Shown: piece by piece, positions 1 to 64,000 of the stretch
How positions within the stretch are numbered: position 1 is the stretch's first letter
Layout: each line of letters begins with the position of its first letter
Assembly: GCF_943736985.1 (NCBI RefSeq)
Contig: NZ_CALSFS010000014.1
Span: 30,753 to 94,752, forward strand
Length of the DNA: 64,000 nt
Source: Clostridium sp. Marseille-Q2269
GTDB lineage: Bacteria > Bacillota > Clostridia > Clostridiales > Clostridiaceae
Direction of reading: 5' to 3'
Notes under the pieces: generated by a model
The model's input: only the letters and a program-made list of their open reading frames with translations
Told to the model about the DNA's origin: nothing
Database searches by the model: none
Made by a program: the position numbers and the translations under genes

Positions 1-765
1 CATACATACTGGGTATTTGCCATTTTCACTTTCTTTAAGATTAGCATTTACACCATATATTTCTCTTAAAGTTTCTTTATTAATTACATCTATTGGCTTT
101 CCTTCACAAACAATCTTTCCTTTTTTAAGTCCAATTATATTATCTGCAAATCTGCAAGCATTGTTAAGCTCGTGAAGCACTATAACTATAGTAATATTTT
201 TTTCTTTATTAAGTCTTTGAAGTACTTCTAATACCTCAAGCTGATAAGACATATCCAAATAGGTTGTAGGCTCATCAAGCATTATAATATCTGTTTCTTG
301 AGCTAAAATCATAGCAATCCAAGCTCTTTGCCTTTGACCACCAGATAAATTTTCAACTTCTCTATGACTAAATTCACTAAGCCCAGTTTCTCCTATTGCC
401 CAATCAATGATTTGTTTATCATGACTATTTAGTCCACCTATCATTTTTTGATGAGGAAATCTTCCATAGGCAACAAGTTCTCTAACTGTGAGTCCACTTG
501 GACAAACTGGTCCTTGGGGAAGAAAAGCTATTTCTTTTGCTATATTTTTTTCTTTTATTTGATTTATATTTTTATTATTTATTAAAATGTCTACATTTTT
601 AGGCTTATTGATTCTTGCTATAGTTTTTAATAAAGTTGACTTTCCACATCCATTTGCTCCGATTATTATGCTTATCTTCCCCTTTGGTATACATAAATCC
701 ATATTTTCAATTATAGTATTGTTTTCATATGATACTGATAAATTTTTTATATTAATAACTTCCAT
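1..765 (-). CDS. Ferric-siderophore ABC transporter ATP-binding protein (partial, C-terminus beyond window)
   Basis: Cytoplasmic ATPase of an iron(III)-siderophore (FecE/FepC/FhuC-type) importer that drives uptake through the two permeases just upstream. I translated it from the ATG at 765; the frame stays open to base 1, giving 255 residues with the end missing. Visible motifs in order: Walker A GANGCGKST, Q-loop region around FLPQGP, signature LSGGQRQRAW, Walker B IIMLDEPTT, D-loop residue D in TYLD, and the H-switch in VLHELN. Its ATG follows the stop of the permease gene by two bases (TAATTATG), so the genes are translationally coupled. The family is certain; the exact siderophore cannot be told from the sequence. 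Confidence 0.93.
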   Translation of the reverse strand, partial: MEVINIKNLSVSYENNTIIENMDLCIPKGKISIIIGANGCGKSTLLKTIARINKPKNVDILINNKNINQIKEKNIAKEIAFLPQGPVCPSGLTVRELVAYGRFPHQKMIGGLNSHDKQIIDWAIGETGLSEFSHREVENLSGGQRQRAWIAMILAQETDIIMLDEPTTYLDMSYQLEVLEVLQRLNKEKNITIVIVLHELNNACRFADNIIGLKKGKIVCEGKPIDVINKETLREIYGVNANLKESENGKYPVCM

Positions 766-767
766 AA

Positions 768-1775
768 TTATTTCTCCTTCATCATTAAATAAATAAAGTA
801 TGGTACTCCAAATATGGATACTATTATTCCCACTGGAATTTCAATTGGAGAAAATAAATTTCTTGAAACTGCATCTGCAAGAATAATTATTATAGAACTT
901 ATTATGGCGGATATTACAACAAAATTCTTATGATATGGGCCAACTAATTTTCTTGCAATATGAGGGGATATAAGCCCTAAAAATCCAATATTTCCTGCAA
1001 AAGCTGTTGCTGTTCCTGCTAATATAACTGCAAAACTTAAAAACTTTTTTCTCTCTTTTTCTAAATTTAATCCTAAAGATATAGAAAGCTCATCTGAAAG
1101 ATTTAAAACATCTAATTTTTTATGATTTAATAAAACTAATATAAACATTAAGGTTACTATTAAAATTATTATCTTTGCATAGCTCCATCCAGATACCCAA
1201 AAGCTTCCTGAAGTCCAAACTAGCACTCTATTGTAATCTCCAACGCCTCCTCTAAAGGTAAAAAAAGTTATAAAGGCATTAAGACCTGCATTTAATCCAA
1301 TTCCTATTAATAGAAGTCTTTTAGGTTTTATTCCATTTTTACTAGATAGTATATATATTATAAATGAAGCTATTCCCGATGCTACTATAGCCATAAATGG
1401 TAGTACAAATACTGAAAATTGTCCAAGTTCACTATAGTGATTAGAAGTTTCATAGGTAATAAATAATACTGCGGCCACAGCAGCTCCTGCATTTATCCCT
1501 ATTATCCCTGTATCTGCTAAGTCATTTTTAGTTATAGTTTGAAGAATTGATCCTGATGTTGATAAGGCAATTGCTACGGAAATTCCAACTAAAATTCTTG
1601 GAAGCCTGATATCTAATATTGCTGTATTTTCAATCATTGTTCCATTTCCAATAAGTATATTTATAACTTCTCCTACAGAAACTTTATATGTACCCCAACA
1701 TAGTGTAGCCATAAAAGAAATAAGTAATAAGACTAATAAAATTATTAATATTACTTTGAATCCTTTCTTCTTCAT
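768..1775 (-). CDS. Iron-siderophore ABC transporter permease (FecCD family), second permease
   Basis: Integral membrane permease of 335 residues, the usual length for FecCD/BtuC-type subunits, with about nine to ten hydrophobic spans starting with an uncleaved first segment. The conserved stretches RLPRILVG near residue 57, GSILQTITKNDLAD, and GFLGLISPHIARKLVG (the coupling region that contacts the ATPase) are all present. Its ATG overlaps the stop codon of the upstream permease by one base (TAATG), and the ATPase follows after two bases. It pairs with the preceding permease to form the heterodimeric channel. Confidence 0.93.
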   Translation of the reverse strand: MKKKGFKVILIILLVLLLISFMATLCWGTYKVSVGEVINILIGNGTMIENTAILDIRLPRILVGISVAIALSTSGSILQTITKNDLADTGIIGINAGAAVAAVLFITYETSNHYSELGQFSVFVLPFMAIVASGIASFIIYILSSKNGIKPKRLLLIGIGLNAGLNAFITFFTFRGGVGDYNRVLVWTSGSFWVSGWSYAKIIILIVTLMFILVLLNHKKLDVLNLSDELSISLGLNLEKERKKFLSFAVILAGTATAFAGNIGFLGLISPHIARKLVGPYHKNFVVISAIISSIIIILADAVSRNLFSPIEIPVGIIVSIFGVPYFIYLMMKEK

Positions 1776-2767
1776 TAGCCCCTCTCCTTTCTAGCCACTG
1801 ATATGAAAAATGGTATCCCTATTAATGCGGTAAATATTCCAATTGGAGTTTCATAAGGATCAAATAACATTCTTGCTGCAATATCTGAATAAGTTAAAAG
1901 CACTGCTCCTAATAAAAAAGAACATAGTATGTTTATTTTATAATCTTCTCCTAATATTTTTCTAACTACCTGAGGAACAATAAGTCCTACAAAACCTATA
2001 TTTTTTCCTACAGCTACTGCCGCTGCACACATAGGTATCATAACCATAAGTGTTGTGAATCTTATCTTTTCAGGATTTTCTCCAAGACCTATGGCAACAT
2101 CATCACCAAGATTTAATATATTTATCTTAGGTGACAATAGAATTGATATACTAAGCCCTATAACTCCTGCTATAAATACTAATCTGAAATCTGCCCAACT
2201 TGTATTTCTAAAGCCTCCAAATACCCAAAAACCTATCATTTGAGATTGATTTGACAATAATCCAATTATTGTGGTCAATGAAATAAAAAATGTACTCATT
2301 GCTGTTCCTGCCAAAAGTATCTTTGCTATGGAGTTATTATTTGCTTTGTTTGATAGGAAACTTAAAACTATTAATCCAGTTATCAATGCTCCTATAAAAG
2401 ATGCTATCATAACAGTGCTAGTACTTATTGTTATTCCTAGCACATAAAAAATAGCTATTACTAAAGTAGCTCCTTGACTTACACCTAAAATAGATGGCTC
2501 AGCTATAGGATTTCTTGTAACTCCTTGTATCATTGCTCCTGTCATTCCTAAAATTCCTCCTGTAAATAATACAGATAGAACTCTTGGAATACGCACATTT
2601 CTAATTAACATAAGATTAAGAGTTTCACTATAATTAAATATACTATTCCATATATCTAAAAAATCTATATGGACTGCTCCTAGCATTATAGCTAGAAGCA
2701 ATCCTATTATTATAAGTAAGGTAGTAAAACTTATAAAACCTATGGTATATTTTTTATTTCGTTTCAT
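1775..2767 (-). CDS. Iron-siderophore ABC transporter permease (FecCD family), first permease
   Basis: Integral membrane subunit of 330 residues with the FecCD signature segments RIPRVLSVLFTGG, GAMIQGVTRNPIAEP and GFVGLIVPQVVRKILG. The start at 2767 lies inside the end of the binding-protein gene (14-base overlap), and its stop overlaps the next permease. The tight coupling of four genes (binding protein, two permeases, ATPase) is the standard layout for catecholate or hydroxamate siderophore uptake. It is distinct in sequence from the neighbouring permease, so this is a heterodimeric importer. Confidence 0.93.
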   Translation of the reverse strand: MKRNKKYTIGFISFTTLLIIIGLLLAIMLGAVHIDFLDIWNSIFNYSETLNLMLIRNVRIPRVLSVLFTGGILGMTGAMIQGVTRNPIAEPSILGVSQGATLVIAIFYVLGITISTSTVMIASFIGALITGLIVLSFLSNKANNNSIAKILLAGTAMSTFFISLTTIIGLLSNQSQMIGFWVFGGFRNTSWADFRLVFIAGVIGLSISILLSPKINILNLGDDVAIGLGENPEKIRFTTLMVMIPMCAAAVAVGKNIGFVGLIVPQVVRKILGEDYKINILCSFLLGAVLLTYSDIAARMLFDPYETPIGIFTALIGIPFFISVARKERG

Positions 2768-3703
2768 TTAACATGCCACCTATTTTATCTAGTAACACTT
2801 CTCTACCTATTGGACTGTACCCTTGATTAAAATATGGTGAAGCTCCTAATTTAACTACTTTTCCTTTTTTAACTGCGGGTAAGTTATTCCAGATTGCATT
2901 TTTCTTAAATTGATCATAATCTTTATCTGTTGCCATTAGAAATATATAATCAGATTTAATGGCTGCCAAACCTTCATAAGTGACTACAGGAAGACTGATA
3001 TTACTTTGTTTTGGCATTCCTTGTGGTTTAGAGAGTCCCATATCTTCATATAAAACAGTACCAAAACCTGCTCCATCAAATACAAAGAATTGTCCACCAC
3101 TTGCTAAAAACGAAAGATATGTACTTTTTTTCCGTATTCCTTTTTAATTTTATCTCCTGCTGCCTTAGCCTTTGCTTCATATTGTTTGATCCATTTATTT
3201 GCTGCATCTTCTTTATTAAATAAATTTCCTAAAGATATTATATTATCTTTCCAGCTTAATGCATCTAATTTGACCATAACTGTAGGAGCAATTTTACTTA
3301 ATTGTGCATACATTTTTTCTTGAACTGTTGATATAACTATTAAGTCTGGTTTTAGATTCATAACAGCTTCTGTATCCATAGTACTCTGCATGCTATATCC
3401 TAAAATTTTTGCTCCTTTTAATGTATCTTCTAAATATGATGGAAATTTTTTATAATCATAGGCATCACTATTTGCAGTTCCTATAACCTTATATCTTAAA
3501 ATTGATAAAATATCACTATTACCACTTAAATCTACTATTCTTTTAGGCTCTGCTGGTATTTTAACCTGGCCTTTTACATCTTTAACTGTTACAGTCTTTT
3601 CTGTTGCTTTATCATTACTTGAATTACCTTTGGTTCCACAACCTACAAGCATTATAGTAGATATACAAAAAATTGCTAATATCTTTAATACATTCTTTTT
3701 CAT
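2754..3703 (-). pseudogene. Siderophore-binding lipoprotein, split by a one-base frameshift
   Basis: N-terminal part (3703 to about 3104) has a lipoprotein signal peptide ending in LVGC and a periplasmic-binding-protein fold (residues such as PKRIVDLSG, LKPDLIVIS). It is the FhuD/FeuA-type solute receptor for this ABC importer. The frame then stops early, while the rest of the receptor (about 3117 to 2754) continues in another frame. At 3125-3131 the plus strand has a run of seven T. One more T there would join both halves into a single 316-residue protein reading GKKSTYLSFLASGG across the junction, the normal length of the family. Seen: the two frames and the homopolymer. Inferred: recent loss, phase-variable slippage, or a sequencing error. 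No second receptor gene is visible nearby. Confidence 0.88.
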
Positions 3704-3724
3704 AATTATTTAATATGACCTCCT

Positions 3725-3740
3725 TGATAATTGATTTTCA
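3725..3740. promoter_or_regulatory. Possible Fur-type operator (weak)
   Basis: TGATAATTGATTTTCA resembles two inverted heptamers of the Gram-positive Fur box (TGATAAT-N-ATTATCA), with one mismatch but a two-base instead of a one-base spacer. It lies just upstream of the ribosome site of the binding-protein gene, in the divergent region with the AraC-type regulator. Iron control of this operon is expected from its function, but the site match is loose. Confidence 0.25.
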
Positions 3741-3989
3741 TATTATTTTATTTGTTGTAATTGTATATGATATTCACTCTCATTTCAATCATTGCAACTA
3801 ATTTAATAATTTTATCATCTATTAGACTAATTTATGCTATAATAAACAAAGTTCTTAAAAGTATTATATCCAAATGAAAATAAACAATTTATTAAGTGTT
3901 TTATAATTTATGGAGTGACAATTAGTAATTATACTTAGCTTGTGTATAAATAATTAAGTGTTTAAAATTAGGAAAAGGAGGGATAATTT

Positions 3990-4994
3990 ATGATTTGTAA
4001 AACAACAAAAGATTTTCAAAATACCGTTTTAAATAAAATGACTTTTTCAGCCTATCCTATGGGAAACTATACTCTATATAAAAATAAATCTAGACCGGAG
4101 CTTGGATATTTTATTAAATATGGCAGAGAAGGCTATTATGATTTAGGAATTGGTGATTATACTATACCATTAAATTTTTCTCTTTCTTTTGATCATAATG
4201 AAGAATTAATGCGTTTTGGTACTGTATACACTGGGGAGACTAAATTTAAAATTGAAAACAACCCGGTTTCTTCCTTTAGTCCTTCCTCATTTTTTGTAGT
4301 AGAAAAAAGCCTAAAAGGAAAACAGGCTTGGAAAAAAGGTCAGCACTTTCATGGAGCGGAAATAACAATTTATAAAAAATACTTTGATGAAGTAATAAAA
4401 CCAATCTTTCCAAAGACTATAGATTTTAGTGATTTTATTAGTAACTATACTTATCACTATCTACCTCTGGAAATAGCTTCTATTATTCAAAACTTAAAAA
4501 ATCTAGCGGAAGCTGATTGTCTAGATCCTTTATATTTAGAAAGTAAGATTTTAGAATCTATAGCTCTGCTTTATAACCAGCTATATTCCTCACCACAAAA
4601 TGCTTTTACCAACCAATTAAATTATGGACATATTAGAATAGGAGAAAACAGATATATTACTTTAACTGCCTCAGATGTAAATTCCATAAAAAAAGCCCAC
4701 AATATTTTAACAAAAGAAGCTTGTGATCCTCCTACCATTAAAAGTTTAAGTAAAATGGTGTTTCTAAATGAACAAAAATTAAAAGCAGGTTTCCTATTAA
4801 AATATCATATGTCCATTGGTGAATACACTAATTCCATCAAAATGACAATGGCAGAGAATTTATTAACTACAACAGATTTAAGCATTGATGAAATATCTAA
4901 AATCATTGGCTACAATTATAGTGGAAGTTTTATAAAAATGTTTAAAAAAGTTCATAGAAAAACCCCCTTAGTTTTTAGAAAAATGAAGGGGTAA
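3990..4994 (+). CDS. AraC-family transcriptional regulator, divergent from siderophore importer
   Basis: 334-residue DNA-binding regulator. The last 105 or so residues form the AraC-type double helix-turn-helix: the first helix-turn-helix is around PTIKSLSKMVFLNEQKLKAGF and the second around LSIDEISKIIGYNYSGSFIKMFKK. The first 220 residues are a ligand-sensing region with a HFHG motif in its middle. This layout resembles the YbtA/PchR class that activates siderophore uptake genes on binding the ferric siderophore. The ATG has a strong AAAGGAGGG site seven bases upstream. Divergent placement against the importer supports a role as its activator; the ligand is not known. Confidence 0.88.
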   Translation: MICKTTKDFQNTVLNKMTFSAYPMGNYTLYKNKSRPELGYFIKYGREGYYDLGIGDYTIPLNFSLSFDHNEELMRFGTVYTGETKFKIENNPVSSFSPSSFFVVEKSLKGKQAWKKGQHFHGAEITIYKKYFDEVIKPIFPKTIDFSDFISNYTYHYLPLEIASIIQNLKNLAEADCLDPLYLESKILESIALLYNQLYSSPQNAFTNQLNYGHIRIGENRYITLTASDVNSIKKAHNILTKEACDPPTIKSLSKMVFLNEQKLKAGFLLKYHMSIGEYTNSIKMTMAENLLTTTDLSIDEISKIIGYNYSGSFIKMFKKVHRKTPLVFRKMKG

Positions 4995-5075
4995 AATGAA
5001 ATTTAAATATATATTTAAATATTATTTACACAATAAAAATTACCTAACTATTAGATTATTGTAAATAAAAATTTG

Positions 5076-5106
5076 GAGCATAGGACTTAGAAAAAATCCT
5101 ATGCTC
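5076..5106 (+). terminator. Stem-loop downstream of the AraC-type regulator
   Basis: Perfect 10-bp arms GAGCATAGGA and TCCTATGCTC with an 11-base loop, followed by ACTTTT on the plus strand. It is placed about 80 bases after the regulator stop codon. Probable intrinsic terminator, although its T tract is short. Confidence 0.55.
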
Positions 5107-5225
5107 ACTTTTAAAACAGTGATTACTCCCTATCTAAATAAATTTTATTATATTGTGATTTTAAATCTTCTCTGTAACCTTTCTTAACCCCATGAAAAAT
5201 TCCACCTCTCTTAATATAAAATTAA

Positions 5226-5263
5226 AACTCCCCCTAGATAAACAATATGATCTAGGGGGAGTT
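5226..5263. repeat. Perfect 14-bp inverted repeat
   Basis: Arms AACTCCCCCTAGAT and ATCTAGGGGGAGTT separated by ten bases. It is GC-rich for this genome, with no T run on either side, so it is not a standard terminator. It could be a protein-binding palindrome or the end of a lost element. Confidence 0.7.
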
Positions 5264-5624
5264 CACTTATATAAAAATCTTTTATTATATTCACATTAAA
5301 TCAAATATAAAACATATACTTATAAATATTTTAATTTAATAAAAATAAGTATATGTAATATTTTTATGTGTATTTAAAGTTATTTTATCTTTATAAAAGA
5401 GTTTAATAGAAGATATTGTTCTTAAAATATATGCTAAATTAAAGCTCCATACTAGAACTTTAAAGTATTTTAAACTATTTAATTTTAATAGCCTAGTTAA
5501 GAACAACTAAAATCATCTCTTCAAGTCTCCTTTTTTATAAAATAATTACCTTGAATGGTATCACATGGAATTTAAACTGTCAATGTTTTGAGGCTAATGA
5601 AATTTTCACTACTTCTTTAGTTAA

Positions 5625-5999
5625 TTAATTCTTCTTTCCTATGGATTTCACCGCTCGTTTTACCACATCAAAAAAACTTAATGAACAAACCATACGATTT
5701 TTGTCGACATAATTTCGAATAACACGAAGTACCTTTTTTGCTTCTTTAGAAGCGAAAGTATAGGTACCATTTTTCTTAGTTCGGATTGCATATCGAGGAA
5801 TCCACTTTCCTTTTAACAATACAGATGCAATAACATAGTCAACCTCTTCCCAAGGAATTTGAATATATTTGCCAGAGTCACGAGAATTGTAAAACTCAAA
5901 ACCTTTGTCTCCTATCATAATTTTGCCATAGCTTGCGAATCCAGTAAAAGCTGTTGCATCAATTACTAAATCAACCTTTGTATTAAGGGATTGAACCAT
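5625..5999 (-). CDS. manO: DUF956 family protein (ManO), mannose-PTS associated
   Basis: 124-residue soluble protein of the DUF956/ManO family, found next to mannose-class PTS operons in Firmicutes. Recognisable stretches are VDLVIDATAFTGFASYGKIMIGD and the basic C-terminus RAVKSIGKKN. Members are thought to modulate expression or activity of the transporter, but the mechanism is not settled. The ATG follows AGAGGTG with a ten-base gap. It is separated from manXYZ by an intrinsic terminator, so expression comes from read-through or its own promoter. Confidence 0.85.
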   Translation of the reverse strand: MVQSLNTKVDLVIDATAFTGFASYGKIMIGDKGFEFYNSRDSGKYIQIPWEEVDYVIASVLLKGKWIPRYAIRTKKNGTYTFASKEAKKVLRVIRNYVDKNRMVCSLSFFDVVKRAVKSIGKKN

Positions 6000-6146
6000 T
6001 TAACTTACACCTCTTTTCTACTTAATATATAATTTTATTTTATTATATATTTTATATCTATTTCTATTAATTATTTGAAAAAATTTAAAACAACATATAT
6101 TAATTAATTTATTATCTTCACTTTAACTAATTTATATGTTAGCAAA

Positions 6147-6170
6147 AACCTAGGCTAAAAAGCCTAGGTT
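6147..6170 (-). terminator. Intrinsic terminator after the mannose PTS operon
   Basis: Perfect 10-bp arms AACCTAGGCT / AGCCTAGGTT with a four-base loop. On the minus strand the stem is followed by a run of five T (TTTTTGC). It lies directly after the IID gene and before manO. Confidence 0.85.
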
Positions 6171-6181
6171 AGGTAAAAACA

Positions 6182-7093
6182 TTACATTAAGCCTATTAAG
6201 TGGAAAACAATACCCACTATGAATAATCCCAAAATAATTACAATCGGAGATACTTTCCTCTTAAGTAACCACATACAGATAAGTGTAACTATTAATCCTG
6301 CAAGTCCAGGAATTAATAAATCTAAGTTATTTTGAAGAGTTGTAACCTTATGATCAGTTAATGACAAACCTGCTCCTTGTTGCACAAGAGCTTCTTTTAT
6401 GCCCTCTGCTCCACTTGGAAGTTTACCCCAATCAATAAAAGCTCCCTTACTCAACTTAACGGATGATACCACTGGTGCAAATTTAACAGATACCCATCTG
6501 TTAACTAATGATCCTAGAATGAACATACCAAGGATGGATGCTCCTTTTGTAATATCTTGTAATAAACCACCTGACAAATCATCAGTAATACGAGATCCTG
6601 TCTTGAAGCCAAACTCTTGTGTATACCACATAAATGCCATACGAATAATATTCCAAGCAAAGAAAAAGATAATTGGTCCAAGTATGTTACCACTCATAGC
6701 AAGTGAAGCAGCTAATCCTCCTAAAATCGGTCTAAGAGTGAACCAGAAAACTGGATCTCCAACACCAGCTAAAGGTCCCATCATACCAACCTTAACACCT
6801 TGAATAGCTACGTCATCTATTTGTGCACCATTTGCACGTTCTTCTTCTAAAGCCAGTGTTACACCAAGAACTGGTGAAGCTACATATGGATGAGTGTTAA
6901 AGAATTCTAAGTGACGTTTTAATGCTTCTGCTCGATCTTCTTTAGTCTTGTATAATTTTTTGATTGCAGGAATCATTGCAAATGTCCAACCACCATTTTG
7001 CATCCTTTCATAGTTCCAAGAACCTTGAAGGAAAAATGAACGGAACCACACAGCAATACGATCTCTTTTTGTTAATTCTATTTTTTTTGACAT
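6182..7093 (-). CDS. manZ: PTS mannose/fructose/sorbose family, IID component
   Basis: Membrane component IID of a mannose-class phosphotransferase system, which forms the sugar channel together with IIC. I use the ATG at 7093 (MSKKIELTKRDR), giving 303 residues, because GGAGGAGGAG lies just upstream. The longer open frame to 7135 overlaps the IIC stop and has no better site. Typical IID features: WNYERMQNGGW near the N-terminus, the long amphipathic cytoplasmic first half with PYVASPVLGVTLALEEE, GPLAGVGDPVFWFT, and hydrophobic C-terminal spans. The gene follows IIC by 19 bases. Confidence 0.93.
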   Translation of the reverse strand: MSKKIELTKRDRIAVWFRSFFLQGSWNYERMQNGGWTFAMIPAIKKLYKTKEDRAEALKRHLEFFNTHPYVASPVLGVTLALEEERANGAQIDDVAIQGVKVGMMGPLAGVGDPVFWFTLRPILGGLAASLAMSGNILGPIIFFFAWNIIRMAFMWYTQEFGFKTGSRITDDLSGGLLQDITKGASILGMFILGSLVNRWVSVKFAPVVSSVKLSKGAFIDWGKLPSGAEGIKEALVQQGAGLSLTDHKVTTLQNNLDLLIPGLAGLIVTLICMWLLKRKVSPIVIILGLFIVGIVFHLIGLM

Positions 7094-7112
7094 TTTCGTC
7101 TCCTCCTCCTTC

Positions 7113-7919
7113 TTAGTATCTATCAATAAGATCACCTAATGGATCACCCATATTTGAGTTCCCACCTTTACCTGAGCCACCTTGTTTACTAAGTGCTAAG
7201 TAAATAAGAGCTAAGGCTACACCTATTGCACCAAGTCCTATAAGTGTAATTTGTGAAATAGTTGCTAATACAAAACCAATTGCAAAGAATGGCCATACTT
7301 CTTTTGTAGCCATCATATTGATTACCATTGCGTAACCAACAGCTACAACCATTCCACCACCTATTGCTAAACCATCTGTTAACCAAACAGGCATAGACTC
7401 AAGTAACGTACGAATTGGACCCGCACCAATTGCTAAAATTAGTGCTGCTGGAATTGCTATACGTATTCCCTGTAAACAGATAGCAGCTATTTGCCACATT
7501 TCAATAGCTCTTATATTTCCTTTTCTAGCTGCAATATCCATAAAATGTACAAATGCTGTAGCAATTGTACGACAAATAATTGTTAATAATAATCCTGCAA
7601 CTGCTAGAGGTACAGCAATAGCAATTGCTGAAGCAATTCCTCCCTGACCTTGTCCTCCAAGAACTAAAATTATTGCAGATGCAACAGATGCTAATGCTGC
7701 ATCGGGAGCTACCGCGGCACCAATATTTGCCCAACCTGATGCCATCATTTGAAGAGTACCACCTAAGATTAAACATGGTAATAAATTACCTGTGACTAAG
7801 CCAATTAAGGTACACGCTACTATTGGTTGATGGAATTGGAATTCATCCAATATACCTTCTATACCAGCTAGAAATGCTACAAGAATCACTAATAGCACTT
7901 GAACTATATTTAAAGTCAT
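7113..7919 (-). CDS. manY: PTS mannose/fructose/sorbose family, IIC component
   Basis: 268-residue polytopic membrane protein with the IIC-Man sequence pattern (LAGIEGILDEFQFHQPIVAC, then LGGTLQMMASGWANIGAAVAPD). Glycine-rich hydrophobic spans run to about residue 245 and a polar tail follows. It forms the translocation unit with IID. The ATG at 7919 has AGGAGGATTAATAATT before it. It lies between IIAB (35 bases upstream) and IID (19 bases downstream), in the usual IIAB-IIC-IID order. Confidence 0.93.
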   Translation of the reverse strand: MTLNIVQVLLVILVAFLAGIEGILDEFQFHQPIVACTLIGLVTGNLLPCLILGGTLQMMASGWANIGAAVAPDAALASVASAIILVLGGQGQGGIASAIAIAVPLAVAGLLLTIICRTIATAFVHFMDIAARKGNIRAIEMWQIAAICLQGIRIAIPAALILAIGAGPIRTLLESMPVWLTDGLAIGGGMVVAVGYAMVINMMATKEVWPFFAIGFVLATISQITLIGLGAIGVALALIYLALSKQGGSGKGGNSNMGDPLGDLIDRY

Positions 7920-7954
7920 AATTATTAATCCTCCTTTTCATTTAAATAATTATA

Positions 7955-8932
7955 TTATTTTTGTTTATTTAATTCATTTTGTGCTTTTTTAAGTATTTGG
8001 TCCATATTTTCCTTGGAATCACCTGGTACTTTACGAACATCAAAATTAACTCCAGCTTGTTTTAACTTATTGAATACATCCACATCTTCTTGATTCATAG
8101 CAAGTACTTTATTCAATTGAATCTTACCTGTAGAGTGAGCCATAGAACCGATATTTATTGTTTCTAAATGTATTCCACCTTCTACAACCCTAAGCACATC
8201 TTTTGGATTTTCAAAAAGAAGTAGTGCTCGTTCTCCACCAAAATGTTCATTATCTTTTCCAAGTTTAATCATATGATCAACTGGAACAACATGAGCTTTA
8301 ACACCTGGTGGCACAGCTTGTTGGATTAACCTTTTACGAAGTTCATCTTTAGCTACTGCATCTGAAACAACAATAATTCGTGTAGGGTTCACAGTTTTTG
8401 TCCAAGCAGTAGCTACCTGTCCATGAAGTAAACGAGAGTCAATACGGGCTAAAACATATTGGAATGATCCTGGTTTACCTACATTAGTTTGTTGAGTAGA
8501 AGTTGCAATAGTTTTGCCAGCATCTACTGGTTCCAATTTTTCTGGCTTAACTTTAACTCCTTCTTTAGCTGATTTTAAGATAGAAGCCGCAATTTCCTGG
8601 GCAGATTCCATTGAAAGACGAGAAGCATAAGCTTCAATCACCATTGGTAAATTCATACCAGCTACAATTGCCCATTTATCTTTATGTTCTTCAAATAGTG
8701 TATTAGCTTGGTTGAATGGTGTACCACCCCAAAGATCAACTAAGAATAAGATTTCATCTTGGTTATCAAAGGATTGGATTGATTTTTTAATTTTTGCTTT
8801 CAAATCATCAGGTCCTTCACTAGGCATCAACGTAACAGCTTTTACATTTTCTTGTTCTCCAAAAATCATTTCACTAGATTGCAAGATACCTTTAGCAAAT
8901 TCTCCGTGACTAGCGAGAATAATTCCTACCAT
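7955..8932 (-). CDS. manX: PTS mannose family fused IIAB component
   Basis: Cytoplasmic phosphotransfer subunit of 325 residues. The ATG at 8932 (MVGIILASHG) is preceded by AGGAGG; the frame extends upstream but without a ribosome site. Domain order: IIA (about 1-135) with the phosphorylatable His9 in ASHGEFAKG; an Ala/Thr/Pro linker; then IIB with the second active His near residue 175 in RIDSRLLHGQV. It takes phosphate from HPr and passes it to the incoming sugar. Mannose, glucose or related hexoses are likely substrates, but specificity cannot be fixed from sequence. Confidence 0.94.
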   Translation of the reverse strand: MVGIILASHGEFAKGILQSSEMIFGEQENVKAVTLMPSEGPDDLKAKIKKSIQSFDNQDEILFLVDLWGGTPFNQANTLFEEHKDKWAIVAGMNLPMVIEAYASRLSMESAQEIAASILKSAKEGVKVKPEKLEPVDAGKTIATSTQQTNVGKPGSFQYVLARIDSRLLHGQVATAWTKTVNPTRIIVVSDAVAKDELRKRLIQQAVPPGVKAHVVPVDHMIKLGKDNEHFGGERALLLFENPKDVLRVVEGGIHLETINIGSMAHSTGKIQLNKVLAMNQEDVDVFNKLKQAGVNFDVRKVPGDSKENMDQILKKAQNELNKQK

Positions 8933-8972
8933 TTTTATACCTCCTATTTTTTTATTTATTACAAAAACAAAG

Positions 8973-9140
8973 GGCATGAGCATTAGAAAATAAAACAAAC
9001 TAACATAAAAGTGAAATTTTATCGCATTACGTGCACACTGAATTAAATGATAAAAAATATGATAATATCTTATAAAACTTTTTAAAATATGCGATATAAC
9101 AAATTTATATTATATTATTTTATTTATCTATGCTCATGCC
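8973..9140 (-). repeat. Long-range 11-bp inverted repeat in the man operon leader
   Basis: GGCATGAGCAT at 8973-8983 and its exact complement ATGCTCATGCC at 9130-9140 enclose 146 bases inside the predicted 5' leader. The downstream arm ends about 40 bases before the start codon of manX. The flanks also partly match, so the leader RNA could close into one domain. Function unknown. Confidence 0.5.
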
Positions 9141-9210
9141 TAATTTAATAGTAACACGCTAGATATTCCTATAATTTACTTAGAAACTTTTACTATATAT
9201 ATTTCTATTT

Positions 9211-9252
9211 TGATTACGCTTTCATAATATCATTTTTTCTTGAATTTTTCAA
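9211..9252 (-). promoter_or_regulatory. Promoter of the mannose PTS operon with overlapping cre (CcpA) box
   Basis: On the minus strand there is a -35 TTGAAA (9247-9252), a 17-base spacer and a -10 TATTAT (9224-9229). The sequence TGAAAGCGTAATCA at 9211-9224 fits the catabolite-response element pattern (TGWAANCGNTNWCA) at nearly every position and begins at the last base of the -10, over the start site. That position fits repression by CcpA. The resulting leader would be about 285 bases. The rest of 8933-9564 shows no gene. Confidence 0.6.
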
Positions 9253-9564
9253 CAAAATTTAAGAAATTTTTTTAAATTTTTAAATTTTCTAAATTATTGA
9301 AACTTTATTTCACAAAAATGGTTTTTATTGTATAACTAAACATTTACATAACTTATATAACACAGTTATAAAATTTTAGTGTATATTAAAATTATTACTT
9401 ACTATTTCATTTATTGTACTATCTATCTTAATTATTCTTTACTTCTCTATATCAATTTGTTTTTTAATTTCCATCTTCTTTTTTTTTAATTCATACGCTA
9501 TATTTATTTCTTCGCTTTTTAAAAGGATGTCTGTGCATTTTCACCCATAGTACCCTTGTTTAAT

Positions 9565-10722
9565 TTACTCTAACTCATTTTCAAGAGATAGCATTTTTTC
9601 TTGTCTCATTTCATGCAAAGTTTTATGGCTACCTTTAATCATAGCCCAACAATAAATTCTAATTGTAGACCATCCAGTAACCTTCTGTCCCCATTTATTA
9701 AATGTAAGTTTTTCACCTTTAAAATCAACATATTTAGTATCAATAACTGTAGCTTCTGAATTATCTGCATTCTTAATCTTAGCAATGTCTCCTGCTTTAA
9801 TAATTCCCCACTCAAACAACTTATCCATTCCTGGAAGTATAGTTCTTGTAATGGGTGTATCTCTTTTAGTTGCATATGTAGGTAGTTTTTTATTATCCAC
9901 CTCAACATAAAAATCTTCTAAAGAAGGTGGGGGTAATATTCTATTAATATCTATAAAATAACTATCCTCTATTTTCATTGGACTTAATTCAAAGCAGCTA
10001 ATATCAACATCATTTGATATTAGTCAAGCTGCAGCTGATAATGTTTGCTTATCAAAGTATGATGCTATAAGTATTATTCTTTGTTTTGAATTAAAGGTTT
10101 TTAATGCATTATTCTTTTCAAGAAAATCATTTAAAATTCTTGATGCTTTTTCATAAGCAGTTAAATCTCCAAGTTCAAATTCATCTCTATATTTTTCAAT
10201 ATATGATGCAAATATTTTATCAACTAAATCATCTGGAGTTTTGATTTTAGCATAACTTGCAGCATACCTTATAGCTTGAAATTCAAAAGCTTCTTTTCTT
10301 TGCCTAATATCTTCAACATCTCTTTTAATTTCAATAAGTACAAGATTACCATTTTCATCTACTGCTGTTAAATCACTTCTACCATTTTCTTTGTTTACAA
10401 CTTGCTTTCCAACCACAAGAAGAGTTTCTTCTTGAAATATAACTTCTATGTTCTTTCTTAAGAATTCTTCTATATGTTCTTCTCTTAAGTTTAAAGATTT
10501 AAAGTTTGTATTTTCTATTTCAATATCTTCAAGTTCTATAGAGTCTTTCATTTTTACTGGAATTAACATATGGTTTACCTGCCTAACTATTTTATATTTA
10601 AGATTATAGCCTTTAGAAATATTTGTATACTTACTACAGTTAAATTTTAAACTATATTTATTATTTATACTAACAATATTTATATCTTTCATTTTATTTT
10701 TTACTTTTTTGAGTACTAGCAT
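9565..10722 (-). pseudogene. NucS-like/RAMA-domain nuclease gene interrupted by an in-frame TGA
   Basis: The first part (10722-10027) carries a PD-(D/E)xK nuclease region with GRSDLTAVDENG and VLIEIKRD (D, E and K in the right order), like the NucS/DUF91 family. The second part (9978-9565) looks like a RAMA-type domain (LFEWGIIKAGDIAKI, VTGWSTIRIYCW). Both parts are in the same frame. Between them is only one TGA at 10024-10026, followed by an open stretch reading LISNDVDISCFELSP. Changing TGA to TGG would restore one protein of 385 residues. The start could be 10722 or the ATG at 10692; neither has a strong ribosome site. It sits directly downstream of the type I R-M genes and was probably a DNA-targeting defence nuclease. 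Confidence 0.8.
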
Positions 10723-11119
10723 TTATCCTATTGAGAGGCAGGATCTCATTTGCTAATATCCTAAATTTCTATAGGATATTTCACATTTTTTTCAGATGCT
10801 TCTACCCGTTGTGAAGAGATACTTTAATAAACTCACTTGCTACTTGCTTTCCTTAATGTGTTGAATGCTATACGCTTAGCTCCAACCTTGGTATAAGATA
10901 CCTCTTAAAAGTAATGGTGGAGTGAAAATATCAGCTATTAATTTACAATACATGACCATACTGATAATATTCCATTACTTTACTAATTATTGATTTGTGC
11001 ACACACTTGATTATTTAACAAATATTTAATCAAACAAGATCTCATTCAAATTATTAACTTACGCTGTTCCCAAGCAAATGAGGGAAAGTGAATACCTAAC
11101 TTTCCCTCTAACAACAAAT
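10723..11119. other. Intergenic region after hsdM containing an hsdS scar
   Basis: No intact gene. At 11056-11074 there is a 19-bp copy of the conserved PWEQRKL-coding sequence of hsdS. A minus-strand stretch at about 10893-10830 reads VSYTKVGAKRIAFNTLRK before a stop, without a start codon, and may be another gene tail. The motif GATCTCATT occurs at both ends of the region (about 10741 and 11038). Confidence 0.5.
11056..11074. repeat. 19-bp direct repeat shared with hsdS
   Basis: AACTTACGCTGTTCCCAAG here is identical and in the same orientation to 13907-13925 inside hsdS, where it encodes the conserved PWEQRKL segment in front of a target-recognition domain. A third, slightly diverged copy is at about 13296-13314. 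The copy after hsdM is not part of any open frame, so it is a remnant of another hsdS segment or a recombination scar. Confidence 0.8.
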
Positions 11120-12709
11120 TTAAATTTTTACGCCTAAAATCTTCAATTGTTCATTAATCTCAGCTTCAAGCTCAGCAATTTCCTTATTATCTTGCTCTAA
11201 CAGCTTATTTATTTCTTCTAAATCAATTGGTTCTTCTTCCTCAAAAGTATCAACATAACGTGGTATGTTTAAATTAAAATCATTTTCTCTAATTTCTTCA
11301 ATAGATGCTAAATGAGCATACTTTTCAACGTCTTTGCGTTCCTTATATGTTTTTATTATTTTATCAATATCTTCATCTCTTAAATTATTTTGATTTTTAT
11401 TCTTTTCAAAATCATTACTTGCATCAATAAATAATATATCTTTATTTTCACGATTCTTCTTTAACACTAAAATTACTGTTGGAATACTTGTTCCATAAAA
11501 TAAATTTGCTGGTAATCCAATTATTGTATCAAGATAATTTTTACCAATTAAAGTTTCTCTTATTTTTCCTTCTGCTGCACCTCTAAACAAAACTCCATGA
11601 GGTAAAACAATAGCCATTGTTCCAGTCTTATTTAAATGATATATACTATGCAATATAAAAGCATAATCTGCTTTTGAAGCTGGTGCTAACTTCCCATATT
11701 CACTAAAACGTGGGTCTTTTAATTTAGTTGAATCATTATCCCATTTTGCCGAATATGGTGGATTTGCAACTACTGCATCAAAGCTACGTGGATGATCAAT
11801 ACCTTTTGCATCTGGACCATCTGGCCAATCACTTTCCAAAGTATCAGCATTACTTAATACCATATTGTTATAAGATATACCATGCATCATCAAATTCATA
11901 CGTGCCAAGTTATATGTAGTTGTATTCAATTCTTGACCAAAGTACTTTATTGGAGTGCCTTTTGGTAATTCTTGACCTACAGTAAGTAATAAAGAACCTG
12001 ATCCCATTGTTGGGTCATATACACTAAATAATTCATCTGATTTTTCTACGCCTTCTGTTACTACTTTAGCTAAAATCTTACTTACTTGATGTGGTGTATA
12101 GAATTCTCCACCCTTTTTACCAGCACTAGCCGCAAATTGACCAATTAAGTATTCATATATTTCACCTAAAATATCTTTTCCATCATTACCTTTGTATTCA
12201 ATACTATCAACTAACTTTACTATATTGTTAAGTGATTTAGCGCGTTCATTTGTAGAACTTCCAAGACGAGAATCTCCTAAATTAATATCATTAAATACTC
12301 CGCGGAAATCTTTTACTGCTTCTTTATTTAATTCTGCATTTTTATTAAAGTTATCAAAAATAGTTTGATAGTCACTAGGAATAACTTGTGAATCATTAAT
12401 TTTATCAATCAATGACTGCCATGTATCCTTTGGAGTAATTGCATATCCTAAGCTTGCTGAAATATCTTGCAGATAATCTTCTAACTCTGACTCATCTACT
12501 TGTGAATTATAGGATTCATTAATAGACTCCCCATCTATAACGTCAATAACATTATTCTTTAACAAATACTCCTCTTGATGTTCTGATAAATATCTATAAA
12601 ACATAAATGCCAATATATAATTTTTGTACTCTGATGCATCCATCGTTCCACGTAATTCATTTGCCATTGCCCATAATTTATTAGTAATTGATTGTATATT
12701 ATTGCTCAT
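11120..12709 (-). CDS. hsdM: Type I restriction-modification system, DNA methyltransferase subunit
   Basis: 529-residue N6-adenine methyltransferase subunit. Order of regions: HsdM N-terminal helical domain (to about residue 140), SAM-binding region with YDPTMGSGSLL (motif I) near residue 230, catalytic NPPY in FDAVVANPPYSAKWD near 315, and a glutamate-rich helical tail that contacts HsdS. The ATG at 12709 follows AGAGAGGAAAT. It is the last intact gene of the R-M operon, 32 bases after hsdS. It methylates the target chosen by HsdS and is required for both modification and restriction. Confidence 0.96.
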   Translation of the reverse strand: MSNNIQSITNKLWAMANELRGTMDASEYKNYILAFMFYRYLSEHQEEYLLKNNVIDVIDGESINESYNSQVDESELEDYLQDISASLGYAITPKDTWQSLIDKINDSQVIPSDYQTIFDNFNKNAELNKEAVKDFRGVFNDINLGDSRLGSSTNERAKSLNNIVKLVDSIEYKGNDGKDILGEIYEYLIGQFAASAGKKGGEFYTPHQVSKILAKVVTEGVEKSDELFSVYDPTMGSGSLLLTVGQELPKGTPIKYFGQELNTTTYNLARMNLMMHGISYNNMVLSNADTLESDWPDGPDAKGIDHPRSFDAVVANPPYSAKWDNDSTKLKDPRFSEYGKLAPASKADYAFILHSIYHLNKTGTMAIVLPHGVLFRGAAEGKIRETLIGKNYLDTIIGLPANLFYGTSIPTVILVLKKNRENKDILFIDASNDFEKNKNQNNLRDEDIDKIIKTYKERKDVEKYAHLASIEEIRENDFNLNIPRYVDTFEEEEPIDLEEINKLLEQDNKEIAELEAEINEQLKILGVKI

Positions 12710-12741
12710 TATTTTTATTTCCTCTCTTTTATTAATTTGCT

Positions 12742-13977
12742 TTAGATAAACATCTGTTGTAAAAGTGCCTTCTTTTGTTGTTGTAAATGCTCTAACTTAC
12801 GCTGATGAATGGTGATAAGGTTTGATAATTTTTCAATAAAGTCAACGATTCTATTTTGTTCATCAATATCATGAGGAACGCAAATATTGCCTTCCAGAAA
12901 TCCTAAATCAGTAATGTTAACATTGTTCCTTGCCCCGACATTAACTAATGGATATAAATAGGCATCCAATCTACTCTTATCCTCAAAATAACTTTGAATA
13001 ATGCTAGAATTAACATCAGAAACACTATTATAAACGCAATATAAAGATGGAACTATACCTTCTATTCCTTTATTTGTCTTAATAATTCCATTTGGATAAC
13101 CTTTGATAGGAGATTTTGTGTATATAACATCTCCTTTATTTACTATACGGTAATTTTTAATTGATTCTTCTGTTGAACGTAGTCCAAAAAAGATATGTTT
13201 TTTTGTTAGTTCTGTACCTAATGATGCAGCAAGAACATCATCTTGAGTATATTTACCTGTATTATTTTTTTCAGTAGACGGGATTAATAACTCTCCCAAT
13301 TTACGCTGTTCCCACGGGCCAGTAAATCCCTGAAAACGAAGTTCTGGAAAATTTTCACCATTTCTAGGAAACATTTTTTGCAGCAAACTTTTCTTCTTAT
13401 CTTGTAAGTGATTTAACTTACGCTGATGAAGGGTGATAAGGCTATCGAGATTTTGAAAAAAGTTACCTATTTTCCTCTGCTCCTTTTTTGATGTGCTAGT
13501 CATTACTTCTAAAGATAACAAACATTCTGGACTAACTGATTGCCTTTTTGTAACGGTTCCTTCTTCAAATCTAAGTGCCTTTGATTTGAAATTTTCAGTT
13601 GTAACAATTCTTTCTATAAATGAAGGTTCTTCTTGTGTTGTGAAAGTCACATATATAGGAGAAATCACGCCTTTTCCATACTTATTTCTATCAATCGCTC
13701 CATATTTTAGATTAGCAGGATTATAGACAATATCATCAATTTCTGTAAGCAGATATTTTTTGGTAGTTTCATCTGAAATCAACTGGTCTCTATTATTTGT
13801 TTTTCTTTCTCTTAAAGGAATTACACCTTGCCCAGAAGCAAATGCAAGTCTTGGAGCATCTTCTGAAATTAATTGTGTTATTTGTCTTCTTTTAAGTATG
13901 TCTCCCAACTTACGCTGTTCCCAAGGGTCGGTGAATCCTGGAAATCTTAGCTTTGGTTTATTGTTGTTTTTTCCCAT
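12742..13977 (-). CDS. hsdS: Type I restriction-modification system, specificity subunit (two TRDs)
   Basis: 411-residue DNA-recognition subunit. The ATG at 13977 (MGKNNNKPKLRFPG) has AAGGAG just upstream; an open frame continues further but inside the preceding gene. Architecture is an internal duplication: PWEQRKLG, TRD1, spacer helix with SLITLHQRKLNHLQDKKKSLLQKMF; then PWEQRKLG again, TRD2, and closing helix NLITIHQRKLEHLQQQKKALLQQMF. Each TRD reads one half of a bipartite target. Near-identical repeats at both half-ends make the gene prone to domain shuffling. It overlaps the end of the rhuM gene by 20 bases. Confidence 0.95.
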   Translation of the reverse strand: MGKNNNKPKLRFPGFTDPWEQRKLGDILKRRQITQLISEDAPRLAFASGQGVIPLRERKTNNRDQLISDETTKKYLLTEIDDIVYNPANLKYGAIDRNKYGKGVISPIYVTFTTQEEPSFIERIVTTENFKSKALRFEEGTVTKRQSVSPECLLSLEVMTSTSKKEQRKIGNFFQNLDSLITLHQRKLNHLQDKKKSLLQKMFPRNGENFPELRFQGFTGPWEQRKLGELLIPSTEKNNTGKYTQDDVLAASLGTELTKKHIFFGLRSTEESIKNYRIVNKGDVIYTKSPIKGYPNGIIKTNKGIEGIVPSLYCVYNSVSDVNSSIIQSYFEDKSRLDAYLYPLVNVGARNNVNITDLGFLEGNICVPHDIDEQNRIVDFIEKLSNLITIHQRKLEHLQQQKKALLQQMFI

Positions 13978-14974
13978 TGTTAACTCCTTTAATCCTTCTG
14001 ATCTCCTTATCAAAATCAGAAACTATTTTTTGATTTTTGTTAAACTCTTGATATTCTCCTATTGCCTTTTCTTTAGCAGTGCTATGGGAAATACGTCCAT
14101 GACCTTTTAAGATTTCATAACGATTGAATTTCAAAAATTCATCAATACTTATCGCAAAATCTTCCATAGATAACAACGTTTCATCTTCAAGAAGTCGCTC
14201 AACATAGTCGAAATAAGCTGAGACGTTACGTTCAAGGCCCCTAATTTCCTTTTCTGATAAGTAATTTTTAGCCACAAGCACATCAGACTGCAAAATTCGG
14301 CCATTAGGAGAGTTCTTCCAAGTAGTAAGCCCCATATGTTCTTTATCTCTATCTGAACTATTATAAATAATTTCTGCAGCTGTTTTACCAGTTATTCCAA
14401 AATGAAATTTATTTTGAATAATTGCATAAAATTTTTTTGTGATTTGTGAATTTTTATCGTAGTCATATGAAATTTCTGCAAACACATCTGTGATTTGTTG
14501 CCAAATTCTACGTTCACTTGCTCTAATTGAGCGTACAGTTTCAAGTAACTCACGGAAGTAATCTTTACCCAAAACATTCTCACCTTGCTTCATGCGCTCA
14601 ACATCAATCTTAAATCCTTTTTTGATATAGTCTTTCAAAATATCAGTGGCCCAAATTCTAAATTTTGTTGCTTTTTGAGAATTAACACGGTAACCAACTG
14701 AAATAATGGCATCTAAATTATAAAACTTGACCTGTTTTGTTTGGGTTTTTCCTTCTATAGCGCCGTGCTTTGTGGTATTTGCCAAAACGGAAACAACCAC
14801 TTTCTCATCAAGCTCTTCAGACTGAAAAATGTTTTTAAAATGTTTGCTTATAGCAGAAACACCCACACCAAAAAGCTCAGATATAGCTTTCTGTGTCGCC
14901 CAGATTGTTTCATCTTTCATCACGACTTCGATTTTTTCATATTCATCATACATTAAAAATTGTATCTCGTTCAT
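13958..14974 (-). CDS. RhuM family protein inside the R-M operon
   Basis: 338-residue protein of the RhuM family (named after a Salmonella virulence gene but widely found in defence islands and next to type I R-M genes). Visible: N-terminal helix-turn-helix-like stretch IWATQKAISELFGVGVSAISKHF, then GYRVNSQKATKFRIWATDILKDYI, a conserved feature of the family, and ITGKTAAEIIYNSSDRDKEHMG. The N-terminal part suggests DNA binding. It starts 12 bases after hsdR with an AGAAGGTG site and overlaps hsdS by 20 bases, so it is an integral part of the operon. Its function is not established. Confidence 0.85.
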   Translation of the reverse strand: MNEIQFLMYDEYEKIEVVMKDETIWATQKAISELFGVGVSAISKHFKNIFQSEELDEKVVVSVLANTTKHGAIEGKTQTKQVKFYNLDAIISVGYRVNSQKATKFRIWATDILKDYIKKGFKIDVERMKQGENVLGKDYFRELLETVRSIRASERRIWQQITDVFAEISYDYDKNSQITKKFYAIIQNKFHFGITGKTAAEIIYNSSDRDKEHMGLTTWKNSPNGRILQSDVLVAKNYLSEKEIRGLERNVSAYFDYVERLLEDETLLSMEDFAISIDEFLKFNRYEILKGHGRISHSTAKEKAIGEYQEFNKNQKIVSDFDKEIRRIKGVNNGKKQQ

Positions 14975-14986
14975 TTAATCACCTTC

Positions 14987-17900
14987 TTAATTTTCTACTA
15001 ACTCATCAGCTAATTCATAAATGGCCTCACGCAAACCGTTGCGGTACTTGATTTTAGATAAGGCTTGTACATCTTTGCTGTGTGCTAAAGTCTTGTAATC
15101 CACGCTTGCTTTTGCAATTATATCTCGAATTTGACCAGTATCATCTAAATCTTGCACGCCATAACGATGGGGACTAAACAATTGGCGCATCTCTGCACTT
15201 GTAATAATATCTGTAATTCCCCATTTTACTCTAAAATCTAAGAATAGTCTATCAATACTTACATTGCTAGCCGCTTGAATAATTTGCTCACTATGGCTAA
15301 GCTTTACTGGATATTTAAGATTAGTACCCTCCGGCGGATAGTACCCTTTGATAATAGCCATTGCTGCATTTATAATTTTCATCGCGTAATTTCTATCATC
15401 TAATCCATTAGCAAATTGATCAATTCTCTCTTTCGTAGCTTGTGCTTCCTCTTTCTTACCATCATGTACTTGATTTAATAATTGTTCTACCAATTCAGTT
15501 AAATAATCATAATCTATTTTTACATCCTTCACATGAGTCATTTTTAACTCAATTTGATAAAAAGGAATTTTCTTTTCTTTTGATATATGTTGTTTAAGCT
15601 CATTGGTTAAAACTGTAGTAAGCATAGTTTCCTCTTCACTTGTCATGCCTAATTTTTCAACTAATTCATCAGGATTTTCATAATTGAAACCTACTGCATT
15701 TCCATCAACTTCTTCAGAGTTGTATTGCTTAAGTTTTGCCATACCAGCATTGTAATCACGTATTAATTCAAGCATATCTTCCTTTTTTTTCTCCGAAGGT
15801 GGTAATTGTTGAAATTCATTAGTTAAATCACTTAATTTTTTAACTGTCTCTTTTACTTCATTAAATACCTCTTCAAAAGGTTTTGCTACAATTCCATCTT
15901 TTTCATTAGCTTTACGTTGCTCCTCATCTGATAAAATTGCAGAATCCTTATTTGCATAAATTGCCAAAGCCTTATTCATAAGCTTCTCATTATATGCGGG
16001 CCAACGATAATTTACAATACGCCCCCAAGGTTTTTCTTGCATATCAGCAATACGATTTGTTCTTGAATAGGCTTGAATAAGTCCAGCCCCTTTAAGTGTT
16101 CTATCTACATAAAGGGTATTAAGTTCTGGTGCATCAAATCCAGTCAAAAGTTGATCTACCACAATTACAATATCTAAGTAATTCTTATCTGTAGCAGTTT
16201 TATTCAGACGACTAGTAACATCTTGTGTATATCCTGCTACATCATCCATGCCAAAGCTTGTACTAAATTCTTTATTATAAATATCTATCGCTTCAAATAA
16301 GCCTTTATTAGTTTCAAGCATACTATCATTATTGGAAGTATTTAAACTAAATGTAATTGCAACCTTCAGTACTTGTTTGTCATTCTTCCTATTCTCATCA
16401 TTTACTCGCTTAAACTCTCTAAAATACATCATCGCCATTGGTGTACTAGCCTTTCCGCCGCCTACATGCGTTGTAAATAATGCATTATACTTACCTTCAT
16501 TTGAACGATTTCTCCAGTTAGTAAAGATATCTTCAACTACAAGTTTTACATGGTCAAGATTTTCATCATAAAAACTTGGTTCAACTGCATCATCCATATC
16601 TTCTTGACTTAGATTATTAATCTTTTCTATAATTTTTTCTTCAGTCCACTTTGGATAACGTTCTCTGTAAAAGTTTGGTAGGTATTCTAATTTCATTTGT
16701 TCTTCATCAATTGTTGTTTCAAAATCAACTTTAAAACCCAAAACATTTCTATCTGCTATTGCTTCACGAATGGTATAAGCATGTAAAAGTGGTCCAAAAA
16801 TATCTTCAGTTCGTAAACCACTAGTAGTCTCATCAAACATTGGTGTTCCTGTATAACCAACCCAAGCAGACTTTTTAAAAGCCTTTTGTATCTTTTCAAA
16901 ACTTTCACCACCAGTTGAACGATGTGCCTCATCCACGATAAATACAATATTTTTATCAGGTGATTTAAAAGACTTACGTTTTACTAAGGTATCAAGCTTT
17001 TGAACAGAAGTAACAACAATATTATTATCTTTGCTCTTTAGTTTACGACTTAAATCATTAGTATTATATGTATTTTGAACACTGCCAATGGTATCTTCAC
17101 TAGCATCTGGATCATATGCTCTATAATTTTCATTTGTTTGTTTTGTTAAAGCAATTCTATCTACCACAAATACTACTTTATCAACTTTAGGCATACGACT
17201 TGCAAGCCAAGCTGTTTTAAAACTAGTTATTGTTTTACCAGAACCAGTAGTATGCCAGATATAACCTACTTTATTTGTACCAAACTCAAAATCAACTCGT
17301 TTTAAATTTTCAATTACATTCTGGGTAGCATATACTTGATATGGGCGCATTACCTTTAGCATTTGTTTGTTTTTTGTGCCATCCAAAATCATATAATTAG
17401 TAGCCATTTGATGTGCCATTGGAATACTTAACATTGAATCAGCAAACTCTTTCCAATTACGTACAATGGTATTATCACTTTTACGTTGCCAGTTAAAAGC
17501 AAAGTCTTTATTAAACTTATCTGATGTGGTATTAGCCATATACTTCACGTTATTTGGTGTAATTGCCACCAATATTTGCAGAGTAGAAAAAATATCCCGA
17601 TATTGGTTTTCCTCAGAATATTGATGCATTTGATTTAGTGCTTCATTGACATCATGTGTATCACGTTTTTCTTCAATTTGTATTATAGGTAAACCATTAA
17701 TAAGAAGTGTCGTATCAAAACGACGATTTTGTTTTCCAGTGATAACTGCAGGACGTTCAATCTGATTAACTACTTGATACACTGTATCTCCAGCACCAAT
17801 TTGTTTTTGATCAAAAACTGTTAAAAACACGTGACGACCGTCATCTAAGTCAATTTCCATTTGTGATACCCCATTAAGTCCATATAAAAATTGTCCAGCT

Positions 17901-18196
17901 TCATATGGTGTTTGAATATTAGATATAATCTTTTTCACTTGATTAAATTCTACAGTACTTAAAGGATGATCAAGTGTATTTTGATTGTGCCTCTCAAGAA
18001 TCTCTTTAAAGTTGTCCCAAAGCTTTTCTGTAGTTTTAATTTTTGGTTCATACTTCCACAGTTTTGTTTTTATACAGTAATCAGCAGGTTTTTCTCTAAC
18101 AATAAAATCACTGATTCCTTCTAGGTGTTCAGGTTTAGTTATTGTTCCACTGGTAATATACTGTATTAACTCAGTTTCAAATTGCTCTTCATTCAT
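14987..18196 (-). CDS. hsdR: Type I restriction-modification system, restriction subunit
   Basis: 1069-residue motor and nuclease subunit. The N-terminal PD-(D/E)xK nuclease region includes RFDTTLLINGLPIIQIEEKRD (D...ExK, about residue 160-180). The SF2 translocase has Walker A HTTGSGKT near 320, DEAH box IVDEAHRS near 425, and VGYTGTPMFDE; motif VI is AYSRTNRI near 720. The C-terminal helical region binds the methylase core. It begins by overlapping the half-hsdS gene (ATGA) and is full length without interruptions, so restriction should be active if HsdS and HsdM are. Confidence 0.96.
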   Translation of the reverse strand: MNEEQFETELIQYITSGTITKPEHLEGISDFIVREKPADYCIKTKLWKYEPKIKTTEKLWDNFKEILERHNQNTLDHPLSTVEFNQVKKIISNIQTPYEAGQFLYGLNGVSQMEIDLDDGRHVFLTVFDQKQIGAGDTVYQVVNQIERPAVITGKQNRRFDTTLLINGLPIIQIEEKRDTHDVNEALNQMHQYSEENQYRDIFSTLQILVAITPNNVKYMANTTSDKFNKDFAFNWQRKSDNTIVRNWKEFADSMLSIPMAHQMATNYMILDGTKNKQMLKVMRPYQVYATQNVIENLKRVDFEFGTNKVGYIWHTTGSGKTITSFKTAWLASRMPKVDKVVFVVDRIALTKQTNENYRAYDPDASEDTIGSVQNTYNTNDLSRKLKSKDNNIVVTSVQKLDTLVKRKSFKSPDKNIVFIVDEAHRSTGGESFEKIQKAFKKSAWVGYTGTPMFDETTSGLRTEDIFGPLLHAYTIREAIADRNVLGFKVDFETTIDEEQMKLEYLPNFYRERYPKWTEEKIIEKINNLSQEDMDDAVEPSFYDENLDHVKLVVEDIFTNWRNRSNEGKYNALFTTHVGGGKASTPMAMMYFREFKRVNDENRKNDKQVLKVAITFSLNTSNNDSMLETNKGLFEAIDIYNKEFSTSFGMDDVAGYTQDVTSRLNKTATDKNYLDIVIVVDQLLTGFDAPELNTLYVDRTLKGAGLIQAYSRTNRIADMQEKPWGRIVNYRWPAYNEKLMNKALAIYANKDSAILSDEEQRKANEKDGIVAKPFEEVFNEVKETVKKLSDLTNEFQQLPPSEKKKEDMLELIRDYNAGMAKLKQYNSEEVDGNAVGFNYENPDELVEKLGMTSEEETMLTTVLTNELKQHISKEKKIPFYQIELKMTHVKDVKIDYDYLTELVEQLLNQVHDGKKEEAQATKERIDQFANGLDDRNYAMKIINAAMAIIKGYYPPEGTNLKYPVKLSHSEQIIQAASNVSIDRLFLDFRVKWGITDIITSAEMRQLFSPHRYGVQDLDDTGQIRDIIAKASVDYKTLAHSKDVQALSKIKYRNGLREAIYELADELVEN

Positions 18197-18768
18197 TTCT
18201 CACATGCCTCCTCTAACTTGGATAATCTGATTTTTGTTTCAAGTTCTGCTGTTCTATTTCTAAGGGCTTGTAGCCTTAATTGATTAAAATAAACTTGTCC
18301 TATAATTTTTTGCTTATCTATGGAAGGTATTTTCGGTATTTCAAGCTGTTTAAGTTGCTTTAGAGTATATTTTAAAACTTGAGACCCTTGTAGTCCCAGA
18401 ACAAACTGTTTCTTGATTGTTCTGTTTTCATTAATAAGATAAACTAAAAACTTTGAATCAATTTTATTGCTAGGTAATAACTTAACGTAGTTTTGCGTAT
18501 AAATATATCCATCATGCTCTTTTCTTACTATAGTTGCAATTCCCGTGATTAAACTAAATACTACATCACCATGGCATAAGGTATTTAATTTATCATTGGT
18601 TCTGACTTGTTTATTGACCACAGTTTTTGAAATAATACCTACCAAATCATCTGTTAAATCTGTTTGACTATAATAAGTAAAAAGAGGTGTTTTTTCATCA
18701 AACACTTCAGTAATTCTAAACTGAGGCGACCCACTTACTAACTCAACTAATTTGCTTAACTTTTCCAT
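18193..18768 (-). CDS. Half-size HsdS-like specificity protein upstream of hsdR
   Basis: 191-residue protein with one HsdS-type target-recognition domain and one C-terminal helix (LQALRNRTAELETKIRLSKLEE), about half of a normal HsdS. The segment KQLKQLEIPKIPSIDKQKIIGQ matches the typical end of a TRD. It is the first gene of the operon, preceded by a good promoter but only a weak AAAGG ribosome site, and its stop overlaps the hsdR start (ATGA). It shares little sequence with the full HsdS at 12742-13977. It could dimerise to give a second specificity, or compete with HsdS. No sign of frameshift: it is compact and ends cleanly. Confidence 0.8.
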   Translation of the reverse strand: MEKLSKLVELVSGSPQFRITEVFDEKTPLFTYYSQTDLTDDLVGIISKTVVNKQVRTNDKLNTLCHGDVVFSLITGIATIVRKEHDGYIYTQNYVKLLPSNKIDSKFLVYLINENRTIKKQFVLGLQGSQVLKYTLKQLKQLEIPKIPSIDKQKIIGQVYFNQLRLQALRNRTAELETKIRLSKLEEACEK

Positions 18769-18781
18769 AAAATATTGTGCC

Positions 18782-18875
18782 TTTCTAAAATTACTTTATT
18801 TACCATGATGTAATCATATCACAAAAGGAATTTTATTGCAACTATTAAAAATGTAATTTTCTAAAATTACATTTT
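18782..18875 (-). promoter_or_regulatory. Promoter and palindromic operator of the R-M operon
   Basis: Minus-strand -35 TTGCAA (18836-18841), 17-base spacer, -10 TATGAT (18813-18818). Just upstream of the -35 is a palindrome with perfect 13-bp arms and a two-base centre (18848-18860 / 18863-18875). Its right half, TTTCTAAAATTAC (18858-18870), is repeated exactly at 18782-18794, between the promoter and the first gene. A palindrome on one side and a repeated half-site on the other is a typical repressor arrangement. The regulator is not identified; RhuM, with its helix-turn-helix-like N-terminus, is one candidate. Confidence 0.6.
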
Positions 18876-18923
18876 AATTATTTTCAGCTAATTATTTTTG
18901 CCAAAAAGTGCACACCCCAACCT

Positions 18924-18969
18924 AAAAATGCACCCACCTTACTAAAATACATAAGGTGTGTGCATTTTT
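18924..18969. terminator. Bidirectional terminator between ssrA and the R-M operon
   Basis: 18-bp arms (AAAAATGCACCCACCTTA and TAAGGTGTGTGCATTTTT, one mismatch) around a ten-base loop, with A and T tracts on both sides. It would stop transcripts from either direction. It lies between the tmRNA gene and the R-M promoter. Confidence 0.75.
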
Positions 18970-19038
18970 TAATTACATTTCCAATTTCTATCTTCAAAAC
19001 TTGTTTTTCAAACACTTCATTTTCTCCAAAAAACACTA

Positions 19039-19062
19039 AAAGCCACTGAAATCAGTGACTTT
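19039..19062 (-). terminator. Terminator of the tmRNA gene
   Basis: Arms AAAGCCACTGA / TCAGTGACTTT (one position pairs as G-U in RNA) with a two-base gap, followed on the minus strand by TTAGTGTTTTTT. It lies about 30 bases after the CCA end of ssrA. Confidence 0.7.
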
Positions 19063-19090
19063 CTATTGTATCAATATTATAGTTTATGTA

Positions 19091-19734
19091 TGGTGGAGGC
19101 GAGGGGACATGTTATTCCATTATCTCTAATGGCACTGACTATATCTTATGGTGAAAACTTGTAAGTTTTCATCATCTTGGCATGTTATAGAAGTTATATT
19201 ATAGTTTTAAACTTCTATCCTAGTATTTCTTACTTAAGAAAATTTTATTTCTTAAGGTTAGAAACCTATGAGTCGATACACGGCTGTTGGGTTTCCCCAC
19301 ATACCACTCGGTATTGCCGACGCCTTTACGTTTCGGTTTCACCGATAAAGCCAAGTTTTCACTTATGAATTACTTCATAAGGCGACTCTCTTTTGAATCG
19401 AACCCCTGTCCGAAAGCAGCAACCCCTGAGCATCTCCGAGTGCAGTTTATCCTTTTACATTCCCTCCTCTAAGCGCCGATAAACAGGCTCTTAGATTTAG
19501 TAGCTTCATTAATTCCGTTCCTTACTCAAAGCTTTGTAAGGCTCGGGACCCCACTGTCGACGCCAGGCCCTAAGTCGTGGGTCTCTTAGGCTGACGAGCT
19601 GCAACTATTAGGCAGCTAATGCAAAATTATCGTTTGCGATTATCTTTAAGTTCCCAGTTTTTTAACGCAGGTACAGGATCCCTTCGACTCGCTTCTCAGG
19701 AGCAACTTGCCCCCGTCGAAACCATTGCGCCCCC
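19091..19734 (-). ncRNA. ssrA: tmRNA (ssrA), interrupted by a group I intron
   Basis: Rescues stalled ribosomes with SmpB. 5' end GGGGGCGCAATGGTTTCGAC at 19734 pairs with the 3' end CGCCTCC-ACCA (19097-19091) to form the acceptor stem. The tag reading frame at 19637-19608 is GCA AAC GAT ... GCC TAA, encoding ANDNFALAA, followed by TAG. The T arm begins GGACAGGGGTTCGAT, then breaks off at 19397; the rest, TCCCCTCGCCTCCACCA, resumes at 19107. Removing the 289-base insert gives a normal T arm and a mature RNA of about 355 bases. smpB lies 1.5 kb further right on the same strand, with a symporter gene between. Confidence 0.95.
19108..19396 (-). ncRNA. Group I intron in the tmRNA T loop
   Basis: 289-base insert between GGTTCGAT and TCCCCTCG of the T arm. 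It fits group I rules: the upstream exon ends in U and the intron ends in G (ACATG). The core carries GACTCATA (P7 5' strand with GACT) and the common AAGATATAGTC (P7 3' strand with AGTC), plus several stable hairpins such as ATCGGTGAAACCGA, GTCGGCAATACCGA and GTGGGGAAACCCA. It contains no homing-endonuclease frame, so it is not independently mobile. Group I introns in the T loop of tmRNA genes have, as I recall, been reported in some clostridia. Confidence 0.85.
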
Positions 19735-19797
19735 ATATTATAAAAATTTATATGGTTTTTGCAACGATATTTACATATTAAATTTTTTAGTATCTAT

Positions 19798-19826
19798 AGT
19801 TTACAATATGAAAATGTAATTGTCAA
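19798..19826 (-). promoter_or_regulatory. Probable ssrA promoter
   Basis: -35 TTGACA (19821-19826), 17-base spacer, -10 TAAACT (19798-19803) on the minus strand, giving a leader of roughly 55-60 bases to be trimmed from the tmRNA precursor. An alternative pair TTGCAA/TATAAT sits closer (-10 at 19737-19742), but would start inside the mature RNA. Confidence 0.5.
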
Positions 19827-20088
19827 ATACTCTTACAAGTTAAAACTGTCAATACTTTGAAAATATGCTTATTAAATACTATTTTTAGTCATTATTATAA
19901 ATATATTTAGAATGTAATTATAAAATACTACTTGTGCATATTAGTATAACTATTTTTTAATATATTACTCCATAAAAACTATGCACAAATCAATTCAGTA
20001 AACATATAATATATTATTATTTTAGGAATTTCAATATTTATTTTTTACTATTTTTACACAAATTTTTGAATTTTTGTTTTAGTTTTCA

Positions 20089-20117
20089 TTGACAAATATT
20101 ATAATATTATTTATAAT
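20089..20117 (+). promoter_or_regulatory. Consensus promoter of the T-box/symporter unit
   Basis: TTGACA (20089-20094), exactly 17 bases, TATAAT (20112-20117): both hexamers are perfect. Start of transcription should be near 20124, at the 5' edge of the T-box leader. The rest of the gap 19827-20088 is AT-rich with nothing recognisable. Confidence 0.85.
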
Positions 20118-20123
20118 TTAGTC

Positions 20124-20416
20124 AAAAATACTATTCAAATAGGTATACTAAGAATTAAAAGCTATGAATAGAGAAAGTACGTTAATAGAAACTTTCAGAG
20201 AGAAGTCTCCCCTGGCTGTAAGAGACTTTAAGTGAAAATTACCAGAAGTGCCTCTAGGAGCTCTTTTTCGAATAAAGTAGATTTTAGCGTGTACGCCCGT
20301 TATAGCGTTATGGTATGTTTGTACCTGATACTTAGAGTTATATGCCCTTTGACATATAAACAGAGTGGGACCGTGGAATATAACTTCTGCCTCTGTACTA
20401 GAGGTAGGAGTTTTTT
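20124..20416 (+). promoter_or_regulatory. T-box leader (candidate cysteine specifier UGC)
   Basis: tRNA-sensing antitermination leader. Stem I has the AGAGAG bulge motif and an AAGTCTC/GAGACTT distal hairpin. The T-box sequence AGAGTGGGACCGTGG is at 20362-20376. A terminator follows: arms CTTCTGCCTCT (20384-20394) and AGAGGTAGGAG (20400-20410) with six T after. The candidate specifier is UGC (20249-20251) in GAAGUGCCUCUAGGAG. The cysK leader at 54421-54712 has GAAGUGCCCUUUGGAG at the same place, which supports cysteine. Uncharged tRNA-Cys would then switch on the downstream transporter. Confidence 0.85.
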
Positions 20417-20537
20417 GTTTGCAAAAATTTAGTTAATAAAACACTATATACAAAATTAAAATTCTAATGTTTATTTAAAAATTAAAATATTTTAAAAGTG
20501 AAAATATTTTAATTATATTAATAAGGGGGATTATAAA

Positions 20538-21701
20538 ATGAAAAAATTGTTTGATAATTTAATTTTCAAACTTGTTCTTGGAGTTATCATAGGTATACTA
20601 ATTGGTTCCTATGCTTCCAAGGCTACAATAGGTGTAGTAATTACCATAAAATATGTTTTGGGTCAAATTATTTTCTTTGCTGTACCTTTAATAATATTAG
20701 GTTTTATAGCACCTTCCATAGCTAGACTAAAACAAAATGCTAGTAAATTCTTAGGTATAACAGTGCTTATTGCTTATATTTCTTCTGTGGCAGCTGCATT
20801 TTTGTCTATGGTTACTGGTTATGCCTTAATTCCTAAACTTTCCATAGCATCTAACCCAGAAGGTTTGAAAAAATTACCAGAATTAATATTTAAATTAGAC
20901 ATACCACCTATTATGAGTGTTATGAGTGCTTTGGCTTTAGCCTTATTATTAGGTCTAGCTACTGGATGGAGTAATTCAGATTTGGTTGAAAAATTATTAG
21001 ATCAATTTCAAAATATAGTTTTAAGTATAGTAAATAGAGTTGTTATACCTATACTACCATTTTTTATAGCAACGAATTTTTCAGCTTTAGCTTATGAAGG
21101 AAGTCTAAGTACACAATTACCAATATTTTTAAAAGTTATAATTATAGTTTTAATAGGTCATTTTATTTGGCTTACTGTTCTTTATTTAGTTGGAGGAGCT
21201 ATTTCAAAAGAAAACCCATGGGAAGTATTGAAGCACTATGGACCTGCCTATCTCACAGCAGTGGGAACTATGTCTAGTGCAGCTACTTTGCCTATAGCTT
21301 TAAACTCTGCTAAAAAATCATCAGTTCTTAGAGAAGATATTGTTGATTTTAGCATACCATTATGCTCTAATATTCACTTATGTGGTTCTGTTTTAACAGA
21401 AGTTTTCTTTGTAATGACAGTTTCTCAAATCTTATACGGTAAATTACCACCTTTTGGTACTATGCTATTATTTATATTATTACTAGGTATATTTGCAATT
21501 GGAGCTCCAGGGGTTCCGGGCGGAACAGTTATGGCGTCTTTAGGATTAATCATCAGTGTGTTATCCTTTAACGAAGCTGGTACTGCACTAATATTAACTA
21601 TATTTGCCCTTCAAGACAGTTTTGGAACTGCATGTAATGTAACTGGAGATGGTGCTATAGCACTAATGCTTACAGGTATTGCTAAGAAAAAGAATTTATA
21701 A
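20538..21701 (+). CDS. Dicarboxylate/amino acid:cation symporter (DAACS family), probably for cysteine/cystine or a related amino acid
   Basis: 387-residue polytopic membrane protein, slightly shorter than the 400-460 typical of the family. It keeps the signature elements: GTMSSAATLPIALN (the serine-rich re-entrant loop), GAPGVPGGTVMASLG, and NVTGDGAIALML in the last helices (Asn and Asp that bind substrate and cation). ATG at 20538 has AAGGGGGA nine bases upstream. Family members carry glutamate, C4-dicarboxylates, serine/threonine or cystine; sequence alone does not decide. The cysteine-type T-box in front points to cysteine, cystine or a precursor such as serine. Single-gene transcript ending at 21782-21829. 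Confidence 0.88.
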   Translation: MKKLFDNLIFKLVLGVIIGILIGSYASKATIGVVITIKYVLGQIIFFAVPLIILGFIAPSIARLKQNASKFLGITVLIAYISSVAAAFLSMVTGYALIPKLSIASNPEGLKKLPELIFKLDIPPIMSVMSALALALLLGLATGWSNSDLVEKLLDQFQNIVLSIVNRVVIPILPFFIATNFSALAYEGSLSTQLPIFLKVIIIVLIGHFIWLTVLYLVGGAISKENPWEVLKHYGPAYLTAVGTMSSAATLPIALNSAKKSSVLREDIVDFSIPLCSNIHLCGSVLTEVFFVMTVSQILYGKLPPFGTMLLFILLLGIFAIGAPGVPGGTVMASLGLIISVLSFNEAGTALILTIFALQDSFGTACNVTGDGAIALMLTGIAKKKNL

Positions 21702-21781
21702 ATTTAAAGTTTCATATAGACATTTAATTTTAAAAGAATATTATATCTTAAAAATATATTTAATTTTAATATAGCGAAAAT

Positions 21782-21829
21782 AAAAATACATTTCATAAAC
21801 ATATGAATCAGTTTATGAAATGTATTTTT
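21782..21829. terminator. Bidirectional terminator between symporter and smpB
   Basis: Perfect 19-bp arms (21782-21800 and 21811-21829) with a ten-base loop; A-rich on the left, T-rich on the right. Ends the symporter transcript and probably the convergent smpB transcript. Confidence 0.88.
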
Positions 21830-21879
21830 TATTGTAGCGGTATTAAAATTAAATATATTTTATACACCCTTATTCATTC

Positions 21880-22350
21880 TTAATATTTACTTCTTTCTTT
21901 AATCTGTCTATCTATTTCTCTTTTTGCTGCTTTTTCTAGCATAACATCTCTCTTATCATAATTTTTCTTACCCTTAGCCACAGCTAAACTAACTTTTACT
22001 CTTCCATGCTTAAGGTATAATGATAGAGGAACTAGCGTGTATCCTTGTTGAGTTGTAAATCCTACCAACTTATATATTTCGCTTTTGTGAAGTAATAATT
22101 TTCTATCTCTTAAGGGATCTTTATTATATATATTACCTTGCTCGTAAGGACTTATATGCATATTTCTAACAAAAACTTCTCCATTTCTAATATCAGCATA
22201 ACTATCTTTCAAATTTGCTTTTCCTTGCCTTATAGATTTAACTTCTGTTCCTACTAATTCTATACCTGCTTCATAGGTTTCTTCTATAAAATAATCATGC
22301 CTTGCTTTTCTATTTTCTGCAAGAGTACTGTTTCCCTTCTTTTTACTCAT
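21880..22350 (-). CDS. smpB: SsrA-binding protein SmpB
   Basis: 156-residue tmRNA-binding protein that brings tmRNA to stalled ribosomes. Family marks: [39 protein letters not shown], and the basic C-terminal tail [20 protein letters not shown] that enters the mRNA channel. Length is typical. It is on the same strand as ssrA, 2.1 kb from it, with the symporter on the opposite strand in between. surE lies 88 bases upstream and rnr further on. Confidence 0.97.
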
Positions 22351-22437
22351 AAAATCACCGCCTAACGGAATAACTTTTTCGTTGTAATAATAAGTATATC
22401 ATCTATACATACTCATTTCAAACATAAGGACTTTAAT

Positions 22438-23196
22438 TTATCTTATAAATAATTCTTCTGTTTGTGATAATATATTAAAATTGGTTAAATCATAATGTAA
22501 AGGTGTTAAGGTCACATATTTATTTTTTATATAATACACATCTGTACCTTCATGTATATCCTCATTTTTCTGCCCTTCTAATGTAAATATTTTATTTCCT
22601 TCTTTATCTGTTTCCTCCGAAAATCTAGTATTAAAAATTCTATTTCCTACTTTACATACTTTTATTCCTTTTATTTCTTCTTCACTGCAAAAGGGTACAT
22701 TTAAATTTAAAACTACATCATTTTTCAAATCCTCTATTTGGATTTTATTTAACATTTCTAATGTATATTTTGCAGCTATATTATAATTCTCTTTTTTGTC
22801 TTTTCTAAATTCTGTAGATACAGCAATGGAGGGTACCTTATACATAGCTCCTTCTATAGCAGCAGACACTGTTCCTGAATATAATATATCATCACCTATG
22901 TTGAGACCTTTATTGATGCCTGACATAACTATATCAATATTATCTATACCTAACTTATCTAAAGCCACTCTCACGCAATCTGCTGGAGTTCCACTTGTGC
23001 TATAGGCTTTCACTTTATAAGGTTTCTTTACCTGTTTTACTACTATAGGTTCTCTTATAGTTATAGAGTGACTTGATGCACTTCTTTCGCTTTCTGGTGC
23101 TACCATAATAACATTATGATTCTCACTTAATAGTTCTCCTAATGTATTTATTCCCTCAGCATTTATACCATCATCGTTAGTCAATAATATATTCAT
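22438..23196 (-). CDS. surE: 5'/3'-nucleotidase SurE
   Basis: 252-residue metal-dependent nucleoside monophosphate phosphatase. The N-terminal [16 protein letters not shown] contains the two metal-binding aspartates (D8, D9); the conserved [11 protein letters not shown] loop is near 42 and [22 protein letters not shown] near 92. The ATG follows GGAGG. It is separated from rnr by a terminator, so it starts its own transcript, possibly with smpB. Confidence 0.96.
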
Positions 23197-23523
23197 ATTT
23201 AGCCTCCATTTTATAGATTTTTATTCTTTTAATATAAATCATACACTTATAATATTAGTATATTTTTCATAATTTTACTATTATATATGTTTAATAATAC
23301 ATGGCTTTCTAAATTATATATTATATAGTTGTCCATTATTAAAACTTTTATAATATATAAATAAATTAATATAATATAATATAAATTTTAAACTAATGCA
23401 TTCTTATATACTTTAGAATTATTAACTTCACAATAAATCTATAAGAAAAACTCAGTATTAACTTTAAACTGAGTTTCTCTTAAATTTATTTTTTATCTAT
23501 AAATTAGCATTAAGTTTTGTATC
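23197..23523. other. AT-rich intergenic region
   Basis: No gene or conserved leader seen. It holds only the terminator of rnr at 23448-23476 and, presumably, the promoter of surE, which I could not place with confidence in the near-pure AT sequence. Confidence 0.5.
23448..23476 (-). terminator. Terminator after rnr
   Basis: Arms AAACTCAGT / ACTGAGTTT with an 11-base loop; on the minus strand the stem is followed by TTTTTCTTAT. Located about 50 bases after the rnr stop codon. Confidence 0.8.
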
Positions 23524-25668
23524 TTATATATTTTCTGACTGTTCCTTTTCCTCATGTTCTTTTATAATATCAAAATATATTTCATGGCTAAATAAGTCCA
23601 CTTTTGAAACTTTAATTTTCACTGCATCCCCTAATCTATATACATTTTTACTAGCTTCTCCAATTAAACTTAATCGTCTTTCATCATATATATAATAATC
23701 ATCAGATAGTGTACTTATATGAACTAGCCCTTCTACAGTATTTGGTAGTTCTACAAACATTCCAAAGTTAGTTACTGAAGATATTATGCCTTCATATTCT
23801 TCTCCTATTCTTTCGCTCATGTATTCTGCTTTCTTTAGATCATCTACTTCTCTTTCCGCTTCTTGGGCTATTCTTTCCATTTCAGAAGATTGCTTAGAGG
23901 CATATTCTACTTCTGTTGTAAGTCTTGCCACTCTCTTATCATTAATCTTTCCATTTATATATTCTTTTATTATTCTGTGTATCATAAGATCTGGATATCT
24001 TCTTATTGGTGAAGTAAAGTGACAATAATATCTTGCGGCTAATCCAAAGTGGCCTATACATTCTGGAGAATATCTAGCCTGCTTTAAAGAACGTAAAAGT
24101 AATGTACTAACTACTGTTTCTTCTTTTTCTCCTCTTACTTTTTCTATAATGCTTTGTAGTGCTTTTGGATGAATATCATTACTCCATTTTATAACATATC
24201 CTAAGTTATGAACGAATTCATTAAAATGCATTAATTTTTCTTCATCTGGATCTTCATGTATTCTATATACGAAAGGAAGATTAGACCAGAACATATGCTC
24301 TGCTATAGTTTCATTACAAACAAGCATAAATTCTTCTATTATTCTATTGGCTATAGCTCTTTCATAAGGTTTTATATCTATTGGTTTACCCTTTTCATCT
24401 AATATTATTTTGCATTCTTCAAAATCAAAGTCTATAGCCCCTCTTTTTAACCTTTTCTTATAAAGTACTGTGCATAATTCCTCCATAAGTTTAAAACTAT
24501 CTACTAAATTACTATATTTATTTATAGTTTCTTCATCCTTGTCTCTTAATATTTTAGTTACATCTGTATATGTCATTCTTTCAGTAGTTTTTATTATACT
24601 TTCCACTACCCTATGATCCACCACTTTACCACTCTTATCTATTTCCATAAAACAACTTAAAGTTAATCTATCAATTTTAGGATTTAAACTACATATTCCA
24701 TTGGATAATTTTTTAGGTAGCATTGGTATTACTCTATCTATAAGATATACTGAAGTTGCTCTTTTTAACGCTTCTCTATCTAGTGGATTCTTTTCTTTTA
24801 CATAATGAGATACATCTGCTATATGTACTCCTAAATAGTAGTTCCCATTAGATAGTCTCTCTAAAGATATTGCATCATCTAAATCCTTAGCATCTTCTCC
24901 ATCTATAGTAACAATAGTTAAATCTCTTAAGTCTTCTCTTTTTTTATATTCTTCTTGTGGAATTGTCTCTGATATATTCTCTGCATAACTTTGTACTTTT
25001 GCTGGGAATTCTTCTGGTAGCTTATTTTTCTTTATTATAGTCAATATATCTATGCCTTTTTCTTCCTTATAACCTAATATTTCTATAACTCTTCCTTCTG
25101 GATTTCTTCTCTTTTCTGGATAAGTCACAATTTCTGCTACAACCACTTGGCCTGTTTTTGCTCCATTTCTATGTCCCTTGGGTATAAATATATCCTGATG
25201 TATCTTTTGGTCATCAGAAACTACAAAACCAAAATTTTTACTATCTTCATATACTCCTATAATTGTTTTATTTCCTCTATCTAATATTCTTATTATTTCA
25301 CCCTCGCACCTTTTACCGTTAGCTGATTCTTTAGTTATTTTTGCTAGTACCCTATCATTATGCATAGCTCCATTCATGCTAGATGCAGGTATAAAAATAT
25401 CCTCTCTTTCTTCTTCTGGTATAACAAATCCAAATCCCTTTTGGTTACCCTGAAGCTTTCCTACAACTAATCCCATTCTAGATGGTATTCCGTAATGTTC
25501 TGTTCTTGTTTTAACTATTTGACCATCTTTTTCCATATCCCTTAACATTTTTTCAAATTCTTTATATTCATGTTTAGTTACTCCAAACACTTGCTTTAAT
25601 TCTTTTATGTCCATAGGCTTGTATGCCTGTTCTTCCATAAAAGCTAATATTGTTTCCTTTACTTTCAT
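23524..25668 (-). CDS. rnr: Ribonuclease R
   Basis: 714-residue 3'-5' exoribonuclease. Order: N-terminal helix-turn-helix (about 1-65), two cold-shock-type domains (FGFVIPEEEREDIFIP; FGFVVSDDQKIHQDIFIP), RNB catalytic domain from about 240 with TIDGEDAKDLDDAISLE carrying the metal-binding aspartates, and a C-terminal S1 domain (YEGIISSVTNFGMFVEL, from about 625). Degrades structured RNA, including the faulty mRNAs released by tmRNA, consistent with its closeness to smpB and ssrA. ATG at 25668 follows AGGAGGG. Confidence 0.97.
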   Translation of the reverse strand: MKVKETILAFMEEQAYKPMDIKELKQVFGVTKHEYKEFEKMLRDMEKDGQIVKTRTEHYGIPSRMGLVVGKLQGNQKGFGFVIPEEEREDIFIPASSMNGAMHNDRVLAKITKESANGKRCEGEIIRILDRGNKTIIGVYEDSKNFGFVVSDDQKIHQDIFIPKGHRNGAKTGQVVVAEIVTYPEKRRNPEGRVIEILGYKEEKGIDILTIIKKNKLPEEFPAKVQSYAENISETIPQEEYKKREDLRDLTIVTIDGEDAKDLDDAISLERLSNGNYYLGVHIADVSHYVKEKNPLDREALKRATSVYLIDRVIPMLPKKLSNGICSLNPKIDRLTLSCFMEIDKSGKVVDHRVVESIIKTTERMTYTDVTKILRDKDEETINKYSNLVDSFKLMEELCTVLYKKRLKRGAIDFDFEECKIILDEKGKPIDIKPYERAIANRIIEEFMLVCNETIAEHMFWSNLPFVYRIHEDPDEEKLMHFNEFVHNLGYVIKWSNDIHPKALQSIIEKVRGEKEETVVSTLLLRSLKQARYSPECIGHFGLAARYYCHFTSPIRRYPDLMIHRIIKEYINGKINDKRVARLTTEVEYASKQSSEMERIAQEAEREVDDLKKAEYMSERIGEEYEGIISSVTNFGMFVELPNTVEGLVHISTLSDDYYIYDERRLSLIGEASKNVYRLGDAVKIKVSKVDLFSHEIYFDIIKEHEEKEQSENI

Positions 25669-25814
25669 AAAATCCCTCCTATAATTAAATATTTCTAATA
25701 TATATTCTAAGCATTAATCTATTTTTTTATAATATAATCCACAATTTTTATATGTTATATTATATCATAGTAAATATATCCATAAGTTAATAAATATATT
25801 TTAAAATTTTTTAT

Positions 25815-25851
25815 AAAAAAATAGCTGTTAATTATTTACATTAAACAGCTA
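25815..25851 (-). terminator. Terminator after secG
   Basis: Arms TAGCTGTT (25822-25829) / AACAGCTA (25844-25851); on the minus strand the stem is followed by a run of seven T (25821-25815). Confidence 0.85.
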
Positions 25852-25880
25852 ATTAAATTCATACTCTTTTAAGTTTTTTA

Positions 25881-26114
25881 TTATTTAGCTAATAAATTTT
25901 GTGCTAATACTATGGCAGCAAATAATACAGAGCTTATTACTGTAATTCTTGATAACATAGATTCAGAAGTTCTAGTTCTATTCTTTGAATAAAAAGTTTC
26001 TGAACTTCCACCCATAAAACCACTTAATCCATTAGTCTTACTAGGTTGCATTAAAACTACTATAATTAATACTATTGAAACTATAGTTAACGCTACTATT
26101 GAAAATGTATGCAT
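25881..26114 (-). CDS. secG: Preprotein translocase subunit SecG
   Basis: 77-residue membrane protein with two hydrophobic spans (about 3-22 and 56-74) around the conserved loop LMQPSKTNGLSGFMGGSSETFYSKNR. It is the small accessory subunit of the SecYEG channel. Length and the GGSSETF motif are typical. Located between eno and rnr, as commonly found in clostridia. Confidence 0.95.
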   Translation of the reverse strand: MHTFSIVALTIVSIVLIIVVLMQPSKTNGLSGFMGGSSETFYSKNRTRTSESMLSRITVISSVLFAAIVLAQNLLAK

Positions 26115-26294
26115 TTTATATCCTCCTAATATGTAAAAGATTATATATCCTTACTATTACAATAATCCAATTTAATTCATAATATATAATTTTATTTTAA
26201 CACATAATTTACAGTAATACAACGACTTAACTTTAGAGATTTATATTCATGTTGTAATCACAAAACCCATTTAAAATTGTATATTTAAAATAAC

Positions 26295-26325
26295 AAAGTG
26301 CTACTCACAAGATGAGTAACACTTT
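26295..26325 (-). terminator. Terminator after eno
   Basis: 13-bp arms (AAAGTGCTACTCA / TGAGTAACACTTT, one G-U in RNA) around a five-base loop. On the minus strand it ends with TTTGTTATTTT. Closes the pgk-tpiA-gpmI-eno transcript. Confidence 0.85.
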
Positions 26326-26337
26326 ATTCCAAAACTA

Positions 26338-27645
<1,308 letters not shown>

Positions 27646-27687
27646 TTATTTTTAAAAAACTTATTTTTCTCAAATATAGTTTCCCTA

Positions 27688-29217
27688 TTATTTAATAAGA
27701 CTATTCCCTGTCATTTGATTTGGCTTTGGAAGATCCATAATTTGTAACATTGTTGGTGCTATATCTGCTAATCTTCCGCCATCTTTTAATTCCCTACTGT
27801 TGTTAGATACATACATAAATGGTACTGGATTTGTTGTATGAGCTGTCATAGGCTTTCCTGTAGAATAGTCTATCATTTCTTCAGAATTTCCGTGATCAGC
27901 TGTAATAAAAGCAGTTCCGTCTTTCTCTAAAATCTTTTTCACTATTTTTCCTACACAGTCATCTACAGTCTCTATAGCTTTTTTTGCCGCTTCAAAAATT
28001 CCTGTATGACCTACCATATCTGGGTTAGCAAAATTTAATATTACCATATCATATTTATCTTCGTCTAATCTTTCCAAAAGTTTATCTGTAACTTCATATG
28101 CATTCATTTCCGGTTGCATATCATAAGTTGCTACCTTTGGAGATGGAACTAAAACCCTGTCTTCTCCTTCATTAGGTTCTTCTACTCCACCGTTAAAGAA
28201 GAAAGTTACATGAGCATATTTTTCTGTTTCAGCTATTCTTAATTGTTTTTTGCCTTTTTTACTTACATATTCACCTAAAGTATTAGTTAAGTGTTGTGGT
28301 GGAAAAGCTACTTCTACATTTTCCAATGTACTATCATATTCTGTCATAGTAACAAAAGTTAAATTTAAAGCTTCTCTTTCAAAGCCATCAAATACTTTAT
28401 CGTTTATAGCTCTGGTAAGTTCCCTGGCTCTATCTGGTCTAAAATTAAAAAATATTACTGAATCATTATTTTGTATTTTTGCTTTAGCTTTTCCTTCTTT
28501 TAATACTACTGTTGGTAAAACAAATTCATCAGTTTTGTTATCTTTATAAGATTTTTCTAATCCTTCTATAGATGAATTAGCTTCTTCACCTTTTCCTAAT
28601 ACAATAGCATTGTAGCAAAGTTGTACTCTTTCCCATCTTTTATCTCTATCCATTGCATAATATCTTCCTGATACTGTAGCTATCTCACCTACACCAATTT
28701 CTTTCATGTAGCTTTCTATTTCTTCTATATATTCTTTAGCTGATGATGGGGCTACATCTCTTCCATCCAAAAATGCATGAACATAAACTTTTTTCACATC
28801 TTTTTCTTTTGCTAATTTTATTAAGCCTTTTAAATGATCTATATGAGAATGTACTCCACCTGGTGATAAAAGGCCTAAAAGATGTAAGATAGAATTGTTT
28901 TTATTTGCATTTTCTATAGCTTTATTCAAAGCTGCATTTTCAAAAAAATCTCCATCTGAAATAGCTTTAGTTATTTTTGTAAGAGCTTGATATACTATTC
29001 TTCCTGATCCTATATTTAAATGTCCTACTTCTGAATTTCCCATTTGTCCTTCTGGAAGACCTACATCCATTCCGCTAGCACCTAAATGAGTATGTGGATA
29101 TTTTTTTAATATACTATCTAAATTAGGCTTATTAGCTGCTGATACAGCGTTACCATCTACTTTATTTGTTAACCCAAATCCGTCTAATATCATCAAAACT
29201 ACTGGTTTTTTACTCAT
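27688..29217 (-). CDS. gpmI: 2,3-bisphosphoglycerate-independent phosphoglycerate mutase
   Basis: 509-residue manganese-dependent mutase (iPGM) interconverting 3- and 2-phosphoglycerate. The alkaline-phosphatase-like core has VLMILDGFG with the first metal aspartate, the phosphorylated serine in [17 protein letters not shown] near residue 62, [27 protein letters not shown], and the C-terminal metal site in [12 protein letters not shown]. Sits between tpiA and eno; ATG follows GAGGAGG. Confidence 0.98.
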
Positions 29218-29241
29218 AGTTTACCTCCTCAGGTGATGAAA

Positions 29242-29988
29242 CTAGTAATTTACTATAGCTGCAAAATCTTGTGATTTTAAGCTTGCGCCTCCTACTAGTG
29301 CACCATCAATCTCTTCTTTAGCCATTTGTGCTTTAATAGTACCAGGTTTAACAGATCCACCATATTGGATTCTTACTTTATCTGCTACTTCTTTACCATA
29401 CATATCTTTTACTACAGTTCTTATATATCCTATAGTTTCATTTGCTTGTTCATCTGTAGCAGTTTTTCCTGTTCCTATAGCCCAAATTGGTTCATATGCT
29501 ATAACTAATTTTTCTACTTGTTCTTTAGTTAATTCTTTTAATCCAACTTTTATTTGTTCATTTAAAACTTTTTCTGTTACGTTTCCTTCTCTTTCATCTA
29601 AGCTTTCTCCGCAACAAACTATTGGAATTAAATTATGTTCAAATGCTTTTTTTACTTTTTTATTAACAGTTTCATCTATTTCATTAAAATATTGTCTTCT
29701 TTCACTATGTCCTATAATTACATAATGAACTCCTAATTCTTCTAACATTTTAGGCGCTATTTCACCTGTATAAGCTCCATTTTCTTCAAAGTGCATATTT
29801 TGAGCTCCTACTTTTATATTAGTTCCTTTAACTTCTTCTAATACTGCTGGAAGGCACACATAAGTAGGGCATACAACTACATCACATTTTGCATCTTTAA
29901 CAAGTGGTTTTAGTTCTTTAACCAATTCTACTGCTTCTTTTACAGTTTTGTTCATTTTCCAGTTTCCTGCTATTATAGCTGTTCTCAT
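29242..29988 (-). CDS. tpiA: Triosephosphate isomerase
   Basis: 248-residue TIM-barrel enzyme interconverting DHAP and glyceraldehyde-3-phosphate. ATG at 29988 gives the standard start [14 protein letters not shown]; an open frame to 30006 begins with TTG and lacks family support. Catalytic features: Lys in NWKMNK, His in IIGHSERR near 95, Glu in [13 protein letters not shown] near 165, and phosphate-binding IQYGGSVKP and GALVGGAS. Follows pgk by 46 bases. Confidence 0.98.
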
Positions 29989-30034
29989 TATAAAATCACT
30001 CTCCAAATATATTTTTTAATACATGTCTTTTTTC

Positions 30035-31231
30035 CTATTTGTCATTAAGAGCTGCTATTCCTGGTAGTTCTTTTCCTTCTAAGAATTCTAAAGAAGCTCC
30101 TCCACCTGTAGAAATATGAGTCATCTTATCTCCAAATCCAAGTATATTTACTGCTGCTGCACTATCTCCTCCGCCGATTATAGTTACAGCATTAGAATCT
30201 GCCATAGCCTTAGCTACTTCTATAGTTCCATTTGCAAAGTTTTTAAATTCAAAAACTCCCATAGGTCCGTTCCATACTACTGTTTTTGCTGATTTTATAG
30301 CATCTGAATATATTTTTGATGTTTTAGGTCCTATGTCTAATCCCATATATCCATCTTTAATGTTTTGATCTTCAGTTACAACAGGAGTTGCATCTTTATC
30401 AAATTTATCAGCTATTACATTGTCTATTGGCAATAATAATTTTACACTTTTTTCTTTAGCTTTAGCTATCATTTCTTTTGAATATTCTACCTTATCTTCT
30501 TCAACTAAAGAAGTTCCTATAGTATATCCTTGAGCTTTTAGGAATGTATATCCCATTCCTCCACCTATTATTAATGTATCTACTTTATCTAATAAATTAT
30601 TTATAACATTTATTTTATCTGAAACTTTTGCTCCACCTAATATTGCTACAAATGGTCTTTCTGGTTTTTCTACTGCATTTCCTAAGAATTTTAATTCTTT
30701 TTGTATTAAATATCCGCAAGCTGCTTCTTTTAAATAATTTGTAACACCTACTGTTGAACAATGTGCTCTATGAGCTGTTCCAAATGCATCATTCACAAAT
30801 AGATCTGCAAGAGAAGCTAATTCTTTAGAAAAATTCTCTTCATTTTTAGTTTCTTCTTTTCTGTATCTAGTATTTTGTAATAATACTACATCTCCATCTT
30901 TCATTTCTTCTACAGCTTTTTTAGCATTTTCCCCAACTACATTATCATCATCTGCAAATACTACTTCCTTATTTAACATTTCTGATAATCTTTTAGCTAC
31001 TGGTAATAATGAAAGTTCTTTTTTAGGTTCACCCTTTGGTTTTCCCATGTGTGAACAAAGTATAGCCTTAGCACCTTTTTCCATTAGATATTTAATTGTT
31101 GGAAGTGCTCCTACTAATCTATTTTCATCTGTTATTTTTCCTTCACTTAATGGTACATTAAAATCACATCTTACTAATACTTTTTTACCTTTTACATCTA
31201 TATCTTCTATACTTTTTTTATTATAATTCAT
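30035..31231 (-). CDS. pgk: Phosphoglycerate kinase
   Basis: 398-residue glycolytic kinase making ATP from 1,3-bisphosphoglycerate. I prefer the ATG at 31231 (MNYNKKS) because AGGTGG ends six bases upstream; the ATG at 31237 abuts that site. Motifs: [11 protein letters not shown] substrate loop, [19 protein letters not shown], and the nucleotide-binding GGGDSAAAV near the C-terminus. Begins a second glycolytic transcript after the terminator that follows gap. Confidence 0.98.
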
Positions 31232-31422
31232 TGACATCCACCTCTTTATATAATATTATTGGGCTCATTAGCATATATAATTTGTAATTTATGCTACACT
31301 ATCTTATTTTATTTTAGCTTTATTGCTATAATAATGTCAATATTTACTATATACTTGTAATAGATTTATTCGTTATAATAATATATTACATCAATATTTT
31401 TAACTCAATATCAATAATGTAT

Positions 31423-31465
31423 AAAAAAGGTTTGGACTTATATATAACAAACCCAAACCTTTTTT
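31423..31465 (-). terminator. Terminator after gap
   Basis: 13-bp perfect arms AAAAAAGGTTTGG / CCAAACCTTTTTT with a 17-base loop; T run at the end on the minus strand. Separates cggR-gap from pgk-tpiA-gpmI-eno, so gap can be made in excess. Confidence 0.88.
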
Positions 31466-31523
31466 CCCTTAAAAGTAGGACTTTTAATATATTTATTAAA
31501 AGTATCCTCTCTATTTTTTTATA

Positions 31524-32543
<1,020 letters not shown>

Positions 32544-32599
32544 CTAAAATTATAAACATTATTATTTTTTATATATATTTTTATCTTTTATAAACTAAA

Positions 32600-33631
32600 T
32601 TATTTACTTTCTAAAATATTAATAATTTCTCTAGCAGCTCCCTCATCTGTTATTAATACACTATTTTTATTTCTGAGTTCTGTTGCCAGTATAGCCTTAG
32701 CTTTCTTCTGACCACCTGATACTGCTATAAGTTTATCTACATTTTTTATGTTTTCTCTTTTTATACCTATAGTAGGACTTGAATATACTACATTACCTTC
32801 AGTATCAAAATAATATCCAAAAGCTTCTGCCACAGCACCATTTTCTTTTATATAATTTATTTCTTCTGGCGCCATTCCTCTTCTTCTTCCCATTACTTCA
32901 GCTATTCCTATACCATGTATTAATATATTAACTTCATATATTATATCTAATACTTCTTTTATTGATTTTTCTTCCATAACAGCTTTTAATGCTATCTCAC
33001 TAAGGTTATCTTGTACATGCATTAATTTATAATTAGCATTAATTCTAGAAGCTAGATTTGCAACTAAAGTATTAGCTTGCATTTCTACATTTCTACCTAT
33101 ACCACCTCTTGCTGGAACTACTACTACATCTTTTAATGTATTAATTTTTGGCATATTATCTATAACTTCTTTTACATTACTACCACCAGTTAATGCTATT
33201 ATATCTTTATCTTGTACTATATTCTTTAAATAATTAGCTGCAGCTTTTCCCAATTCATTTTTAACTGTTTCATCTTCATCTAAATTTCCTGGAACAATTA
33301 TTACTTGGAATATTTCTAATTTGTTTTTAAGTACATCTTCTATTTCTTTTAATCCTTTTACTTCATGTATAAAAGATTTTAACTTTTCTATTATTTTTTC
33401 CCCTTCTTTTGTTACAGTCATACCTGAAGAATTAATATCTATTAAGCTTTGACTTTTTAGGAAATTAATTTCTGTTCTCACTATTCTTTCTCCTATTTCT
33501 AAGTCATTTGCTAAGACTCTTCTTCCTATAGGCTGTTTGTAGTAAATAGTTCTTAATATGTTATATCTTTTTTCTAAAAGCCTTAACATTTCTGGAACTA
33601 TCTTCTGCTGCAACTTTAGAATATCTTCCAT
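32600..33631 (-). CDS. cggR: Central glycolytic genes regulator CggR (SorC family)
   Basis: 343-residue repressor. N-terminal winged helix-turn-helix (YNILRTIYYKQPIGRRVLAND), then a SorC-type sugar-phosphate-binding domain with IALTGGSNVKEV, VVVPARGGIGRNVEMQ and GRRRGMAPEEI. In Bacillus the effector is fructose-1,6-bisphosphate. ATG at 33631 lies eight bases after GAGGAG; a GTG at 33640 overlaps that site. A matching operator lies in its own promoter. Confidence 0.94.
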   Translation of the reverse strand: MEDILKLQQKIVPEMLRLLEKRYNILRTIYYKQPIGRRVLANDLEIGERIVRTEINFLKSQSLIDINSSGMTVTKEGEKIIEKLKSFIHEVKGLKEIEDVLKNKLEIFQVIIVPGNLDEDETVKNELGKAAANYLKNIVQDKDIIALTGGSNVKEVIDNMPKINTLKDVVVVPARGGIGRNVEMQANTLVANLASRINANYKLMHVQDNLSEIALKAVMEEKSIKEVLDIIYEVNILIHGIGIAEVMGRRRGMAPEEINYIKENGAVAEAFGYYFDTEGNVVYSSPTIGIKRENIKNVDKLIAVSGGQKKAKAILATELRNKNSVLITDEGAAREIINILESK

Positions 33632-33662
33632 TGCGTACACTCCTCAGCTTTGATTAACCCTT

Positions 33663-33733
33663 GGTCTTTTTAAGTCCCTTATATCTTTTTTATGTCCCAC
33701 CTATATTATAAGATAATCCTTTCTACTTTTAAA
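33663..33733 (-). promoter_or_regulatory. cggR promoter with two-repeat CggR operator
   Basis: -10 TATAAT (33705-33710), 17-base spacer, -35 TTTAAA (33728-33733) on the minus strand. Just downstream are two direct repeats: GGGACATAAAAAAGATA (33698-33682) and GGGACTTAAAAAGACC (33678-33663), 20 bases apart, i.e. on the same helix face. In Bacillus the CggR operator is also two GGGAC-type direct repeats. Autoregulation that relieves when glycolytic flux is high is inferred. Confidence 0.7.
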
Positions 33734-33879
33734 GGGTTTTTTAAAAATTTTTTTATTTTTTTATTTTTAACATTAATTTTCAAAATTCAAACTTATTTTT
33801 CCCCGAAGATTATTTTTAATTCTATATATATTTAATTTTGTTATATAGCTTATGATTAATAAAATATTTTTCAATAAAA

Positions 33880-33910
33880 AAAAGCATGATAGTGTATAAC
33901 TCATGCTTTT
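33880..33910 (-). terminator. Terminator overlapping the end of rpoN
   Basis: 10-bp arms AAAAGCATGA / TCATGCTTTT with an 11-base loop; a T-rich tail follows on the minus strand. The upstream arm touches the rpoN stop codon. Confidence 0.75.
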
Positions 33911-35273
33911 AAAAACGCTTTCTACATTTTGAAGATTTTATTCCCATATCCTCTCTATATTTTGCCACAGTTCTCCTAGATATCTGTATACCTTTATTGT
34001 TTAATATATTGCATATTATTTGATCAGAAATAGGTTTTTTCTTATCTTCTTTATCTATAAGTTCTTTTATTTCTCTTTTTATAAATTCTGCAGAAATATC
34101 TTCTCCTGTACTATTAGTAGCAGTTATTCCTGTAGTAAATAAGTCCTTTATAAGTATGGTGCCTCTATTAGTATTTATATATTTATCTCTTATGGCTCTA
34201 CTTATAGTGGACTCATGCATACCTAAACTATCAGCTATTTCTTTTAATGTCATAGGTCTTAAAAATTTGATTCCAAAATCAAAATAATCCCTTTGTATTT
34301 CTAATATTTTTTCTAGTACTCTATGAATTGTAGACTTTCTATTTTCTATACTTTTAATTAAAAAAACAGCACTATTTAATTTTTCTTTCACAAAATCTAC
34401 TGCATTTTGATCAGTGTCATTTAAAACAATTTCCTTGTATAAATTGTTAACTGTTAATTTAGGCAATAATTCCTCATTCATAATTATATAATACTCATTA
34501 TCTATTTTTTTTATATATGCATCTGGTACTATATATTTTACTTCGTCACCTGTATAAAATCCCCTTGAAGGTTTAGGTTGAAGGGTCTTTATAACGTCTC
34601 CATATTCCTGTGCTTTTTTTATTGATATACCAAGTTTTTTGGATATAACGTTGTATCTGTTTTCTGCCACTAAGTCAAGATAATTGTCTATAATTTCACA
34701 TATTTCACTATGGCTTATGGACTTCTTTTTTAATTGTATCTTTAGGCATTCCTTTAAATCTCTTGCACCTATACCATCTGGTTCTAAAGATTGAACTATA
34801 TCTATAGCTTCTCTTATTATATTTAAGGGAACCTTTAACTCTTCAGATATTTCATCCTCTCCTACCGCCAGATACCCTTTATGATCTATATTTTCTATTA
34901 TATATAAACATATTGATTTCATGTATTTATTTTCATTTAATTCTATTATTTGTTCCTGCAAATACTCTTTTAATGATTTTTTATGAGATATAAAATTAAA
35001 GGGTGAGGGTTCCTCTTCTTTACTATATCCACTATAGTCATTTCCGTTATCCTCTAAATGTTTAACTAGTTTTTTATAATTTATGTCATCTATAGTTTTG
35101 TCCTCTTTACTGACATTTTGAGAGTCTAAAACAGGATTTTCTTGAATTTCCTTTTCAACATATTGTTGTAACTCATATGTAGACATTTGAAGAAGTTTAA
35201 TAGATAACTGCATTTGTTGTGTCATTATTAATTTTTGTTCCTGAGTTAAGGATAAACTAAAATTCATACTCAT
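33909..35273 (-). CDS. rpoN: RNA polymerase sigma-54 factor
   Basis: 454-residue alternative sigma factor for enhancer-dependent promoters (-24/-12). The N-terminal glutamine-rich activator-binding region reads LTQEQKLIMTQQMQLSIKLLQ. The core-binding middle region follows, then the helix-turn-helix (MTLKEIADSLGMHESTISRA) and the RpoN box ISRRTVAKYREDMGI near the end. Length is normal. No activator gene or clear -24/-12 site was found in this window. Confidence 0.97.
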   Translation of the reverse strand: MSMNFSLSLTQEQKLIMTQQMQLSIKLLQMSTYELQQYVEKEIQENPVLDSQNVSKEDKTIDDINYKKLVKHLEDNGNDYSGYSKEEEPSPFNFISHKKSLKEYLQEQIIELNENKYMKSICLYIIENIDHKGYLAVGEDEISEELKVPLNIIREAIDIVQSLEPDGIGARDLKECLKIQLKKKSISHSEICEIIDNYLDLVAENRYNVISKKLGISIKKAQEYGDVIKTLQPKPSRGFYTGDEVKYIVPDAYIKKIDNEYYIIMNEELLPKLTVNNLYKEIVLNDTDQNAVDFVKEKLNSAVFLIKSIENRKSTIHRVLEKILEIQRDYFDFGIKFLRPMTLKEIADSLGMHESTISRAIRDKYINTNRGTILIKDLFTTGITATNSTGEDISAEFIKREIKELIDKEDKKKPISDQIICNILNNKGIQISRRTVAKYREDMGIKSSKCRKRF

Positions 35274-35347
35274 AAATTTCTATATCCCCCCTTTATTTTA
35301 ATTATATCATAAAAAAAATTCTACTACGACTAAACTTAAATCAAAAT

Positions 35348-35373
35348 AAAAACTTGCCAAATGGCAAGTTTTT
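35348..35373 (-). terminator. Terminator at the end of the BMP-type ABC operon
   Basis: Perfect 12-bp arms AAAAACTTGCCA / TGGCAAGTTTTT with a two-base gap; T-rich end on the minus strand. The right arm overlaps the stop codon of the last permease gene. Confidence 0.82.
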
Positions 35374-36298
35374 ATCGCTGACCCTTTTCATAGGGTTCTC
35401 CGTCTGCAGCTGGTGGTGTAGTTTTACCTACAAAACCTGCTAATGCCAACATTGTTAGTATATATGGTATACTTGAATAAAACTCTGATGGCAAATTCCA
35501 ACTAAAACCTTGAGCAAATATTTCAAAGGAACCTCCAAAGGCAAATAATAAACAAGCAAACATAGTTCCAAACGGCTTCCAATTGCCAAATATCATAGCT
35601 GCTAAAGCAATGAATCCACGTCCTGCAACCATTCCTTCTCTATAGACAGGAGTTATTCCTATTAATGCTGCTCCACCCAGTCCTGCTAAAGCACCTGATA
35701 ATATAACGCATAAATATCTAACTTTATAAACATTTATTCCTAAAGTATCTGCAGCTTTAGGATGCTCTCCCACAGCCCTAATTCTTAATCCAACTGGTGT
35801 TTTAAATAAAACATAATGAGCTATGAAAACAAGTATCAAAGCTATAATAACAAACCAATTTATTCCTGATAATATAGGTCCTATTACAGGTATTGATTTT
35901 ACTGAAGATGGTACATTATAAGCTAATGCTTTAACTATATCTGTTTGACCACCCTTTTTAAAAATTTTGAAAATCAAAAAGCTAGCTAATGCAGATGCAA
36001 ACAAGTTTATGGCTGTACCTGATATGACTTGATCTGCTTTTAAAGATATACTCAAAAATGCATGTAATAACCCAATCAAAGCTCCTGCTATTATTGCAAA
36101 CAAGATACCTACTAGGGCACTTCCTGTTATATATGTACCAAATACCGAAAAGAAGGCTCCCATAACCATCATACCTTCTAATCCTATATTAACTACACCA
36201 GATCTTTCTGAAAATACTCCTCCAATACCTGCAAAAACTAAAGGTGTAGCTGTTCTTAATGTAGCTGTTAATAACCCTATTATGATTACACTATCCAT
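35372..36298 (-). CDS. BMP-type (nucleoside) ABC transporter permease
   Basis: 308-residue membrane permease of the branched-chain/ribose type (BPD_transp_2), second of a pair. Hydrophobic spans cover nearly the whole length; conserved stretches FSERSGVVNIGLEGMM, AVGEHPKAADTLGINV and GRGFIALAAMIFGNW are typical of nucleoside importers such as YufQ/NupQ. It overlaps the previous permease by eight bases. Confidence 0.92.
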   Translation of the reverse strand: MDSVIIIGLLTATLRTATPLVFAGIGGVFSERSGVVNIGLEGMMVMGAFFSVFGTYITGSALVGILFAIIAGALIGLLHAFLSISLKADQVISGTAINLFASALASFLIFKIFKKGGQTDIVKALAYNVPSSVKSIPVIGPILSGINWFVIIALILVFIAHYVLFKTPVGLRIRAVGEHPKAADTLGINVYKVRYLCVILSGALAGLGGAALIGITPVYREGMVAGRGFIALAAMIFGNWKPFGTMFACLLFAFGGSFEIFAQGFSWNLPSEFYSSIPYILTMLALAGFVGKTTPPAADGEPYEKGQR

Positions 36299-37394
36299 TG
36301 ATTAACACCTTCCTATTCTTTTTCTCTGAGAAATATTTTACTATATAATCAGTTGCGACAAATATTATTATTATGGATTGAATAAGATATACTATTTGTT
36401 TAGGTATTCCATTAAGTTGTAACATTTTTGAACTACTATTTAACGCTCCAAATAACACAGCAGAGGCTATACATCCTATAGGATTATTCTTTGCAAGCAA
36501 TGCAACTGCTATACCATCAAATCCAAATCCCGGCAATGCCATCATATCTTGGGCTTGATGCATAACACCAGCTACATGAGTAGCTCCACCTATGCCTGCT
36601 ATAGCTCCTGATAACACCATAGCTAAAATTGTATTTTTAGCTATATTAATTCCACCATACTCAGCTCCAGATGGATTAAATCCAACTGCTCTTATTTCAT
36701 ATCCTACAGTTGTCTTCCATAAAAGCCAATATATAAATATAGCAAAAACTATTCCTATTATTAAACTTATACTTGCTCTACTAAGATTACTAAATCTTAA
36801 CAATTGAGCACTCTTTTGAATTATAGGTGTACTAGCTGAACTTTTAACAGCAAATCTAGATCTTAATATTATATAATTTGCTAAATATAAACCTAAATAA
36901 TTCATCATTATTGTATTTATAACTTCATTTGTTCCTATTTTAGCTTTTAAATATCCTGGTATTCCTGCCCAAATAGAACCTGCTACTATTCCACCTAATA
37001 TTATTAATATTGCATGAACAACTGGATTTAAACCTGGAATAAGTCCTAGTATTGCTGCTGATATCATTCCTACTATAAATTGTCCTTCTACCCCTATATT
37101 AAATAGTCCGCATCTAAAAGCTATAGCATTAGCTACACCTGTAAATATTAAAGGTGTAACATATATCATTGTTTCAAGAGTTTTTCTCTTATCTCCAAAG
37201 CTTCCTTCCCATATAGTTTTAAAAAGATCACTAAAAGCTGAAAAATATTGTGTTATTGAGTAACCTTTCGCCCACATAACAAAGAAAACAGATACAAATA
37301 TAGAAATTATAATTGCACCAAAAGGGAACGCTAAGGATTTAAAAACGTTTACCAAATTATTTTCAATCTTACTTTTTTTTACATTTTCACTCAC
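36291..37394 (-). CDS. BMP-type (nucleoside) ABC transporter permease, first
   Basis: 367-residue permease with an N-terminal cytoplasmic stretch and about eight to ten spans. I prefer the GTG at 37394, one base after the ATPase stop codon and seven bases after AGAGGTGG; the open frame upstream lies inside the ATPase gene. Conserved: RCGLFNIGVEGQFIVG, AVGFNPSGAEYGGIN, and PGFGFDGIAVALLAKNNP. Forms the channel with the next permease. Confidence 0.9.
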   Translation of the reverse strand: MSENVKKSKIENNLVNVFKSLAFPFGAIIISIFVSVFFVMWAKGYSITQYFSAFSDLFKTIWEGSFGDKRKTLETMIYVTPLIFTGVANAIAFRCGLFNIGVEGQFIVGMISAAILGLIPGLNPVVHAILIILGGIVAGSIWAGIPGYLKAKIGTNEVINTIMMNYLGLYLANYIILRSRFAVKSSASTPIIQKSAQLLRFSNLSRASISLIIGIVFAIFIYWLLWKTTVGYEIRAVGFNPSGAEYGGINIAKNTILAMVLSGAIAGIGGATHVAGVMHQAQDMMALPGFGFDGIAVALLAKNNPIGCIASAVLFGALNSSSKMLQLNGIPKQIVYLIQSIIIIFVATDYIVKYFSEKKNRKVLING

Positions 37395-37395
37395 T

Positions 37396-38928
37396 TTATT
37401 CCACCTCTTTACTAGTATCTTCCAACGAGCCACCGGCCATTAATACTCCCAATTTTTGCTCTGTTGCATCTTTTCTATCCAATACTTTTATTATGGCACC
37501 ATCATACATAACGGCAATTTTATCGGATAATGATAATATTTCATCCAATTCTAATGAAACTAAAAGAACCGCTTTCCCATTATCTCTTTCTGATACTAAT
37601 CTTCTGTGAATATATTCTATAGCACCAACATCTAATCCTCTGGTAGGTTGGGATGCTATTAGTAATTTTGGATCCTTAGATATTTCTCTAGCAGCTATAA
37701 GTTTTTGTTGGTTACCTCCAGATAATGCAGATGCATTAACTTCATCATTTGGAGTTCTTACATCAAATTCTTCTATAAGTTCATTACAATGCTTTCTTAT
37801 AGCCTTATAATCCATAACTATGCCTTTACTAAAAGGTGCCTTATGATGTTTCCCTAAGACAGCATTTTCATAAAGTGAATATTTAAGTATTAATCCCCTC
37901 TTATGTCTATCTTCAGGAATATGCCCTACCCCTTTATCTATTATTTGTCTTGAGGATTTATTAACTATCTCTTCTTCGTTAAGTTTTATACTTCCACTTT
38001 CCGCTTTTCTAAGGCCTGTTACAACTTCTATAAATTCACTTTGTCCATTACCATCTACCCCAGCTAATCCAATAATTTCTCCTGATCTTACAGAAAGATT
38101 AACTCCTTTTAATACATTAACTCCTCTTTTATCCTTAGCTTTAAGATCTTCTACCTTTAAAACTTCTTTACCCAGTTTTTGAGATTTCTTATCCATTTCA
38201 AGACTAACTTTTCTACCTACCATAAGTTCTGCCAATTCATCTATATTTGTTTCTTTTGTATTAACAGTACCGGTAACTTTACCCCTTCTTATTATAGTAA
38301 CTCTATCACTCATTTTCATAACTTCTTTTAATTTATGAGTTATAAGAATAATAGACTTTCCTTGTTTTTTTAGGTTGTCTATAATCAATCCTAATTCATC
38401 AATCTCCTGAGGTGTTAAAACTGCTGTAGGCTCGTCCAATATCAATATTTCAGCACCTCTATATAAAGCTTTCAATATTTCAACCTTTTGTTGCTGTCCT
38501 ACTGATATATCTTCTATAATGGCATTCGGATCTATAGAAAATCCGTACTTATTTGATATTTCTTCTACATCTTTTATTGCCTTATTTATATCTATCTTAA
38601 GCCCTTTTCTAGGTTCTGTTCCAAGTACTATATTCTCTGCTATAGTAAAATTATGTACTAGCATAAAATGTTGGTGAACCATTCCTATTCCTTGTTTAAT
38701 AGCATCATTAGGGCCTAATATTTTAGCTTCCCTACCATTGACAAATATTTCACCTTTTTCTGGTTGATACAGTCCATACAATACATTCATAAGGGTTGTT
38801 TTGCCCGCACCATTTTCACCTAATAATACATGGGTCTCACTTTTATTCAAGTCAAAGTTAACATTATCATTGGCTACAGTTCCGGGAAAAACTTTGGTTA
38901 TGCCCTTCATCTCAATTACTTTTTCCAT
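37396..38928 (-). CDS. BMP-type ABC transporter, duplicated ATP-binding protein
   Basis: 510-residue ATPase with two nucleotide-binding halves, the arrangement of sugar and nucleoside importers (RbsA/NupO). First half: Walker A LLGENGAGKTT, signature ISVGQQQKVEI, Walker B LILDEPTAVL. Second half: degenerate Walker A GVDGNGQSE, signature ALSGGNQQKL, and ASQPTRGLDVG. The start ATG has no close ribosome site; a strong one lies 44 bases upstream across a hairpin. Preceded by a terminator after the binding-protein gene, so it is made in smaller amount than that protein. Confidence 0.95.
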   Translation of the reverse strand: MEKVIEMKGITKVFPGTVANDNVNFDLNKSETHVLLGENGAGKTTLMNVLYGLYQPEKGEIFVNGREAKILGPNDAIKQGIGMVHQHFMLVHNFTIAENIVLGTEPRKGLKIDINKAIKDVEEISNKYGFSIDPNAIIEDISVGQQQKVEILKALYRGAEILILDEPTAVLTPQEIDELGLIIDNLKKQGKSIILITHKLKEVMKMSDRVTIIRRGKVTGTVNTKETNIDELAELMVGRKVSLEMDKKSQKLGKEVLKVEDLKAKDKRGVNVLKGVNLSVRSGEIIGLAGVDGNGQSEFIEVVTGLRKAESGSIKLNEEEIVNKSSRQIIDKGVGHIPEDRHKRGLILKYSLYENAVLGKHHKAPFSKGIVMDYKAIRKHCNELIEEFDVRTPNDEVNASALSGGNQQKLIAAREISKDPKLLIASQPTRGLDVGAIEYIHRRLVSERDNGKAVLLVSLELDEILSLSDKIAVMYDGAIIKVLDRKDATEQKLGVLMAGGSLEDTSKEVE

Positions 38929-38937
38929 GCGCTTATT

Positions 38938-38981
38938 CTAGTCACAAGTCTTTATACTTCTGGGACTAGATGCCTCCCTCC
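38938..38981 (-). promoter_or_regulatory. Displaced ribosome site and hairpin before the ABC ATPase gene
   Basis: GGAGGGAGG (38981-38973) is 44 bases before the ATG at 38928. Between them are complementary hexamers CTAGTC (38969-38964) and GACTAG (38943-38938). If this hairpin forms, the ribosome site comes to about 12 bases from the ATG. No other good site is present. Confidence 0.4.
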
Positions 38982-39047
38982 ATGCATTTTTTTAATATTT
39001 ACAAGTTTTCAAACATTTCTTAATAAAATTATAATATATCTGGTTTA

Positions 39048-39080
39048 TAAAAGCTAGATGTATTTAACATCTAGCTTTTA
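39048..39080. terminator. Terminator between the BMP lipoprotein and ABC ATPase genes
   Basis: Perfect 13-bp arms TAAAAGCTAGATG / CATCTAGCTTTTA with a seven-base loop. On the minus strand it would partly end the lipoprotein transcript, giving more binding protein than transporter. Confidence 0.75.
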
Positions 39081-39114
39081 TTAACATTTATATTCCCTAA
39101 TTTTTTTCAATTAA

Positions 39115-40218
39115 CTACTTTACTTCTGTTGGAGTAAAGTTAACTAACTCTGCTCTTGTAGCTGGAACTTTTATCTTATCTTCTTTTATAGCCTTTTTAT
39201 ATTTTTCTACTACATCTAAAACATCTTTTTTAGTGTTTTTATTAGATGTAGGAGCTATATCTACACCATCTTGTTTTAATCCTAATTCTATATGGTTTCC
39301 ACCTTTAAATTTACCATCTACAACTTCTTTTGTTGCATTGAAAGTAGCAACGTCAACTCTCTTTATCATACTTGATAGTATTATATCAGCATATTCACTT
39401 AACTCAACTGCTTGGTCTCTATCAACACCTATTGCCCATACTTTTTTATCAGACTTATTTAACTCTTTTGCTGCTTTAAATAATCCTATTCCAACTCCAC
39501 CAGCCGCATGATATACAACATCACAACCAGCACCATATAATGACTTCCCTAATTCATATCCTTTATTTGTATCTCCAAAACTATCTGCATATTTTACCAT
39601 TGGGCCTGGTTTATCCTTTGATCCTATTAAGCCTTTTGCTGCTTCTGGATTAACTGATTTAACACCAGCTATAAAACCCACTTCAAACTTGTTTATAGGA
39701 GCAGAATCCTTACCACCTATAAATCCAACTTTATTTGTTTTTGTCATTTTACCTGCTATAACACCCATTAAGAAAGAACCTTCTTGGTCCTTAAATGTTA
39801 AACATTGAACATTAGGTAAATTTACCTTATCACTATCAACTATAGCAAAATTTTTATCAGCATACTTTTTAGCAACATTTGTCATAGCTTGTTCCATTTG
39901 ATATCCTACACCAAATGTTAAGCTTGATCCATCATTTACTAAAGCTTCTAGATTTGATTCATAGTCTTCTTTTTGTTTAGATTCTATTGGTTTATAATCT
40001 ACCTTAAGTTCTTTTTGTGCTTTTTTAACTCCTGCATCTGCAGCCTGGTTAAATGATTTATCATTTAATCCTCCCTCATCTGTAGAAAGTCCTATTTTTA
40101 CTTTCTCTTTCTTATCAGCTGGTTCTCCTGCAGAACTATCCTTACTACCGCAACCAGCTAATAATGAAATTGTCATAACTGCAGTAGCTAATAGAGCTAT
40201 TATCTTTTTCTTCTTCAT
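39115..40218 (-). CDS. BMP family lipoprotein (nucleoside-type substrate-binding protein)
   Basis: 367-residue lipid-anchored receptor. Signal peptide with lipobox ending LLAGCG, then a charged linker and the BMP/Med domain: STDEGGLNDKSFNQAADAG (substrate-binding start), FGVGYQMEQAM, YHAAGGVGIGLFKAAKE and AIGVDRDQAVELSEYAD. Such proteins bind purine nucleosides or similar ligands and feed the ATPase and permeases that follow. ATG after AGGAGGG. Confidence 0.94.
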   Translation of the reverse strand: MKKKKIIALLATAVMTISLLAGCGSKDSSAGEPADKKEKVKIGLSTDEGGLNDKSFNQAADAGVKKAQKELKVDYKPIESKQKEDYESNLEALVNDGSSLTFGVGYQMEQAMTNVAKKYADKNFAIVDSDKVNLPNVQCLTFKDQEGSFLMGVIAGKMTKTNKVGFIGGKDSAPINKFEVGFIAGVKSVNPEAAKGLIGSKDKPGPMVKYADSFGDTNKGYELGKSLYGAGCDVVYHAAGGVGIGLFKAAKELNKSDKKVWAIGVDRDQAVELSEYADIILSSMIKRVDVATFNATKEVVDGKFKGGNHIELGLKQDGVDIAPTSNKNTKKDVLDVVEKYKKAIKEDKIKVPATRAELVNFTPTEVK

Positions 40219-40262
40219 TAAATTCCCTCCTATGATTATAATTGTTAATTTTCTAAATAATT

Positions 40263-40294
40263 AATGAATTCTACAAAGAATGAATTCTACAAAC
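40263..40294. repeat. Tandem 16-bp repeat upstream of the BMP lipoprotein
   Basis: AATGAATTCTACAAAG (40263-40278) is followed at once by AATGAATTCTACAAAC (40279-40294); 15 of 16 bases are identical. Each holds a GAATTC palindrome. It lies 45-76 bases before the ATG, in the likely leader or promoter. Could be an operator pair for a nucleoside-responsive regulator. The rest of 40219-40519 has no gene. Confidence 0.55.
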
Positions 40295-40475
40295 ACTTTA
40301 TTTTCCCTTCTTTTTTAATGCAATATATAAAATTTTATTAATGTTTTGTTAATTTAATCTATTTATTTTACATTTATTAATTATAGTTAGCATATATAAT
40401 AAATTTTACATTTTGTAACAATAGCTAGTTATACTTATGAATTACTTTAGAAAACGTATACATACTATCTATATT

Positions 40476-40510
40476 ATAAGCTATATTCTTATAACCAGAA
40501 TATAGCTTAT
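40476..40510 (-). terminator. Stem-loop after the DegV gene
   Basis: Perfect 14-bp arms ATAAGCTATATTCT / AGAATATAGCTTAT with a seven-base loop, ten bases after the degV stop codon. It lacks a strong T run on the minus strand, so it may work weakly or protect the 3' end. Confidence 0.6.
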
Positions 40511-40519
40511 ACACTTTTA

Positions 40520-41359
40520 TTAATAATCTTCTATAAAGAATATACCACAAGCTCCAGGTCCAGCATAAATTCCTACTACACATCCCACCATACATTCTAT
40601 AAAGTCAGTTTTCTCTTCATTAAGATTATCTCTTAACGTTCCTAATATATCTTTATTTTGTACATGTAGTAAAATACAAGGTTCTCCTTGCTTTAAACCT
40701 AGCTTGTGTATGTATTGAAATACAGCTCTTATAGCTTTCTTACTACCTCTAACCTTATCTTTAACTACCATTTCACCATTTTCTACAGCTAATATTGGTT
40801 TTATCCCTAATACATTTCCTATAAAACCTGCAGTTTTTGAAAGCCTTCCCCCTTTTACTAAATAATCTAAAGTTTCGAAGGCTAGTACACTTTTAATGTG
40901 TGGTATAGTTTCTTTTACACCCTTTACTATTTCATCCATAGAGAGACCTTCATCTCTTAATTTACAAGCCTTAATGACTAAAAGTCCCAATCCCGATGTT
41001 ACATTATTACTATCTATAACCGTAATTTTATCACTATTTAGCATATCTTTTGCTAACCATGCTGATTGATAAGTACCACTCATTTTAGATGATATATGTA
41101 TAGAGAGTATATTATATCCTTGATCTATATATTCCTTATAATGTTCATAAAATCTTTGAGGATTTATCTGAGAAGTTTGGGGAAATATATTTTCCTTTTC
41201 TATTTTAGTAAACAGCTGCTGTAAATTTATATCTACACCATCTTTATAAATCTTGTCTCCAAAACTCACAAACAAAGGTATTACTTCTATATCATATTTT
41301 TCTATTATTTCAATAGGTAAATCAGCTGTACTATCTGTTATAATTTTTATCTTCTCCAT
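40520..41359 (-). CDS. DegV family protein (fatty-acid binding)
   Basis: 279-residue protein of the DegV/FakB type: starts with KIITDSTADLPIEIIEKYDIEVIPL, with the Thr/Ser that hold the carboxylate; FPQTSQINPQRF; HISSKMSGTYQSAW; and the C-terminal DYLVKGGRLSKTAGFIG. Family members bind fatty acids and present them to FakA kinase. ATG after GGAGG. No fakA here. Confidence 0.92.
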   Translation of the reverse strand: MEKIKIITDSTADLPIEIIEKYDIEVIPLFVSFGDKIYKDGVDINLQQLFTKIEKENIFPQTSQINPQRFYEHYKEYIDQGYNILSIHISSKMSGTYQSAWLAKDMLNSDKITVIDSNNVTSGLGLLVIKACKLRDEGLSMDEIVKGVKETIPHIKSVLAFETLDYLVKGGRLSKTAGFIGNVLGIKPILAVENGEMVVKDKVRGSKKAIRAVFQYIHKLGLKQGEPCILLHVQNKDILGTLRDNLNEEKTDFIECMVGCVVGIYAGPGACGIFFIEDY

Positions 41360-41371
41360 GCTAAAATCCTC

Positions 41372-41839
41372 CTATTTCATATCTGGGAACCCAACTTGTC
41401 TTAAAACTTCATATGTAACTATAGCTACAGTATTAGACAGATTTAAGGACCTAGTAGTTGTATTAATCATAGGAACTCTTATACATTTACTAGGATCACT
41501 ATCTCTTATTTCATCAGGCAATCCTGAAGATTCTCTTCCAAAAACAATAAAGTCTCCGTGTTTATATTTAACATCTGTATAAAAATTATTACCATGAGTA
41601 GTTGAAAAATAGAAATTTGAATCTTTATATTTTTCTCTTAGCTCATGGTAAGATTCATATATAGATAAATCCAAATATGGCCAATAGTCCAATCCTGCTC
41701 TTCTTAAATGCTTCTCATCTAAACTAAATCCTAGAGGCTTTATTAAATGCAATTTAGAATTTGTAAGCACACAAGTTCTTGCTATATTACCAGTATTTTG
41801 TGGTATCTCTGGTTGAAATAATACTATATTTAAACTCAA
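41372..41839 (-). CDS. trmL: tRNA (cytidine(34)-2'-O)-methyltransferase TrmL
   Basis: 155-residue SPOUT-fold enzyme that methylates the wobble base of tRNA-Leu. I prefer TTG at 41839 (MSLNIVLFQPEIPQNTGNIAR as in the family, after an extra residue) because GGGAGG lies seven bases before it; the ATG at 41854 overlaps that site. Knot motifs: FIVFGRESSGLP, IRVPM, and SLNLSNTVAIVTYE. Confidence 0.93.
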   Translation of the reverse strand: MSLNIVLFQPEIPQNTGNIARTCVLTNSKLHLIKPLGFSLDEKHLRRAGLDYWPYLDLSIYESYHELREKYKDSNFYFSTTHGNNFYTDVKYKHGDFIVFGRESSGLPDEIRDSDPSKCIRVPMINTTTRSLNLSNTVAIVTYEVLRQVGFPDMK

Positions 41840-41941
41840 AATATTTCCTCCCATTTTTATAATATATATTTAAACTAATAAGTATAAAACAGATATCATA
41901 ATAACTATATTACTCCATTATAAAGTTTTAGTAAAGAATAA

Positions 41942-41964
41942 AGAATTAACAATATGTTAATTCT
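41942..41964 (-). terminator. Terminator after splB
   Basis: Perfect 9-bp arms AGAATTAAC / GTTAATTCT with a five-base loop; followed on the minus strand by TTATTCTTT. Adjacent to the splB stop codon. Confidence 0.65.
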
Positions 41965-42972
41965 CTATATAATGTAATTTATACTATCTTTGGAAAATAG
42001 CCCTGTTATATTCTCTTTAAAAAAGCTTTTAATGCTATCTAGATCTTCATCCTTATATATATATTTACCATATCCAAATTGCCCATATTTAAACTTTCTA
42101 TTTTCTTCTTCCATAGGTAGATTTGTATTTGAAAATACACTTAATATATTCTCTTTAGCTCTTTTTGTAAATCTGTGAGATATTACTTCAAATTCTACTG
42201 GAACACCTTTAAACATAATACTTATATTTTTCAATAACTCTAAATAATCCTTTTGCCATCCTTCATAAATAAATACTGGTGCTATAATAAATCCCAAACT
42301 ATATCCAGCTCTAGCTATTTTATGAGCAGCCTGAAGCCTATCTAAAACTATTGGAGTTCTATGTTCAAATTTTTTTATTACATTATCTGTATTAATGCTA
42401 AACCTAATAGTAGTATTTTTATTATGATTTAAATCAATTAAACTATCTACATCTGTAAATTTAGTTACAAATCTAAATTTCATATTATCCTTTTTACCAA
42501 AAAACTCGATAGCATCCCTTAAAGAATGGCTATAAGGTTCTACAGGAATAGGGTCCGATGTAGCCGCTCCTTCAAAAATTGTAAACTGAGGTAATCTTTC
42601 TTTAGAATATTTCTCAGCTTTACTCAATATTTCTTCTATGTTTACATACAATTTAGTATAAGGTCGTTTACCCATTTGAGTATTTAAATAACAATATTCG
42701 CACATACCCATGCATCCGCTTACTAAAGGTAGTTGGTAATGAGCTGATGGTTTGCAACTTTGAAAATTTAATGATTTTCTTACACCTACCACTAATATGT
42801 TCTTACCATGAACATACATTTCATTTGGAGTTTTTTCTCCTCCACTCATTACTCTTCCTGTCTTTGAATATTTTATTTCTATATTTTTATCTTTTAATTC
42901 TTTTAACATTTCTTTTCCTTTATCATATTCCAAAGCTTTTTCTTCAAATATCACTGTTTGGGGAACAAACAT
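41965..42972 (-). CDS. splB: Spore photoproduct lyase
   Basis: 336-residue radical SAM enzyme that reverses the spore photoproduct in DNA during germination. The iron-sulfur motif is CMGMCEYCYL near residue 90; the C-terminal half carries ISHRFTKRAKENI. ATG at 42972 (MFVPQTVIFEE) follows AGAGGTG; the frame upstream has no ribosome site. Marks the organism as a spore former. Confidence 0.96.
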   Translation of the reverse strand: MFVPQTVIFEEKALEYDKGKEMLKELKDKNIEIKYSKTGRVMSGGEKTPNEMYVHGKNILVVGVRKSLNFQSCKPSAHYQLPLVSGCMGMCEYCYLNTQMGKRPYTKLYVNIEEILSKAEKYSKERLPQFTIFEGAATSDPIPVEPYSHSLRDAIEFFGKKDNMKFRFVTKFTDVDSLIDLNHNKNTTIRFSINTDNVIKKFEHRTPIVLDRLQAAHKIARAGYSLGFIIAPVFIYEGWQKDYLELLKNISIMFKGVPVEFEVISHRFTKRAKENILSVFSNTNLPMEEENRKFKYGQFGYGKYIYKDEDLDSIKSFFKENITGLFSKDSINYII

Positions 42973-43014
42973 ACTATCACCTCTTAATGGTAGTATGTTC
43001 ATTTATAATATAAT

Positions 43015-44358
43015 TTATTTTCTGGTGCCCCTTTTTATAACCTTATGAACAGGTTTATAAAAATCAGTATATAATACTTCTTTTTTTTCAACGCTACCAT
43101 TTTCTACAGTGCTTCTATAAACTTTAACTTTGTATCCTGTACGTGGCTCTTGTACTATTTGAGTTTTACCTAATGGCATATTTCCATCATCAATATAATT
43201 TTCTTTAGGTTTCACAGTTTCATATATTTCAGAGCTTATATTGTAGGTTTTGTTTTTTAACTCCTTATTAGAATATATATTAAAAATTACATTTGATCCA
43301 TCTGTTATGCCTTCTATATATATTGGATAGGTTAGTGTATTTTTAAACTTATAATCTAAATTTCCGTAATCTATGGTAGCGTCCATTCCTATAGGAACAT
43401 AAGATGCTGGAAATGTATGTGCCGTTCTTTCTGTAGAATTTATATTTGCCCTTAGCATAGCATTATATAATGTGCTAGATACCTGGCAAATACCTCCCCC
43501 TAGTCCCGCTTCAACTTTATTTCCAACAATAACTGGTGCTCCTTGGTAACCCCTACTTGCTGTCCTTGGACCTACAATATCATTAAAACTAAAAATTTTC
43601 CCTGGCATTATTACAGTTCCGTTAATAGACTTTGTTGATATTACTATATTATTGGCTCTTTGTGATGAAGAGATAGATCCATAATTAGTTGTATATGATG
43701 ATATAGTGGAATTTATAGTTTCTAAATGTTTTTTTGTTATTTCAGCTTCCAAAATGCTAAGTGGAGCTTGTTCATTTATATCCTCTAAGCTTTTACCGCC
43801 CATCTTAGAATATAGTATTTTCTTCAACTTATCTTTTTCTAGTTTCAGTCCATCTTGTTCATCAATTATAGATATGGAACCTTTATCTATAATTATTTCA
43901 GCATTTTTAGATTCCTCATTTATATCTTTTTCTATAGAATCTATAAATTCATTTAAAACTTTTTTATCATAATAAAATTTTAACAAATAATTTCTAACAT
44001 TTTTAAATTTAATTATTCTATATTTACTCAATATATTTAAGTTTTTTCCATAACTATAGGCATTATTTATAGTATCTTCTACATTATATCTAGGATTCAG
44101 CTTAGCATATGATAAATTATAACTTTTATCATCCCAAATTATATTTATATTCTTCTTAAGTATGTGTTTTGAATATTTATCTTCTATTATGCTTTTAGCT
44201 TCATTTTTAGTTTTTCCCGTTAAATCTATGCCTTGTACGAATACTCCTGGATAAATTAATCCATTAAATTTAGTCACTTCTATATAAACATGATAAAATA
44301 TTCCACATAGCATTAACGTTAATAATAAAATAAAAATTAATATTTTTTTATTCTTCAC
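43015..44358 (-). CDS. VanW family protein, paralogue 1
   Basis: 447-residue membrane-anchored, exported protein. GTG at 44358 follows GAGGTGG by six bases; an ATG at 44373 would place that site inside the gene. One N-terminal span (KKILIFILLLTLMLCGIFY), then two repeats of a peptidoglycan-binding-like domain, then the VanW domain with GLGGGICQVSSTLYNAML and PASYVPIGMDATIDYG, and a G5-like C-terminal region with YRSTVENGSVEKKEVLY. Role unknown; linked to cell wall and, in some species, vancomycin resistance. Confidence 0.9.
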   Translation of the reverse strand: MKNKKILIFILLLTLMLCGIFYHVYIEVTKFNGLIYPGVFVQGIDLTGKTKNEAKSIIEDKYSKHILKKNINIIWDDKSYNLSYAKLNPRYNVEDTINNAYSYGKNLNILSKYRIIKFKNVRNYLLKFYYDKKVLNEFIDSIEKDINEESKNAEIIIDKGSISIIDEQDGLKLEKDKLKKILYSKMGGKSLEDINEQAPLSILEAEITKKHLETINSTISSYTTNYGSISSSQRANNIVISTKSINGTVIMPGKIFSFNDIVGPRTASRGYQGAPVIVGNKVEAGLGGGICQVSSTLYNAMLRANINSTERTAHTFPASYVPIGMDATIDYGNLDYKFKNTLTYPIYIEGITDGSNVIFNIYSNKELKNKTYNISSEIYETVKPKENYIDDGNMPLGKTQIVQEPRTGYKVKVYRSTVENGSVEKKEVLYTDFYKPVHKVIKRGTRK

Positions 44359-44524
44359 CAAAAACCACCTCATTAATTAATATTAAAATTCTGTTATAAA
44401 ATACATAATTTCAAATAAAAACTCCTTATATTTTATTATTTCTAATATTAATTATTGATTAATATGCATAAAAAGAAGATATCTTAAAATATAATTTTTA
44501 TATTTTATTAATTTATCATTGTTA

Positions 44525-45661
44525 TTATTTTGAATAAAGATTAAAAATAACATTGCCATTACTTGTATATGATTCTATATAAACAGGGCTTTCTAAAGTA
44601 TTTTTAAACTTATAATCTATATTTCCATAATCTACAGTAGCATCCATACCTTGTGGTACATAATGTACTGCTTTAGTGTGATGAGATCTCTCTACAGATT
44701 CTAAATTACAATTTGCTACAGCATTAAATAAAGTTGAAGAAACTTGGCATACACCTCCACCTAGTCCATTTTCTATCTTTTCACCTACTATAATTGGTGC
44801 TGCTTGATATCCTTTTTCCGCGGTTCTTCTACCTACAACTTTATTAAAACTAAATACATCTCCTGGTAATAATATTTTCCCATTTATAGAACTTGCAGAC
44901 ATCTCGATATTATTTGCTCTTTGGCATGAAGATATAGATCCATAATGACTTGAATAAGATCCTATCATTCTACCTACTCCTTGTAGCTTGTCTGCTGTAA
45001 TTCTAGGCTGAATGGTTTTCATTACAGCTTTTTCTATTATATTATTAGACACATGTCCGTCTATTTTTGAAGTTAATTCTTTTTTTAATATATCTATATC
45101 TAATTTTTCTCCATTTCTATGAGATATAACATTAAATGCTCCACCATTTGCATCTAATGAGGCATCCACAGGATTTATATTTACATCCTTTTGTATTTTT
45201 TCAACAAATGAGTCTATTACCTTCTTGTCATATTTGAAATCTACAAAATAATTTTTAGATGTTTTATTTTTTATTAAACTATATCTTTTAAATATTATTA
45301 AATTTTTCCCATAAGCTTCTGCCTCTTTTAATACATTTTCTAGATTATTTACAGGTTTTAAATCAGAATATTTTAATGTATAAGTCTTATCTTTTGCCTT
45401 TACATTAATAGTTCTACTTAATAACTTATTCCAGTAATTTTCCTTTACTATATGTTTTGCTTCTTCTTTGCTCTTGCCAGATAAATCTATACCTTCTATA
45501 GAAACCCCTGGATAAATTAAGTTATTATAAGACTTTATGTTATTATATTGATATGTTATGAAAGCTGATAAAATCATCAATAACATCGCAGATAGACTCA
45601 TTAGTATTATCTTCATTTGTTTAGATTTTTTTCTTAATTTACTTCTTCTTGAATTAACCAA
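44525..45661 (-). CDS. VanW family protein, paralogue 2
   Basis: 378-residue relative of its neighbour, sharing SGKSKEEAKHIV, GSISSCQRANNIEMSA, GLGGGVCQVSSTLFNAV and VPQGMDATVDYGNIDYKFKN, but lacking the C-terminal G5-like part. TTG at 45661 follows AGAGGTG by six bases; a longer frame to 45685 has no support. One membrane anchor near residue 20-45. A tandem duplication with later divergence. Confidence 0.88.
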   Translation of the reverse strand: MVNSRRSKLRKKSKQMKIILMSLSAMLLMILSAFITYQYNNIKSYNNLIYPGVSIEGIDLSGKSKEEAKHIVKENYWNKLLSRTINVKAKDKTYTLKYSDLKPVNNLENVLKEAEAYGKNLIIFKRYSLIKNKTSKNYFVDFKYDKKVIDSFVEKIQKDVNINPVDASLDANGGAFNVISHRNGEKLDIDILKKELTSKIDGHVSNNIIEKAVMKTIQPRITADKLQGVGRMIGSYSSHYGSISSCQRANNIEMSASSINGKILLPGDVFSFNKVVGRRTAEKGYQAAPIIVGEKIENGLGGGVCQVSSTLFNAVANCNLESVERSHHTKAVHYVPQGMDATVDYGNIDYKFKNTLESPVYIESYTSNGNVIFNLYSK

Positions 45662-45813
45662 ATAAATCACCTCTCTCAAAGTCATAAATATTATACTACA
45701 AAAGGTATAAATTTCCTATTGATTAATAGTTATTTTCTCTGAATATTTTAAAACTTGAAATTTTAGTATATACTTGAAAGTAATAAAATTATATTTTTAG
45801 GGAGTGTTCGTAT

Positions 45814-46848
45814 ATGGATTATCATAAAAAACTTATATTAAATTATTTAAAAAATGTATTAACTATCCCAAGTCCAACAGGTTTTACTAATCATATAGCA
45901 AACTATCTAAAAAAAGAACTAGATACAATTGGCATAAAGTACACCATAACAAATAAAGGTTCCATAATAGTTACTTTAGAAGGAGAAAATAAAAGCTTTG
46001 AGCGAACTTTATCTGCCCATATGGATACCTTAGGTGCTATGGTTAAATCCATAAATGATATTGGAACATTATCTATAGTTCCAATAGGCGGATTTATGAT
46101 GAATTCTATTGAAGGTGAAAATTGTAGAATTCATACACTAAATGATGAAGTTTATTCAGGCACAATACAAACTACAAAGCCTTCAGTTCATGTTCATGGA
46201 AAAGAATCTTATGATTTAAAACGTTCTCCAGAAAACATGGAAATAATATTGGATGAAAAAATATCTTGTAAAAAAGATGTAGAAAAATTGAATATAAATA
46301 TAGGAGATTTTGTTTCCTTTGATACAAGAAATATCTTTACTGAAAATGGCTTTATAAAAAGTAGACATTTAGATGATAAAGCATCTTTAGCTATTCTTCT
46401 TTATGCCATAAAATATATTCATGTAAATAACTTACCATTATCTTGTACTACTAATTTCTTATTTAGTAACTATGAAGAAGTAGGTCATGGAGCTAGTTAT
46501 ATACCAAAAAATACTAAAGAATTCATTGCTGTGGATATGGGAGCCCCTGGTGAAAATCAAAATTCTTCTGAGTTTAGTGTATGCATATGTGCAAAAGATT
46601 CTACTGGTCCATATGATCTAGACTTTAGAAAAAAATTAATTAATGTATGCAAAACTAGCAATATACCTTATAAAATAGATATATATCCTTCTTACGGTTC
46701 TGATGCAAGCGCTGCTCTAAAAGCAGGTTTTGACATAAAAACTGCATTAATAGGTCCTGGAGTATACGCATCTCATGCCTATGAAAGAACTCACATGGAT
46801 TCAATATTAGCCACTCTAGACCTAATAATAAAATACTCTGTATCTTAA
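45814..46848 (+). CDS. M42 family metallopeptidase (glutamyl aminopeptidase-like)
   Basis: 344-residue cytosolic aminopeptidase. Metal ligands seen: SAHMDTLGAMV (His, Asp) near 68, RHLDDKAS (bridging Asp), NYEEVGHGAS (catalytic Glu), DMGAPG, and the C-terminal HAYERTH. ATG follows GGGAGTG. Only gene on the plus strand here together with cinA. Substrate is probably N-terminal acidic residues of peptides. Confidence 0.94.
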   Translation: MDYHKKLILNYLKNVLTIPSPTGFTNHIANYLKKELDTIGIKYTITNKGSIIVTLEGENKSFERTLSAHMDTLGAMVKSINDIGTLSIVPIGGFMMNSIEGENCRIHTLNDEVYSGTIQTTKPSVHVHGKESYDLKRSPENMEIILDEKISCKKDVEKLNINIGDFVSFDTRNIFTENGFIKSRHLDDKASLAILLYAIKYIHVNNLPLSCTTNFLFSNYEEVGHGASYIPKNTKEFIAVDMGAPGENQNSSEFSVCICAKDSTGPYDLDFRKKLINVCKTSNIPYKIDIYPSYGSDASAALKAGFDIKTALIGPGVYASHAYERTHMDSILATLDLIIKYSVS

Positions 46849-46977
46849 TATTTAATTTTCCTTTTAAATTATGAGTTTTTAATCGTTATAAAAATGCTCT
46901 AATCTAATGTATTTTATTAATATAGAAAATATGTACTAAAAGAATTAACTAATATATTTAAGGAAGGTGCTAAAGTT

Positions 46978-48207
46978 ATGAAAGCAGAAATACTTTGTGT
47001 AGGAACTGAATTGCTATTAGGTGATATTGTTAATACCAATGCCCAATACATATCTAAAGAACTAGCCAATATGGGAATAGAAGTTTATCATCATTCTGTA
47101 ATTGGTGATAATGAAACTAGATTATTAAAAGAGCTTGAAAGAGCCTTCCATTATTGTGATTTAGTTATAACTACTGGAGGGTTAGGACCTACTAAAGATG
47201 ATTTAACTAAAGAAACTGTAGCTAAATTTTTTAAAGAAGATTTAATACTCCATGAAGAATCTTTAAAACAAATAGAAAAAAGACTATCCTGTTTTAATAA
47301 ATCAATAACAGAAAGTAATAAAAAGCAGGCATATTTTCCTAGACATTGTGAAATATTAGAAAACCCTAATGGAACTGCCCCAGGATTTATAATAGAAAAA
47401 AATAATAAAACAGCTATAATACTACCTGGACCTCCTTATGAAATGCAACCTATGTTTGAAAATAAAGTAGTGCCTTATTTAGGTAAACTAACAAACTCAA
47501 TTATAAAATCTAAAGTTTTAAGAATAACAGGCTTAGGTGAAAGCGATGTAGCAGATCTAATAAACCATATTATAGAAAATCAAACCAATCCAACCGTAGC
47601 TCCCTATGCCAAACGGGGAGAAACTACGTTAAGAATCACAGCTAAGGCTGATAATAAAGAAGAAGCTTTAAAATTAATAGCTCCTGTAGAGGAAAAAATA
47701 AGAAATATACTAGGTAATAACATATATGGCTCTGGCCAAACTCTACTAGAAGAAGTAGTGGCAAATATCCTTGTAAAAAGGAATTTAACTATAGCTACTG
47801 CAGAATCTTGTACTGGTGGTTTATTAGCAGGAAAACTTATAAACTTTCCTGGCATATCCTCTGTATTTTTAGAAGGGGCTATAACTTATAGCAATGAATC
47901 TAAAATAAATAGATTAAATGTAAAAAAAGAAACTTTAGAAAAATATACAGCTGTAAGTAAAGAAGTTGCCCTAGAAATGGCTGAAGGGATAGCAAAATCT
48001 GCAGGTACGAATATAGGAATCTCTACTACTGGAGTAGCAGGTCCTGGTGGTGGAACTTATGATAAACCTATAGGATTAGTTTACATAGGCCTTTATATAA
48101 ACGGAGAAACCTTTGTTAAAAAATTAAATTATTCTGGTAATAGGCAGTTTATAAGAGAGCTAACTGTAACTAGAGCATTGGATTTCTTAAGAAGAAACTT
48201 AATATAA
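46978..48207 (+). CDS. cinA: Competence/damage-inducible protein CinA
   Basis: 409-residue two-domain protein. N-terminal molybdopterin-binding-like domain with CVGTELLLGDIVNTNAQYI and TTGGLGPTKDDLTKE; C-terminal nicotinamide-nucleotide amidase domain with TAESCTGGLLAGKL and STTGVAGPGGGT. Recycles NMN. The stop codon lies inside the left end of a repeat element; the protein end (FLRRNLI) still looks complete. Confidence 0.95.
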   Translation: MKAEILCVGTELLLGDIVNTNAQYISKELANMGIEVYHHSVIGDNETRLLKELERAFHYCDLVITTGGLGPTKDDLTKETVAKFFKEDLILHEESLKQIEKRLSCFNKSITESNKKQAYFPRHCEILENPNGTAPGFIIEKNNKTAIILPGPPYEMQPMFENKVVPYLGKLTNSIIKSKVLRITGLGESDVADLINHIIENQTNPTVAPYAKRGETTLRITAKADNKEEALKLIAPVEEKIRNILGNNIYGSGQTLLEEVVANILVKRNLTIATAESCTGGLLAGKLINFPGISSVFLEGAITYSNESKINRLNVKKETLEKYTAVSKEVALEMAEGIAKSAGTNIGISTTGVAGPGGGTYDKPIGLVYIGLYINGETFVKKLNYSGNRQFIRELTVTRALDFLRRNLI

Positions 48208-48492
48208 GAAATTTGCGACGTAACAGACTTTAAATCATTAAAATTAAAACAAGAAATACTTTTAGTCAATAGATGGCTATAAAAATAAAGAATACTAATA
48301 TTTTTATCCTAAGATTTAAGCTAACGACCTAATGCCACTTCCTGTGGCAACTAGTCCTAAGTAAACATCCTGTTTACTTTACCCTTAAATCTTAGTTTAC
48401 AATAAAGTATTCTAATTATTTTTCTAGATATCTATTTTCCTTAAAACTATTCCTTGTTTTAATCCCTTTAAAGGCTGTTATATAATTTTTCA
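48203..48492. mobile_element. Fold-back repeat element, copy 1 (MITE-like)
   Basis: About 285 bases, nearly the same as 63733-64000 in the same orientation. The whole element is a long imperfect palindrome: arms near 48243-48265 and 48442-48463, inner arms AAGATTTAAG / CTTAAATCTT, and small central hairpins GCCACTTCCTGTGGC and AAGTAAACATCCTGTTTACTT. No open frame, so a non-autonomous element or structured RNA. It begins at the cinA stop codon. No target duplication could be defined. Confidence 0.75.
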
Positions 48493-48797
48493 GTTTCATA
48501 TAAATATTTTAAATTTAAATATAAAACAATTGGTGTTATCCAGGAAATTAATCATACGAATTTTCATTGCTAGCGTATAAATATTTAGTATAAAAATTAA
48601 CATATGTAAATTTTATGAATGATATACTTACTCCGCATGCTACGCATGAATTTTCTAACGAAAATTTTTTAAAAGCCCTTTCTTTTAATGATAAAAATAA
48701 TTGTAGATTTTACGTAACAAAGAGGAGTAAAATCCTCCTTTTGTACTTGCTATTCAACAGAAAATTACGTTTAAATAGTTATACTATCTTTCCTTAG
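48493..48797. other. Intergenic region between two fold-back elements
   Basis: No convincing gene. A 60-codon plus-strand frame at 48615-48797 has no ribosome site and odd composition. A hairpin with arms ACAAAGAGGA / TCCTCCTTTTGT at about 48718-48745 resembles a terminator. Confidence 0.5.
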
Positions 48798-49001
48798 ATT
48801 AAAAAATTGAGATATGTGGTGTAAAAGGCATTTAAACAAAATTAGAGATCCTTGTTTGTTTTTCAAAAATATATGTATATTCCAAATTATTGTTTGAGCG
48901 TTCAGCGAGTTATGATTTGGAATCATATATTTTAAGAAAAAACAAATTAGAATCTCTTATGGTCGTGAGTTGACTTTTTAACCACATATCCCTTTTTTAA
49001 A
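48798..49001. mobile_element. Second fold-back repeat element (unrelated to copy 1)
   Basis: About 200 bases folding on itself. Outer ends GATATGTGGT (48811-48820) and ACCACATATC (48981-48990) with A/T runs outside; inner parts also pair imperfectly (ATTAGAGATCC...ATATATG...TTCCAAAT against its counterpart up to about 48955). No open frame. It shows the layout of a small inverted-repeat element; only one copy is in the window. Confidence 0.65.
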
Positions 49002-49028
49002 TCACGGATAGTATAAAACTCTTTTAAG

Positions 49029-50201
49029 TTACAATTTTGATAACCCCATTTTTAAAGCTACTTTTTTTACTTCCTCTGCCACAACTTCTGCTACTCTTTT
49101 ATCAAAGGCTCCTGGTATTATATATTCTTCATTTAATTCATCTTCTTGTATTAAAGAAGCTATAGCTTTAGATGCTGCTAATTTCATATCCTCATTTATA
49201 ACTTTAGATCTTATATCTAATGCTCCTCTAAATATTCCTGGAAATACTAATACATTATTTATTTGATTTGGGAAATCAGATCGTCCTGTAGCCACTACTC
49301 TAGCCCCTGCTTTTTTTGCCTTATCTGGCATTATTTCTGGAGTTGGGTTTGCCATAGCAAATACTATAGAATCTTTATTCATAGATGCTACCATTTCTTC
49401 TGTTAGTATATTTGGAGCTGATACACCTATAAATACATCTTTACCCTTTATTACATCTTTTAATGTTCCTTTTTCATTTTCTTTATTTGTTACTTCTGCT
49501 ATTAACTTTTGTGCTTCATTTAAATTATTATTACCTTTTACTAATGAACCTTCTTTATCACACATTATTATATTCTTAGCTCCTGCTTCTAATAATAATT
49601 TACATATAGATATTCCTGCAGAACCAGCACCATTTATAACTATTTTTGCTTCTTCTAATTTTTTTCCTATAAGTTTTAAAGCATTATATATTCCTGCTAA
49701 AACCACTATTGCTGTACCATGTTGATCATCATGAAATACTGGTATATCTAACTGTTCTTTTAATTTTTTCTCTATATAAAAACATTCTGGTGCTTTTATG
49801 TCCTCTAAATTTATTCCTCCAAATCCTGGAGCTATAAGTTTAACTGTTTTTATAATTTCTTCAGGGTCTTTACTATCTATACAAATTGGAAATGAATCTA
49901 TATCTGCAAATTCCTTAAATAAAAGAGCTTTTCCTTCCATAACAGGCAATCCTGCATAAGGTCCTATGTCTCCTAATCCTAAAACTGCTGTACCATTAGT
50001 TACTACAGCCACTGTATTTCCTTTCATGGTGTATTCGTAAACTAAAGATCTATCCTGACTTATTTTTACACATGGTTCTGCAACTCCTGGTGTATATGCT
50101 ATAGATAAATCTTCTTTATTTTTAACTTGTATTTTCCCTTCTATAGACAACTTACCTTTGAATTTTTTATGTACCATTAGTGATTTTTCTTTAACATCCA
50201 T
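49029..50201 (-). CDS. NAD(P)-dependent malic enzyme
   Basis: 390-residue short-form malic enzyme (malate to pyruvate and CO2). YTPGVAEPC, the metal-binding FGGINLEDIKAPECFYIE, HDDQHGTAIVVLAG, and NAD fold INGAGSAGISICKLL then FAMANPTPEI. Lacks the C-terminal phosphotransacetylase-like part of MaeB. Cofactor choice not decided. ATG after AAGGGG. Confidence 0.95.
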   Translation of the reverse strand: MDVKEKSLMVHKKFKGKLSIEGKIQVKNKEDLSIAYTPGVAEPCVKISQDRSLVYEYTMKGNTVAVVTNGTAVLGLGDIGPYAGLPVMEGKALLFKEFADIDSFPICIDSKDPEEIIKTVKLIAPGFGGINLEDIKAPECFYIEKKLKEQLDIPVFHDDQHGTAIVVLAGIYNALKLIGKKLEEAKIVINGAGSAGISICKLLLEAGAKNIIMCDKEGSLVKGNNNLNEAQKLIAEVTNKENEKGTLKDVIKGKDVFIGVSAPNILTEEMVASMNKDSIVFAMANPTPEIMPDKAKKAGARVVATGRSDFPNQINNVLVFPGIFRGALDIRSKVINEDMKLAASKAIASLIQEDELNEEYIIPGAFDKRVAEVVAEEVKKVALKMGLSKL

Positions 50202-50243
50202 ACTATTTCCCCTTCCTTACTTATGAACATATTATTTAAGAAC

Positions 50244-50260
50244 TTATCCACATGTGGATA
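50244..50260. promoter_or_regulatory. 16-bp palindrome containing a DnaA-box match
   Basis: TATCCACATGTGGATA (50245-50260) is a perfect palindrome in the upstream region of the malic enzyme gene. TTATCCACA (50244-50252) matches the DnaA box consensus exactly. More likely an operator than a replication site, since no cluster of boxes is seen. Confidence 0.35.
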
Positions 50261-50275
50261 TATTTAATATGAAAA

Positions 50276-50333
50276 CCATCTTAAATATATAAGATGATTT
50301 TCTACTATAAGTAAACTCTTATATTTAAGATGG
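50276..50333 (-). terminator. Terminator at the end of nth
   Basis: Arms at 50276-50293 and 50318-50333 (16 paired, two-base bulge). On the minus strand the stem ends in GGTTTTC. The upstream arm overlaps the last codons of nth. Confidence 0.7.
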
Positions 50334-50966
50334 CTTAACTTCTTCATTATAATATTTACAATATTTTTTTATAGTACATTCTTCGCATTTAGGTTTTCTT
50401 GCTATACAACATCTTCTTCCATGAAATATCAAAACATGGTGCATTAATATCCATAAATCCTTTGGTATAACTTGCTGTAGCTGTTCTTCTGTTTTTAACA
50501 CATTACTAGCTTGTGCTAATCCTATCCTATTTGAAACTCTAAACACATGTGTATCTACTGCTATGGTTGGCACCTTAAAAGCATTTGCTAAAACCACATT
50601 AGCAGTTTTTCTGCCTACTCCTGGTAATGAAGTTAGATGGTCAAAATCACTGGGAACTTCACTTTTAAATTTTTCTTCTAACTCTTTACAAAGTGATAAT
50701 ATATTCTTAGATTTATTTCTATATAACCCTATTTTTTTAATTTTTTCCTCTAATTCTTCCCTTGTCAACTTTAAAAAGTCCTTAGGAGTAGCACATTCCT
50801 TAAATAAAACTTTTGTTACTTCATTTACTTTTTTATCTGTGGTTTGAGCAGATAATACTGTAGCTATCAAAAGTTCAAAGGGATTTCTATGTTCTAATTC
50901 ACAATTAGCATCAGGATATGTGTTTATTAATATGTCTATAACATCTTTAATTTCATGATTATCCAA
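50325..50966 (-). CDS. nth: Endonuclease III
   Basis: 213-residue base-excision-repair glycosylase/AP lyase. Helix-hairpin-helix LTSLPGVGRKTANVVL with catalytic Lys, catalytic Asp in VDTHVFRVSNRIG, and C-terminal 4Fe-4S motif CCIARKPKCEECTIKKYC. TTG start at 50966 with GGGAG eight to ten bases upstream. Second gene of a group with plsC. Confidence 0.96.
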   Translation of the reverse strand: MDNHEIKDVIDILINTYPDANCELEHRNPFELLIATVLSAQTTDKKVNEVTKVLFKECATPKDFLKLTREELEEKIKKIGLYRNKSKNILSLCKELEEKFKSEVPSDFDHLTSLPGVGRKTANVVLANAFKVPTIAVDTHVFRVSNRIGLAQASNVLKTEEQLQQVIPKDLWILMHHVLIFHGRRCCIARKPKCEECTIKKYCKYYNEEVKPS

Positions 50967-51018
50967 TTGAAATTCACTCCCATAATTTTTCTTCTATATA
51001 AAGATCGGTTTATTAGAT

Positions 51019-51726
51019 TTAATCTTTCTTATGGTATATTCCTCTATATTCTTCTGGTATTAATTTGGCTATTTGACACATAAGATAATCCATAAGCCTA
51101 TCCTCGTACTCATGCTTTGATTCATCTTTATCCTTTTTAGGTAATTCTACTGGTTTACCTATATTTACTGTTACTTCAGCATATTGAAAACTCTCTAAAG
51201 TCATATCTTTATCATTTATAGGTAAAAGTTTTTCTGTTCCGCTAAGTCCTAAAGGTATTATAGCAGCCTTACTTAATTTTTGTATTAAAATTACACCTTT
51301 TTTAGGTTCCATTAATTTTGCATTTCTGCTTCTAGTACCTTCTGGGAATATTAAAATATTATTTCCTGCTTTTAAAGTTTTTACTATTGTATATATAGCC
51401 TCTTTATCTGCAGTATTTGGCTTTATTGGTATAGTCTTTGTTATTTCTAATCCAAGTTTTGTTAAAGAATTATCTTTAAGTTTAACTCCTGCTATAAAAG
51501 TTACATCTTTGTCTTTTAATACTTTATTTATAATTAAAGCATCAGAATTACTTAAATGATTAGAAATAAAAATAATTGGTTTTTCTATATTTTCTAAATT
51601 TTCTTTACCTTTTATGGTCAATTTAGCATATTTTTTTATATAACTATCTAATATTTTTTTTGATAAAAATCTTACAAGACTTTTAGGCATACATCCTATT
51701 ATTTTTGTCATTGTAGGAGAAATCAT
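51019..51726 (-). CDS. plsC: 1-acyl-sn-glycerol-3-phosphate acyltransferase
   Basis: 235-residue membrane-associated acyltransferase making phosphatidic acid. Catalytic NHLSNSD (HxxxxD form) near residue 57, FPEGTRSRN for phosphate binding, and IPLGLSG. ATG at 51726 lies six bases after AGAGGTG; a GTG nine bases upstream overlaps that site. Confidence 0.93.
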   Translation of the reverse strand: MISPTMTKIIGCMPKSLVRFLSKKILDSYIKKYAKLTIKGKENLENIEKPIIFISNHLSNSDALIINKVLKDKDVTFIAGVKLKDNSLTKLGLEITKTIPIKPNTADKEAIYTIVKTLKAGNNILIFPEGTRSRNAKLMEPKKGVILIQKLSKAAIIPLGLSGTEKLLPINDKDMTLESFQYAEVTVNIGKPVELPKKDKDESKHEYEDRLMDYLMCQIAKLIPEEYRGIYHKKD

Positions 51727-51799
51727 ACACAACACCTCTCAAAGCTCCTAATTTGTCATATTACTAACAATTGTAAAACACCTGGATTTACCAAAGTAA

Positions 51800-51841
51800 A
51801 ATTCAGATAGAACAAAAACTCACTCTGAATTAAGTTTAACT
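51800..51841 (-). terminator. Possible terminator after queG
   Basis: 8-bp arms AATTCAGA / TCTGAATT with a 26-base loop, about 30 bases after the queG stop. Minus-strand tail TTTTACTTTGG. Weak. Confidence 0.4.
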
Positions 51842-51873
51842 TTATAAACATTGTTCTAAATAAATTATAATTA

Positions 51874-52839
51874 TTATTTCTTTAAAAGTCTATGATAATA
51901 ATCTAATACATAAGGAGATTTTATATTTTTCCCCTCTACTTTTACATTGTTATTCAGTGTAATACAATTAATTAAAGCATTTCTTTGCAATATACTTTTT
52001 CCTCTCCAACCACAGGATGTTAGTTTATATTTTTCTTTAAAATCCTTATTATTAATATATATTAACTCTTCTAAATTTAAATTTTCCATATAATTAAAAG
52101 GTTTAAATTCTTCTATATCAGAAGTAATTACATTATTGTTATAAGGACATATCCTTTGACAAGTGTCACAACCAAACATCCTTCCCTTTAATTTGGTCAT
52201 CCATTCATCCTCTATATGTTTTTTTTGAGTAATATAAGATAAACATATATTAGGATTTTTACTACTTAAAGAATCAGTAGGGCAAACTTTAATGCATCTA
52301 TTACAGTCCTTACATTTACATTCTATTGGCTCATCTTCATCCATTTCTATATCTGTAATTATTTCTCCTAAAAATATATAGGAACCATATTTTTCTGTAA
52401 TAAGCATATTATTTTTCCCTATAAATCCTATTCCACACAAATATGCAATGTACCTTTCTGGAAGATCATTGCTATCTACAAAATATTCTGCTCTATAACC
52501 TTTACTTTTTATAAAATTACATATCTTTTGTAAATATTCATTTACTACAATATGATAATCTCTACCTTGAGTATACTTTGAAAAATATATATCACATTTA
52601 TGATCTAAATTAAATAAATAGGGAAAAGCAATAGAAATTATTGTTTTCCCCTCTTTCATATATTGAAATGGATCTACTCTTTTATTTATATTTTTACCTT
52701 CAAATTCATTTTGTCTGTTTTTATTTTGTCTTTCTGTAAATTCCGGTATAAGTTCATGAAAAATCCTGCATTTTGTGAATCCTACTAAATCTAATCTTAA
52801 GCTTTTGCAATATTCCTTTATAGATTCCTTACAATCCAT
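51874..52839 (-). CDS. queG: Epoxyqueuosine reductase QueG
   Basis: 321-residue cobalamin- and iron-sulfur-dependent enzyme for the last step of queuosine in tRNA. The C-terminal half has two 4Fe-4S motifs: CKDCNRCIKVCPTDSL and CDTCQRICPYN. N-terminal half (LRLDLVGFTKC, ISIAFPYLF, YFVDSNDLPER) is the cobalamin domain. Follows cysE by 21 bases, probably in the same transcript. Confidence 0.93.
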   Translation of the reverse strand: MDCKESIKEYCKSLRLDLVGFTKCRIFHELIPEFTERQNKNRQNEFEGKNINKRVDPFQYMKEGKTIISIAFPYLFNLDHKCDIYFSKYTQGRDYHIVVNEYLQKICNFIKSKGYRAEYFVDSNDLPERYIAYLCGIGFIGKNNMLITEKYGSYIFLGEIITDIEMDEDEPIECKCKDCNRCIKVCPTDSLSSKNPNICLSYITQKKHIEDEWMTKLKGRMFGCDTCQRICPYNNNVITSDIEEFKPFNYMENLNLEELIYINNKDFKEKYKLTSCGWRGKSILQRNALINCITLNNNVKVEGKNIKSPYVLDYYHRLLKK

Positions 52840-52860
52840 ACTAATCTTTTCTCCTAAAAA

Positions 52861-53457
52861 TTATATTATCATATCATTGTATATTACTTTTTTAACACCA
52901 TTATAATCCCTTATTTCTATAACAGATGGTTTTTTATCATATCTTACTACCTTTGCTGGTATCCCTACTGCTGTTGCATTATCTGGCACATGGTGTAAAA
53001 CTACTGCATTGGCACCTATTTTTACGTTATCTCCTATATTTATAGGTCCTAATATTTTTGCACCACTTCCTATTATAACATTATCTCCTACAGTAGGATG
53101 CCTTTTTCCTTTATCTTTTCCTGTTCCTCCTAAAGTTACTCCATGATATAAAGTTACGTTATCTCCAACCTCTGCAGTTTCACCGATAACAACACCCATT
53201 CCATGATCTATAAAAAGACCTTTGCCTATAGTTGCACCTGGGTGAATCTCTATACCTGTAAAGAATCGGGATATTTGCGATATAAGTCTAGCTAAAAAAA
53301 ATAAATGTGATTTATAAAGCAAATGTGTTATTCTATAGCTTAGCAAAGCATGGATAAATGGATATAGTATAAAAACCTCTAAAATATTTCTTGCAGCTGG
53401 ATCTTTCTCTTTAGCATTCTTCAAATCATATATCAAAAGTTTAATAGGATTTTTCAT
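52861..53457 (-). CDS. cysE: Serine O-acetyltransferase
   Basis: 198-residue enzyme making O-acetylserine, the first step of cysteine synthesis. Left-handed beta-helix with hexapeptide repeats: [38 protein letters not shown] (catalytic His in DHG and YHG), and [18 protein letters not shown] at 53457 follows AGAGGTG; a GTG nine bases upstream is less likely. Fourteen bases after cysK. Confidence 0.96.
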
Positions 53458-53471
53458 ATAATTCACCTCTT

Positions 53472-54386
53472 TTATTTGTCATATAAGCCCGTAGACATAT
53501 ATTTTTCCCCACCATCTGGAGATACAGTTACTACTTTTTTACCTTTTCCTAATTTTTTAGCTATTTTTATAGCTGCAGCTATATTTGCACCTGAAGATAT
53601 GCCTACCAATATTCCTTCTTCTTCTCCAAATCTTCTTGCATATTCATAAGACTCTTCATCTGTTATAGTCATTACTTCATCTACTACATCTTCTTCATAT
53701 ACATCTGGTATAAATCCTGCTCCTATTCCCTGTATTTTATGAGGTGCAGCTTTTCCTCCTGATATTACTGGAGAGCTATAAGGTTCAACAGCTACAACTT
53801 TTATATTTTTATTAAACTCTTTTAATCTTCTTCCGACACCAGCTATGGTGCCACCTGTACCAACTGAAGCTACAAAAGCATCCAAATTCTCTACATCTTT
53901 TAATATCTCAATACCAGTTGTTTCATAATGTTTTTTTGAGTTAGCTCTATTTGAAAATTGCTGAGGAATAAAGTATCCTTTTTTATCTCTAGCTAGTTCC
54001 TCTGCCTTTTGTATAGCTCCTGTCATACCTTTATTACCTTCTGTAAGAACTAATTCTGCTCCATAAGCTTTTATCATATTTCTTCTTTCTATGCTCATAG
54101 AATCTGGCATTATAATAATAACTTTATAACCTTTTAATCTACCTACCATAGCAAGTCCTATTCCTGTATTCCCACTAGTAGGCTCTACTATTACATCACC
54201 TGGTTTTATCTTTCCATCTTTTTCTGCCTCTTCAATCATGCCTAATGCTGCTCTATCCTTTATGCTTCCACCAGGATTAAATTTTTCTAATTTCACATAA
54301 ACATCTGCCATATTTTCTTCTTTCATATTATTTAATTTAAACATGGGTGTGTTTCCTATTAACTCTATAGAATTTTCATATAACAT
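53472..54386 (-). CDS. cysK: Cysteine synthase A
   Basis: 304-residue PLP enzyme forming cysteine from O-acetylserine and sulfide. PLP lysine in [13 protein letters not shown], substrate loop [13 protein letters not shown], phosphate-binding [11 protein letters not shown], and [14 protein letters not shown] at 54386 ([11 protein letters not shown]) follows AAGGGGAG. First gene of the operon with cysE, controlled by the T-box upstream. Confidence 0.97.
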
Positions 54387-54420
54387 AATTAATCTCCCCT
54401 TATTAAACAAATTTAATATA

Positions 54421-54712
54421 AAAAAACTCCATCTCTATAAAATATATAGAGACGAAGTATATGCTCCGTGGTTCCACTCTAGTTAGATATTAACAATCCA
54501 CTTTATCAGGTACTTAATAAACTAAATACCTTATCACTATAACGGGCGAACCCGATGCAGCCTACTTTATTCGGTGCATAACTCCAAAGGGCACTTCACA
54601 TAAACCTTCTTTAGAAATTTTCCAGCAAATTAATTTCCTCTCTTGAAAGATTGATTATACTACTTTCCTTCTTCAACGTTTTTATTTCCGACTATTTTAG
54701 TACGAATTCTAT
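54421..54712 (-). promoter_or_regulatory. T-box leader of the cysK-cysE operon (cysteine specifier UGC)
   Basis: Stem I begins with GAAGAAGGAAAGTAG and AGAGAGG. The candidate specifier UGC (54593-54591) lies in GAAGUGCCCUUUGGAG. The T-box AGAGTGGAACCACGG is at 54480-54466. Its terminator has arms CTTCGTCTCTATA and TATAGAGATGGAG (54457-54427), ending in six or more T. Uncharged tRNA-Cys should pair with UGC and allow read-through into cysteine synthesis. Specifier and downstream genes agree. Confidence 0.9.
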
Positions 54713-54718
54713 AATATA

Positions 54719-54746
54719 ATTATATGATATTTTTTAAATTTGTCAA
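54719..54746 (-). promoter_or_regulatory. Promoter of the cysK T-box unit
   Basis: Minus-strand -35 TTGACA (54741-54746) and -10 TATAAT (54719-54724), both perfect, with a 16-base spacer. Confidence 0.8.
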
Positions 54747-54750
54747 CTAC

Positions 54751-55467
54751 TTATCTACAAAATCTATGTTTACCTATTATTTTTATTAATGGCCTTGACC
54801 AAATCCAAGAACTTGTAGCTGTAGAAGGATTAAAATAATACATAGCACCACCAGAAGGATCCCACCCATTTAAAGCATCCCTAGCTGCATTTATAGAGCT
54901 TTGTTCCATTTGTGCATGTATTTGACCATCTACTATGGCAGTAAATGCACCTGGTTGATATATAACTCCAGCCACGCTATTAGGGAACTTAGGATTTCTT
55001 GTTCTGTTTAAAACTACTGCTCCTACTGCTACTTGACCTTCATAAGGTTCCCCTCTTGCTTCTCCATTTATTAGTCTAGCTAAAAGCATGACATCTTGAT
55101 TGTTAGAACTTTTATTTCCTCCTGCACTTGAACTTGAACTTGATGAAGATTTAGTTCTTATTCCTAATGCAGCTAAAGTTCCATCACCTATTACTCCATC
55201 TACTTTCAAACCATTTTTAGATTGAAAATTTCTTACAGCTTTATAGGTTTTGTAGCCATATATTCCATCTACTCCACCACTATAATATCCCCAGGCTCTG
55301 AGTTTTGTTTGAACCTGGGAAATAGTATCTCCTCTATTTCCATAATAATATGCTACAGCCTTAGTAGCATTTGTATAAGGCAATATATAAAGAGTAGTAC
55401 TGCTGTAAGCCAACATTATAGCTAAAACATATATTATTGCTCTTTTTAAATATATATTCTTCCTCAT
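54751..55467 (-). CDS. sleB: Spore cortex-lytic enzyme SleB
   Basis: 238-residue germination enzyme. Signal peptide (about 1-35), peptidoglycan-binding domain with two repeats (SQVQTKLRAWGYYSGGVDGIYG ends near 80), a serine-rich linker (eight Ser in a row), and Hydrolase_2 domain with LARLINGEARGEPYEGQVAVG carrying the catalytic Glu. Degrades the cortex of spores. ATG after GGGAGGAG. ypeB is not adjacent. Confidence 0.95.
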   Translation of the reverse strand: MRKNIYLKRAIIYVLAIMLAYSSTTLYILPYTNATKAVAYYYGNRGDTISQVQTKLRAWGYYSGGVDGIYGYKTYKAVRNFQSKNGLKVDGVIGDGTLAALGIRTKSSSSSSSSAGGNKSSNNQDVMLLARLINGEARGEPYEGQVAVGAVVLNRTRNPKFPNSVAGVIYQPGAFTAIVDGQIHAQMEQSSINAARDALNGWDPSGGAMYYFNPSTATSSWIWSRPLIKIIGKHRFCR

Positions 55468-55615
55468 AATACTCCTCCCACAAAATCCATAGTTTTGCTA
55501 TTTATCTTAAAATTAGTTTGCGCATAAAATTATAAAAAATACTCATTTATAAAATAAAATTATTAGTTTCTACAAGTTATTAGATCAAATTTTAAACATA
55601 GTATTTTCAAAAAAT

Positions 55616-55651
55616 AAAAAACCGACTTTTTAAACAAAAGTCAGCTTTTTT
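55616..55651 (-). terminator. Terminator after the MgtE-N/CBS gene
   Basis: Arms AAAAACCGACTTTT and AAAAGTCAGCTTTTTT, with one mismatch, around a five-base loop. Minus-strand tail GGTTTTTTATTTT. Confidence 0.75.
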
Positions 55652-55660
55652 ATTTATAAT

Positions 55661-56926
55661 TCAAACTGTAACTATTTTAATTTTCTTTCTCCACATGGGT
55701 GCAAACACGTCTTCTATAATATCATCTATAGATATAGTTCCACATAACTTATTTTCTCCCTCAATTACTGGAATAGATATTAAATCATACTTTATTGCTA
55801 ATTCTACAGCTTCATTTATATGATCTGTATCATTGACTTTTATTATATCCTTATCCATTATATCCTTAAGCTTATCCTGTGGATTGGATATTATTAAATC
55901 TGTGAGGGATATATATCCTTTTAGCTCTTCTTTTTCATCTACAATATATATATAATAAGCTTCTTCATCTTTAGGTTTTATTTCTCTTAATAAATCTATA
56001 GTTTCTTCAGCAGTTATATTTACATTAAAAGATATAAAATCTTTATTCATTATACTTCCAGCAGTCTCTTCTTTATAATTCATAAGCTTTCTTATATCTT
56101 TAGCATCTCTCTCTTCCATAATAGAAAGCATTTCCTCTACTTCTTCCTCTTCCATTTGTGCAAGCACATCTGCCGCTTCATCTTTTGACATATTATATAT
56201 AATTTCAGCTTTCTTTGAAGAAGTCATTTCTTCCAACATTTCTGTTTTTACTTCTATATCTATTTCTTCAAAAGTATCCGCCGCTAAATCATCATCTAAG
56301 CTTTCAAAAACTAGTTTTCTATAGCTGTCATTCATGTCTTCTATGATATCTGCCAAATCTGCAGGGTGTAAAGTTGATAATTTTTGATAAGATACAGATA
56401 ATTTTAAATTATTATTTACCATTTCTAAGGATTCTACACTATCCCACATTATTAAAGTATCTTCTATTTTTTTATTAAATATTTTATAAATGCTTCTTAA
56501 TAAATTTTCCATTCCCATTCTTCTACTTAAGGCTAGTGCCCCTGTATCTACAGCTATTACTTTATACTCTCCTGCGATTTCTCCAATTCTCAAATCGTGA
56601 ACTTTAACCATTTTTTTCCCATTTATATCAATTATCTGTTTATCTAGAAGATGCTGTGATAATAAATAAGAATATTTTCTTAATATTATATCTCTAGTTC
56701 CTATTACTTTTATAATAGTTTTACCTTGATCTTCATAAAAAGAAATATTTTTAAACTCATAATTCACTATTTCTCTTGATTTTTTTATCTTATATGCAAT
56801 AGCTCTTGGATAATCATCCTCAGAAGTTACATAGATATCTATTAGCTTACCTATGCAGTCCCCATACTCATCATATACCTTTTTATTGATAATTTTACTT
56901 AGGAAAAAACTTTGTAGCTTCTTCAT
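55661..56926 (-). CDS. PRC-barrel/MgtE-N/CBS protein without a transport domain
   Basis: 421-residue soluble protein. ATG at 56926 follows GGGAGG; a longer frame upstream has no support. Order: PRC-barrel-like N-terminus (about 1-160), MgtE N-terminal helical domain (LHPADLADIIEDM near 190, DEAADVLAQMEEEEVEEML), and two CBS domains (about 280-415; SIPVIEGENKLCGTISIDDIIED). The five membrane helices of true MgtE channels are missing, and the chain ends after the second CBS. The M-box riboswitch upstream ties it to magnesium. Probably a Mg2+ sensor or partner of a metal transporter encoded elsewhere. Confidence 0.87.
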   Translation of the reverse strand: MKKLQSFFLSKIINKKVYDEYGDCIGKLIDIYVTSEDDYPRAIAYKIKKSREIVNYEFKNISFYEDQGKTIIKVIGTRDIILRKYSYLLSQHLLDKQIIDINGKKMVKVHDLRIGEIAGEYKVIAVDTGALALSRRMGMENLLRSIYKIFNKKIEDTLIMWDSVESLEMVNNNLKLSVSYQKLSTLHPADLADIIEDMNDSYRKLVFESLDDDLAADTFEEIDIEVKTEMLEEMTSSKKAEIIYNMSKDEAADVLAQMEEEEVEEMLSIMEERDAKDIRKLMNYKEETAGSIMNKDFISFNVNITAEETIDLLREIKPKDEEAYYIYIVDEKEELKGYISLTDLIISNPQDKLKDIMDKDIIKVNDTDHINEAVELAIKYDLISIPVIEGENKLCGTISIDDIIEDVFAPMWRKKIKIVTV

Positions 56927-56949
56927 AAATATTCCTCCCTTCACATTTA

Positions 56950-57005
56950 TAGAGGAATATCCTAAGCTACAAATAAAAATATATGCTTAAACAAATATTC
57001 CTCTA
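56950..57005 (-). repeat. Inverted repeat between M-box and start codon
   Basis: Perfect 11-bp arms TAGAGGAATAT (56950-56960) and ATATTCCTCTA (56995-57005) enclose 34 bases in which a second AAGC/GCTT pair can form. It lies after the M-box terminator and before the ribosome site, so it is part of the mRNA leader. Role unknown. Confidence 0.5.
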
Positions 57006-57103
57006 CAAAATAATACAAATTTTATTTGATCTATTGTCCCATCATACGGACCATTTTCCATTTTGTATCACCATCCCAATGTTTTCCAAAAAATTATAAA
57101 ACA

Positions 57104-57310
57104 AAAAGAGCCTATAGGCTCCTTATATACATAACTAAAACTTTAAAATTAATCAACATCAATCGTTGAGTTTTAGCACTATATAGCTTTGGACCATTGC
57201 CAGCTACATTAAGTAAAACCTTATGTCGGTAATACCTGGTGACCCATTGGCATCTCTCGATGTTTCCGGGCAGTAGCGTATATCTATATAGGAGCCTCAC
57301 CTAACGTACA
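57104..57310 (-). promoter_or_regulatory. M-box (ykoK-type) magnesium riboswitch
   Basis: Conserved 5' part GTTAGGTGAGGCTCCTATAT (from 57305), then ATACGCTACTGCCCGGAAAC, GATGCCAATGGGTCACCAGG, and the 3' element AGTGCTAAAACTCAACGATTG. A terminator follows: GAGCC (57112-57108) pairs with GGCTC (57121-57117), with T run after. High Mg2+ stabilises the terminator form. Controls the MgtE-N/CBS gene at 55661-56926. Confidence 0.93.
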
Positions 57311-57336
57311 TTATTAAGATTTTGTCTTATATTTTT

Positions 57337-57365
57337 ATTATATTGTTTATACCTTAATTTTGCAA
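57337..57365 (-). promoter_or_regulatory. Promoter of the M-box unit
   Basis: Minus strand: -35 TTGCAA (57360-57365), 17-base spacer, -10 TATAAT (57337-57342). Start near 57330, just before the riboswitch. Confidence 0.7.
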
Positions 57366-57541
57366 CTGAATTTATCAAATTTTTTTAAATTTATTCATTA
57401 TTTAAATTTACATTCTTGTATATTATTCTCTCTTCTTCTTATAGCATATTTCTTCTTTTTAAATTATTTTTGATATTGAACAAAATGAAATGTATAATGA
57501 TATTATTAGAAAATTGTATTTTAGATAGGAGAATGAAAATA

Positions 57542-59473
57542 TTGAATAATATAGACTTTTTACCCATAAGTAAAGAGGATTTTAAAAAACGAAATATAGA
57601 AACTTTAGATTTTATAATAGTAACTGGAGATGCTTATGTAGATCATCCTTCCTTTGGTACAGCAATTATAGGCAGGGTATTAGAAAGAGAGGGCTTTTCT
57701 GTAGGAATTATAGCTCAGCCTGATTGGAATGATATAGAATGCTTTAAAAAACTAGGTAAGCCTAAATATGCATTTCTAGTTAATTCTGGCAACATAGATT
57801 CTATGGTAAATCATTATACTGCATCTAAGAAAAAACGACATGATGATTTCTATTCTCCAGGAGGTAAATCTGGACATAGACCTGATAGAGCAGTTATTGT
57901 TTACTGTAATAAAATAAAAGAAGCTTTTAAAGATTCTCCCATAATAATAGGAGGAATAGAAGCTAGCTTAAGAAGATTCGCTCATTATGATTACTGGGAT
58001 GATTCAGTAAGAAGAAGTATTTTAGAAGATTCTAGCGCTGATTTATTAATATATGGTATGGGAGAAAAACCTATAGTTCAAGTTTGTAATCTTTTAAAAT
58101 ATGGTATGAAAATAGATAGCATAAAAAATGTAAGGGGTACTGCATATATGGGAAAAGATATATCTGATTTACAGGATTATATTGAAATTCCATCTTTTGA
58201 AGAAGTTTGTGTAAATAAAAAGTCCTATGCAGAAGCTTACAAAATACAATATTATGAGCAAGATTCTATAAGAGGGAAAACTTTGGTACAAAAACATAAA
58301 GAAAGATATTTGGTACAAAATCCCCCTCAACCACCATTGTCTCAAGAAGAAATGGATGAAGTTTATGCACTTCCTTATGCTAGAACTTATCATCCTATAT
58401 ATGAAGCTGAAGGTGGAATTCCTGCCATTAAAGAAGTAAAATTTTCAATTACTAGTCATAGAGGTTGCTATGGTAGTTGCTCATTTTGTGCTTTAACTTT
58501 TCACCAAGGAAGGGTTATTCAAAATAGAAGTCAACACTCTATATTAAAAGAAGCTAATATGATGACTACTATGAAAGATTTTAAGGGTTATATACATGAT
58601 GTTGGTGGACCTACAGCTAACTTTAGGCACAGAGCTTGTAAAGTTCAAGAAGAACATGGTGCATGTAAAAATAAACAATGTGTATTCCCAAAAGCTTGTA
58701 AAAATCTAATTGTAGATCATAAAGAATATTTAAGTTTACTAAGAAAAATAAGAGAAATTCCTAATATAAAAAAAGTGTTTATCCGCTCTGGTATTAGATT
58801 TGATTACTTAATGTATGATAAAAATGATGAATTTTTTAAAGAATTATGTGACCATCACATAAGTGGACAATTAAAGGTTGCTCCTGAGCATATTAGTGAT
58901 AAAGTTTTAAAACTAATGGGAAAACCTAATAGAAGTATCTATGATTCCTTTGTAAAAAAATACTATGACATAAATAAAAAAATTCATAAAAATCAATTCT
59001 TAGTTCCTTATTTAATGTCAAGTCATCCCGGTAGTGATTTAAAGGCAGCTATAGAACTAGCTCAATATATAAAGAAAATGGGATATACTCCAGAGCAAGT
59101 ACAAGATTTCTATCCTACACCTGGTAGTTTATCTACCACTATGTATTATACTGAACTAAATCCTCTAACAGGAGAAAGGATTTATGTACCTAAAGATCAA
59201 AAAGAAAAAAGCATGCAAAGAGCATTGCTACAATTTTCTGTTCCTGGTAATTATAATTTAGTAAAAGAAGCTCTAGTAAAGGCTCATAGAGAAGATCTAA
59301 TAGGTAATGGTCCTAATTGTTTAATACCTTATAATAAGCCTTATAAAAGGGCCCAGAAGGTAAATAATGCCAATCATTATAACAAACATAATGATCATAA
59401 AGTTAAAAATGATTTTAGAAATAACAACAACTCTAAAAAAACTTCTCTTTCTAAACATAAAAAAAGAAAATAA
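57542..59473 (+). CDS. YgiQ family radical SAM protein
   Basis: 643-residue member of the YgiQ/UPF0313 family. The open frame extends to 57416, but the only ribosome site, AGGAG at about 57527, fits the TTG at 57542 ([13 protein letters not shown], as in homologues); the ATG at 57533 is too close. N-terminal cobalamin-like part ([21 protein letters not shown]), radical SAM motif [10 protein letters not shown] near 347, and a basic Asn/Lys-rich tail. Substrate unknown. Confidence 0.9.
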
Positions 59474-59492
59474 ACAGCACTTAATGCTGTTT
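59472..59492 (+). terminator. Terminator after the YgiQ gene
   Basis: 8-bp arms AAACAGCA / TGCTGTTT with a five-base loop, followed by ATTTTTTATTTT. Overlaps the stop codon. Confidence 0.8.
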
Positions 59493-59497
59493 ATTTT

Positions 59498-60142
59498 TTA
59501 TTTTACTATTTTATTTACAGATGTGTATAACGTATATATCCAAATAATATTACCTAATACATTTGGAGGAAATACATTCACATTAAAAATACTTAATATA
59601 ATATCCGCTATATTTATAATGATGCTAAAGAATATTAAATATAATATAGTCTTATTTATATGTTTATTACTGTGTTTCATAAAGCATAAAATTAAAAGTA
59701 CTAAATTAATAATTATGAAGAAAATATATATATTAATAGGTGCTAATAATTTCATTATATAAAATTGTTCATTAAAAATATTCATTTTCAAGCTATATTT
59801 GCTAATAAAGATCATCAAAATAGATAATATTATAAGCATTATACAAATTATATATCTTAAATTAAACTTATTATTTTTTATACATATATAAAAACATATT
59901 ATCATAGCCGTGGGAACTGCTAAAAAGTCTAAAAAATATATCCATTTTAACCAATATAAATTTTTAATATTATTAATAAATAATAATAAACCTAAAGACG
60001 TAAATCTCAAAATCATAAAAAAGTATACTAAAATAGATATGAATTTTATTTTATATGGGGCTCTAAGAGCTTTTCTACTACCTTCTAAACATATAATAAA
60101 CATAAGTAATATGGATGATATATATATAAATACATTTATCAT
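59498..60142 (-). CDS. Hypothetical membrane protein
   Basis: 214 residues, with about six hydrophobic spans (near 3-18, 33-57, 66-88, 96-113, 132-155, 166-186) and short basic loops. I do not recognise a family. No conserved motif seen apart from the hydrophobic pattern. ATG at 60142 without a strong ribosome site. Convergent with the YgiQ gene, upstream neighbour is the lipid kinase on the same strand. Confidence 0.65.
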   Translation of the reverse strand: MINVFIYISSILLMFIICLEGSRKALRAPYKIKFISILVYFFMILRFTSLGLLLFINNIKNLYWLKWIYFLDFLAVPTAMIICFYICIKNNKFNLRYIICIMLIILSILMIFISKYSLKMNIFNEQFYIMKLLAPINIYIFFIIINLVLLILCFMKHSNKHINKTILYLIFFSIIINIADIILSIFNVNVFPPNVLGNIIWIYTLYTSVNKIVK

Positions 60143-60215
60143 AATTAACTAACTTCTCCAATTTAACAATGCTACTACTTATATTTATTAAGTTTATAAT
60201 TAAAATATTACTATA

Positions 60216-61100
60216 TTAATCTAATATTCCTAAAATATCTAGACCCTCTTTCTCACATTCTATACATATTGGAAAGTCAGGGCCCCTTTCTCCATCTATA
60301 TCTGTAACTATGCCTTGGTTACATTCTATTTCTAATTTATTTGTTTTAAAATATATTAAAGCATTTACATCTTCTAAATGTTCACCTTTTAGCATTTTTA
60401 TAAATAACCCTATCATATCTTTAATAGCACAAGCTTTTATTATTATTACATCTAGCATACCATCATCTACTTCTGCCTTATAAGCCATATGTAAATTGCC
60501 CGCTGTTTGTCCATTGAACACCATCATAAGATACATTTCTCCATTATAATTCACTTCCTGGGATTTAACATTGATAGGTATCTTTCTGAAATTAGGCAAC
60601 TGTTCTAATCCCTTTACATAATAAGCAAGCTTACCCATGGTATTTTTTAAATTAACATCTGTTTTTTGTGATACATCTGTAAATAACCCTGCACTAGCTA
60701 CATTGATAAAGTATTTATTATTTATTTTACCTAGATCAACTTTTTTTACAGAACTTGTTAATATTTGTTCACAAGCATCAGAAACATTTGGCGGCATACC
60801 AATAAATTTAGCAAAATCATTGGCAGTTCCCGTAGGTAATATTCCAATTGGAAGATTAATTGAAAACTTTTTTAAATGATTCACTACATTGTCTACCGTA
60901 CCATCTCCACCTGCAACTAATATATATTTATAACTTTCATCAATACATTTAAAAGCATCATCAAGATTATATTCTAAACTTATCCTATAAGGCACTACTT
61001 CATATCCATATTTCTGATGTATTCTTATCACTTGATCTATTTGAGATGCTATAGCCTTCTCTCCTGAATATGGGTTATAAATAAATTTTACCTTACTCAT
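60216..61100 (-). CDS. YegS/DgkB-type lipid kinase
   Basis: 294-residue diacylglycerol-kinase-catalytic-domain protein. ATP-binding glycine motif VAGGDGTVDNVVNHL near residue 62, GILPTGTANDFAKFIG near 88, and DDGMLDVIIIKAC. Likely phosphorylates diacylglycerol or a related lipid in membrane turnover. ATG after GAGGAG. Substrate is inferred from the family. Confidence 0.92.
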   Translation of the reverse strand: MSKVKFIYNPYSGEKAIASQIDQVIRIHQKYGYEVVPYRISLEYNLDDAFKCIDESYKYILVAGGDGTVDNVVNHLKKFSINLPIGILPTGTANDFAKFIGMPPNVSDACEQILTSSVKKVDLGKINNKYFINVASAGLFTDVSQKTDVNLKNTMGKLAYYVKGLEQLPNFRKIPINVKSQEVNYNGEMYLMMVFNGQTAGNLHMAYKAEVDDGMLDVIIIKACAIKDMIGLFIKMLKGEHLEDVNALIYFKTNKLEIECNQGIVTDIDGERGPDFPICIECEKEGLDILGILD

Positions 61101-61203
61101 TTTAAATCTCCTCTTACAGTTTTAATTTATAATTAATTAGTTATACCATTATATAATAGCAAATCCACAAGATTTTAACAATAAATCCTGTGGATATTTT
61201 AAC

Positions 61204-61620
61204 TTAATTATTCTGCTCTGAAATACCACTTAAAGCTTTTTGAGCTTCATCTTCATGATTAGGCTCTATAGCTATATCCCCTAGGGAAACTATTCCTACT
61301 ACATTCTCATTGTCTTCTACAGGTAATCTTCTTATTTGCCTTTCGCTCATTATTCTTGCTGCATCATGTATATCCATATCTTTACTTGCCATTACAGGAT
61401 TAGATGTCATAACATCTGAAACTTTAATATTGTTATCTAATCCTTTTGCTACAGATCTTAGGGCAATATCTCTATCTGTGATAACTCCAACTACCTTGTC
61501 ATTTTCACAAACAGGTATAGATCCAACATTATATTGGCTCATAAGTTCAGCTGCTTTCTTTATAGATTCATCTCTACCAACTGTAGCTACATTTTTAGTC
61601 ATAACGTCCATAACTTTCAT
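61204..61620 (-). CDS. CBS-domain protein
   Basis: 138-residue stand-alone protein with two CBS motifs: VMTKNVATVGRDESIKKAAEL and GVITDRDIAL; then SDVMTSNPVMASKDMDIHDAA and GIVSLGDIAI. Such pairs bind adenosine nucleotides. ATG after GGAGGTG. Single gene; partner unknown. Confidence 0.92.
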   Translation of the reverse strand: MKVMDVMTKNVATVGRDESIKKAAELMSQYNVGSIPVCENDKVVGVITDRDIALRSVAKGLDNNIKVSDVMTSNPVMASKDMDIHDAARIMSERQIRRLPVEDNENVVGIVSLGDIAIEPNHEDEAQKALSGISEQNN

Positions 61621-61796
61621 AACAACACCTCCATATATATTTTATCCACTATATAGTTTTTTATTTAACCAATTATTATCAATTTCTTAATTAATTATTA
61701 ATTATTGTGATTTATAACTTATATATATTTGCAAAATGTTGTATAATATTATATATTTCAAGTAATAGGAATTATATTTTTAGGAGTGATAATACA

Positions 61797-62318
61797 ATGG
61801 CAAAAATACAAAAGAGTGCCGTACCAAATGCTTTTACTTTAGGAAATTTAGGTTGTGGCGTTATGTCCTTGATGATGACATTTCAGCAAAACTATAAATG
61901 GGCTGCTTTATTTATACTAATCGCAGGTTTAATGGATAGATATGATGGAAGAGTTGCTAGATTCTTAAAAGTTGATAGTGCTATTGGTAAAGAGCTAGAT
62001 TCTTTAGCTGATTTAGTTTCTTTTGGTGTAGCTCCTTCTATATTAACTTTTCACATTTATAATTTTAGTAATTTAGGAATATTGGGTTATTTATTAGTAC
62101 TAATGTTCCCTCTAGCTGGAGCGTATAGACTTGCTAGATATAATACTACTGAATTTGATGGTTGTTTTGCTGGCATACCTATAACCTTAGCTGGTATGTT
62201 CATGGCTTTATATTGTTTACTTACATCAAATAGAATTGGATCTTCAACATTAACTATAGTTTTAATGATAGTCTTATCTTATCTTATGATTAGTAATTTA
62301 AAATTGAAAAAATTTTAA
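61797..62318 (+). CDS. pssA: CDP-diacylglycerol-serine O-phosphatidyltransferase
   Basis: 173-residue membrane enzyme making phosphatidylserine. CDP-alcohol phosphotransferase motif DRYDGRVARFL...GKELDSLAD (D-x2-DG-x2-AR-x8-G-x3-D-x3-D) near residue 45-70. ATG at 61797 follows AGGAG by eight bases; the open frame to 61707 is not supported. About five membrane spans. Confidence 0.94.
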   Translation: MAKIQKSAVPNAFTLGNLGCGVMSLMMTFQQNYKWAALFILIAGLMDRYDGRVARFLKVDSAIGKELDSLADLVSFGVAPSILTFHIYNFSNLGILGYLLVLMFPLAGAYRLARYNTTEFDGCFAGIPITLAGMFMALYCLLTSNRIGSSTLTIVLMIVLSYLMISNLKLKKF

Positions 62319-62320
62319 TA

Positions 62321-62348
62321 AAAAAATCGTGGTTTTCCACGATTTTTT
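62321..62348. terminator. Bidirectional terminator between pssA and the exchanger gene
   Basis: Perfect 12-bp arms AAAAAATCGTGG / CCACGATTTTTT with a TTTT loop. Confidence 0.88.
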
Positions 62349-62388
62349 TATTAACTAATTATAAATTTTAATATATTACTACTAAAAT

Positions 62389-63441
62389 CTATGCAATATA
62401 ATAATATGCAAAAGCTACTATTATATAAGTAGCTATTAAAATTGCTCCCTCAAACCAATATGTTTTTCCATCTTGGAAAATAAAAAATGACATTATAGCA
62501 GCTATCATAGCCATAATTATTTGAAAAGTTGTAAAAAGTAATGACATGTTAAACCCTAATATACAAGAAAATATTACTAATATAGGCGTTACAAACAATG
62601 CTATCTGTATACTTGATCCTATGGCTATTTCTAGACTTAAATTTATTTTATCCTGTGCAGCACATAATATAGCAGCTATATTTTCTCCTATGTTTCCCAG
62701 TAATGGTATTAAAATTATTCCAATAAATTCTTCAGATACATGATAATTTATTACCACTTGATGTATATTACCAATAAGTTTTTCACTTATAAAATATAAA
62801 AATATAGTGCTTATAAGTATGCCTATCAATAGGTCAAAATATGGTTTATCTTTTTTTATTCTTATTTCTTCATTTCTATCACTTACTATAAAAAGATTTC
62901 TATGGGTATATAAAGAGAAAATTAATCCTAATATATACACACATATTAAAACCACTGCAATTTTCATACTAAATGAAGTAATTAAATTATGAGATAACTT
63001 AGATCCGTATTTATTTACTGATGCTATTATAACCATAGTAGACAATGCTATAAAGAGCATACTAAAATTAGTTCTTGCAACTATTTTATTGAATTGTTGC
63101 TCTTTATACTTTATTCCACCAACAAAAATAGATACTCCCAATACCAAAAGTATATTGCATATTATGGAACCTATAAGAGCAGATTTAGCCATAGATATCA
63201 TTCCAAGCTTAATAGCCCATATACCCATTGTCAATTCTGGTATATTTCCCATAGCTGCTGCTAACAATCCACCTCTTTTTTCTCCAATATACTCAGATAT
63301 ACTTGAAGTAAATTTCCCCAAAGCTATAGCTAAAGGAATTATTCCTAAAGAATATATTAATATATTTATTACACTATTATTTAAATCCACCTTACATAAA
63401 ATTACAGAAAATATATAAAGAGCTATGTGTTTCTTTTTCAT
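62389..63441 (-). CDS. Calcium/proton (cation) exchanger, CaCA/Cax family
   Basis: 350-residue membrane antiporter with about ten to eleven spans. The two inverted signature repeats are visible: AAAMGNIPELTMGIWAIKLG near 62 and LIPLLGNIGENIAAILCA near 245, each with the ion-binding Glu. Exports Ca2+ in exchange for H+. ATG after AAAGGAG. Confidence 0.93.
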   Translation of the reverse strand: MKKKHIALYIFSVILCKVDLNNSVINILIYSLGIIPLAIALGKFTSSISEYIGEKRGGLLAAAMGNIPELTMGIWAIKLGMISMAKSALIGSIICNILLVLGVSIFVGGIKYKEQQFNKIVARTNFSMLFIALSTMVIIASVNKYGSKLSHNLITSFSMKIAVVLICVYILGLIFSLYTHRNLFIVSDRNEEIRIKKDKPYFDLLIGILISTIFLYFISEKLIGNIHQVVINYHVSEEFIGIILIPLLGNIGENIAAILCAAQDKINLSLEIAIGSSIQIALFVTPILVIFSCILGFNMSLLFTTFQIIMAMIAAIMSFFIFQDGKTYWFEGAILIATYIIVAFAYYYIA

Positions 63442-63492
63442 ATAGAACTCCTTTGTAAATAATTCTTTTAATTATTAAGTTTTAAATTTTTT

Positions 63493-63630
63493 CTATCCAT
63501 TTATCCATTTATCCATAGTTGAATCTAAATCCATATATACTGTTAAATCATCACAGCTCTCTCTATCAAAATCATATAAATCTTCCTCTAACAATTCTAA
63601 AAAATATTCATATGGGTAAAGCAATTCCAT
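63493..63630 (-). CDS. Small acidic hypothetical protein (45 residues)
   Basis: ATG at 63630 with GGGGTGG five bases upstream, stop TAG at 63493-63495. The product begins MELLYPYEYFLELLEEDLYD and ends TMDKWING; over a quarter of its residues are Asp or Glu. No family recognised. The good ribosome site and non-random composition support a gene. The rest of 63442-63732 has nothing else. Confidence 0.55.
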   Translation of the reverse strand: MELLYPYEYFLELLEEDLYDFDRESCDDLTVYMDLDSTMDKWING

Positions 63631-63732
63631 TTTATCCACCCCTTTAACTTATTTGTAATTTTCTATAGTAATTTTAAAATATCTTTATCCATATCTATTT
63701 TATTCTCACCTTATAAAGTTGTTACTGAACAT

Positions 63733-64000
63733 TATAAGAAATTTGCGACGTAACAGACTTTAAAGGATTAGAATTAAAACAAGGAATACTTTTAGTCAAT
63801 AGATGGCTATAAAAATAAAGAATACTAATATTTGTATCCTAAGATTTAAGCTAACGGCCTAATGCCACGTCCTGTGGCAGCTAGGCCTAAGTAAACGTCC
63901 TGTTTACTTTACGCTTAAATCTTAGTTTACAAATAAAGTATTCTAATTATTTTTCTAGATATCTATTTTTCCTAAAAGTATTCCTTGTTTTAATCCACTT
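63733..64000. mobile_element. Fold-back repeat element, copy 2 (cut by window end)
   Basis: Matches 48203-48470 in the same orientation with few changes. Here the terminal arms at 63773-63795 and 63972-63994 are exact 23-bp inverted copies. The right end lies beyond the window. Compensating-looking changes in the central hairpins (GCCACGTCCTGTGGC, AAGTAAACGTCCTGTTTACTT) keep the stems intact. Confidence 0.78.

What the first reader, a model, noticed from the sequence alone, without database searches (positions are those of the whole stretch)
19091..19734. tmRNA gene split by a group I intron in its T loop
The T arm reads GGGGTTCGAT, is broken by 289 bases, then resumes TCCCCTCGCCTCCACCA. The insert has the group I marks (U before, final G, GACT / AGTC of P7 with AAGATATAGTC). 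Self-splicing must happen before tmRNA can be charged, so intron splicing could tie ribosome rescue to Mg2+, guanosine or temperature. I recall such introns in tmRNA genes of some clostridia, so the class is not new, but its effect on physiology is little known.
Basis: partly seen in the sequence, partly recalled or inferred. Interest (0 to 1): 0.72.

Follow-up and report, generated by a model that had tools for sequence, protein, structure and literature searches.

The report
Known self-splicing intron in tmRNA gene
A ribosome-rescue RNA gene of a Clostridium-like bacterium is interrupted by what looks like a self-splicing intron, a real and well-formed feature of a kind already described in many bacteria and therefore ordinary.

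Summary
On the minus strand, 19734-19091 is an ssrA (tmRNA) gene whose T loop is interrupted by 289 bases (19396-19108). The insert is a group I intron: U before the 5' splice site, U·G in P1, final G, and helices P2 to P9 with the P3/P7 pseudoknot. On an alignment with 12 related introns, 98.5% of cells form standard pairs and 31 of 64 pairs change on both sides. Rfam's general group I model scores 27.8 bits (E 6.5e-5), below its threshold of 50; 0 of the 12 sister introns reaches it either. The class is published: 883 unique tmRNA sequences with T-loop group I introns (PMC11915505), and the Clostridium botulinum one, with the same 338-nt 5' exon and a 287-nt intron, is called previously shown to self-splice (PMC2729099). 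No test here bears on the idea that splicing regulates ribosome rescue. The window's own genome is not held, so a second ssrA could not be excluded; 46 of 46 intron-bearing family genomes lack an intact T arm by exact pattern. Verdict: real, already known, low interest.

The parts
19397..19734 (-). 5' exon of ssrA (tmRNA), 338 nt, from acceptor stem to the sixth base (U) of the T loop
   Evidence: RF00023 138.8 bits over 19394-19726; acceptor stem pairs
19611..19637 (-). tag reading frame GCA...GCC = ANDNFALAA, followed by TAA
   Evidence: read by hand; RF00023 alignment covers the segment
19108..19396 (-). group I intron, 289 nt, between the sixth and seventh base of the T loop
   Evidence: RF00028 27.8 bits, E 6.5e-5, below gathering; 12 homologous introns at the same site; covariation
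19383..19400 (-). P1: exon CGAU (19400-19397) with intron GUCG (19386-19383), U-G at the splice site; the hairpin can extend by UC/GA
   Evidence: sequence; the six-pair hairpin is in the free-energy fold
19362..19381 (-). P2, 8 pairs
   Evidence: 5 of 8 pairs change on both sides, 100% paired
19176..19355 (-). P3: 19355-19350 with 19181-19176
   Evidence: 3 of 6 pairs change on both sides, 100% paired
19282..19345 (-). P4 (19345-19341/19312-19308), P5 (19336-19333/19320-19317), P6 (19305-19303/19284-19282) with P6a between
   Evidence: positions; pair counts (P4: 0 of 5 pairs change on both sides, 1 on one side)
19137..19274 (-). P7: 19274-19271 (GACU) with 19140-19137 (AGUC)
   Evidence: 13 of 13 sequences paired, no variation, so covariation is silent
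19187..19268 (-). P7.1 (19268-19261/19229-19221) and P7.2 (19218-19210/19195-19187), extra helices between P7 and the 3' strand of P3
   Evidence: 8 of 16 pairs change on both sides
19117..19170 (-). P8 (19170-19164/19159-19153) and P9 (19132-19127/19122-19117)
   Evidence: 10 of 13 pairs change on both sides; P8 88.3% and P9 97.4% of cells paired
19108..19108 (-). terminal G of the intron
   Evidence: G in 13 of 13 sequences
19091..19107 (-). 3' exon: rest of T arm, acceptor strand, encoded CCA
19038..19063 (-). terminator-like hairpin after ssrA
   Evidence: fold
21880..22350 (-). smpB, upstream on the same strand

Best explanation
This is a normal ssrA gene carrying a group I intron in its T loop. 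The precursor folds, P1 places the 5' splice site at a U-G pair, an external guanosine attacks it, the freed 5' exon then attacks after the terminal G, and the exons join to give an intact T arm (established group I chemistry, recalled). The mature RNA would then be charged with alanine and used with SmpB for trans-translation. Shown here: gene, intron, structure, kinship with 12 introns at the same site. Inferred: that it splices in the cell, and that it has little effect on the host. Most likely it is an old intron kept mainly by vertical descent with repeated loss; it is too short for an endonuclease gene, and no minus-strand ORF of 60 aa or more lies in it (two opposite-strand ORFs of 61 and 63 aa overlap it).
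For: RF00023 138.8 bits ending at the insert. RF00028 E 6.5e-5 over 19116-19406. 12 of 80 smpB loci carry a homologous intron at the same site, each after U and ending in G. Group I structure on 13 introns: 98.5% of 801 cells paired against 84.7% in shuffles; 31 of 64 pairs with changes on both sides against 19.5 (0 of 500 shuffles as high); slid structures 32.5-45.1% paired. The fold of 19410-19091 has z -5.77 and contains P1, P2 and P3. At least 46 of 206 family genomes have a match running into the intron (list cut), and 0 of these 46 has an exact intact T arm of either form searched (recount in 52). Papers, passages only: 883 unique intron-form tmRNAs, most at one subsite that I equate with this one (PMC11915505); C. 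botulinum tmRNA intron listed among introns previously shown to self-splice (PMC2729099).
Against: RF00028 is below its gathering score here and in 12 of 12 sister introns. P7, the guanosine-binding helix (recalled), never varies in 13 sequences and P4 only on one side, so they have no covariation support. P8 has 88.3% of cells paired. The count of further pair types was reached by 11 of 500 shuffles. No RNA data. Vertical descent is a broad reading: many branches are weak, the intron state needs at least 9 changes on the SmpB tree of 63 rows, and the intron tree sets L010 apart from the window group, weakly.
Confidence: 0.96

Rival explanations
1. The intron is a regulatory device: its splicing rate, set by Mg2+, guanosine or temperature, tunes the supply of mature tmRNA.
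For: Group I splicing needs guanosine and Mg2+ and a normal T arm needs splicing (established, recalled). No tool result here supports it.
Against: The intron is absent from 50 of 62 resolved loci, so relatives do without it. I saw no extra domain beyond the group I helices and P7.1/P7.2. Full-text searches listed no title or abstract start on such regulation (with 40 of 105 papers listed, 26, 28, 29, 50).
Confidence: 0.05
2. The gene is a degraded copy and another intact ssrA serves the cell.
For: The own genome could not be searched.
Against: Core helices, splice-site rules, acceptor stem, tag frame and smpB neighbour are intact; 0 of 46 intron-bearing family genomes shows an intact T arm by exact pattern.
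Confidence: 0.02
3. The insert is not a group I intron but a chance or other insert.
For: No RF00028 match at gathering.
Against: RF00028 E 6.5e-5, homologues at one site, covariation.
Confidence: 0.005

Closest known systems
Clostridium botulinum tmRNA group I intron (PMC2729099, passages; PMC1995217 cites Williams 2002 for it; that paper was not held)
   Same: tmRNA host gene, 338-nt 5' exon, substrate oligonucleotide CGAU as in P1 here
   Different: 287 nt there, 289 nt here; the sequences were not compared because none was at hand
tmRNA_intron class of PMC11915505 (passages)
   Same: T-loop site, U at -1, final G; 843 founding introns average 293 nt
   Different: no difference found; no endonuclease gene here, while 36 of 883 have one
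Rfam RF00028 Group I catalytic intron
   Same: aligns from P1 to P9
   Different: scores below the curated threshold, as do 12 of 12 sister introns

Membership tests
tmRNA (RF00023) | covariance model above gathering score | tested here: met
   138.8 bits against 47
tmRNA (RF00023) | tRNA-like acceptor stem with third pair G-U, encoded CCA, tag ending in LAA (features recalled) | tested here: met
   tag read by hand
Group I intron | RF00028 above gathering score | tested here: not met
   27.8 bits against 50, E 6.5e-5; 12 of 12 sister introns also miss it, so the threshold does not pick up this subgroup
Group I intron | core helices P3, P4, P6, P7, P8 with the P3/P7 pseudoknot | tested here: met
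   P7 and P4 present but not supported by changes on both sides
Group I intron | U-G in P1 at the 5' splice site and G as last intron base | tested here: met
   13 of 13 have U before the intron, the AGUCG strand of P1 and a final G
Group I intron | guanosine-dependent self-splicing | not tested
   no bench data; the C. botulinum intron is said to self-splice in PMC2729099
tmRNA_intron class (PMC11915505) | group I intron in the T loop at a known subsite | tested here: met
   between loop bases 6 and 7, in 12 homologues too; equating this with the paper's position 7 is my reading
tmRNA_intron class (PMC11915505) | match to the published tmRNA_intron covariance model | not testable with these tools
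   the model is in a supplementary file, and supplement look-ups are capped at 0

The most novel reading that the evidence does not exclude
The intron makes tmRNA maturation conditional, so that ribosome rescue in this lineage is gated by splicing conditions, and the intron is kept by selection for that.
Probability: 0.05. Interest if true: 0.6.

Novelty: already known. Interest (0 to 1): 0.15.

Why it matters
It explains why a gene finder misses this ssrA and gives an aligned, covariation-tested set of 13 introns. The open question, whether such introns affect ribosome rescue at all, belongs to the whole class and is not raised by this locus in particular.

Tried and rejected
RF00028 gathering threshold as the sole test of membership: set aside, because it fails 12 of 12 relatives. 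The pattern GTTCRAYN{3,33}RTCGCC was too loose (188 of 206 genomes, with backward-read controls about as frequent) and was not used. The idea that U at -1 marks intron-bearing genes: in the named loci 12 of 12 introns follow U, while of 52 intronless loci 43 have C and 9 U (L042 breaks off inside the T loop and L043 at the gene's end, both left out of the tree). But among 206 family genomes an exact intact T arm occurs with C in 91 and with U in 55, three genomes having both, and the tree-based test had only 3 independent pairs on supported branches (median p 0.25). So this is just the known need for U, with U common anyway. A phage or plasmid home: no match in plasmids; two short matches in phages, one to the tmRNA part at 68.7% and one of 36 bases in the intron's 3' part. 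A second copy of the 3' exon as an island end: none in the window. The FsrA match inside the intron is below threshold and taken as chance. No covariance model was built; I judged from the tool's description that an intron of about 290 positions would exceed its calibration limit and did not try.

Full report
What is there. The minus strand of 19734-19091 holds one ssrA gene. RF00023 matches with 138.8 bits and runs out where the insert starts. The seven acceptor pairs between the far ends of the gene are all standard. The tag frame at 19637-19611 reads ANDNFALAA by hand. ARAGORN reports no tmRNA. smpB lies upstream on the same strand at 21880-22350.

What the insert is. The 289-nt insert (19396-19108) sits between the sixth and seventh base of the T loop. 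Exon CGAU pairs with intron GUCG, giving U-G at the splice site; the intron ends in G. RF00028 gives 27.8 bits, E 6.5e-5, against a gathering score of 50. That shortfall is general: in the 12 related loci RF00023 matches above threshold 12 of 12 times and RF00028 0 of 12.

Relatives. A search with SmpB kept the best 80 of at least 536 related stretches in named genomes. nhmmer with the 5' exon matched 68 of the 80 loci, and with the intron 12 of 80 (recount). 64 of the 68 exon matches were nearly complete: 12 with the intron, 52 without. In 12 of 12 the intron lies at the same T-loop site, after U, and ends in G. Two of the 52 end at a contig edge, which leaves 62 loci plus the window for the tree. 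Identity of the window intron to the 12 is 60.9-80.3% over aligned bases.

Structure. I drew a group I structure on the window intron and counted it on the 13-intron alignment. It has 64 pairs in 11 helices. 98.5% of 801 cells are standard pairs (84.7% in shuffles), 31 pairs have a change on both sides (19.5 in shuffles, 0 of 500 as high), and sliding the partners drops pairing to 32.5-45.1%. The number of further pair types was reached by 11 of 500 shuffles. Because the structure was drawn from one of the sequences, it has an advantage over the slid versions on cells paired. P7 does not vary and P4 varies only on one side, so these are conserved but not covarying. P7.1 and P7.2 between P7 and P3 recall the IA subgroup; that label is from memory.

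Spread. On the SmpB tree of 63 rows the intron state needs at least 9 changes; most branches are not well supported. Caldicoprobacter oshimai (L028) has the intron and C. algeriensis (L034) does not. The tree of the 13 introns and that of their SmpB proteins agree on a Bacillaceae group and on L028 with L059 and L067; both put the window nearest by path to L010, L011 and L018, though the intron tree sets L010 apart, weakly. I read this as old residence with losses; the counts cannot tell gain from loss. 0 of those 46 has an intact T arm by the two exact patterns, so the split gene seems to be the only one there; 17 of 206 genomes fall in none of the three sets, which shows that the patterns and the list do not catch everything.

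Literature. PMC11915505 (passages) reports 883 unique intron-form tmRNA sequences, 21 phyla, four T-loop subsites, most introns at position 7, and 36 of 883 with an endonuclease gene. PMC2729099 (passages) used the C. [quoted passage not shown] PMC1995217 (passages) cites Williams 2002 for it; that paper was not held. Among the listed titles and abstract starts (40 of 105 papers; none), 28, 29 and 50 I saw none on regulation by this intron. No paper was read whole.

Conclusion. The window is probably from the neighbourhood of C. botulinum and C. sporogenes (inference from the equal exon length and a recalled tag; a search for the tag in papers gave nothing; the species was not identified). The regulatory idea remains a guess.

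Noticed in passing
window 19066-19074 (minus strand): TTGATACAA lies 19 bases past the CTCCA of the tmRNA end. The motif TTGATAC[AG]A occurs within 120 bases behind ssrA in 8 of 63 rows (62 loci and the window), 7 of them at offset 18-19 once the window's count is put on the same footing, against about 0.0026 expected per 120 bases. The bases around it differ between loci; it may be an integrase or terminator-linked site.
   Followed up: partly
window 11120-18768: A type I restriction-modification set (HsdM, HsdS, HsdR and a short second HsdS) with a RhuM-family gene inside it lies directly behind ssrA. tmRNA genes are common island sites (PMC11915505), but no repeated ssrA end was found in the window. 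HsdR, HsdM and the long HsdS had no tblastn match in the 109 fetched loci, while SmpB matched 101.
   Followed up: partly
window 10024-10722 (minus strand): Protein of 232 aa without a Pfam match that resembles PADLOC family PDC-S11, E 5.7e-23.
   Followed up: no
window 57151-57316 and 54445-54685 (minus strand): M-box magnesium riboswitch and a T-box leader above Rfam thresholds.
   Followed up: no
L053 1132-1435 and L073 6875-7180: The introns of Anaerovirgula and Anaerosolibacter carry a long insert in the loop of P7.2 that is partly alike in both (alignment).
   Followed up: no
L084 1501-1526: A 26-base A+T-rich match (E 1.6e-4) to the P7.2 stretch of the intron elsewhere in the C. peptidivorans genome, whose own ssrA has no intron; quite possibly chance.
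   Followed up: no
   Followed up: no
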